Assembly: GCF_025362435.1 (NCBI RefSeq)
Contig: NZ_JANYGL010000088.1
Location: forward strand, 1-33,449
DNA length: 33,449 nucleotides
Reading direction: 5' to 3'
Source: Polymorphobacter sp.
GTDB taxonomy: Bacteria; Pseudomonadota; Alphaproteobacteria; Sphingomonadales; Sphingomonadaceae
Shown here: one piece after another, positions 1-33,449 of the stretch
How positions within the stretch are numbered: the stretch's first letter is position 1
How the letters are laid out: each line of letters opens with the position of its first letter
The notes under the pieces: generated by a model
Seen by the model: the letters and a program-made list of their open reading frames with translations, nothing else
The model's database searches: none
What the model was told of the DNA's origin: nothing
Made by a program: the position numbers and the translations under genes

Positions 1-7
1 GGTGATC

Positions 8-34
8 ATGGGTCCCGGCCTTCGCCGGGATGAC
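8..34. repeat. REP-like extragenic palindrome
   Basis: A short palindrome lies just downstream of the glnD stop. The stem is CCCGGC (14-19) with GCCGGG (24-29) around a CTTC loop, and one flanking T-A pair extends it. Read on the minus strand it is GTCATCCCGGCGAAGGCCGG followed by GACCC. From memory this is a widespread extragenic repeat type in sphingomonads and other alphaproteobacteria. No second copy was seen in this window. It could also act as a transcript-end hairpin for glnD. Confidence 0.6.
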
Positions 35-87
35 ACTCAATTATCTAGGCAGTCCGACGCCGCTCTCCGGGAACGGCTAGTAACCCT

Positions 88-2850
88 TCACTCCGCCGCG
101 ATCATCGCCGGTGCAGTCTCCCCCGACGCCAGCTCCAACAACCGCTTCTCCAACGTCTTTAACCGCGCCGCATTGTCGATCTTCTCACCCGTCAGGTCGG
201 TCAGATAGAACACGTCGACCGCGCGCTCGCCGTAGGTCGCGATGTGCGCCGACTGGATCGCGAGGCGCGCCGAGAACAAGGCGTGCGTCAGCGACCATAA
301 CAGCGCCGGGCGGTCGAGGGCGTTGACCTCGAGCACGGTGTAGCGGTTCGAAGCACGGTTATCAATTAACACATTTGGTTCGACGCGGAAAACCTCGGCG
401 CGGCGGCGGGCGAGGGGCCGCGCGGCCAGCCGGTCCGCGAGGCGGACCTTGCCGAGGAGGACGTCCTCGATCGAGCGCTTGAGCCGGGCGAGCTGCGCTG
501 GCTCGGCGAACGGGCGTCCGAGCGGGTCGGCAACGACGAAGTTGTCGAGCGCCTGGCCGTCGCGGGTGGTGTGAATCCGCGCGTCGAGAATGTTCGCGCC
601 GCCGAGCGAGATCGCCCCGGCGATGCGGTAGAACAGGCCGGGGTGGTCGGCGGCATAGACCGTGACCAGCGTCGTCCCCATCGCTGCGTCGACATCCATC
701 GCGATCGACAGGGGCGCCTTGGCGGCGTCGGAGCGTTCGACGAGGCAAGCGTTGCGGAACAGCACTTCGGGCGACTCGGCGACCCAGTACGGGTCGCCGT
801 GGCGCTTGGCGTAGGCGGCGAACTCGGCGGCGGGCCACTCGAGTTCCTTCGCCAGCGCTGCCTGCTTCGCCGCGATCCGCTCGGCTCGGCCGTTCTGCTT
901 GTGACCGAGGCGAAGGACCTCCTCGGCGGCGTCGTAGAGGTCGCGGAGGAGCTGGCCCTTCCAGTTGTTCCACACGTTCGGCCCGACCGCGCGGATGTCG
1001 ACGACGGTCAGCACCAGCAGCAGCCGCAGGCGTTCCGGCGAGGCGACAATCTCGGTGAAATCGAGGATCGTCTTATAGTCCGACAGGTCGCGCTTGAACG
1101 CGGTCGACGACATCAGCAGGTGGTAGCGGACCAGCCACGCGACGGTCTCGGTCTCGGCGGGCGAGAGTCCGAGCCGCGGGCACAGTTGCAGCGCGATCTC
1201 GGCACCGAGCTCGCTATGGTCGCCGCCGCGGCCCTTGGCGATGTCGTGGAGCATGACCGCGACGTACAGGACGCGGCGCGAGACGAGCTGGCGGATGACC
1301 TTGGCCGACTGCGGATGGTCGGCCTTGAGCTCGCCGTTCTCGATCTTGGCGACCAGCCCGATGGCGCGGATGGTGTGCTCGTCGACGGTGTAGTGATGGT
1401 ACATGTCGTACTGCATCTGCGCGACGACGCGGGCAAAGTCGGGAATGAAGCGGCCGAAGACCCCGGCTTCGCTCATCCAGCGCAGCGTCGTCTCGGGGTC
1501 GATGTGGCTCGTCAGCACGTCCATGAACAGCGCGTTGGCGCGGGGGTCGCGGCGGACCTTCTCGGTGATCAGCCCGGCGTCGCGCCCGGCCTGGCGCATC
1601 GCCAGCGGGTGGATCTCGAGCCCGGCGCTGTTCGCCAGCGCGAACATCTCGATCAGCCGGACCGGATCGTCGCGGAAGAAATTGTCGTTCGGCACCCCGA
1701 TCCGCCCCGACCGCGTGGTGAAGCCGTTGAGCTTGCGCGGCCGCCGGACGAGCTTGGGGAACCACGCGCCCTTGCCGAAGCTGTCGTCGAGGTGGGCGAG
1801 GAACAGCCCGGTAAGGTCGCCGACCTGCCGCGCGACGAGGAAATAGTGGCGCATGAAGCGCTCGATCGCCGACATGCCGGCACGCTCGGTATAACGCAGC
1901 CGGGTGCTCAGCTCGCGCTGGACGTCGAAGGTCAGGCGCTCCTCGGCGCGGCCGGCGATGTCGTGGAGGTTGCACCGCACCGCCCACAGGAAGTTCTCGG
2001 CCTTGAGGAACTGGCGCAGCTCGGTCGCGGTCAGCAGCCCCTTGTCGACGAGCTCGGCGACCGACTGGACCTGATAGGCATATTTGCCGATCCAGAACAG
2101 GGTGTGGAGGTCGCGCAGGCCGCCCTTGCCCTCCTTCAAATTGGGTTCGACGACGTAGCGGCTGTCGCCCATGCGGTGGTGGCGGGCGTCGCGCTCGGCG
2201 AGCTTGTCGGCGATGTAGGCGCGCGCGGTGCCGGCGACGATCTCCTTCCGGAAGCGCGCCGCCGCCTCGTCGTACAGCGGCTGGTCGCCCCAGACGTAGC
2301 GCGCCTCGAGCAGCGCGGTGCGGATCGTCAGGTCGGATTTCGCCATGCGGATCATGTCGTCGAGCGAGCGCGTCGAATGGCCGACCTTCAACGCGAGGTC
2401 CCACAGCAGGTACAGGATCGTCTCGATCACCTGCTCGCCCCAGCCGGTCTGCTTCCACGGGGTGAGGAACATGATGTCGACGTCGGAGAAGGGCGCCATC
2501 TCGCCGCGGCCATAGCCGCCGACCGCGATTAGCGTCAGGCGTTCGGCGGCGGTCGGGTTCGGCTTGGGGTAGAGCGCGGTGGTGGTGAAGTCGAAGATCA
2601 GCCGGAGCAGCTGGTCGGTCAGGAACGCCCCGGAGGCGGCGCTGTCGAGCCCGCGCGACGGGTGTTCGCGGAGGCGGCGGCGGATCTCGGCGCGGCCTTC
2701 GCCGAGCGCGGCCTTGAGGATCGCGGCGGCGGCGTCGCGGCGTGCCTCGACGCTCCGCCCAGCCTCGGCAGCGGCAGCGAGCGCATCGCCGACGACGCGG
2801 CGGTCGATGATCGCGCGCCGGTTGGCGAGCTGGTCGAAGCGGGGTGACAT
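88..2850 (-). CDS. glnD: Bifunctional [protein-PII] uridylyltransferase / uridylyl-removing enzyme
   Basis: GlnD is the glutamine sensor of the nitrogen cascade. It uridylylates PII proteins when nitrogen is limiting and removes UMP when glutamine is high. The product is 920 aa, the usual family size. The nucleotidyltransferase signature GGYGRGEMAPFSDVD is at about residues 111-125. An HD-type hydrolase region contains HTIRAIG and MLHDIAKGRGGDHSE (about residue 530). Two ACT glutamine-sensing domains lie at about 726-790 and 835-910. The frame stays open to 3084, but the ATG at 2850 (MSPRFDQLAN) is preferred because the extra N-terminal stretch would run into the divergent neighbouring gene and resembles nothing in the family. 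The aldo/keto reductase starts 61 bp away on the other strand. Identification is secure; only the start is uncertain. Confidence 0.96.
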   Translation of the reverse strand: MSPRFDQLANRRAIIDRRVVGDALAAAAEAGRSVEARRDAAAAILKAALGEGRAEIRRRLREHPSRGLDSAASGAFLTDQLLRLIFDFTTTALYPKPNPTAAERLTLIAVGGYGRGEMAPFSDVDIMFLTPWKQTGWGEQVIETILYLLWDLALKVGHSTRSLDDMIRMAKSDLTIRTALLEARYVWGDQPLYDEAAARFRKEIVAGTARAYIADKLAERDARHHRMGDSRYVVEPNLKEGKGGLRDLHTLFWIGKYAYQVQSVAELVDKGLLTATELRQFLKAENFLWAVRCNLHDIAGRAEERLTFDVQRELSTRLRYTERAGMSAIERFMRHYFLVARQVGDLTGLFLAHLDDSFGKGAWFPKLVRRPRKLNGFTTRSGRIGVPNDNFFRDDPVRLIEMFALANSAGLEIHPLAMRQAGRDAGLITEKVRRDPRANALFMDVLTSHIDPETTLRWMSEAGVFGRFIPDFARVVAQMQYDMYHHYTVDEHTIRAIGLVAKIENGELKADHPQSAKVIRQLVSRRVLYVAVMLHDIAKGRGGDHSELGAEIALQLCPRLGLSPAETETVAWLVRYHLLMSSTAFKRDLSDYKTILDFTEIVASPERLRLLLVLTVVDIRAVGPNVWNNWKGQLLRDLYDAAEEVLRLGHKQNGRAERIAAKQAALAKELEWPAAEFAAYAKRHGDPYWVAESPEVLFRNACLVERSDAAKAPLSIAMDVDAAMGTTLVTVYAADHPGLFYRIAGAISLGGANILDARIHTTRDGQALDNFVVADPLGRPFAEPAQLARLKRSIEDVLLGKVRLADRLAARPLARRRAEVFRVEPNVLIDNRASNRYTVLEVNALDRPALLWSLTHALFSARLAIQSAHIATYGERAVDVFYLTDLTGEKIDNAARLKTLEKRLLELASGETAPAMIAAE

Positions 2851-2911
2851 GCGGCGCAGATAGGGGCAAACCGCACATAACGCCACATCGGCGCGCGCGG
2901 AGTTCCAATTC

Positions 2912-3955
2912 ATGCGGTATAATCCACTCGGTCGCACCGGGCTGTTCGTGTCCGAACTCGCCCTCGGGACGATGACCTTCGGCGGCGCCGAAGGCGTGTG
3001 GAAGGCGATGGGCGGGCTCGGCCAGAGCGACGCCGATGCGCTGGTCAGGACCGCGATCGATTCGGGGATCAACTTCATCGACACCGCCGACGTCTATGGC
3101 GCGGGCAGGTCGGAGGAGATCACCGGGGCGGCGCTGAGGAACCTCGGCATCGCTCGCAGCGAGATCGTCATCGCGACCAAGGCGTTCGGCGACATCGGCA
3201 AGGGGCCGAACGGGCGCGGCACGTCGCGCTATCACCTGATGAACGCGGTCGACGGCAGCCTGACGCGGCTCGGCCTCGACCACATCGACCTCTACCAGAT
3301 CCACGGCTTCGACGTCGCGACGCCGATCGAGGAGCAGCTGCGCAGCCTCGACGCGATCGTCGCCTCGGGGCGCGTTCGCTACATCGGCCTGTCGAACTGG
3401 GCGGCGTGGCAGGTGATGAAGGCGGTCGGGCTGTCCGAGCGCCACGGCCTCGCGCGCCCGGTCAGCCTCCAGGCGTATTACAGCGTCGCCGGGCGCGACC
3501 TCGAGCGCGAGATCGTGCCGATGCTGACCGCCGAAGGCATCGGCCTGATGGTCTGGTCGCCGCTCGCCGGCGGGCTGCTGTCGGGCAAATACCAGGGCGG
3601 GGCCAAGGACGGCCGCCGCGCGTCGTTCGAGTTCCCGCCGGTCACCCCCGAGCGCGCCGACGCGGTGATCGACGCGATGCGCCCGATCGCCGAGGGTCAC
3701 GGCGTCAGCATCGCGCAGGTCGCGCTGGCGTGGCTGCTCGCCCAGCCGGTGGTGACGAGCGTCATCGTCGGGGCGAAGCGGATCGACCAGCTCGAGGACA
3801 ATATCGCCGCGGGCAAGGTCGTGCTGACCGCGGATGACCTGACCGCGCTCGACGCCGCGAGCAAGCTCGCCCCCGAATATCCCGGGTGGATGTTCGCGAT
3901 GCAGGGCGCGTTCCGCGGCGGCCAGCTCAACCCGCCGCCGCGGGGCGCCGAATGA
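2912..3955 (+). CDS. Aldo/keto reductase
   Basis: This is an NAD(P)H-dependent aldo/keto reductase of the YajO/Tas-like group, 347 aa, predicted to be cytosolic. It starts with the typical beta-hairpin (MRYNPLGRTGLFVSELALGT). The catalytic tetrad can be placed: Asp57 in FIDTADVYG, Tyr62, Lys90 in IVIATK and His131 in LYQIHGFD. The C-terminal cofactor region SVIVGAKRIDQLEDN fits the family. The physiological substrate cannot be told from sequence. The stop overlaps the start of the next gene as ATGA, so the two are probably translated together. It diverges from glnD with a 61-bp gap that must hold both promoters. Confidence 0.93.
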   Translation: MRYNPLGRTGLFVSELALGTMTFGGAEGVWKAMGGLGQSDADALVRTAIDSGINFIDTADVYGAGRSEEITGAALRNLGIARSEIVIATKAFGDIGKGPNGRGTSRYHLMNAVDGSLTRLGLDHIDLYQIHGFDVATPIEEQLRSLDAIVASGRVRYIGLSNWAAWQVMKAVGLSERHGLARPVSLQAYYSVAGRDLEREIVPMLTAEGIGLMVWSPLAGGLLSGKYQGGAKDGRRASFEFPPVTPERADAVIDAMRPIAEGHGVSIAQVALAWLLAQPVVTSVIVGAKRIDQLEDNIAAGKVVLTADDLTALDAASKLAPEYPGWMFAMQGAFRGGQLNPPPRGAE

Positions 3956-5109
3956 CCGGTCTCGCCGCGCCGAATTTCGCCGTCATCGCGCAGGACGGAG
4001 TCACCGCGCTGAGCCGGGGCGATGCCGTCACCGCGCGCAGCGCATTCGACGCGGTCGCCGCCGCCGGTCGCGCGACCCCGCAATTGTGGCTGCTCCTCGC
4101 ACAGGCGAATTTCCAGCTCGACGACCGGCGGCAGGCGCATGCCGCGCTCGATGCGCTGCTCGCGCTCGACCGCGCCAACCTCGACGGGATGGTCATGCGC
4201 GGCGAGTTGCTCGACCGCGACGGCGACACCCGCGCGGCGACGACATGGTACGAGGCCGCGCTGCGGACCGCCGACGGCGTTGCCGGACTGGCGCCCGTGA
4301 CGGTTGCGGCGCTCGACCGGGCGAAGGCAGCACGCGACGCCGCGGCGGCCAAGTTCGACACGCATCTGCGGTCCGAACTCAAGGCTGCGGACATCGACGC
4401 CGCGACGGTCCACCCGCGCTTCGCCGAGGCGCTGGCGATCACCACCGGCACGGCGGCACCGTACCCGCAGGCGCCGACGAGCTTCTATTATCCCCGCCTC
4501 GCCGCGATCCCCTTCCACGACCCGGCCGATTTCGCCTGGGCGGCGGCGGTTGCGGCGCAGGCCCCGGCGATGCGTGCCGAGGTCGAGGCGGTGATCGCGG
4601 CGCAAGCGGGCCTCGCTCCGTACGTCGAGGCTCCTGAGAACCGCCCGTCGAAGGAGCATTCGCTTCTCGGCGATGCGCGGTGGAGCGCCTACCATCTATG
4701 GAAGAACGGCGAACCCGTCGCCGAGCACCACGCGGCATGCCCGCGCACCGTCGCCGCCGTCGAGAGCGCACCGATCCCGCGCACTCCCGGGCGTTCGCCG
4801 ATGGCGCTGTTCTCGATCCTTGCGGGCGGCACCCACATCCCGCCGCACAACGGGATGCTTAACACGCGGCTGATCGTCCACATCCCGCTGATCGTCCCGC
4901 CCGGCTGCCGTATCCGCGTCGGCAACGAGGTTCGCGACGTCGAGGAAGGCGTGCCGCTGATCTTCGACGACTCGATCGAGCACGAGGCGTGGAACGACAG
5001 CGATCAGCCCCGCGCAATCCTGCTGTTCGAGATCTGGCGCCCCGAGCTGACGGCAGGGGAGCGCGCGGCGCTGACTGCGATGTTCGGCGCGGTCAACAGC
5101 TACGCGTAA
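3952..5109 (+). CDS. TPR-containing aspartyl/asparaginyl beta-hydroxylase family protein
   Basis: A 385-aa protein with an N-terminal helical repeat region resembling TPRs (about residues 5-120: LWLLLAQANFQLDDRRQAHA and following). The C-terminal domain is an Asp/Asn beta-hydroxylase (cupin-fold, Fe(II)/2-oxoglutarate oxygenase). Visible motifs are PPHNGMLNTRLIVHIPL with His299, and FDDSIEHEAWN with His344. The 45-residue spacing matches the two-histidine iron site of this family, and the conserved Arg after the first His is present. Bacterial members are mostly uncharacterised, so protein or small-molecule hydroxylation are both possible. The ATG at 3952 overlaps the upstream stop (ATGA). 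The 3' end overlaps the convergent permease gene by 10 bp. Confidence 0.88.
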   Translation: MTGLAAPNFAVIAQDGVTALSRGDAVTARSAFDAVAAAGRATPQLWLLLAQANFQLDDRRQAHAALDALLALDRANLDGMVMRGELLDRDGDTRAATTWYEAALRTADGVAGLAPVTVAALDRAKAARDAAAAKFDTHLRSELKAADIDAATVHPRFAEALAITTGTAAPYPQAPTSFYYPRLAAIPFHDPADFAWAAAVAAQAPAMRAEVEAVIAAQAGLAPYVEAPENRPSKEHSLLGDARWSAYHLWKNGEPVAEHHAACPRTVAAVESAPIPRTPGRSPMALFSILAGGTHIPPHNGMLNTRLIVHIPLIVPPGCRIRVGNEVRDVEEGVPLIFDDSIEHEAWNDSDQPRAILLFEIWRPELTAGERAALTAMFGAVNSYA

Positions 5110-6455
5110 CGGTCGCTGGAGACCCCGCCCGCAAACATCCGTCGTCCCGAATAGAGGCCCAGCGCGATCGCTACTGCCGCCGCGAGCCCGAACAGCTCGA
5201 CCGGCTTTGCCTGAATTGCGATCGCGACCATCGCCAGAACGCCGATCGCCGCCGCGACCGGGATTACCCCGCGCCGTCCGCCAATGCCGCCGACGCCGCG
5301 GGCATCGAGCCGCCACGCCGCGCTGCACGCCATCGAATAAAGGAAAGTGCTCGCCAGCCCCGACAGGATCGCCAGCGCCTCGAAGGTGCCGCTGACCGCG
5401 AGGATGCAGACGAGGACGGTGTGGACGATGATCGCCATAACGGGCACGTGGCTTTTCGCGCCGACCGTGCCAAGGAACCGGGGGAGCAGCCGGTCGCGGG
5501 CGAAGGCGAACAGGACGCGCGGCGCACCGAGCAGGTCCGAGCCGATCCAGATCAGCATCGACGCCCCCGCGCCCGCCAGCAGGACGATGCCGAGTTCGGG
5601 GCGGACGGTGGCGATTGCGCTCGCCAGCGGGGTCGCCGAATGCGCCAGCGCCGCGCCGAGCAGGCCCTGCGCGACGACTTGGACGGCGACGTACAGCAGC
5701 AGGACGAAGCCCATCGCCAGCATGATCGCGCGGGGGACGTTGCGGCGCGGGTCGGCGACCTCGCCCGAGGCGCTGAGCGGGGTCTCCATGCCGGAGAAGG
5801 CGAACAACGCGAAGATCACGGCGCGGCCGAAGCCGCCACCCAGACCGTCGCCGCCGGTTGCGGCCACCCCGGCGCCGAGCTTGGCGGGGTCGATGAACCA
5901 GACGCCGACGCCGACGAACAGCGCCAGCGGGACGAGCTTGACCAGCGTCGTGACGGTGATGAAGCGCGCGGCGAAGCCGACCCCGCGAAGGTTGACCAGC
6001 GCGAGCAGCGCCATCACGCCGCAGATCAGCGCCGCGCGCGGCAAGCCGCCCGCCAGCGCCGGGACCGACGCCCCGACGATCGCCGCAAACGCCGCCGCGA
6101 TGCCGCCGCATGACAGCACGCTCGACAGCCAGATGCCGACGAAGCCGGTTACGAAGCCGGCGCGCTTGCCGAACGCCGCCTCGACCGTGCCGTAGATCCC
6201 GCCCGACGTCGGCACCCGCCGCCCGGCGTCGGCGGTGCACCAGACGACCGCGCCCATCGCGATGGCGCAGACGAGGAAGGCGAGCGGCGCGCGTGGTCCG
6301 ACGTTGAGCGCCATGACCGCGGGCAGAGTGAACACGCCCGCGCCGACGACGCCGTTGACGATCGCCGCGGTGAACGCGGCAAGGCCGACGCCGCGGACGA
6401 GGCCGCGGTCGCGCATCGCCTCGCCCGGGGGTGCGATACCGATCGTCGTGTCCAT
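5100..6455 (-). CDS. APC-superfamily amino acid permease
   Basis: A 451-aa inner-membrane protein with about 12 hydrophobic segments. The family signature at the first helix, AAIVNGVVGAGVFTLPAVMA, corresponds to the unwound substrate-binding helix of APC transporters. SGGIYGTVEAAFG and FSGMETPLSASGEV match the second and sixth helices of amino acid/polyamine antiporters. The likely role is amino acid uptake or exchange; the substrate is not predictable here. It lies downstream of mutS on the same strand with a 148-bp gap, so it probably has its own promoter. Its 3' end overlaps the convergent hydroxylase gene. Confidence 0.92.
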   Translation of the reverse strand: MDTTIGIAPPGEAMRDRGLVRGVGLAAFTAAIVNGVVGAGVFTLPAVMALNVGPRAPLAFLVCAIAMGAVVWCTADAGRRVPTSGGIYGTVEAAFGKRAGFVTGFVGIWLSSVLSCGGIAAAFAAIVGASVPALAGGLPRAALICGVMALLALVNLRGVGFAARFITVTTLVKLVPLALFVGVGVWFIDPAKLGAGVAATGGDGLGGGFGRAVIFALFAFSGMETPLSASGEVADPRRNVPRAIMLAMGFVLLLYVAVQVVAQGLLGAALAHSATPLASAIATVRPELGIVLLAGAGASMLIWIGSDLLGAPRVLFAFARDRLLPRFLGTVGAKSHVPVMAIIVHTVLVCILAVSGTFEALAILSGLASTFLYSMACSAAWRLDARGVGGIGGRRGVIPVAAAIGVLAMVAIAIQAKPVELFGLAAAVAIALGLYSGRRMFAGGVSSDRYA

Positions 6456-6603
6456 GCGCGCGCGCCCTCGCCGTTGCCCGCGGATAACGTGCGGGAAGGC
6501 GGGGGCGGTGGCAAGCCGTGCCCGCAGCGCGTCAAAGCGGCGCTGCGGATCGGCATGGGGTGCGTGCGTGTGCGGACCGGGTGCGCCCGGGCCGGTTTCG
6601 CGG

Positions 6604-9177
6604 TCAGGCGAGCCGCTTCAGTTCGTAAAGCAGGTCGAGCGCCTCCCGCGGCGATAGCGAATCGGGGCTGATCGACCCCAGCCGCTCCCTCAGATCGTCC
6701 GATTTAGCGGGTGGCGGTGCGGCAGCGAACAACGGCAGGTCGGACAGGTCGGCAGCCAGCCCCCCGGTCCGCGCTTTCCCGGCTTCGAGCCGCGCCAGAA
6801 CCTCCTTCGCCCGGGCAATCACCGGGGCCGGGAGACCAGCGAGCTTGGCCACCGCGAGGCCGTAGCTGCGGTCCGCCGCCCCAACCGCGACCTCGTGAAG
6901 GAAGACGAGTTCGCCGTTCCATTCGCGGACCTTGACGGTGACCAACGCGAGCGCGTCGAGGCGTGCGCTGAGGGTGGTAAGCTCATGATAATGCGTCGCG
7001 AACAGGCAGCGGCAGCGAAGCTGGTCGTGGACCGCCTCGAGCACCGCCCAGGCGATCGCCAGCCCGTCGTAGGTCGATGTGCCGCGCCCGACCTCGTCGA
7101 GAATGACGAGGCTGCGGTTGGTTGCGGTCGACAGGATCGCGGCGGTTTCGACCATCTCGACCATGAAGGTCGACCGCCCCTGCGCGAGATTGTCCGACGC
7201 GCCGACCCGGCTGAACAGCCGGTCGACGACGCCGATATGCGCGCTGGCGGCAGGAACGAACGACCCCGCCTGCGCCAGCACCGCAATCAGCGCATTCTGG
7301 CGGAGAAAGGTCGACTTGCCCGCCATGTTCGGCCCGGTGACGAGCCATAAGCGATTGATTTCGCCAAGGTCGCAGTCGTTGGCGACATAGGTCTGCCGTG
7401 CCGCCCGCGTCGCCGCCTCGACCACCGGATGCCGCCCCGCCGTCACTTCGAAGGCGCAACTGTCGTCCACGCTCGGCCGCGCCCAGTTCTCTCTCGCCGA
7501 CAATTCGGCAAGCCCGCTGGCAACGTCGATCCGCGCCAGCGCCGCCGCCGTCGCGGCGATCTCCCGGGCATGAACGAGCACCGTCTCACGGAGCATCGCG
7601 AAGTGCGCCGCCTCCGCCGCCAGCGCATGATCCCCCGCCTGCGCAATTCTTGTCGCCAGCCCATGGAGCTCGGCCGAGCCAAAGCGCACTGTTCCCGCAA
7701 GCGTCTGGCGGTGGGTGAAGCCGGGGTTCGCCAACAGCGGATCGGCATTCCGCGCTGCAACTTCAATATGATAGCCTAGCACGCCGTTGTGCCGGATCTT
7801 GAGCGCGGCAACACCGGTCTCACCCCGCAGCCGACTTTCGAGCGCCGCCACCAGCCGCCGACCGTCGCTCGCCGCCGCGCGCAACTCGTCGAGCGCGGCG
7901 TCGAAACCGGGCGCGATGAAGCCGCCATGCACAGTGTCGAGCGGCGGTTCGGCGACCAGCGCCGCGCGCAATGCCTCGATCGTGCCGCCATGCGCCCCGA
8001 TCCGGTCGAGCGTCGCCGGCAGCAATGGCGGAATGTCGATCGCCTGCGCCGTCCCGAGGGTGTTCTTCAACGCCAGCGCGATCGCCAGCCCAACGCGGAT
8101 CGCCGCGAGATCACGCGGCCCGCCGCGGTCGAGCGCCAGCCGCGACAGCGCCCGTTCGAGGTCGGCCCCGGCTTTGAGCGCATCGCGCGTCCGCCCGCGA
8201 ATGATCGACAGGCCGCAGAACCACGCAACGAAATCAAGCCGTTCACCGATCGCCGACGCGTCGGTCAACGGCCCCGCAAGGTCGTCGGCGAGCATCCGCG
8301 CCCCAGCCCCGGTCACCGTCAGATCGATCGCATCGAGCAGGCTCCCGGCCCGCGCGCCAGCGACGCTGCGGCTGATTTCGAGACTGCTCCGCGTCGCCGC
8401 GTCGATCGCCATCACTCCCGCCTGCGGCGACGGCACCGGCGGCGTCAGCAGCGGCAGCGTCCCGGCTCCGGCCGTCTCGAGATACGCGAGCAACGCCCCC
8501 GCCGCGGCGACTTCCTCGCGCGCAAAGCTGCCGAAGCCATCGAGCGTCGCGACGCCAAAGCGGTCGCACAACCGCTTGTTTGCACTGCGTGATTCGAACT
8601 CGGCAGCGGGGCGCAACGTTGCTTCCCCGACCCATCCCTCGGGGGCAACGACCTCCGCCGGGGCAATCCGGGCCAGCTCGGCCTCGACCCCGTCAGTCGC
8701 CGTCGACAGCGTCCGGAAGGCGCCCGTCGAGACATCGCACCACGCCACCCCGACAGCGCCCGCCACCGGCGCTACCGCCGCCAGATAATTGCTCCGCCGC
8801 GCGTCGAGCAGGGTGTCCTCGGTCAGCGTCCCCGGCGTCACCACCCGGACGATCGCGCGGGCGACGACCGACTTCGCACCGCGCTTCTTAGCCTCAGCGG
8901 GAGGCTCGATCTGCTCCGCGATGGCGACACGGTGCCCGGCACGGATCAACCGCATCAGGTACGCCTCCGCCGCGTGCACCGGTACGCCGCACATCGGGAT
9001 ATCCTGCCCAAGATGCTGCCCGCGCTTGGTCAATGCGATGTCGAGCGTCGCCGCCGCCTTCGCCGCGTCGTCGAAGAACAACTCGTAGAAGTCGCCCATG
9101 CGGAAGAACAACAGGCAGCCCGCCGCCTGCGCCTTGATGCTCAGATATTGCGCCATCATCGGCGAAGCTTCGCTCAT
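6604..9177 (-). CDS. mutS: DNA mismatch repair protein MutS
   Basis: MutS recognises base mismatches and small loops and recruits MutL. The protein is 857 aa from the ATG at 9177 (MSEASPMMAQ). An ATG 36 bp upstream (9213, MTGKRSSARSGA) is the alternative. The mismatch-wedging Phe-x-Glu is at Phe30/Glu32 in RMGDFYELF. The C-terminal ATPase carries Walker A TGPNMAGKST, Walker B LVILDEVGRGTSTYDG, and FATHYHEL. The connector and lever/clamp regions appear complete. It is divergent from maeB with an 80-bp gap. No sign of damage. Confidence 0.97.
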   Translation of the reverse strand: MSEASPMMAQYLSIKAQAAGCLLFFRMGDFYELFFDDAAKAAATLDIALTKRGQHLGQDIPMCGVPVHAAEAYLMRLIRAGHRVAIAEQIEPPAEAKKRGAKSVVARAIVRVVTPGTLTEDTLLDARRSNYLAAVAPVAGAVGVAWCDVSTGAFRTLSTATDGVEAELARIAPAEVVAPEGWVGEATLRPAAEFESRSANKRLCDRFGVATLDGFGSFAREEVAAAGALLAYLETAGAGTLPLLTPPVPSPQAGVMAIDAATRSSLEISRSVAGARAGSLLDAIDLTVTGAGARMLADDLAGPLTDASAIGERLDFVAWFCGLSIIRGRTRDALKAGADLERALSRLALDRGGPRDLAAIRVGLAIALALKNTLGTAQAIDIPPLLPATLDRIGAHGGTIEALRAALVAEPPLDTVHGGFIAPGFDAALDELRAAASDGRRLVAALESRLRGETGVAALKIRHNGVLGYHIEVAARNADPLLANPGFTHRQTLAGTVRFGSAELHGLATRIAQAGDHALAAEAAHFAMLRETVLVHAREIAATAAALARIDVASGLAELSARENWARPSVDDSCAFEVTAGRHPVVEAATRAARQTYVANDCDLGEINRLWLVTGPNMAGKSTFLRQNALIAVLAQAGSFVPAASAHIGVVDRLFSRVGASDNLAQGRSTFMVEMVETAAILSTATNRSLVILDEVGRGTSTYDGLAIAWAVLEAVHDQLRCRCLFATHYHELTTLSARLDALALVTVKVREWNGELVFLHEVAVGAADRSYGLAVAKLAGLPAPVIARAKEVLARLEAGKARTGGLAADLSDLPLFAAAPPPAKSDDLRERLGSISPDSLSPREALDLLYELKRLA

Positions 9178-9257
9178 CGCACCGCTCCTAGCCGATGACC
9201 GCTTGCCCGTCACGGACCCGCGCCTGTAGGGTCGGGCTCAGTTTTAGGGGATTGACG

Positions 9258-11512
<2,255 letters not shown>

Positions 11513-11516
<4 letters not shown>

Positions 11517-12319
11517 CGCCGGTCCTTTTCGTCCATGGCATGTGGAGCACGCCCGCCGTCTTTGCTGGGCTGCGCGCCCGGCTCGCGGCAACGGGAAGAC
11601 CGACCTACGCTCCGGCCCTGCCGTACCACGACCGCGCGCCCGACATCGCGCCTCCGCCCGAGCTCGGCACGACAAGCGTCGAGGACTACATTGCTTTCCT
11701 CACCGCGGAAATCGCGCTGCTGCCCGAGCTGCCGATCATCGCCGGACATTCGATGGGCGGGTTCCTTGCTCAGGCGGTCGCGGCGCGGGTCGGCGCGCCG
11801 GGGCTGATCCTGTTCTCGCCCGCCGCGACCGCATCGACCAACGTCCCGGCGATCGCGCCGGTCCGGACGATGATGGAGGTCATCACCAAAGGAAAATGGT
11901 GGGAGCGGCCGACGAAGATCGACGCCGATCATGCCCGCTGGGGGATATACAACGAGGTGCCGGCGGCGATCGCCGATGTCGAAATCGCTACGCTGGTCTG
12001 GGATTCGGGACGCGTTCTGTTCGAGATGGCGCTGCCCTTCCTCGCGAGAACCGGCTCGACGCAAGTCGATCATTCGCGGCTGACGATGCCGACGCTGATC
12101 ATCACCGGCGACCGCGACCGCATCACCCCATCGGCCATCGCCCGCGCAACCGCGCGCCGTATCGCCGGGCCAATCGACTACCACGAGCTTCCGGGCGCGA
12201 GCCACTGGCTGTGGTGGGGGGCGGTCGAGGAACGGGTGGGCGACATCGTCGAGGGCTGGCTCGAGACGCTCTCGGCGCTGGCGGATCAGACCGGTGGAGC
12301 AAACCGCGCGATCGCATAG
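11513..12319 (+). CDS. Alpha/beta hydrolase
   Basis: A 268-aa alpha/beta-hydrolase-fold protein. Visible elements are the oxyanion-hole strand PVLFVHGMWSTP, the nucleophile elbow GHSMGG with Ser80, an acid in TGDRDRITP (Asp202) and the catalytic His231 in LPGASHWLWW. No signal peptide is seen, so it is probably cytosolic. The GTG start overlaps the maeB stop as GTGA, which implies translational coupling. No functional link to malate metabolism is evident. The substrate is unknown: an esterase, lipase-like or lactonase role is possible. It converges on rpoN with a 43-bp gap. Confidence 0.9.
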
Positions 12320-12362
12320 GGTGCGACCTCGAGCTTACCTCCGGACGAGCTGCCGCTTGGGC

Positions 12363-13904
12363 CTACGCCGCCGCTTCGAGCAACTTCGCCCGCCGCCGCG
12401 CGACGCTCGACCCGATGCCCATCGCTTCACGGTACTTCATTACCGTCCGACGCGCGATGTCGAAGCCTTCGGCTTGGAGCAGGACGACAAGCTTGTCGTC
12501 GCTCAGCGGCACCGCGGCGGGTTCGCCGGCGATCAGGTGGGCAATGCGGTTCTTGACCGCGAGCGCCGAAGACGCTTCGCCGCCGTCGTTGGACTGGATG
12601 CCGCTGGTGAAGAAATACTTGAGCTCGAAGAGGCCGCGGTCGCAGGCGAGATACTTGTTCGACGTCACCCGGCTGACGGTCGACTCGTGGACGCCGATCT
12701 CTTCAGCGATCGCTCTGAGCGTTAGCGGCTTGAGGTAGTTGACCCCGTATTCGAAGAACGCCTCCTGCTGCTTGACCAGCTCGGTCGCGACCTTGACGAT
12801 CGTCCGGGCGCGCTGGTCGAGCGCCTTGACCAGCCAGTTCGCGCTCGCAAGCGAATCCGACAGGAAGGCCTTGGTCTCGCGCGCGCGCTCCTTGGCATTC
12901 GCGTCGTGCCCGGTGATCGGCGCCGCGCTGAGCTTGGCGTGGTAGCCGCGGTCGACGAGGACGCGCGGTAGGGTCGCGCTGTTGAGCTCGACGACCCAGC
13001 CGCCTTTCGCCAGCCGGTGGACGAAGACGTCGGCAACGACGCTCTGCGCCCGTTCGCCGCCATATTGCAGCCCGGGCTTGGGGTTGTAGCCGCGGAGTTC
13101 GCGGATCATGTCCGACACGTCTTCCTGATCGACCCCGCAGACGCGGCGCAGCGTCGCCATGTCGCCGCGCGCTAGCGTCTCGAGGTTTGCCAGCAGCGCC
13201 GCCATTGCCGGGTCGAGGCGGTCGGCTTCGCGCGCCTGGACCGTCAGGCACTCGCGCAGGGTCCGTGCTCCGACTCCGACCGGATCGAAGGTGTGGATGA
13301 CGCCAAGGACACGCTCAACCGTCTCCGGATCGGCGTCGAGACGGTCGGCGACGTCGGCGACGCTGCTCCCGGTCAGGTATCCCGCGTCGTCGATCTGGTC
13401 GATCAGGTGGCGGGCGACGACGAGGTCGACGGGATCGGGAAAAGCCGCGACCGCCTGCTCAATCAGCAAGTCGATTAGCGACGGCTCGGCCGCGGCCATC
13501 GCGTCGAAATCGATCCCCTCGCCGTCGCCCGAACCGCCGTTGCCGATCGCGCCGGCGCCGTCGAAGCTGCCGCCCTGCTGGAAGCCGCCGTCGGTGATGC
13601 TGTCGGTAGGGCCGTCGTGGTGGAAGGTTTCGGCTGTGAAATCGACATCGAGCGGAGCGTCGGCGGCACCGTTGCCGGCGGCGATCAGCTGGTCGGCAGA
13701 CGCGGGCTCAGTAAGTGCTGCAGGAGCGGCGTCCGTCGTGCCGAGGTCGCTCGCGTCAAGCAGGGGGTTTTTCTCAAGCTCGGCGCCGATATAGGCCTCA
13801 AGCTCGACGTTGGTCAGCGCCAGCAGCTTGATCGCCTGCTGAAGCTGGACAGTCATCACCAGCGACTGGCTTTGACGGAGGTCGAGGCGGGGACCGATGC
13901 TCAT
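12363..13904 (-). CDS. rpoN: RNA polymerase sigma-54 factor
   Basis: RpoN directs RNA polymerase to -24/-12 promoters and needs an enhancer-binding ATPase for open-complex formation. The 513-aa protein has the Gln/Leu-rich activator-interacting N-terminus (RQSQSLVMTVQLQQAIKLL), an acidic linker, the core-binding domain, the HTH region (LRAIAEEIGVHESTVSRVTS) and the RpoN box ARRTVMKYRE at residues 484-493. It follows lptB by 23 bp on the same strand, the common alphaproteobacterial order. A candidate target promoter lies in this same window upstream of the PEP-CTERM gene. Confidence 0.97.
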   Translation of the reverse strand: MSIGPRLDLRQSQSLVMTVQLQQAIKLLALTNVELEAYIGAELEKNPLLDASDLGTTDAAPAALTEPASADQLIAAGNGAADAPLDVDFTAETFHHDGPTDSITDGGFQQGGSFDGAGAIGNGGSGDGEGIDFDAMAAAEPSLIDLLIEQAVAAFPDPVDLVVARHLIDQIDDAGYLTGSSVADVADRLDADPETVERVLGVIHTFDPVGVGARTLRECLTVQAREADRLDPAMAALLANLETLARGDMATLRRVCGVDQEDVSDMIRELRGYNPKPGLQYGGERAQSVVADVFVHRLAKGGWVVELNSATLPRVLVDRGYHAKLSAAPITGHDANAKERARETKAFLSDSLASANWLVKALDQRARTIVKVATELVKQQEAFFEYGVNYLKPLTLRAIAEEIGVHESTVSRVTSNKYLACDRGLFELKYFFTSGIQSNDGGEASSALAVKNRIAHLIAGEPAAVPLSDDKLVVLLQAEGFDIARRTVMKYREAMGIGSSVARRRAKLLEAAA

Positions 13905-13927
13905 GGCGCTGCCCCGGAGCCGAAGCC

Positions 13928-14710
13928 CTAGAGGCTGAACCCTTCGCCAAGGTAGACCCGCCGTACCGTCTCGTCGGCAACGAGAGCCTCGGGGGTGCCC
14001 TCGAACAGGACCCGGCCGTCGTAGATGATGCAGGCGCGGTCGACGATATCGAGTGTCTCGCGGACATTATGGTCTGTGATCAGGACGCCGATGTGGCGGT
14101 CGCGCAGGTCGACGACGAGGCCGCGGATGTCGGCGATCGAGATCGGGTCGATACCCGCAAATGGCTCGTCGAGCAGCATGATCGACGGGCGTGCCGCGAG
14201 TGCCCGGGCGATCTCGCAGCGCCGCCGCTCACCACCCGAGAGAGCCATCGCCGGCGCATCGCGCAGCCGGGTGATGTGGAATTCGTCGAGCAGCTGTTCG
14301 AGGCGCGCGGCACGCGTCGCCTTGTCGGGTTCGACGATCTCGAGGACCGCAAGGATGTTCTGCGCGACCGTCAAGCCGCGGAAGATCGAAGTCTCCTGCG
14401 GCAGATAGCCGAGGCCGAGCGCAGCCCGGCGGTACATCGGCAGGCTGGTGATGTCGGTGCCGTCGAGCAGGATGCGGCCTTGGTCGGGCTTGGCCAATCC
14501 CATGATCGAATAGAAGCACGTCGTCTTGCCGGCGCCATTCGGCCCGAGCAAGCCGACGACCTCACCGCGGCTGACGGTCAGCGAGACGTCGCGGAGGACG
14601 ACACGCTTGTCGTATTTCTTGCCGATCGCGACCACCGCGAGGCCGTCGCGCGACGCGGCAGCGCTATCCGCCGCCTCTCGCTCGATTACCTCGACATCCG
14701 CCACATTCAT
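13928..14710 (-). CDS. lptB: LPS export ABC transporter ATP-binding protein
   Basis: LptB is the cytoplasmic ATPase of the LptB2FGC complex that extracts lipopolysaccharide from the inner membrane. At 260 aa it carries Walker A GPNGAGKT, the Q-loop LPQETSIFRGLTV, signature LSGGERRR, Walker B IMLLDEPFAGID and the H-loop ITDHN. An N-terminal tail of about 23 residues precedes the ABC domain, so an internal start is possible. rpoN follows. Unlike many alphaproteobacterial loci, lptC and lptA are not directly upstream; the rplS operon end is there instead. Confidence 0.95.
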   Translation of the reverse strand: MNVADVEVIEREAADSAAASRDGLAVVAIGKKYDKRVVLRDVSLTVSRGEVVGLLGPNGAGKTTCFYSIMGLAKPDQGRILLDGTDITSLPMYRRAALGLGYLPQETSIFRGLTVAQNILAVLEIVEPDKATRAARLEQLLDEFHITRLRDAPAMALSGGERRRCEIARALAARPSIMLLDEPFAGIDPISIADIRGLVVDLRDRHIGVLITDHNVRETLDIVDRACIIYDGRVLFEGTPEALVADETVRRVYLGEGFSL

Positions 14711-14811
14711 CTCCGGCGCAGTTGGCGCGAATCATGCATAACGAATTTTATCAGGGGCAGAAAGGCCGCTAAACTGCGAAATAGCGACGGCCGTCGACTA
14801 GCGTTGAACAT
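14707..14811 (-). other. Possible 34-aa leader ORF before lptB
   Basis: A short frame (MFNASRRPSLFRSL..., 34 codons) ends in a TGA that overlaps the lptB ATG as ATGA. The arrangement would allow coupled translation of lptB. No convincing ribosome-binding site precedes its ATG and no homology is recognised. It may simply be chance in the 5' untranslated region of lptB. Confidence 0.2.
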
Positions 14812-14888
14812 GCAACACAAAGCGGGCGGAGATCTAAGATCACGATCGCGATTGAGCCACCGCCGGACACCGATGTTTGAAGTCCGAC

Positions 14889-14918
14889 CCCCGCGCACCG
14901 CGTTTGCGACGCGCGGGG
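14889..14918 (-). terminator. Hairpin after rplS
   Basis: An 8-bp perfect GC stem, CCCCGCGC (14889-14896) with GCGCGGGG (14911-14918), lies nine bases beyond the rplS stop. It is a plausible 3' end for the ffh-to-rplS transcript. No T-run follows on the minus strand, so intrinsic termination would be weak, or the hairpin may only stabilise the message end. Confidence 0.45.
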
Positions 14919-14926
14919 TACTCGGT

Positions 14927-15307
14927 TCAGGCGCTTGCGCCGGGCCGGGCGTCGCGCTTTTCGACGATACGCGCCGACTTGCCCGAACGACCACGAAGGT
15001 AATAGAGCTTGGCGCGACGGACGACGCCACGACGGACGACTTCAATCGAATCGATGTTCGGCGAGTACAGCGGGAAGACGCGCTCGACGCCCTCGCCGAA
15101 GCTGATCTTGCGAACGGTGAAGCTGCTGCCCATCGCGCGATTGGCGCGGGCGATGCACACGCCTTCGTAGTTCTGGACGCGGCTGCGGTCGCCTTCGACG
15201 ACCTTGACCCCGACGCGCAGCGTATCGCCGGCGCGGAACAGGGGGATCTTCTTGGTCTCGAGGAACTTGGCAATCTGTTCCGCCTCGAGCGTCTGGATGA
15301 GATTCAT
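14927..15307 (-). CDS. rplS: 50S ribosomal protein L19
   Basis: L19 sits at the 30S-50S interface. The 126-aa protein has the expected N-terminus [15 protein letters not shown] and the family core [49 protein letters not shown] and [15 protein letters not shown]. The ATG at 15307 is chosen because it gives the family N-terminus and has a strong AAGGAG site nine bases upstream. One base separates it from the trmD stop. It is the last gene of the ffh-rpsP-rimM-vapBC-trmD-rplS block. Confidence 0.97.
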
Positions 15308-15308
15308 C

Positions 15309-16040
15309 TCATTCTCCTTCGTCATCTCGCGCGCCAGAGGGCGACCGACCCCGAACGCCACGATAGCGTTCCCACAGGTCCGGCCGCCTTAGCCGTGTGT
15401 CCTCTTCGGACCGCGCCTGCCGCCATGCGGCGACCTTCGCGTGATCCCCCGATCGCAAGACTTCGGGGATCGATTGCCCGTCCCACGTTGCGGGCCGGGT
15501 GTAGTGCGGGTATTCGAGGAGACCGCTTTCGAAGCTCTCGCTGTCCCCGCTCTGGCTCGCGCCCATTACGCCGGGAAGCAGCCGGATGCAAGCATCGAGC
15601 AGGACCAGCGCCGCGGGCTCGCCCCCTGACAGGACATAGTCGCCGATGCTGACCGGCTCGAGTGCGTCGGGGCCGGTGAACAATCGCTCGTCGAAGCCCT
15701 CGAAGCGCCCGCAGATCAGCCGGACGCCGGGACCGCGCGCAAGGTCGCGAATGCGCGACTGCGTGAGTGGCGGGCCGCGCGGCGACAGCGCGAGGGCCGG
15801 ACCGATGCCCCCGACGCCACGCAACGCCCCCGACACGATATCGGCGCGAAGGACCATGCCGGGACCGCCCCCCGCCGGAGTGTCGTCGACGGTGCGATGC
15901 TTGTCGGTGGTGAAGTCGCGAATGTTGCGCGCGTCGAGGCTCCAGATGCCCTCGGCCAGCGCGCGCCCAGCGAGGCTGTGCCCAAGCGGCCCGGGAAACA
16001 TCTCGGGGTATAGCGTGAGGACGGTAGCGGACCAAGTCAG
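15309..16040 (-). CDS. trmD: tRNA (guanine-N1)-methyltransferase TrmD, apparent CTG start
   Basis: TrmD methylates G37 of tRNAs to prevent +1 frameshifting and is usually essential. The SPOUT knot is visible: [27 protein letters not shown] and [16 protein letters not shown]-type motifs (here [16 protein letters not shown]). The first in-frame ATG is at 16001 ([10 protein letters not shown]), but that drops the conserved first strand. Reading upstream gives [16 protein letters not shown], which is family-like. No ATG, GTG or TTG occurs in frame before it. A CTG at 16040-16038 takes the position of the initiator Met and overlaps the vapC stop as CTGA. With it the protein is 243 aa, a normal length; without it, 230 aa. 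The start codon is an inference. Confidence 0.93.
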
Positions 16041-16423
16041 GGGAGGGTCCAGTTCTCGATCTTGAGATTGGGTATGTTGCTGAAGTCGGCCGTGTTCGCG
16101 GTGACCAGCGTCAGTCCTGACGACAGGGCGTGCGCGGCGATCAGGCGATCGAACTTAGCCCGCTTGAACGGCAGCGTGCCATAGACCTGCGCAGCGTCGT
16201 AGTCGAAGGGCAGCAGTTCCGCGATCTGCAACAGCCGCCCGAATTCGACCGCACGACGATGGTCGTGGCGTTCAATACCGGCCGCTAACTCTGCGAAGAC
16301 AATTGCCGAAATCGCCAATGAGCCGACTTCGATCTGCTCCACTCTCGCGCGCAGCGGCTCGATCGATGCGGCAAACATATGGATGCAGATGTTGGTGTCG
16401 AGCAGATATGCCAGATCAGCCAT
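16037..16423 (-). CDS. vapC: VapC-type PIN-domain ribonuclease toxin
   Basis: VapC toxins are Mg2+-dependent endoribonucleases that cut tRNA or rRNA when not bound by VapB. The 128-aa PIN domain has Asp9 in YLLDTNICI, Glu45 in FAELAAGIE, Asp92 in [11 protein letters not shown] and Asp113 in LVTANTADF, so the acidic site looks intact. Its ATG overlaps the vapB stop by 8 bp, as usual for these pairs. Its own stop overlaps the apparent trmD start. Base composition is somewhat lower in GC than the flanking ribosomal genes, which fits acquisition by transfer. Confidence 0.93.
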
Positions 16424-16682
16424 TGCGGTTCAGTAGATGCCATGGCAGATCGCGCTCTTCTAAAGTGCGCTCGTCTGGGGTCAGTTGCTTCAAGCCCGGA
16501 ATGGATCCCCAAATTCCTGTGAGGTCGATCTTCTTCGGCTTGGCGTTGGCCAACGATTCGACGATCCAGCGCCCCTGCTCCTCGCGGACCTCGACCGGCG
16601 TGCCGGGAACCGCGTTGAACGACGCGGGCAAGCGAACGGCCATCGAGTTGCCCGATTTGAACACCTTGGTCATCGCCATCAT
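16416..16682 (-). CDS. vapB: VapB-type (AbrB/SpoVT fold) antitoxin
   Basis: An 88-aa antitoxin with a swapped-hairpin AbrB DNA-binding N-terminus (MTKVFKSGNSMAVRLP, then VEVREEQGRWIVE). The C-terminal tail (LTPDERTLEERDLPWHLLN) should wrap the VapC active site. Three ATGs lie close together at 16682, 16679 and 16673. A GGAGG ends two bases before the first, so 16679 has better spacing. The gene begins 28 bp after the rimM stop. An AT-rich palindrome fills that gap and is a likely autoregulatory operator. Confidence 0.92.
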   Translation of the reverse strand: MMAMTKVFKSGNSMAVRLPASFNAVPGTPVEVREEQGRWIVESLANAKPKKIDLTGIWGSIPGLKQLTPDERTLEERDLPWHLLNRNG

Positions 16683-16689
16683 CGCCTCC

Positions 16690-16710
16690 GTATATACGGT
16701 AAGTATATAC
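16690..16710 (-). promoter_or_regulatory. Predicted VapB operator/promoter
   Basis: Two copies of the self-palindromic octamer GTATATAC (16690-16697 and 16703-16710) are separated by five bases. They sit between the last codon of rimM and the vapB start. Such AT-rich dyads next to a VapB start are typical autoregulatory sites. The TATATAC elements could also supply a -10 hexamer. They stand out sharply from the GC-rich surroundings. Confidence 0.7.
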
Positions 16711-17192
16711 TAATCGACGAAGGCCGCGTCTACCACTACCCGCTCGCCGATCTCCGGTACCGCCGTCGGGGTCAACGGAACCATGAAGGTCTTGCGGTCG
16801 GGCTTTTCAATTTCGAGGATGTCGCCGGCGCCGAAGTTTTCGACCGCAATGACAGTGCCAACGGCAGTGCCATCGGTGTCGACCACCGCCAGCCCGATCA
16901 AGTCGGCGTGGTAATACTCACCCTCGGCCAGCGGTGGCAGAGAGTCGCGTGGGACGGTCAGCACGGTGCCGCGCAGCGCCTCTGCGGCGTTGCGATCGGC
17001 GATCTCGGCGAAGCGCGCGATCGCGCCGCCCTTGTCGGGGCGAAGCGACTTGAGCGTCAGCGTCCGTCCGGCAGCGTCGAAGCTCTTGTATCGCTTCAAG
17101 CTGTCGGGGGTATCACCGAACAGCTTGAGGCGAACCTCGCCGCCGATGCCATGCGCTCCGGCAACGGCGGCGAGGGTGATCGTCGTGCTCAG
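16710..17192 (-). CDS. rimM: 16S rRNA processing protein RimM, apparent CTG start
   Basis: RimM binds the 30S head with protein S19 and helps mature the 3' part of 16S rRNA. The C-terminal PRC-barrel is visible ([20 protein letters not shown] and [16 protein letters not shown]). The first conventional start in frame is a TTG at 17099, which would give 129 aa and lose the hallmark N-terminus. Upstream the frame encodes [20 protein letters not shown], a clear family N-terminus. No ATG, GTG or TTG precedes it. A CTG at 17192-17190 occupies the expected Met position and overlaps the rpsP stop as CTGA, giving 160 aa, a normal length. Identity is firm; the start codon is inferred. Confidence 0.93.
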
Positions 17193-17719
17193 ACGGCGGG
17201 ACCGGCGGGCGAGGCGTCGGTCTCGGTCGCCGCGTCGACCGGGATCTCGACGTCGGAGGGTGCTTCGACCGGCTCGGCGGCTTCGGCGGGAACTTCGACT
17301 TCGGCAACGGGCTCCGGCTCAGCGGGCGTCGCGGCGGCGACCTTGGCGGCTTCGGCAGCCTCGGCGGTCGCTGCATCGAGCTCGGCCTGCTTGGCGGCAG
17401 CAGCGTCGGAACGCTCCTTCGCCTTGTCGCCGGGGACGCCCTTGTTCGGGTTCGAGCGGGCGGCCCGGGTGCGGATACCGGCGGCGTCGAGGAAGCGGGC
17501 GACCCGGTCTGACGGCTGCGCGCCGACCGACAGCCAGTGCGTCGCGCGCTCGCCGTCGAGCTTCACGCGCTCGGGGTTCTCCTTGTTGAGCAGCGGGTTG
17601 TACGTCCCGATCTTTTCGAGGAACTTGCCGTCGCGGGCGTTGCGGCTGTCCGTCACGACGATGCGGTAATAGGGCTTCTTCTTCATCCCGCCGCGAGCGA
17701 GCCTGATTGCGAGTGACAT
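17189..17719 (-). CDS. rpsP: 30S ribosomal protein S16 with long acidic tail
   Basis: S16 is a 30S assembly protein. The first 80 or so residues are the complete family core ([63 protein letters not shown]). The remaining 95 or so residues are a low-complexity Ala/Glu/Pro/Val extension rich in AEAAEAAK and PAEPEP-type repeats, bringing the protein to 176 aa. Tails are common on alphaproteobacterial S16, but this one is long. The ATG at 17719 follows AGGAAG. ffh lies 39 bp upstream on the same strand. Confidence 0.96.
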
Positions 17720-17758
17720 TCCGGTCTTCCTTCTTCGATCTCTAAGTCTGGTTGAATT

Positions 17759-19189
17759 CTAGCGTTTGTTGAGCTTGTTGAAATTGCCGGGCAATCCGCC
17801 CTGGCCGGCGCCGCCGAGCATGCCGGCGAGGCCCGCCGCGCCGCCGCCGCCCATCTTGCCGAGCATCGCCGCCATGCCCTTCATGCCGCCCATCTTGCGG
17901 AGGCGCTTCATCATGCCCTCCATTTCCTGGTGCATTTTCATCAGCTTGTTCACGTCCTGGACGGTCGTCCCGGCGCCCTTGGCGATGCGGATCTTGCGCT
18001 TCGCGTTGATCAGGTCGGGCTTCGACCGCTCCTTGGGGGTCATCGAGCAGATCATCGCTTCCATCCGCCCGAGGACCTTCTCGTCGACCGCCCCCGACGC
18101 CATCGCCGCCTTGGCCTTGGCCATGCCGGGAAGCATGCCCGCGAGCGCACCGATGCCGCCCATCTTCTTCATCTGGACGAGCTGCATCCGCAGGTCATCC
18201 ATGTCGAACTGGCCTTTTGCCATCTTCGCAGCGAGCTTTTCGGCGCTCGCGGCCTCGAAGCTTTCGGCGGCGCGCTCGACGAGGCCGACGACGTCGCCCA
18301 TGCCGAGGATGCGTCTGGCGACGCGATCGGGAACGAACTCCTCGAGCGCGTCGAGCTTCTCGCCGGTCCCGGCGAACTTGATCGGCTTGCCGGTGACGGC
18401 GCGCATCGACAGCGCCGCACCGCCGCGGGCATCGCCGTCCATCCGCGTCAGGATGATGCCGGTCAGCGCGACTTCGCTCGAGAACGAGGTGGCGACGTTG
18501 ACCGCGTCCTGGCCCGTCAGGCTGTCGACGACGAGGAGGATTTCGTCGGGCGTCCCGGCTTCGGCGACGGCCTTCATCTCGGCCATCAGCGCGGCGTCGA
18601 CGTGGAGCCGTCCGGCGGTGTCGAGGAGGAGGACGTCGAAGCCCTGGAGCTTGGCGGCGGTCCGCGCACGGCGGGCGATCTCGACCGGCTGCTGCCCGGC
18701 GACGATCGGCAGCGTCGCGACATTGGTCTGCTCGCCGAGGACGCGAAGCTGCTCCTGCGCGGCCGGACGCTGGACGTCGAGCGACGCCATCAGCACCTTC
18801 TTGCCCTGCTTTTCGGTCAGGCGCTTGGCGATCTTGGCGGTCGTCGTCGTCTTGCCCGACCCCTGCAGGCCGACGACCATGATCACGGCGGGCGGGGTGA
18901 CGCCGAGGTTGAGCGGCGCGGCGTCGCTGCCGAGCATCTCGACCAGCGCGTCATGGACGATCTTGACGACCTGCTGCCCGGGCGTGACCGACCGCGTGAC
19001 CTCGGCGCCGACCGCGCGCGCCGTGACCGAGTCGATGAAGTCCTTGACCACCGGCAGCGCGACGTCGGCCTCGAGCAGCGCAATCCGCACCTCGCGCATC
19101 GCCGCACGGACGTCGAGTTCGGTCAGCGCACCGCGGCCGCGAAGCTTGTCGAACACGCCGGCGAGGCGATCGGAGAGGCTGTCGAACAT
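17759..19189 (-). CDS. ffh: Signal recognition particle protein Ffh
   Basis: Ffh binds 4.5S RNA and delivers nascent inner-membrane proteins to FtsY. The 476-aa protein has the N domain (MFDSLSDRLAGVFDKLRGRG), the GTPase G domain with GLQGSGKTTTTAKIA, DTAGRLHVD and TRMDGDARGGAALS, and a Met/Gly-rich M domain ending in GGLPGNFNKLNKR. The ATG at 19189 is preferred over an open extension to 19270 because it gives the family N-terminus and follows AAGG. It heads the minus-strand block running to rplS. Confidence 0.97.
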   Translation of the reverse strand: MFDSLSDRLAGVFDKLRGRGALTELDVRAAMREVRIALLEADVALPVVKDFIDSVTARAVGAEVTRSVTPGQQVVKIVHDALVEMLGSDAAPLNLGVTPPAVIMVVGLQGSGKTTTTAKIAKRLTEKQGKKVLMASLDVQRPAAQEQLRVLGEQTNVATLPIVAGQQPVEIARRARTAAKLQGFDVLLLDTAGRLHVDAALMAEMKAVAEAGTPDEILLVVDSLTGQDAVNVATSFSSEVALTGIILTRMDGDARGGAALSMRAVTGKPIKFAGTGEKLDALEEFVPDRVARRILGMGDVVGLVERAAESFEAASAEKLAAKMAKGQFDMDDLRMQLVQMKKMGGIGALAGMLPGMAKAKAAMASGAVDEKVLGRMEAMICSMTPKERSKPDLINAKRKIRIAKGAGTTVQDVNKLMKMHQEMEGMMKRLRKMGGMKGMAAMLGKMGGGGAAGLAGMLGGAGQGGLPGNFNKLNKR

Positions 19190-19390
19190 GCTTGCCTTAT
19201 ACTCGAAGTGCGACGGTTGGGCGAAACGAACAACGCGCCGGCGAGCGAGTCTTCGCTGGCCGGCGTGCATCCGTGGACGCGGGAAGTGTGTCCGCCCGGT
19301 GGCAGTCGAGGGTTGCGTTAGGCGAAAACCGGGGCCGGGTCAAACGTAGTCAGCAGCGGGTTGCGGGCCGCCGCCCGCCCAATTCGAGTA

Positions 19391-19429
19391 TTGACTACGG
19401 CTGTAGGCGTGATAACCACAGTTGTAGTC
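19391..19429 (+). promoter_or_regulatory. Double dyad operator upstream of blaI-like gene
   Basis: Two related 12-bp dyads, CTAC-GGCT-GTAG (19395-19406) and CCAC-AGTT-GTAG (19416-19427), begin exactly 21 bp apart, about two helical turns. The outer half-sites GACTAC and GTAGTC also form a larger dyad. BlaI/MecI/CopY repressors bind TACA/TGTA-type dyads of this kind. A TTGACT resembling a -35 element (19391-19396) overlaps the first dyad, so binding would block transcription of the repressor-peptidase pair that starts at 19450. Confidence 0.65.
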
Positions 19430-19449
19430 GAATTAATGGACATTGGGCT

Positions 19450-19815
19450 ATGGAACGGATTAGCGAGGCGGAGGCGGCTGTCATGGCGGTGTTGTGGACG
19501 AACAGCCCGCTGACGGCGCAAGACGTCATCGACAGCGTCCCCGCCGAGCGCGGCTGGTCGGGCAATACGGTCAAGACCCTGCTCGCCCGCCTCGTCGCCA
19601 AGAAAGCGGTCGCCCATGAAGCCGATGGCCGACGCTATCTCTACCGCCCGGTTCTCGCCCGCAGCGACTATGTCGCGGGCGAATCGCGGCGCCTGATTGA
19701 CCGCTTCTTCGGCGGACGGTTGACCCCGCTCGTCGCGCATCTCGCCGAACGCGACGCACTCAGCTCCGAGGAGATCGCCGAGATCGAGGCGCTGCTGAAG
19801 GCCCTCAAGTCGTGA
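19450..19815 (+). CDS. BlaI/MecI/CopY-family transcriptional repressor
   Basis: A 121-aa winged-helix repressor. The N-terminus MERISEAEAAVMAVLW and the HTH region LTAQDVIDSVPAERGWSGNT followed by VKTLLARLVAKKAV are typical, as is the wing EADGRRYLYRPVL. The C-terminal half provides dimerisation and the site where a cognate peptidase relieves repression. The ATG at 19450 gives the family N-terminus. The stop overlaps the GTG of the M56 peptidase gene (GTGA). The double dyad upstream suggests autoregulation. No beta-lactamase gene is nearby, so the regulated genes may be only this pair or lie elsewhere. Confidence 0.92.
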   Translation: MERISEAEAAVMAVLWTNSPLTAQDVIDSVPAERGWSGNTVKTLLARLVAKKAVAHEADGRRYLYRPVLARSDYVAGESRRLIDRFFGGRLTPLVAHLAERDALSSEEIAEIEALLKALKS

Positions 19816-21134
19816 CGGCGGTCATCGCGTGGGGCGAGGCGGCGTTGATCGCATCGGCGGTCCTGATGCTCCTCGTCCTCGTCGTCCGCGCCCCGGTTCG
19901 CCGCTGGTTCGGCCCGCGGATCGGCTATGCCCTGTGGGCGCTGCCGGCGCTGCGGCTGGTCCTACCGCCGCTGCCGTCGAGTTTGTTCACGGGCTGGTTG
20001 GGCGGCGGCGCCGTCACGCCGATGCAGGTGCTGTTCGCCGGACCCGGCGGCGTGGCGGCTCCATGGCACGGGGTCGAGCCGTCGCTTACCGGTGAAGCGG
20101 CGGTGCTGGTCTGGCTCGCGGGTGCCGCCGTCGTCTTCGCGAGTTACGCCACGCGCCACTTCGTCTTCTGTCGCGGACTGCGCGCGACAAGCGCCGGTTA
20201 CGGCCGCGTCGGGTCGATCCAGGTGATCGCGACCGATGTCGACGGGCCGCTCGCCTTCGGCGTTTTCGATCGATTTATCGCGGTGCCGCAAGGCTTTGCG
20301 CGTGATTACGAACCGGGCGAGCGCGACCTCGCGCTGGCGCACGAAGCCATGCACCATGCCCGTGGCGACCTGATCGCCAACTGGGTTTCGATCGCCGTGC
20401 TGGCGGTCCACTGGTGGAACCCGGTCGCGTGGCTCGCCATCCGCGCTTTCCGTGAAGACCAGGAACTCGCCGTCGACGCGCAGGTGCTCGCGGCGAAGGG
20501 GCCCGGGGTGCTTGCTTCCTACGCTCATGTTCTCGCCAAGGCCGCGGGTATCGGCGCGTTGCCCGCCTGCAACCTCAACGCGCGCTCCAACTTGAAAGGA
20601 AGACTGATGATGCTTGGTCAAAACCGGCGGACGAGCCGGCGGCTCGCGATCGGCGGGCTCGCCGTCGCGGTTCTCGGCGGCACCGCGCTCGCCGCTACGG
20701 CAACGACGTCGGGCGCGACGGGCGGACGGCAGGCAGTGACGATCGGCGTCAAGCCCGACGGCTCGGGCAGCTATGCCCTGATCGTCGGCAGCGGGGTCGT
20801 TGCCCCCGGTGCGCCATTGCCCGGCGGGAAGGTGCTGCCCGCCCACTTCAGCGGTGCGGGCGGATGCGATGTGAAGCCCAGCGCCAAACCAATGGCAATG
20901 GTCATCAAGGGTTTCGGAAGAATCCAGACCTACACGGTGATGTGCGCGAGCGCGGCACCTGCGCCGGTGCGTGCGACCCTGGCCGAGGGGCTCGCCAGCC
21001 TCAACACGATGCGGGCCTCGGTCGCCACGCAGCAGGCGTCGAAGGCTTTCCCCGAGACCGAGCGGACCCACGCCCTCGGCGCGATCGATCGCTCGATTGG
21101 CGAGGTCAAGGCGACCCTCGCGAGGCTTGGCTGA
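19812..21134 (+). CDS. M56-family (BlaR1-like) membrane metallopeptidase
   Basis: A 440-aa integral membrane protein that should sense a signal and cleave or inactivate the partner repressor. Several transmembrane helices precede the zinc site HEAMH (His177, Glu178, His181) in LALAHEAMHHARGD. A downstream FREDQELAVDAQVLA matches the third-ligand region. A further helix near residues 275-300 leads to a periplasmic tail of about 140 residues. That tail is not a penicillin-binding sensor: no SxxK serine domain is seen. It contains two cysteines (GGCDVK and VMCAS) that could form a disulfide. The GTG start overlaps the repressor stop. The inducing signal is unknown. Confidence 0.9.
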   Translation: MTAVIAWGEAALIASAVLMLLVLVVRAPVRRWFGPRIGYALWALPALRLVLPPLPSSLFTGWLGGGAVTPMQVLFAGPGGVAAPWHGVEPSLTGEAAVLVWLAGAAVVFASYATRHFVFCRGLRATSAGYGRVGSIQVIATDVDGPLAFGVFDRFIAVPQGFARDYEPGERDLALAHEAMHHARGDLIANWVSIAVLAVHWWNPVAWLAIRAFREDQELAVDAQVLAAKGPGVLASYAHVLAKAAGIGALPACNLNARSNLKGRLMMLGQNRRTSRRLAIGGLAVAVLGGTALAATATTSGATGGRQAVTIGVKPDGSGSYALIVGSGVVAPGAPLPGGKVLPAHFSGAGGCDVKPSAKPMAMVIKGFGRIQTYTVMCASAAPAPVRATLAEGLASLNTMRASVATQQASKAFPETERTHALGAIDRSIGEVKATLARLG

Positions 21135-21149
21135 AGGCACCCACAACGC

Positions 21150-21191
21150 TAAGTTCAAAATAAGTTCACACAGACGCGCGTGTTTTTACGT
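21150..21191 (+). other. Direct repeat and T-run after the M56 gene
   Basis: TAAGTTCA occurs at 21150-21157 and again at 21161-21168, an 11-bp period. A GC-rich palindrome ACGCGCGT and a run of five T follow (to about 21187). The T-run after a short stem could end the M56 transcript. The 11-bp direct repeat resembles OmpR/PhoB-type binding spacing, but no gene start lies properly downstream of it on either strand. Confidence 0.3.
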
Positions 21192-21313
21192 TCCCCCTCC
21201 GCTCGTCGTGACAGTCGTCCAGCAATGAGAAAGAACACGCGCCGCGCCCGATGGCGTTGCGATCGACCGTATACGCGGCGCGGGTTGCTGTAGGACAGGT
21301 GTTTCTTGTCCGG

Positions 21314-21337
21314 CGCGAGGGGGCGGGGCCCCTCGCG
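21314..21337 (-). terminator. Hairpin after racemase gene
   Basis: A perfect 9-bp stem CGCGAGGGG (21314-21322) with CCCCTCGCG (21329-21337) begins two bases past the racemase stop. It lies between convergent genes and may serve both. There is no T-run on the minus side, so strength is uncertain. Confidence 0.5.
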
Positions 21338-21339
21338 GA

Positions 21340-22023
21340 TCAGGCTCGCGCCGCGGCCAGCGTCGCCTGAACCAGCGCGTCGGTCGCGCTGACGACCGGA
21401 GCGGCGATGTCACCGGGGGCGAAGACCAGCGGGACCTCGGTGCACGCGGCGAGGATGACGTCAGCACCGGCGTCGACCAGTGATTGCGCCTGTGCGGCCA
21501 TCGCCGCGCGGACTTCGGCGCCGGTGTCGCCGCGCTTGACCGCGTAGATCAGCGGCATGAACGCCGCCATGTCGGGGGCGAGGATGTCGATGCCGTAGGC
21601 GGCGAACCCGCGATGATAGATGCCCGACGCCTGTGTCGCCTCGACCGCTAGCAGGCCGACGCGGCGGACGGCTGGCACGGCGGCGATCACCGCGGCAACG
21701 GCGGCGTCGATGATGCTGACGAACGGCAGTGGGGTCGCGGCAGTGATCTCGGTCGCCCAGCTATGCGCGGCGTTGCACGGCATGACGAGGAACTCTGCTC
21801 CGGCGGCGGCAAGGCCACGCGCGGTCGCGGCGAGCAGCGGCGCGGGCGAGGCGCCGTCGGCGACCATCGCCGCATTGCGGTCGGCGTGGCGCGGGTTGTT
21901 GTCGGTGATGACGCGGAGATGATCGGACTCCTCGACTGCGCCGGTTGCATGGTGAAGCTTGACGAGGAAGTCGAGCGTCGCCGCCGGCCCCATGCCGCCG
22001 ATGACGCCAACGACCTTCGTCAT
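21340..22023 (-). CDS. Aspartate/glutamate racemase family protein
   Basis: A 227-aa PLP-independent amino acid racemase of the RacX/YgeA type. The N-terminus GVIGGMGPAATLDFLVKL is characteristic. The two catalytic cysteines are Cys83 in VMPCNAAHSW and Cys194 in AACTEVPLV. The ATG overlaps the stop of the upstream PLP-enzyme gene (ATGA), so the two are co-translated. Pairing with a D-cysteine desulfhydrase-like enzyme suggests D-amino acid turnover. The preferred substrate is not determined by sequence. Confidence 0.92.
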   Translation of the reverse strand: MTKVVGVIGGMGPAATLDFLVKLHHATGAVEESDHLRVITDNNPRHADRNAAMVADGASPAPLLAATARGLAAAGAEFLVMPCNAAHSWATEITAATPLPFVSIIDAAVAAVIAAVPAVRRVGLLAVEATQASGIYHRGFAAYGIDILAPDMAAFMPLIYAVKRGDTGAEVRAAMAAQAQSLVDAGADVILAACTEVPLVFAPGDIAAPVVSATDALVQATLAAARA

Positions 22024-23018
22024 GCCGCGAGGACGTCGCGGTAGGCGAACAGCACCGGCGCGCCGCCGGTGTGGATGAACAGGACGCGCTCATCCTGCTT
22101 GAGGGCGCCTTCGCGGACGAGGCCGATCAGCCCGGCCATCGCCTTGCCGGTATAGACCGGGTCGAGCAGGACGCCCTCGGTCGACGCCAGAAGGTGGACT
22201 GCCTCGATCATCTCGTGCGTCGGCAGCGAATAGCCCGGCCCGACCCAGCGATCGAGCGCGACGACCGATTCGCGGGCAATGCCGCCCTTGAACCCGGCGA
22301 ATGCCGCCGTCGCCTCGGCGAGCTTGTGGACGTTGCCCTCCTGCTCGGATTGCGGGCGGCGGACGTTGATGCCGGTCAGGGGGATATCGGCGTTCGCCGC
22401 GGTCAGCCCGACGAGGAGTCCGGCGTGGGTGCCGGCGCTGCCGCTGGCGACGACGATGCGGTCGAAGGCGACCCCCATGTCGAAGCTTTGTGCGAGAAGC
22501 TCCTCGGCGCAGGCGACGTAGCCAAGCGCGCCCAGCGGGTTCGACCCGCCGCCGACGATCGCATAGCCCTTACGCCCCGACGCGGCGAGGTCGTCGATCT
22601 GCTCCTGCATCGCCGCGGCGAGGTCGGTCCCGGCGGGAACGACGGTGACGCTCTCGACCCCGAGCAGGCTGAACAACAGGTTGTTGCCCGACGCGTCGGC
22701 GCGGTAGCTGCCGGGAACGCGTTCCTCGAGGATCAGGCGGCACTTCATGCCCTCGCGGACCGCCGCCGACAGCGTCAGGCGGCAGTGGTTCGACTGGACC
22801 GCGCCGACCGTGACGAGCGTGTCGGCCCCTTGGGCGAGCGCGTCGGCAACAAGGAACTCGAGCTTGCGGGTCTTGTTGCCGCCCCCAGACAGGCCAAGCA
22901 GGTCGTCGCGCTTGATCCACAACTCGGGGCCGCCGAGCGTCGCCGACAGATGCGGCATCGGCTCGATCGGCGTGGCGTGGGGGGTGTAGCGGCGGCGGGG
23001 AAAGCGGGCGAGGTTCAT
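22020..23018 (-). CDS. D-cysteine desulfhydrase / ACC deaminase family PLP enzyme
   Basis: A 332-aa fold-type II PLP enzyme. D-cysteine desulfhydrase converts D-cysteine to pyruvate, H2S and ammonia. The PLP lysine is Lys49 in SGGGNKTRKLEFL. VGAVQSNHCRLTLSAA and the phosphate-binding ASGSAGTHAGLL region follow, with the C-terminal FIHTGGAPVLFAY. The N-terminus MNLARFPRRRYTPHATPIEP fits DcyD. The ATG at 23018 is used; the frame is open to 23099 but the extra residues are not family-like. An ACC deaminase activity cannot be excluded by eye. It is the first gene of a two-gene operon with the racemase. Confidence 0.9.
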   Translation of the reverse strand: MNLARFPRRRYTPHATPIEPMPHLSATLGGPELWIKRDDLLGLSGGGNKTRKLEFLVADALAQGADTLVTVGAVQSNHCRLTLSAAVREGMKCRLILEERVPGSYRADASGNNLLFSLLGVESVTVVPAGTDLAAAMQEQIDDLAASGRKGYAIVGGGSNPLGALGYVACAEELLAQSFDMGVAFDRIVVASGSAGTHAGLLVGLTAANADIPLTGINVRRPQSEQEGNVHKLAEATAAFAGFKGGIARESVVALDRWVGPGYSLPTHEMIEAVHLLASTEGVLLDPVYTGKAMAGLIGLVREGALKQDERVLFIHTGGAPVLFAYRDVLAA

Positions 23019-23106
23019 GGCGTCGGGATTAGCGCCTTCAGGCCGCGCCGTCATCCCCGCTCGCTCGAGCGCGGCACTTGTATTGATAGATTGTATCATA
23101 GCGTAC

Positions 23107-23132
23107 GGAACGTTCGTCGCCGCGCAACCGTT
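23107..23132 (+). promoter_or_regulatory. EcfG-type general stress promoter
   Basis: GGAAC (23107-23111) and CGTT (23129-23132) are separated by exactly 17 bases, matching the alphaproteobacterial EcfG consensus GGAAC-N16/17-CGTT. A start site near 23139 would leave about 20 bases before the lipoprotein ATG at 23162. The -10 continues as CGTTCC, so the two elements are also inverted repeats of each other. Confidence 0.65.
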
Positions 23133-23161
23133 CCGGTCTTATCCGCTTCAGGACATGTGTT

Positions 23162-23644
23162 ATGAATATCGTCAGTATGCTTCGCGTCGCCCTTGTCGGG
23201 GGGACCCTCGCCACGCTCGGCGCCTGCGCTGATGGCTACGGCTACGGCGGCGGCGGATATGGCGGCGGCGTCGGCTATGCCGGCGGCTATTCGGGTCCGC
23301 TCGGCTACGGCGGCGACTATTACGGCGGGGTCGGCTACCCCGGCTACGGCTTCTACAACGACTATTATTACCCGGGCAGCGGCATCTACGTCTTCGACCG
23401 CGGCGGGCATCGCCGCCAGTGGAACGACGAGGAGCGCGGCCATTGGCAGCACCGCGGCGAGTATCGCGGCAACCATCTATACCAGGGCCGGCAGTTCGAC
23501 GCCCGGCGCGACCGCGCCTATGCCGCCGACCGTGGCGCCTCGTACCGCACCTTCCGCCAGACCGCGCGACAGGGCGGCGGTGGCGGTGGCATGCGCCCGC
23601 AAGGCCAGCCGGGTCGCGGCGGCGGCGGGCGCCCGCACAACTAG
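23162..23644 (+). CDS. Gly/Tyr-rich small lipoprotein
   Basis: A 160-aa predicted lipoprotein. The signal peptide MNIVSMLRVALVGGTLATLG ends in a lipobox LGAC, which would lipidate Cys22. Residues 25-75 are almost entirely Gly, Tyr and small residues (GYGYGGGGYGG-type repeats). The middle part is rich in His/Arg/Trp (RRQWNDEERGHWQHRGEYRG) and the tail is Gly/Arg/Gln-rich. Similar low-complexity envelope proteins occur in sphingomonads without known function. A second ATG at codon 6 is an alternative start. The EcfG-like promoter 50 bp upstream suggests stress induction. It converges on the subtilase gene with a 12-bp gap. Confidence 0.8.
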   Translation: MNIVSMLRVALVGGTLATLGACADGYGYGGGGYGGGVGYAGGYSGPLGYGGDYYGGVGYPGYGFYNDYYYPGSGIYVFDRGGHRRQWNDEERGHWQHRGEYRGNHLYQGRQFDARRDRAYAADRGASYRTFRQTARQGGGGGGMRPQGQPGRGGGGRPHN

Positions 23645-23656
23645 GGTGGTAACGCC

Positions 23657-25939
23657 CTAGAAGTGCCAGCCGAGCGAGGTGACGATCCCGGTCTCGGGCC
23701 GCGCCATGCCCTGTACGAGCCCGACGCGGACCGGGCCGAAGTCGATGCCCGCCTGCGCGAGGAACTGGCGCTTGCCGCGCAGGTCGACGGCGTTGGCGGC
23801 ATAGGTCAGCGACCGGGCGGCGAGATCATAGCCGTTGGCGAGCGTCAGCGTCGCGCCGCCACTCTCGACGTTGAGCGGCTGGGCGATGCCAAAGGTGACC
23901 CGCGCCGGGCCGACGTCGCGTCCGGCCTCGATCCCGAAGCGCGAGGTGACGAAGGTCGACGGCGCGGTCAGGAGCGAGTTGACCGCCTCGCGCAGCGCGG
24001 TGACCCCGACCGAGCCGTAGCCGGTGAGCGCCCATTGACCGACGAGCCGGACGTAGCGCGCCTCGCCGAAGCCGGTCGTCGCGGTGCTCGCCAGCTGAAG
24101 CGCGCCGGTCGAGCGGCTGCCGAAGACCGCGCCGCCTTCGCTGACGATACCGCCGCCGAGGCTCGACCGCCCGTCGCTCCAGCCGAGGCCGGCGGCGTCG
24201 ACGCTGGCCGTGGCGATATTGCGCGCGGCACGCGAACCGCCCGTGCCAGCATCGAAGGTCAGCGCGCCGCTACCAAACGGCACGGTGGTCCGCGCCCCCG
24301 TGGTGACCGACCCGGCGTATGCGGCGAGCGCCGAAGTCGGCGCGCCGAGCCCGGCGACGGCGCTGCCCGTCCACGGCGCATAGCCCTGGGTGAAGGCGAT
24401 CTCGGTCCCGCCGGTGCGCAGGCGTATCTCGGTCCCCGCCAGCCGCGCGACGGGCTCGCCCTCGCGGACCGGTCCGCTGGCATATTCGATGTCGCTAGTA
24501 ACGCTGAAGGCGAGCGTCCCCGAGGTGTTGCGGCGGATCGTCCGCGTCAGCCCGGCGACCGCGCCGATATCGCTCGACGGGCGGACCACCCCGCGGGCAT
24601 CGGCGGTGAAGTCGCGGCCGAAGGCGTCGAGGATGACGGCACGGCTGAGCAGCTTGGTGATCGCCCCGGTTCCTGTCGCCGAGGGTAAAGCAAGGCTGGC
24701 GGAGGTGATCGGGGTGATGTTTCCAGTCGCGGTGACCAGCACCGGATTGACCGGCGACAGTGCCGCCTTGATGTCGAGCAGCCCGCGGCCGAAGACCGGA
24801 TCGGTCCCCGGCGCACCGATGTCGCGTGCCGTCGCCAGCAGCACGGTGCCCGCATCCTTGCCCGACAGCTGCGGCCATTTCTGCAGGATCAGCGCCGCCG
24901 CCGCCGCGACCAAAGGCACCGCTCCGCTCGTGCCGGTGAAGTTGTAGAAGCCGCCGCCGTTCGCCGGGTCGGCGGCGATGTTGTTGTAGGGTGCGGTAAT
25001 GTAGCGGTCGGCCAGAGTCCCTGCCTGCCCTGATGAGGCGTCGAGGGTGAACGCGGTCAGCGAGTTCGACAGGCCGCCGACCGAAATCCAGCTGCCGCGG
25101 TTCGCCGCCGACAGGAGCTGGATCGATTCGGGATTGGCCGAGCCGCTGTTGCCTGCGGCGATGACGAACAGCCCGCCGACGCTGGCGTAGCGGTCGATCG
25201 CGGCGGTCAGTGTCGGCGATGCGCCGCCGTCGATGCCGAGCGAGACCGACAGGATCGGGATCTTGACGCTTGCCGCATAGTTGACCGCCGCCGCGATGTT
25301 CGCTCCCGACAGGGTCTCGTTGGGCGTGCCGTCGGCGTTGAACATGTCGGTCTTGGTGTCGTCGATGCGGAGCAAGGCGAGGTTCGCCTGCGGGGCGACG
25401 CCGACGCTGCCCCTGCCGTCGCGGTTGGCGGCAAGCAGCTCGGCGACGATCGACCCGTGGAGCGACGACGGATTTAGGCCGATATCGTTGCGTGCCACGG
25501 CGGTATAGCTGCCGTCGGCCTGCTTGGTCAGGATGCTGCCGAAATCCTTGCTCAGCGCCGACTGGCGCCCGGCCAGCTCGGTGTCCGTCGTGGTGAAGCC
25601 GCCGTCGACGATGCCGACGGTGACGCCCCTGCCGGTGATCCCCGCGTCGGCGGCGTACAGCGCGCCGACGATCTCGTACGAGTTGTAGTTGGCCCGGTAC
25701 TCGGCGGTGTCGTTGGTCGACCGCGCGGCAGGGCGCGGCGAAGCGACGAGGTCGGACGGAATGCCCGTTGGCGGCGAAACCGTCGTCGCCGGCGGTGTCG
25801 TGACGACCGGACTGGCAGGAACGACGGGCGGGGCGATCGTCCCCGGGGACGCGACATCGCCGCCGCCACACGCCGACAGCATCGTCGCCGCCGCGACTGA
25901 TACGAGCGTAGCGCCCCGGCGTCTCGATCGCGTTGTCAA
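23657..25939 (-). CDS. S8 subtilisin-like serine protease lipoprotein with barrel-like C-terminus
   Basis: A 760-aa exported protease. A basic, hydrophobic signal ends in LSAC (Cys24), so it is probably lipidated. A Pro/Thr/Val-rich linker (25-75) follows. The peptidase domain has Asp112 (VGIVDGGF), His161 (LHGSIVAELLAA, instead of the common HGTHVAG), Asn264 (AAGNSG) and Ser338 (TGTSGAVPLVAAA). From about residue 400 the sequence is a Gly/Ala/Thr-rich region of alternating character. It ends in SLGWHF, and a terminal Phe is typical of outer-membrane beta-barrels. This resembles autotransporter-type subtilases, although a lipobox on an autotransporter is unusual. Confidence 0.87.
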   Translation of the reverse strand: MTTRSRRRGATLVSVAAATMLSACGGGDVASPGTIAPPVVPASPVVTTPPATTVSPPTGIPSDLVASPRPAARSTNDTAEYRANYNSYEIVGALYAADAGITGRGVTVGIVDGGFTTTDTELAGRQSALSKDFGSILTKQADGSYTAVARNDIGLNPSSLHGSIVAELLAANRDGRGSVGVAPQANLALLRIDDTKTDMFNADGTPNETLSGANIAAAVNYAASVKIPILSVSLGIDGGASPTLTAAIDRYASVGGLFVIAAGNSGSANPESIQLLSAANRGSWISVGGLSNSLTAFTLDASSGQAGTLADRYITAPYNNIAADPANGGGFYNFTGTSGAVPLVAAAAALILQKWPQLSGKDAGTVLLATARDIGAPGTDPVFGRGLLDIKAALSPVNPVLVTATGNITPITSASLALPSATGTGAITKLLSRAVILDAFGRDFTADARGVVRPSSDIGAVAGLTRTIRRNTSGTLAFSVTSDIEYASGPVREGEPVARLAGTEIRLRTGGTEIAFTQGYAPWTGSAVAGLGAPTSALAAYAGSVTTGARTTVPFGSGALTFDAGTGGSRAARNIATASVDAAGLGWSDGRSSLGGGIVSEGGAVFGSRSTGALQLASTATTGFGEARYVRLVGQWALTGYGSVGVTALREAVNSLLTAPSTFVTSRFGIEAGRDVGPARVTFGIAQPLNVESGGATLTLANGYDLAARSLTYAANAVDLRGKRQFLAQAGIDFGPVRVGLVQGMARPETGIVTSLGWHF

Positions 25940-25997
25940 AGTCGCCCACCTCGTTCGTCTGCACCATACATGGCGCAGTCGAGATGCCTGGTCACGC

Positions 25998-26393
25998 CTA
26001 ATGTGTAGTTGTCGAACCGTTAAGTAATTGAATTAGCGCCGCAACGATCCGGTCGGTGCGGAACGGCTTGACGACGAGGATGCTGCCGTGAACCCCGTGC
26101 CGGACCCACTCGTGCGCCGCGCCGCCGGTCGTGTAGACTACCGGCAAGAGCGGCCTTGCTTCCCGCGCGCATCGCGCAACGTGCCAGCCATCGGCGCCGG
26201 CGCCCATGTTGATGTCGGTCACGAGGGCATGGATGCCGGGGTTCAGGGCGATCACGGACAACGCTTCGCCGCCGTCGTTGGCCATGACGACCTCGAAACC
26301 ACTGTCGGTCAGCGCGTCGCATACCATGCTGGCGATGAGGGCTTCGTCGTCGACGACCAGGATCGTTGTCGTGTCGGGCACAATGTCTTCCAC
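25998..26393 (-). CDS. Single-domain response regulator (copy 1)
   Basis: A 131-aa stand-alone CheY-like receiver. The acidic pocket is Asp15/Asp16 (ILVVDDEA). The phospho-acceptor is Asp60 in LVTDINMG, the switch Thr is in VVYTTGG, and Lys109 is in VVKPF. There is no output domain, so it probably relays or modulates signals through partners. It is clearly paralogous to the next gene (DINMG-x-x-ADGW, TGG-x-AHEW, KPF shared). It has a 12-bp palindrome about 40 bp upstream. No histidine kinase is encoded in the window. Confidence 0.92.
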   Translation of the reverse strand: MEDIVPDTTTILVVDDEALIASMVCDALTDSGFEVVMANDGGEALSVIALNPGIHALVTDINMGAGADGWHVARCAREARPLLPVVYTTGGAAHEWVRHGVHGSILVVKPFRTDRIVAALIQLLNGSTTTH

Positions 26394-26435
26394 GACGTCA
26401 CGCCGAAATAGCGATCACCTAGACAACTGCCGACG

Positions 26436-26447
26436 AACCGTACGGTT
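26436..26447. promoter_or_regulatory. 12-bp palindrome upstream of response regulator copy 1
   Basis: AACCGTACGGTT is a perfect palindrome 43 bp before the start codon of the first receiver gene. It lies in the 85-bp gap between the two response-regulator genes. It could be an operator, but no known regulator was matched. Confidence 0.35.
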
Positions 26448-26478
26448 TCATACCGAAGCGAAACAACCTGTCAGAAAC

Positions 26479-26865
26479 TTACGCCGGGTCCGCTGCGGCG
26501 TTGAGCAGGCCGGCGATCGCAGTGATGATCTGCGCGGTGGCAAACGGCTTGCCGATCAACAGGCTCTTGGGGACGCCGTTCACGGCCCATTCGTGGGCCA
26601 CGCCGCCGGTCATGTAGACCACGGGTATCTCGGGGTTGAGCTCGCGGGCGCGACGGGCGACCGACCAGCCATCGGCGGTATCGCCCATGTTGATGTCGGT
26701 GATCAGGCCGCCGACCGGCCGGGTTTCGTCGTCGAGGATCGCCGTTGCCTCGTCGCCGTTGTTGGCGGTGACGACGAAGAAACCCGCGTCCTCGAGCGCG
26801 TCGTGAAGCATATCGGTGATCATGACCTCGTCATCGACGAGGAGGAGCGTGAGCGACTGTGCCAT
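26479..26865 (-). CDS. Single-domain response regulator (copy 2)
   Basis: A 128-aa stand-alone receiver with Asp11/Asp12 (LLLVDDEV), phospho-acceptor Asp57 (LITDINMG), Thr86 (VVYMTGG) and Lys106 (LIGKPF). It is a tandem paralogue of copy 1, 85 bp upstream of it on the same strand. The two have diverged well beyond a recent duplication. The block CGATCACCTA followed by an ACAAC/CCAAC-type run occurs upstream of both genes (26412-26427 and 26906-26920). This suggests shared control. Confidence 0.92.
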   Translation of the reverse strand: MAQSLTLLLVDDEVMITDMLHDALEDAGFFVVTANNGDEATAILDDETRPVGGLITDINMGDTADGWSVARRARELNPEIPVVYMTGGVAHEWAVNGVPKSLLIGKPFATAQIITAIAGLLNAAADPA

Positions 26866-27059
26866 CGGTCAGGAACCGGCAAACGATGGGAAACTCATGG
26901 AGACTCGATCACCTACCAACGTTCGCCTGTCGAACCGATCAAAGGGCTATATCGTAGTGGCCGGTAACAAACGAACGATTTCAGACAAAGCGACCGACGT
27001 GAGCTAGGATAAGCCACGTTCACAGTGCGGTCATCCCCCGAATGTGATAGGATTGTCGC

Positions 27060-27464
27060 ATGACATACTCCGTCTTGGCCTATGCCGCCGCCGCCGCGAT
27101 GCTCGCTTCCACTGTCGCGAGCGCCGGCCCGGCGACCCCGGTCGCGTCGCTCGATATTACCGCTGCTCCCCCGGTCGAGCACCGCCTGTCGCCCGCCGAA
27201 GCCGACGCGGCGATCGAGGCAGGGGCCGAGCGCAATCGCGCCGCCGATGCGCTGGCCACCGCGCGCCTCGACCCCGCGCTCCAGCTCCCCGGTGAGGACC
27301 GCTTGCGCGACAAGAAGGTCCACGGTGAGGTCGGCGTCGGCTTCGGTTCGAACGGCGAACGCGACCTGTTCGGCACGGTCAACACCTCGCTCGGTGGCAA
27401 TAGCACGGCGGCGTTCTCCTACGACTATTCGCAGTACGGGCGGTCCCGCTACCGCACCCGCTAG
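27060..27464 (+). CDS. Small exported protein of unknown function
   Basis: A 134-aa protein with a clear signal peptide (MTYSVLAYAAAAAMLASTVA, then SAGPA, cleavage after about residue 22). The mature part has an Ala/Glu-rich helix-like stretch (SPAEADAAIEAGAERNRAAD). A C-terminal part (KVHGEVGVGFGSNGERDLFG ... AAFSYDYSQYG) has alternating small and aromatic residues, compatible with beta-strands. No family was recognised. Its stop is 33 bp before polA on the same strand, so the genes may be co-transcribed. Confidence 0.72.
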   Translation: MTYSVLAYAAAAAMLASTVASAGPATPVASLDITAAPPVEHRLSPAEADAAIEAGAERNRAADALATARLDPALQLPGEDRLRDKKVHGEVGVGFGSNGERDLFGTVNTSLGGNSTAAFSYDYSQYGRSRYRTR

Positions 27465-27497
27465 CCCGCGAGCGCTGCCCGGCCTACATACGGGGCG

Positions 27498-30248
27498 ATG
27501 GCAAAGCAGCACCTCTACCTCGTCGACGGCTCGGGCTATATCTTCCGCGCCTATCACCGCCTCCCGCCGCTGACCGACCCGTCAGGGACGATGGTCAACG
27601 CGGTCTATGGCTTCACGACGATGCTGTGGAAGCTGATCGAGGAGCTCAACAAGGCCGAGGCACCGACCCACCTTGCGGTGATCTTCGATGCCGGCAGCCA
27701 GACCTTCCGCAACGAGATGTACGACCAGTACAAGGCGCATCGCCCGCCGCCGCCCGACGACCTGATCCCGCAGTTCCCGCTGATCCGCGACGCCGTTCGC
27801 GCCTTCTCGGTGCCGTGCATCGAGCAGGCTGGGTTCGAGGCCGACGACATAATCGCCTCGTACGCCTGCGCCGCGATCCGCTCCGGCTTCGACGTCTCGA
27901 TCGTGTCGTCGGACAAGGACTTGATGCAGCTCGTCCAGCCCGGGCTCGACATGTACGACACGATGAAGAACTGCCGGATCAACCGCGAGGACGTCGTCGA
28001 GAAGTTCGGCGTCCCCCCCGAGCAGCTGGGCGAGGTCCTCGCGCTGATGGGCGACAGCGTCGACAACATCCCCGGGGTCCGCGGCGTCGGCCCCAAGGGC
28101 GCGGCCGAGCTGATCGTCCAGTTCGGCAGCGTCGAGGCGATGCTGGCGCGGCTCGACGAGGTCAAGAAGCCCAAGCTGCGCGACAACCTCGCGGCGTCGG
28201 CCGACATGGCCCGCCTGTCGCGCGAGCTCGTCCGCCTCAAGGATGACCTGCCGCTGGCAATCCCGCTTGACGGGCTGACGCTGTCAGAGCCGCCGCACGA
28301 GCCGCTGGCGGCGTTCCTCGCCAAGCACGGCTTCCGCACCCTGCTCGCCAAGCTCGGCCGCGAGGTCGAGGCGGCGCATGCGCCCGCGCCGCCCGAGGTT
28401 CCCGCCGTGCCGTTCGACCATGCCAAGTATGAGTGCGTGACGACGCTCGACCGCCTCGACTGGTGGATCGCCGAGGCGACCCGGCGCGGCACGATCGCCT
28501 TCGATTCAGAGACGACCGCGCTCGATCCGGTCCGTGCCGAGCTCGTCGGCATCAGCCTTGCGCTCGAGCCCGGCCTCGCCTGCTACGTCCCGCTGGCGCA
28601 CAAGGTTGGCGACGGGCTGCTCGCCGAGCCGGTGGAGCAGCTCGACGTGCGGACCGCGCTCGACCGGCTCGGTCCGCTGTTCGCCAACCCTGCCGTCCTC
28701 AAGATCGGCCACGACTGCAAGTTCGACCTGATCGTGTTTCGCCAGCACGGCGCCGCCGAGATCGCCCCCTTCGAAGACACGATGCTGATGAGCTATGCGC
28801 TCGACGCGGGGAAGTGGAACCACGGCCTCGAGGAGCTGTCGGGGCGCCACCTCGACCACACGCCGATTGCGATGAAGGCGCTGACCGGCACCGCCAAGGC
28901 ACGGATCAGCTTCGAATATGTCCCGGTTGCCCGGGCCACCGAATACGCCGCCGAGGACGCCGACATCGCGCTGCGCCTCCACGCCGCCTTCGCCGCCCGG
29001 CTGTGGCGCGAGCGGGCGACGACGATCTACCGCAACGTCGACCTGCCGCTGCCGCCCGTCGTCGCGGCGATGGAGCTGGCCGGGATCAAGGTCGACCGGG
29101 CAGCGCTGTCGGGGCTGTCGGCGACCTACGAGATTGAGATCGCCGCGCTCGAGGAGCAGATCTTCGCGATGGCCGGGCACCCGTTCACCATCGGCAGCCC
29201 GAAGCAGCTCGGCGACGTCCTGTTCACCAAGCTCGGCCATGCCTCGGGCAAGAAGAGCGGCAAGACGGGCGCCTTCACGACCAACGTCACCGAGCTCGAA
29301 CGGCTTGCGGCGTCGGGCATCGACATCGCCGCGCGCGTCCTCGACTGGCGCCAGCTGACCAAGCTCAAGTCGACCTATACCGACGCCCTGCAGGAGCAGA
29401 TCAACCCCGCGACGGGGCGCGTCCACACCAGCTTCGGCCTCGCCAATTCGAGCACCGGGCGGCTGTCGTCGACCGACCCGAACCTCCAGAACATCCCGAT
29501 CCGGACCGAGCTCGGGCGCAAGATCCGCCACGCCTTCGTCGCCGAGCCGGGGCACGTCATCATGGCCGCAGACTATAACCAGATCGAGCTGCGGCTGGTC
29601 GCCCACATCGCCGACGTGCCCGAGCTGAAGCAGGTCTATGCCGAGGGCGGCGACGTCCACAATCTGACCGCGCAGGAGGTCTTCGGCGAGGTCACCCGCG
29701 ATACCCGCAACCGCGCCAAGACGATCAACTTCTCGATCATCTACGGCATCTCGGCGTTCGGGCTGGCGCAGCGCCTCGGCATCGATCGCGGCGAGGCGGC
29801 GCGCTACATCGACCTGTACTTCAGCCGCTTCCCCGGCATCCGCAATTACATGGCCGAGACCATCGCTAGCGCCCGCGAGCACGGCTTCGTGACGACGCTG
29901 TTCGACCGCAAGGTCAACGTCCCCATGATCTTCTCGAAGGTCATCGGCGAGCGCCAGAACGCCGAGCGCCAGGCGGTCAACGCCCGCGTCCAGGGCACCG
30001 CCGCCGACATCATCAAGCGGGCGATGACCCGGATGCCGGGGGCGCTCGCCGCCGCCGGACTGACCGGGACGCGGATGCTCCTCCAGGTCCACGACGAACT
30101 GGTGTTTGAGGTGCCCGACGGGGAGGTCGAGGCGGCGACCGAGGTGATCCGCACGACGATGGCGCATTCGCACAGCCCCGCTGTCGACCTGTCGATCCCG
30201 CTCGGGGTCGAGGTCGGGACGGGGGTCAGCTGGGGCGACGCGCACTAG
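27498..30248 (+). CDS. polA: DNA polymerase I
   Basis: Pol I removes RNA primers and fills gaps in replication and repair. The 916-aa protein has all three domains. The 5'-3' exonuclease includes FEADDIIASYA and GDSVDNIPGVRGVGPKGAA. The 3'-5' proofreading domain includes FDSETTALD with Asp336/Glu338, KIGHDCKFDL and YAAEDADIALRLH. The polymerase domain includes motif A MAADYNQIELRLVAHI (Asp692), motif B AKTINFSIIYGISAFGLA and motif C LLQVHDELVFEV (Asp866/Glu867). Motif A has Asn where many family members have Ser (DYSQIELR). The proofreading site looks intact. No frameshift is seen. Confidence 0.97.
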   Translation: MAKQHLYLVDGSGYIFRAYHRLPPLTDPSGTMVNAVYGFTTMLWKLIEELNKAEAPTHLAVIFDAGSQTFRNEMYDQYKAHRPPPPDDLIPQFPLIRDAVRAFSVPCIEQAGFEADDIIASYACAAIRSGFDVSIVSSDKDLMQLVQPGLDMYDTMKNCRINREDVVEKFGVPPEQLGEVLALMGDSVDNIPGVRGVGPKGAAELIVQFGSVEAMLARLDEVKKPKLRDNLAASADMARLSRELVRLKDDLPLAIPLDGLTLSEPPHEPLAAFLAKHGFRTLLAKLGREVEAAHAPAPPEVPAVPFDHAKYECVTTLDRLDWWIAEATRRGTIAFDSETTALDPVRAELVGISLALEPGLACYVPLAHKVGDGLLAEPVEQLDVRTALDRLGPLFANPAVLKIGHDCKFDLIVFRQHGAAEIAPFEDTMLMSYALDAGKWNHGLEELSGRHLDHTPIAMKALTGTAKARISFEYVPVARATEYAAEDADIALRLHAAFAARLWRERATTIYRNVDLPLPPVVAAMELAGIKVDRAALSGLSATYEIEIAALEEQIFAMAGHPFTIGSPKQLGDVLFTKLGHASGKKSGKTGAFTTNVTELERLAASGIDIAARVLDWRQLTKLKSTYTDALQEQINPATGRVHTSFGLANSSTGRLSSTDPNLQNIPIRTELGRKIRHAFVAEPGHVIMAADYNQIELRLVAHIADVPELKQVYAEGGDVHNLTAQEVFGEVTRDTRNRAKTINFSIIYGISAFGLAQRLGIDRGEAARYIDLYFSRFPGIRNYMAETIASAREHGFVTTLFDRKVNVPMIFSKVIGERQNAERQAVNARVQGTAADIIKRAMTRMPGALAAAGLTGTRMLLQVHDELVFEVPDGEVEAATEVIRTTMAHSHSPAVDLSIPLGVEVGTGVSWGDAH

Positions 30249-30299
30249 CTCGCAAGGTCGTCGGCGACGGCAGCGTGGAATCGAGAAGCAGCTTAAAAC

Positions 30300-30316
30300 T
30301 GTAAGATATCTTTACA
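30300..30316. promoter_or_regulatory. Dyad upstream of sigma-54 promoter
   Basis: TGTAA and TTACA flank seven bases (GATATCT) in an AT-rich patch about 90 bp upstream of the predicted -24/-12 start site. This is a typical distance for an enhancer-binding-protein site. The match to a particular regulator is not established. Confidence 0.4.
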
Positions 30317-30380
30317 CATACGTTACGACTTCCTTCGGGCCAGACCGCGCCGACGTAGGAGAGGTCCCCAAAACCGTCAA

Positions 30381-30398
30381 TTGGCATGGTTCATGCTT
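30381..30398 (+). promoter_or_regulatory. Sigma-54 (-24/-12) promoter
   Basis: TTGGCATG-GTTC-ATGCTT matches the consensus TTGGCACG-N4-TTGCW with two differences. The invariant GG (30383-30384) and GC (30395-30396) are exactly ten bases apart. The predicted transcript start is near 30408, leaving about 40 bases before the GTG start of the PEP-CTERM gene. Confidence 0.7.
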
Positions 30399-30447
30399 AG
30401 TTGCGGACGATGGCTGATCAAAGCCATTCCAAAAGGGGGAGATCCCA

Positions 30448-30933
30448 GTGAAACTGTCCGCAACTATCGGCGCACTGCTTGCAGCCACATTGCTCGTTTC
30501 GGCATCGGCAGCCACCGCATCGGCACTGATTACTGAAACCTACGACGGCGACTTTGACGCGGCCTACTTGCACGTTACCAACATCGGTAGCGGTTCCTTC
30601 ACCAGCATCGCCATCAGCGGCGGCGACAATGGCGGCAGCGCAAGCTTCACCAACATCGGCGTGGGCACCACCGTCGACTTTGCTCTTGGCGACAACGAAT
30701 ACGATTTCCCCGGCAGCCAGGGTACGGCGCTCGTCACGATCGTCAGGAACGGCCGGACCTTCTCCGGTTCGTTCACCGACGTGATTGGCGATCCTGACTT
30801 CAACGTCGGTCCGGTCACGCTCGGTACGCTCGGCACGGTGCCCGAGCCCGCGGCATGGGGCATGATGCTGACCGGCTTCGGCCTTCTCGGCGCAACGATG
30901 CGCCGGTCACGCGCGACGACCGTCGCCGCCTGA
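30448..30933 (+). CDS. PEPxxWA-CTERM sorting domain protein
   Basis: A 161-aa exported protein. A signal peptide of about 26 residues (MKLSATIGALLAATLLVSAS ...) is followed by a Gly/Ser/Asp-rich beta-type mature region. The C-terminal tripartite signal is PEP at 132-134 (VPEPAAWGMM), a hydrophobic helix (LTGFGLLGA) and a basic end (MRRSR). This signal is processed by exosortase, and such proteins are linked to exopolysaccharide and biofilm matrix. Gly replaces the usual Ala after Trp. The GTG start follows AAGGGGGAGA. A sigma-54 promoter lies just upstream. No exosortase gene is in the window. Confidence 0.9.
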   Translation: MKLSATIGALLAATLLVSASAATASALITETYDGDFDAAYLHVTNIGSGSFTSIAISGGDNGGSASFTNIGVGTTVDFALGDNEYDFPGSQGTALVTIVRNGRTFSGSFTDVIGDPDFNVGPVTLGTLGTVPEPAAWGMMLTGFGLLGATMRRSRATTVAA

Positions 30934-30955
30934 TCGTCTTCGCACGTTAGATCGA

Positions 30956-30980
30956 CCGGCGGCGCAGACGGCGCCGCCGG
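30956..30980 (+). terminator. Hairpin after PEP-CTERM gene
   Basis: A perfect 10-bp GC stem, CCGGCGGCGC with GCGCCGCCGG around AGACG, starts 22 bases after the stop. Only a weak pyrimidine tract (CCTTCC) follows. A second small hairpin, CCGCC-ACAA-GGCGG, is at 30992-31005. Confidence 0.6.
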
Positions 30981-31085
30981 ACCTTCCTGGCCCGCCACAA
31001 GGCGGCCGCGGGCAGCTCGGATCGACTAGCGGTTCCGCTCCCCGAATGCCGCAAAGACCGTGCAACCGCACCGTCTGCACCGCCC

Positions 31086-31295
31086 GAAGTCCACGAAGTC
31101 CACACGAAACCGTGGTCTGTTGCAGACTGTCTGGAGCGACGCTTCCACCGAAGTCCACGGGGTAGCGAGTCGCTGGAGCCGGCGCTTTTTTTCGTCGAAC
31201 GACGATCATACTCGTCCGCCTGTGGAGATTTAACCCCTCCCCGCGGACGCATCCTCAAGGCCGGCGCGCCGCGGAAGTCCACTAAGTCCACACGA
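31086..31295. repeat. GAAGTCCAC repeat cluster
   Basis: The 9-mer GAAGTCCAC occurs in tandem at 31086-31103, singly at 31150-31158, and again at 31274-31282 followed directly by TAAGTCCAC. The 22-base blocks 31086-31107 and 31274-31295 differ at one base. The minus-strand reading, GTGTGGACTTnGTGGACTTC, is from memory a recurrent intergenic motif in sphingomonad genomes. Confidence 0.7.
31171..31192 (+). terminator. Intrinsic terminator with T7 tract
   Basis: CGCTG (31171-31175) and CGGCG (31180-31184) pair across a GAGC loop, including one G-U pair, and are followed by C and seven T (31186-31192). This is the best intrinsic terminator seen in the window. It lies about 240 bases after the PEP-CTERM stop, with no gene between. 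Confidence 0.55.
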
Positions 31296-31485
31296 CGCGG
31301 GGGTATTTGCACGCGCTATTCGGCGGCAGTCGAGACCGGTCGATACCTACGATGAGAAGACAGCTCCCGCCGCCCACTGGCGACTCGACGGGCGCACGCT
31401 ACGCGCAGACCGGGGATGTAGGACAGCGCCAACTCCCCCGCCCCAGCCAACTTATCCCGGCACCAGCCGACTAGCCCTCGCCGAC

Positions 31486-31662
31486 CTACTTCTTCCGCCC
31501 CGACCCGCTCTGCTTGCCGCCGCCATCCTGCTTGTTGACCGTCGCCCACGCCCGCGCCTCGGCCTCCTTGTCGGGGACGCCCTTGGCCTCGTAGCTCTCC
31601 TCGATGTGCTCGGCCTTGCGCTTCTGCTTGTCGGTGTATTTCGATTTGTCGCCCTGTGGCAT
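31486..31662 (-). CDS. Small Lys/Glu-rich protein (often labelled plasmid stabilisation protein)
   Basis: A 58-aa highly charged protein, MPQGDKSKYTDKQKRKAEHI then EESYEAKGVPDKEAEARAWA, ending in a Gly/Ser/Lys tail. From memory, close relatives are widespread in Alphaproteobacteria, where the label 'plasmid stabilisation protein' has no clear support. The ATG at 31662 has a textbook AGGAGG nine bases upstream, which sets the start; the frame is open further upstream but unlike the family. It is divergent from the M28 peptidase gene. Function is unknown; it is probably cytosolic. Confidence 0.85.
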   Translation of the reverse strand: MPQGDKSKYTDKQKRKAEHIEESYEAKGVPDKEAEARAWATVNKQDGGGKQSGSGRKK

Positions 31663-31753
31663 GGGACACCTCCTGTTGTTGGAAAAACGGGCGGCGGCGG
31701 ATGGTTCCGGCCGGCGGGACGCTCTAAAGACCGGACATTCGCAAGGGGAACCC

Positions 31754-33449
31754 ATGTTTTTTAAACTATCGCTGATGTCTTCGGCCGCGACGCTCGCGGC
31801 GTGTTCGGCCATCGCCGCGCCGATGATCGGGTTCTCTCCCGCCGGCGCCGAGGCCGAGCGTGCGGTCGAATCGCGGTTCGACGCCGCCCTCTCCGCCGAC
31901 GCGATCCGCGAGCGGCTGAAGCTGATGAGCTCCGAACCCAACCAGGTCGGCTCGCCGCACGACAAGGCCAACGCCGAATACACCCTGGCACAGTACAAGG
32001 CCTGGGGCTGGGACGCGCACATCGAGACCTTCAGCGTGCTCTACCCGACACCGAAGGAGGAGAAGCTCGAGCTGCTCGGGCCGGACCATTTCCAGGCAAC
32101 ACTCACCGAGCCGGAAATCGCCGGCGATTCGACGTCGGGGAAACAGCAAGGCGGCCTGCCGGCCTATTTCGCCTACGGCGGCGAGGGTGACGTCACCGCG
32201 CCGCTGGTCTTCGTCAACTACGGCATGCCCGCCGACTACGCCGCCCTGCAGCGGCTCGGCATCGACGTGAAAGGCAAGATCGTCATCGCCCGCTACGGCG
32301 CCGGCTGGCGGGGGCTGAAGCCCAAGCTGGCGCAGGAGCATGGCGCGGTCGGCTGCATCGTCTATTCCGACCCGGCCGACGACGGCTATGGCGCGGGAGA
32401 CGCCTATCCCAAGGGGGCCTTCCGTCCCGAGCGGGGTCTCCAGCGCGGCTCGATCCAGGATCTGCCGGTGAGGCCGGGCGATCCGCTGACCCCGGACTAC
32501 GGCTCGGTCGAGGGCGCGCCGCGGATCGCGCGGTCCGACGCCGAGACCATCCTGAAGATCCCGGCCGTGCCGATCTCATGGGGTGACGCCCAGGTCTTCC
32601 TGCGCGCGCTCGGCGGCCCCGTCGCGCCGAAGTCTTGGCGCGGGGCGCTGCCGATCACCTACCACGTCGGCGGCGGACCCGAGGCGCGGACCCACCTCGT
32701 GGTGTTCTCGAACTGGAACCAGGCCCCGCTCTACGACGTGATCGCCACCATGAAAGGCGCGCGGGAGCCGGACAAATGGGTTATTCGCGGCAACCACCGC
32801 GACGGCTGGGTCTTCGGCGCCGAGGATCCGCTGTCCGGCCAGACCGCCGAGATGGAGGAAGCCAAGGCCATCGGCGCCCTGGCCCGGACCGGCTGGCGAC
32901 CCGACCGCACCATCATCTACACGAGCTGGGACGGCGAGGAGCCGGGACTGCTCGGGTCGACGGAGTGGGCCGAGACCCACGCCAAGGAGCTGAAGGAGCA
33001 CGCCGTCGTCTACATCAACACCGACGGCAACGGGCGCGGACTGCTGTCGGCGGAGGCGAGCTACGGCCTGCGCGCCCTGGTGGATACTGTCGCGGCGGAC
33101 GTGCGTGACCCGGAGACCGGAACCAGCGTCCGCGATCGCGCACGCGCCGCGATCCAGGTCGAGGCGCTGGCCCCCGGCGCGTCGACCGAACTGAAGGCGG
33201 ACGCCAAGATCGCGGCCGGCGACGGCGACCTTCCGTTGGGCAGCCTGGGATCGGGGTCCGACTACACGCCCTTCGTCCAGCATCTCGGCATCGCCTCGAT
33301 CAACCTGGGCTACTCGGGCGAGGGTCAGTCCGGCGGCGTCTACCATTCGGCCTATGACAGCTTCGACCACTTCGCCAGGTTCGGCGACCCCGGATTCGCC
33401 TACAGCGTGGTCCTGGCCAAGACGGCGGGGCGGCTGGTGCTGCGCGCCG
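31754..33449 (+). CDS. M28 peptidase, glutamate carboxypeptidase II-like (cut by window end)
   Basis: An exported zinc peptidase of the transferrin-receptor/GCPII group; 565 codons are present and the 3' end is beyond the window. The signal region MFFKLSLMSSAATLAAC contains a possible lipobox (LAAC, Cys17). A protease-associated domain (about 150-260) includes KGKIVIARYGAGWRGLKPKL. The two-zinc site is complete: His348 and Asp358 in GNHRDGWVFGAEDPLSG, the Glu395/Glu396 pair in SWDGEEPGLLGSTEWAE, Asp424 in VYINTDGN, and His531 in GVYHSAYDSF. The likely activity is removal of C-terminal Glu/Asp from peptides or folate-like substrates. The dimerisation domain is presumably beyond the edge. The start is ATG 31754. 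Confidence 0.92.
   Translation, partial: MFFKLSLMSSAATLAACSAIAAPMIGFSPAGAEAERAVESRFDAALSADAIRERLKLMSSEPNQVGSPHDKANAEYTLAQYKAWGWDAHIETFSVLYPTPKEEKLELLGPDHFQATLTEPEIAGDSTSGKQQGGLPAYFAYGGEGDVTAPLVFVNYGMPADYAALQRLGIDVKGKIVIARYGAGWRGLKPKLAQEHGAVGCIVYSDPADDGYGAGDAYPKGAFRPERGLQRGSIQDLPVRPGDPLTPDYGSVEGAPRIARSDAETILKIPAVPISWGDAQVFLRALGGPVAPKSWRGALPITYHVGGGPEARTHLVVFSNWNQAPLYDVIATMKGAREPDKWVIRGNHRDGWVFGAEDPLSGQTAEMEEAKAIGALARTGWRPDRTIIYTSWDGEEPGLLGSTEWAETHAKELKEHAVVYINTDGNGRGLLSAEASYGLRALVDTVAADVRDPETGTSVRDRARAAIQVEALAPGASTELKADAKIAAGDGDLPLGSLGSGSDYTPFVQHLGIASINLGYSGEGQSGGVYHSAYDSFDHFARFGDPGFAYSVVLAKTAGRLVLRA

What the first reader, a model, noticed from the sequence alone, without database searches (positions are those of the whole stretch)
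16001..16040. trmD appears to start at CTG, overlapping the vapC stop as CTGA
The conserved TrmD N-terminus ([13 protein letters not shown]) is encoded upstream of the first ATG. No ATG, GTG or TTG is found in frame before it. A CTG sits exactly where the initiator Met should be, and shares bases with the vapC TGA. No Shine-Dalgarno is visible. Translation of a usually essential enzyme would then depend on ribosomes finishing the toxin gene. This would make loss or early truncation of vapC costly: an addiction built into translational coupling rather than into toxin stability.
Basis: partly seen in the sequence, partly recalled or inferred. Interest (0 to 1): 0.8.

Follow-up and report, generated by a model that had tools for sequence, protein, structure and literature searches.

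The report
Toxin gene feeds translation of trmD
In this sphingomonad bacterium the gene for a usually essential tRNA-modifying enzyme has lost its normal start codon and begins at CTG inside the stop signal of a toxin gene, and comparison with relatives shows that this toxin has sat in front of the enzyme gene, usually sharing four bases with it, across much of the family.

Summary
On the minus strand vapC (16037-16423) ends CCC TGA, and the trmD frame has CTG at 16038-16040, overlapping as CTGA. No ATG, GTG or TTG lies in frame before the conserved TrmD N-terminus. The CTG aligns with the ATG of trmD in a same-genus species (94% identical protein) and with the ATG/GTG start of nearly all relatives examined. 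It is not a one-off. A vapBC module lies between rimM and trmD in 75 of 301 sampled genomes of the family. In 65 of 101 distinct loci vapC and trmD overlap by exactly four bases (ATGA 40, GTGA 18, TTGA 5, CTGA 2). Overlapped trmD genes have weaker start codons and fewer strong Shine-Dalgarno sites. rimM in the same operon also appears to start at CTG overlapping the rpsP stop, and a second species shares this. Best explanation: trmD is translated by termination-reinitiation from vapC, within a module headed by a conserved VapBC operator and a strong vapB ribosome site. Coupling is well supported by comparison but not by experiment. 'Addiction' is only partly supported: most relatives lack vapC, though none of 82 vapC-less loci keeps a broken copy before trmD.

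The parts
16038..16040 (-). CTG start codon of trmD, shares TG with the vapC TGA (CTGA overlap, 16037-16040)
   Evidence: aligns with ATG of G001 trmD
15309..16040 (-). trmD, tRNA (guanosine(37)-N1)-methyltransferase, 243 aa from the CTG
   Evidence: NF000648 275.7 bits (cut-off 220), TIGR00088 242 bits (cut-off 195); only copy in genome
15999..16001 (-). First canonical in-frame start (ATG), internal: would delete 13 conserved N-terminal residues
16037..16423 (-). vapC, PIN-domain toxin, 128 aa, with D9, E45, D92, D113 present
   Evidence: PF01850 58.9 bits; acids conserved across trmD-linked VapCs
16416..16682 (-). vapB antitoxin; overlaps vapC by 8 nt
   Evidence: weak NCBIfam VapB matches below cut-off; 4- or 8-nt overlaps usual in relatives
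16685..16689 (-). GGAGG, strong Shine-Dalgarno of vapB, presumed entry point for ribosomes that reach trmD
   Evidence: sequence
16690..16710 (-). GTATATAC-N5-GTATATAC, presumed VapBC operator; its first G is the last base of the rimM stop TAG
   Evidence: conserved before vapB across the family while the proteins diverge to about 45-60% identity
16048..16050 (-). GGA, weak Shine-Dalgarno-like triplet 7 nt before the CTG
   Evidence: aSD energy -3.0
16710..17192 (-). rimM; only plausible NTG start is CTG at 17190-17192, overlapping the rpsP stop as CTGA
   Evidence: same CTG in G001 (L003)
17189..17719 (-). rpsP (bS16), upstream gene of the operon
   Evidence: identity from operon order and sequence
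14927..15307 (-). rplS (bL19), downstream of trmD
   Evidence: identity from operon order and sequence

Best explanation
trmD is initiated at the CTG inside CTGA by ribosomes that have just terminated vapC (termination-reinitiation at a -4 overlap). The chain is: a strong GGAGG ribosome site at vapB, then vapB to vapC (8-nt overlap), then vapC to trmD (4-nt overlap). Shown here: the anatomy, the homology of the CTG with the ATG of relatives, and the conservation of the overlap across the family. Inferred: initiation at CTG by fMet-tRNA, dependence on vapC translation, and transcriptional control of trmD by VapBC through the GTATATAC operator in addition to the rpsP operon promoter. The likely history is a module held between rimM and trmD in sphingomonads, whose stop codon is supplied by trmD's own NTGA. 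The N is the free third base of the last vapC codon. Here it has become C (closest VapC relative: CCA TGA; window: CCC TGA), which is silent for vapC and turns the trmD start to CTG.
For: Exact alignment of CTG with ATG in G001 and with the start position of nearly all relatives, and no canonical start upstream. Purifying pattern in codons 2-13: 5 synonymous, 1 non-synonymous. 75 of 301 family genomes carry this VapC lineage between rimM and trmD; linked copies score 66-151 bits (window's own copy 271) and unlinked paralogues 63 or less. Linked VapCs fit one lineage. 65 of 101 distinct linked loci have exactly a 4-nt NTGA overlap: ATG 40, GTG 18, TTG 5, CTG 2. TTG/CTG starts: 5 of 52 overlapped versus 0 of 114 other trmD loci, Fisher P=0.0026; strong SD 7/52 versus 39/113, P=0.005 (not corrected for relatedness). 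In 401 genomes only G000 and G166 have CTG at this codon without an ATG next to it, and both are CTGA overlaps with vapC. rimM in the same operon has CTG in CTGA as its only NTG candidate, also in the separately assembled G001. NTGA is the commonest overlap in prokaryotes, and overlapped pairs tested elsewhere are translationally coupled (PMC12548453, PMC6728339).
Against: No expression data. CUG is the poorest of the four NTG starts (PMC11497404). The aSD energy distribution as a whole does not differ between overlapped and other loci (Mann-Whitney P=0.97); only strong sites are rarer. Loci are not phylogenetically independent. The window genome is a fragmented assembly (165 contigs), so the base itself cannot be checked against reads. 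G166 also has a TTG three codons upstream.
Confidence: 0.78

Rival explanations
1. The C at 16040 is an assembly or consensus error, or a rare variant; the true start is ATG or GTG overlapping as usual.
For: The assembly is fragmented and cannot be checked; a single base separates CCCTGA from the CCATGA of the closest VapC relative L026.
Against: A second CTGA case at the same codon (G166) and a CTG-started rimM in the same operon, shared with a separately assembled species, show that the lineage tolerates it. A random error at just this base should be much rarer than the 2 in 401 genomes that show it (inference).
Confidence: 0.1
2. TrmD is made as a VapC-TrmD fusion by -1 slippage: the P-site tRNA-Pro moves from CCC to CCC on C-CCC-TGA and then reads CTG ACT.
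For: The frame relation is -1 and the P-site codon can re-pair perfectly in the window sequence.
Against: The relation is forced by NTGA geometry; the last vapC codons of most relatives (such as CTA, CAA, CGA, CTG) cannot re-pair in the -1 frame, yet the overlap is kept. The base kept across loci is the first base of a start codon (A or G in 58 of 65 loci) although it is a free third base for vapC.
Confidence: 0.04
3. TrmD starts at the internal ATG (16001) and lacks the first 13 residues, or starts at another codon such as the upstream CTG at 16050-16052.
For: The internal ATG is the only canonical start.
Against: Matches to nearly all solved TrmD chains begin at query residues 3-7, so the first 13 residues cover a conserved part, which from general knowledge is the first strand of the SPOUT fold. 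Codons 2-13 are under purifying selection. The upstream CTG is a shadow of the VapC N-W codons.
Confidence: 0.04
4. Coupling is real but it is ordinary operon coupling with no addiction meaning: the module settled in an already coupled rimM-trmD junction and the CTG is near-neutral drift. (This competes with the addiction reading, not with the best explanation above.)
For: In vapC-less relatives rimM itself often overlaps trmD by 4 nt (seven at -4). Most overlapped relatives keep ATG or GTG. About 75% of sampled family genomes lack vapC here.
Against: No vapC remnant directly upstream of trmD in 82 vapC-less loci, as expected if broken vapC is costly. Weak starts occur only in the overlapped class.
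Confidence: 0.5

Closest known systems
-4 nt NTGA overlaps and translational coupling by termination-reinitiation (PMC6728339, PMC10666635, PMC12548453)
   Same: Stop and start share bases as NTGA; coupling is expected.
   Different: The start is CTG, the upstream gene is a toxin and the downstream gene is a usually essential enzyme.
Type II VapBC toxin-antitoxin modules of the tRNA(fMet)-specific VapC branch
   Same: PIN domain with four acids, antitoxin gene first and overlapping, palindromic operator; best solved relatives include tRNA(fMet)-specific VapC.
   Different: Fixed chromosomal position between rimM and trmD across a family; toxin stop fused to the start of a housekeeping gene; scores fall below the NCBIfam equivalog cut-offs.
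rpsP-rimM-trmD-rplS operon
   Same: Gene order ffh, rpsP, rimM, trmD, rplS is kept.
   Different: vapBC inserted between rimM and trmD; both rimM and trmD use CTG.
Bacterial CUG start codons (PMC11497404: 0.024% of bacterial initiation codons, 0.86% of AUG efficiency)
   Same: CTG serves as initiator.
   Different: Two in one operon, both inside CTGA overlaps, the rimM one shared between species.

Membership tests
TrmD (tRNA m1G37 methyltransferase) | Equivalog profile above curated cut-off | tested here: met
   275.7 bits versus 220, and 242 versus 195
TrmD (tRNA m1G37 methyltransferase) | Complete N-terminus, present only if CTG is the start | tested here: met
   Profile positions 3-4 reached at residues 5-6; alignment to G001
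VapBC type II toxin-antitoxin | PIN-domain toxin with the acidic active-site residues | tested here: met
   PF01850 58.9 bits; D9, E45, D92, D113
VapBC type II toxin-antitoxin | Antitoxin gene directly upstream, overlapping | tested here: met
   vapB 16416-16682, 8-nt overlap
VapBC type II toxin-antitoxin | VapB recognised by curated models | tested here: inconclusive
   NF047862 25 bits (cut-off 100), NF040493 23.6 (cut-off 60); no Pfam match
VapBC type II toxin-antitoxin | Palindromic operator before the antitoxin | tested here: met
   GTATATAC-N5-GTATATAC conserved before vapB; binding not tested
VapBC type II toxin-antitoxin | Toxin inhibits growth and antitoxin relieves it | not testable with these tools
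   needs expression
tRNA(fMet)-specific VapC | NCBIfam equivalog/subfamily cut-off | tested here: not met
   NF047863 91.5 bits (cut-off 140); NF010285 52.2 (cut-off 143)
tRNA(fMet)-specific VapC | Cleaves initiator tRNA in the anticodon stem-loop | not testable with these tools
   needs biochemistry
Translational coupling by termination-reinitiation | -4 nt NTGA overlap | tested here: met
   65 of 101 relatives
Translational coupling by termination-reinitiation | Downstream translation falls when upstream translation is cut short | not testable with these tools
   needs reporter fusions

The most novel reading that the evidence does not exclude
In sphingomonads VapBC has become a control module for TrmD: its operator and ribosome site set trmD transcription and translation, and VapC activity feeds back. 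If this VapC cleaves initiator tRNA like its enteric relatives, whose action stimulates initiation at elongator codons (Winther and Gerdes 2011, as cited in PMC3905216), a trmD starting at an elongator codon right after the toxin stop could keep or change its output when initiator tRNA is depleted. The toxin and the tRNA methyltransferase may also act on the same anticodon region.
Probability: 0.1. Interest if true: 0.88.

Novelty: new variant of a known kind. Interest (0 to 1): 0.62.

Why it matters
It is a natural test of whether a toxin-antitoxin module can be held in a chromosome by being wired into expression of a usually essential gene rather than by toxin stability. The family-wide set of ATGA, GTGA, TTGA and CTGA junctions at the same gene pair is a ready-made series for measuring how far termination-reinitiation relaxes start-codon choice. 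It also warns annotation: a caller limited to ATG, GTG and TTG would begin trmD 13 codons and rimM about 31 codons too late here. The full-text searches found no paper on vapBC between rimM and trmD, within that open-access library only.

Tried and rejected
Initiator tRNA: pattern and BLAST searches did not find it in the window genome or G001, so whether an unusual initiator tRNA relaxes CUG discrimination stays open; it may lie in unassembled or masked rRNA operons. Wider survey of missing canonical starts (714 kb of own genome against 400 kb of G001, 83 confident orthologues): conserved leaders and overlapping frames made the mechanical screen noisy. By my reading trmD was the only clear case in that filtered list; rimM was not kept by the filters and rests. 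L057 (Sphingomonas aurantiaca) has CTG at the same codon but lies inside a much longer open frame, so it was not counted. Two further CTG matches (G041, G176) are CTG ATG with the ATG as the likely start. Promoter scan found nothing convincing at vapB. Spearman correlation of TrmD and VapC identities is weak (0.16), so simple vertical descent of vapC alleles is not supported even though the site is shared.

Full report
Check of the observation. The window is the whole of one contig in a 165-contig genome of 2.9 Mb. On the minus strand the order is ffh, rpsP, rimM, vapB, vapC, trmD, rplS. vapC ends AAC TGG ACC CTC CCC TGA at 16037; the trmD frame reads CTG ACT TGG TCC GCT ACC GTC CTC ACG CTA TAC CCC GAG ATG TTT CCC GGG from 16040. 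The ATG at 16001 is the first canonical start, and 47 open codons before the LYPEMFPG motif hold none. Same-genus G001, whose TrmD is 94% identical, has ATG ACC TGG TCC GCC ACT at the same place. Codons 2-13 differ by five synonymous changes and one conservative replacement, so the stretch before the ATG is protein-coding. Known TrmD profiles reach position 3 or 4 at residues 5 or 6 when CTG is residue 1.

Is it a one-off? No. A VapC search of 301 family genomes gave 75 with a VapC of 66 bits or more, and inspection places them between rimM and trmD (a few with extra genes in between); paralogues elsewhere score 63 bits or less. In 385 genomes drawn from the class, the ten matches outside the family carry no trmD or rimM nearby. 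A tree of 134 VapCs needs four changes of the linked/unlinked label, and the well-supported branches force only one. Some of the four involve loci with extra genes or a second copy. Among 101 distinct linked loci, 65 overlap trmD by exactly four bases: ATGA 40, GTGA 18, TTGA 5, CTGA 2. The shared N is the free third base of the last vapC codon, so its bias to A and G reflects selection for trmD initiation. The window's closest VapC relative (L026, 62%) ends CCA TGA; the window has CCC TGA, the same proline, so one silent change in vapC would have turned ATG into CTG (inference).

Strength of the start. In deduplicated loci, TTG or CTG starts occur in 5 of 52 overlapped trmD genes and in 0 of 114 others (P=0.0026); non-ATG starts in 19 of 52 versus 15 of 114 (P=0.0009); strong anti-SD pairing in 7 of 52 versus 39 of 113 (P=0.005), though the whole energy distributions do not differ. 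These tests ignore relatedness; the TTG cases lie in four different genera. In 401 genomes only the window genome and G166 have CTG at this codon without an adjacent ATG, and both are CTGA junctions with vapC. G166 also has TTG three codons upstream, so it is a weaker case. The literature gives CUG as 0.024% of bacterial starts and 0.86% as efficient as AUG (PMC11497404); NTGA is the commonest gene overlap, and overlapped pairs tested elsewhere depend on upstream translation (PMC12548453, PMC6728339).

A second CTG start in the same operon. rimM has no ATG, GTG or TTG before its conserved AAVAGAHG motif. The only NTG candidate is CTG at 17190-17192, overlapping the rpsP stop as CTGA, seven codons before the motif, where several relatives have ATG. 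G001, a separate assembly in three contigs, has the same CTG with a synonymous change in the next codon (AGC/AGT). This argues against sequencing error and for tolerance of CTG at -4 overlaps in this genus.

Module anatomy. A palindromic pair GTATATAC-N5-GTATATAC runs straight out of the rimM stop codon and up to the vapB Shine-Dalgarno GGAGG; it is conserved before vapB across the family while VapB and VapC diverge to roughly 45-60% identity. vapB and vapC overlap by 4 or 8 nt in most loci. The acidic residues of the PIN active site are kept in nearly all linked VapCs. VapC resembles tRNA(fMet)-specific VapCs but falls below the curated cut-offs. Between the window and G001, RimM and TrmD are 93-94% identical but VapB 57% and VapC 43%, so the module's alleles seem to be exchanged in place.

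Mechanism. Shown: the overlap, its conservation, the absence of another start, and selection on the N-terminus. Inferred: ribosomes enter at vapB, pass through vapC, terminate at TGA and reinitiate at CTG; VapBC autoregulation also affects trmD. The addiction reading is possible but not shown. About three quarters of sampled family genomes lack vapC here; among vapC-less loci, rimM is joined to trmD (seven at -4 nt) or other genes intervene. Consistent with a cost of breaking vapC, none of 82 vapC-less loci keeps a recognisable remnant before trmD; rapid removal of dead genes would give the same picture.

Rivals. Sequencing error is the main one and is lowered by the second CTG in the operon and the G166 case. 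A -1 slip on C-CCC-TGA could make a fusion, but the slippery codon is not conserved. An internal start at Met14 would remove a conserved part of the protein. None can be excluded without reads, peptides or reporters.

Verdict. A real and conserved arrangement whose mechanism type (NTGA coupling) is known, with an unusual start codon and an unusual partner. Full-text searches found no description of vapBC between rimM and trmD, limited to the open-access library.

Noticed in passing
window 17189-17192 (minus strand); L003: rimM also appears to start at CTG overlapping the rpsP stop as CTGA, in the window and in G001; several other family rimM genes lack an obvious canonical start near the conserved N-terminus.
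   Followed up: partly
window 16690-16710; upstream of vapB in most linked loci: GTATATAC-N5-GTATATAC operator-like palindrome conserved across the family and merged with the rimM stop codon.
   Followed up: partly
window 16037-16682 versus L003; L135 versus L139: vapBC alleles differ strongly (VapC 43%) between genomes whose flanking TrmD is 94-99% identical, as if the module were swapped in place by recombination in the flanks.
   Followed up: partly
rimM-trmD interval in many loci: The rimM-trmD junction holds various other insertions of 0.3-2.5 kb in relatives without vapC, so it looks like an insertion hotspot.
   Followed up: no
L057, about 3000: Sphingomonas aurantiaca trmD lies in one long open frame with an upstream gene and has CTG at the start position: possible in-frame fusion.
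   Followed up: no
L269, about 1500: A 26-base match to the 3' half of an initiator tRNA lies in an apparently coding stretch of the window genome, like an attachment-site remnant.
   Followed up: no
L113: Sphingomonas pituitosa carries two vapC copies in tandem upstream of trmD (47% identical), the nearer one overlapping trmD as GTGA.
   Followed up: no

Follow-up and report, generated by a model that had tools for sequence, protein, structure and literature searches.

A predicted PrsR/sigma-54 promoter of the PEP-CTERM box class in Polymorphobacter sp., its box spacing in helical register, and a candidate small RNA in sphingomonad relatives

Proteobacterial PEP-CTERM genes were described in 2006 as being preceded by a 17-nt motif that ends in TTTACA (Haft 2006, PMC1569441). 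In that description, this motif (motif 1) is followed, after a spacer of 62.8 ± 10.6 nt (range 32–92 nt), by a sigma-54 motif that lies 71 ± 38 nt from the start codon. The same paper links the box to PrsK, PrsR and PrsT by phylogenetic profile and gives the number found as 99 of 167. An experimental example is the pepA gene of Aquincola tertiaricarbonis RN12 (PMC9850573), whose −24/−12 promoter reads TGGCAC...CTGCTT and is predicted to have an enhancer upstream; the transcription start of pepA was mapped, and its dependence on rpoN1 was established by experiment. The NtrC-type activators of sigma-54 likewise combine a response regulator with AAA+ and Fis-type parts and sit ~100 bp upstream. 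PrsR, however, forms a family apart and has a box of its own; the PrsR protein of the genome studied here scored 661 bits against TIGR02915 compared to 382 bits against the NtrC model TIGR01818 (cut-off 558.6).

We analyzed a stretch of 33,449 nucleotides from Polymorphobacter sp. (contig NZ_JANYGL010000088.1), referred to below as the window. The features of the site and of its presumed partners are collected in Table 1. The window site agrees with the 2006 description in the order of the motifs, their lengths, the spacing, the distance to the start codon and the type of gene, and the genome, like the systems described there, has PrsK, PrsR and an exosortase. The match of motif 1 consists of the 17-nt length and the TTTACA end. 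The local form of the box is given here as TGTCGG-N5-YTTACA, with a symmetric TGTAAG variant in the window. By its layout, the window site is an ordinary instance of the PEP-CTERM box system described in 2006. With RN12 pepA it shares a PEP-CTERM gene, a −24/−12 promoter, a predicted enhancer and a genome with PrsK and PrsR, while the start and the rpoN1 dependence are experimental in RN12 and are inferred from sequence in the window. Two observations reported below probably go beyond the 2006 paper, where the spacing is summarized, in the passages compared, by a mean and a spread: the spacing is in helical register, and in sphingomonad relatives the promoter probably also drives a non-coding target, a covarying hairpin RNA.

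Table 1. Location of the features discussed in the text. Bare numbers are positions in the window; C31 and C120 are contigs of the same genome.
Feature	Location	Strand	Evidence or remark
Activator box (PEP-CTERM box motif 1), TGTAAGATATCTTTACA	30300..30316	+	predicted PrsR site
Sigma-54 promoter, TTGGCATGGTTCATGCTTA	30381..30399	+	exact GG-N10-GC spacing
−24 element TTGGCATG, −12 element ATGCTTA	within 30381..30399	+	
Transcription start, inferred	30408	+	~12 nt past the GC of the −12 (± 2), standard sigma-54 geometry
Likely ribosome binding site, AGGGGGAGA	30434..30442	+	direct sequence reading
Gene for a PEPxxWA-CTERM protein of 161 aa, starting with GTG	30448..30933	+	NF035944, PF07589
PEP-CTERM sorting motif, VPEPAAWGMMLTGFGLLGATMRRS	30835..30906	+	
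rpoN (RNA polymerase sigma-54 factor)	12363..13904	−	NF004596, 643 bits (cut-off 499)
PrsK	C31:9760-11793		613 bits (cut-off 300)
PrsR	C31:11886-13208		661 bits, TIGR02915 (cut-off 502.6)
Exosortase, one in genome	C120:44685-45452		PF09721, 203 bits
Candidate RNA loci L285-L300	e.g. G007:C1:1305384-1305440, G043:C42:22973-23030		beside grxD, 16 sphingomonad genomes

The initial annotation had proposed a sigma-54 promoter with an upstream dyad in front of a PEP-CTERM gene, and we found these parts in place. The −24/−12 element has the exact spacing claimed for it, and from its end there are 48 nt to the GTG start codon at 30448 (48–50 nt in the comparison with the 2006 layout). The 161-aa product has a signal peptide-like N terminus and passes the cut-offs of both the NCBIfam PEPxxWA-CTERM model NF035944 (43.5 bits, cut-off 35) and Pfam PF07589 (24.6 bits, cut-off 20.7). 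The dyad is present once in the window; its position "about 90 bp upstream" is correct only when the count begins at the inferred transcription start and not at the GTG, which is 131 nt from the end of the box. The spacer between the box and the TGGCA of the −24 element is 64–65 nt. The polA gene, upstream on the same strand, ends at 30248, leaving an intergenic gap of 199 nt. The presence of rpoN in the window was stated correctly as well, and its product has three Sigma54 Pfam domains, but the special linkage suggested for it did not hold: rpoN sits beside lptB ~17 kb from the site, and for this reason we rejected the linkage as evidence. Location of rpoN beside lptB is a common housekeeping arrangement. 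The rpoN product is needed in trans, and its gene is not adjacent to the gene at 30448.

The motif itself had to be corrected. As a regulon motif the initial annotation had offered TGTAA-N7-TTACA, to recur with −24/−12 elements before other PEP-CTERM genes. A search of the own genome returned a single other copy of this exact dyad (C21:6186, TGTAACCTGTGGTTACA), near which neither the promoter nor a PEP-CTERM gene was seen, and the exact dyad was rejected; read to the letter, it would not have withstood the test of recurrence that the initial annotation itself had set. The box that does recur, together with the promoter and before many PEP-CTERM genes of the own genome, is TGTCGG-N5-YTTACA. We built weight matrices from 29 box–promoter pairs found in four congeneric genomes, with the window's own genome excluded. 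By these matrices the window box scored 21.5 bits (training sites 19.3–32.4) and the −24/−12 element 23.4 bits (training sites 17.1–28.3). Of the 29 same-genus sites, 28 have C at position 4 of the box and 28 have G at position 5, compared to A at both positions in the window. As a result, the left arm of the window box is an inverted copy of TTTACA, and the whole is a near-perfect dyad. The window dyad is, therefore, an exception among the boxes and an unusually symmetric one; with its left half-site TGTAAG it may form a symmetric operator that is stronger than the common type with TGTCGG. Searching for the box alone with two mismatches allowed was no better than the control (158 compared to 132 matches), so the box is informative only if it is near-exact or paired with a promoter.

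The own genome is a 2.9 Mb draft of 165 contigs and belongs to a sphingomonad as judged by its PolA, which is 85% identical to that of a lichen Sphingomonadaceae MAG and 78% identical to that of Glacieibacterium frigidum. We counted 35 PEP-CTERM genes in it, 34 by Pfam matches and one found via its box. The box and the promoter were present at no fewer than 14 of the 35; a box with a strict promoter at 50–117 nt was seen in 13 and a box only in two, with one further gene carrying box and promoter split across contigs C45 and C24. Since about half of the family lacks the pair, not every member depends on it; such partial coverage is normal, given the 99 of 167 in the 2006 paper. The strict pair occurred at 10 places in the genome compared to none for the reversed-pattern control; nine of these precede PEP-CTERM genes and one a small membrane-protein-like ORF. 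The genes of PrsK and PrsR are in tandem, on a contig other than the window's. With the tandem genes and a pair standing almost exclusively before PEP-CTERM genes, sigma-54 with an upstream activator of the PrsK/PrsR type, as first suggested, was the best reading.

Boxes in reversed orientation were also observed in the own genome, on contigs C54 (L001), C61 (L020), C150 (L046) and C40 (C40:313-329, L054). The distance from these boxes to the promoter was 95–117 nt in three measured cases and ~104 nt in C40, compared to 50–73 nt, and in one case 108 nt, for the forward boxes, which suggests that orientation and distance trade off. Furthermore, a box with a sigma-54 promoter lies over the 3' end of fmt both in the own genome (C119:19166-19247, L088) and in a relative (G005:C1:3794700-3794781, L226). 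This pair leads to a small ORF of ~44–46 codons, conserved in the genus, with one hydrophobic membrane-spanning stretch (RTNLVWVIGIAAGILVGGIVAYGVSSSNAET); it is possible that this ORF codes for a PrsR-controlled small membrane protein.

The survey was extended to 98 relatives, which together with the own genome make a set of 99, divided by the curated PrsR cut-off into 66 with and 33 without PrsR. The pair pattern had 182 sites compared to 7 controls in the PrsR-positive genomes, and 15 compared to 9 in the genomes without PrsR. Sites were present in 54 of the 66 PrsR-positive genomes and in 9 of the 33 others (Fisher P = 1.7e-7). At least two genomes with sites that were counted as PrsR-negative, G061 and G079, have incomplete matches to PrsR; the counts would therefore, if anything, underrate the contrast. 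The search pattern contained only the TTACA of the box; still, TGTCGG was present in most matches. Downstream of 25 of the 29 same-genus sites a regular expression found a PEP-CTERM-like motif, at least one of the 25 looking spurious. The best same-genus homolog of the window protein (G003:C18:17882-18298, ~40% identity) directly follows a box–promoter pair.

Conservation of the arrangement behind polA was considered and rejected: the loci with the closest PolA (L093 and L143) have no PEP-CTERM gene with a box behind polA, and the gene at L142 is unrelated by eye and has no box. At L142, in Glacieibacterium frigidum, two tandem related PEP-CTERM genes stand directly behind polA without a box, and the window has a single, apparently unrelated PEP-CTERM gene at the position used by that pair.

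The spacer between box and promoter turned out to be quantised. At 140 sites, among the matches listed for PrsR-positive genomes, the spacer length peaked at 53, 64 and 74 nt and hardly ever fell between these values, and 123 of these 140 listed sites were no more than 2 nt from 53 + 10.5k, compared to 42% expected under uniformity. From this periodicity, further peaks near 84.5 and 95 nt were predicted before the search. The search at 76–106 nt gave 10 sites and no controls, with the sites at 83–86 and 94–95 nt. The P value is 1.7e-4 if spacers are uniform. This value, like the register statistics as a whole, has to be read with the caveats that the sites of any one genome are not independent of each other and that some pairs are recent duplicates. 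Box–promoter spacing thus follows steps of ~10.5 bp (53, 64, 74, 84 and 95 nt), with the window spacer in the main peak. Such a register is as predicted for DNA looping by an activator specific to one face of the helix. It also provides a simple rule that can be put to the test: with the box displaced by half a helical turn, the promoter should fall silent.

Directly observed are the DNA elements with their recurrence and register, the sorting motif of the product, and the presence of genes coding for sigma-54, PrsK, PrsR and an exosortase; from these we infer a chain of steps at the window site. The membrane kinase PrsK would phosphorylate PrsR, and phosphorylated PrsR would bind the 17-nt box. 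DNA looping would then bring it onto the sigma-54 RNA polymerase at the −24/−12 element, where the AAA+ domain of PrsR would open the promoter for transcription from ~30408. The product would be exported and, through its PEP-CTERM tail, sorted by the exosortase, to end up at the exopolysaccharide or biofilm surface. We estimate the probability that the site is a PEP-CTERM box promoter run by PrsK, PrsR, looping and sigma-54 at about 0.88.

Long sequences naturally produce short motifs by chance, and the box and the −24/−12 element could be just that. Each motif, however, is single-copy in the window, with shuffle expectations of 0.00 for the box and 0.02 for the promoter, and jointly the pair scored 44.9 bits by the same-genus matrices compared to a maximum of 19.1 bits in 200 windows of equal length simulated by a Markov model. 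Moreover, the two motifs stand on the correct strand, in the correct order, at the correct spacing and before the right gene. A chance match is statistically refuted, and the probability that we leave to it is negligible.

What counts against control by PrsK/PrsR and sigma-54 is that the window box differs from the genus consensus at two near-invariant positions, that the genome encodes several other AAA+ activators of sigma-54 (e.g., at C125:4122-5468 and C125:8162-9268), and that about half of the PEP-CTERM genes are without the pair. One of the other enhancer-binding proteins could act at the variant box, given its left half-site TGTAAG in place of the usual TGTCGG. Yet in its right half-site, spacing and promoter the site fits the class linked to PrsR. 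Its symmetric left arm is the conserved TTTACA half-site inverted, and the box score is inside the same-genus range; we regard action of another activator as improbable. It is still harder to believe that read-through from polA or an unrecognised sigma-70 promoter mainly drives the gene, with the box and the −24/−12 element being inactive remnants. Such an explanation would draw on polA, which has the same orientation and ends just 200 nt ahead of the gene, and on a box slightly off consensus. Conversely, no sigma-70-like promoter was found in 30230–31100, the two elements are intact, as is the distance between them, and the lack of a box-bearing PEP-CTERM gene behind polA at L093 and L143 argues against an old polA operon. 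Control by PrsR and sigma-54 remains the preferred reading.

The same promoter type probably has another target in relatives. In many genomes of the Sphingomonadaceae type, a single strict pair is followed by a short hairpin and by no PEP-CTERM gene. Eleven such sequences were aligned with a 9-pair stem, and compensatory changes were seen at all nine pairs; none of 500 shuffles reached any of five measures, and the signal vanished when the pairing was slid. The hairpin of the candidate RNA ends in a C-rich CCUCCCC, and often a terminator-like hairpin comes after it. A covariance model built from the eleven sequences matched four genomes outside the training set with E ≤ 1.0e-4 (G043, G045, G013 and G053), and in all four a box and a promoter 64–65 nt apart stand just upstream, two of the boxes being exact and two having one mismatch. 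With E ≤ 1.1e-4, the RNA was detected in 16 genomes; in each it is convergent with a gene for a CGFS glutaredoxin (grxD-like), and all 16 genomes are PrsR-positive. An Rfam scan of seven of the grxD-side loci returned nothing but tRNAs. The model had no match in the own genome at E ≤ 1, and a weak match in G002 (E = 0.55) was taken as chance. In the window's genus, which is without the grxD-side RNA, the promoter stands instead before the small membrane-protein-like ORF.

A weak copy of the RNA (E = 0.004) was observed beside grxD in a PrsR-negative genome (G038:C13:195589-195664), where only a decayed box was seen and the −24/−12 element was not found. This copy is possibly a relic left after loss of the regulator.

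We consider it likely that the PrsK/PrsR/sigma-54 regulon extends beyond PEP-CTERM proteins to a candidate sigma-54-dependent small RNA, co-induced with them and probably silencing mRNAs during production of the biofilm matrix. A literature search, with subscription journals mostly outside its reach, returned no paper joining PEP-CTERM, sigma-54, small RNA and Sphingomonas.

For a regulatory class known mostly from prediction, the window promoter provides a sphingomonad example along with a corrected motif that can be searched for. The candidate RNA is the part likely to surprise specialists. A conserved RNA of this kind would add a post-transcriptional arm to PrsK/PrsR, and it would be a strong and compact reporter for finding the signal sensed by PrsK.
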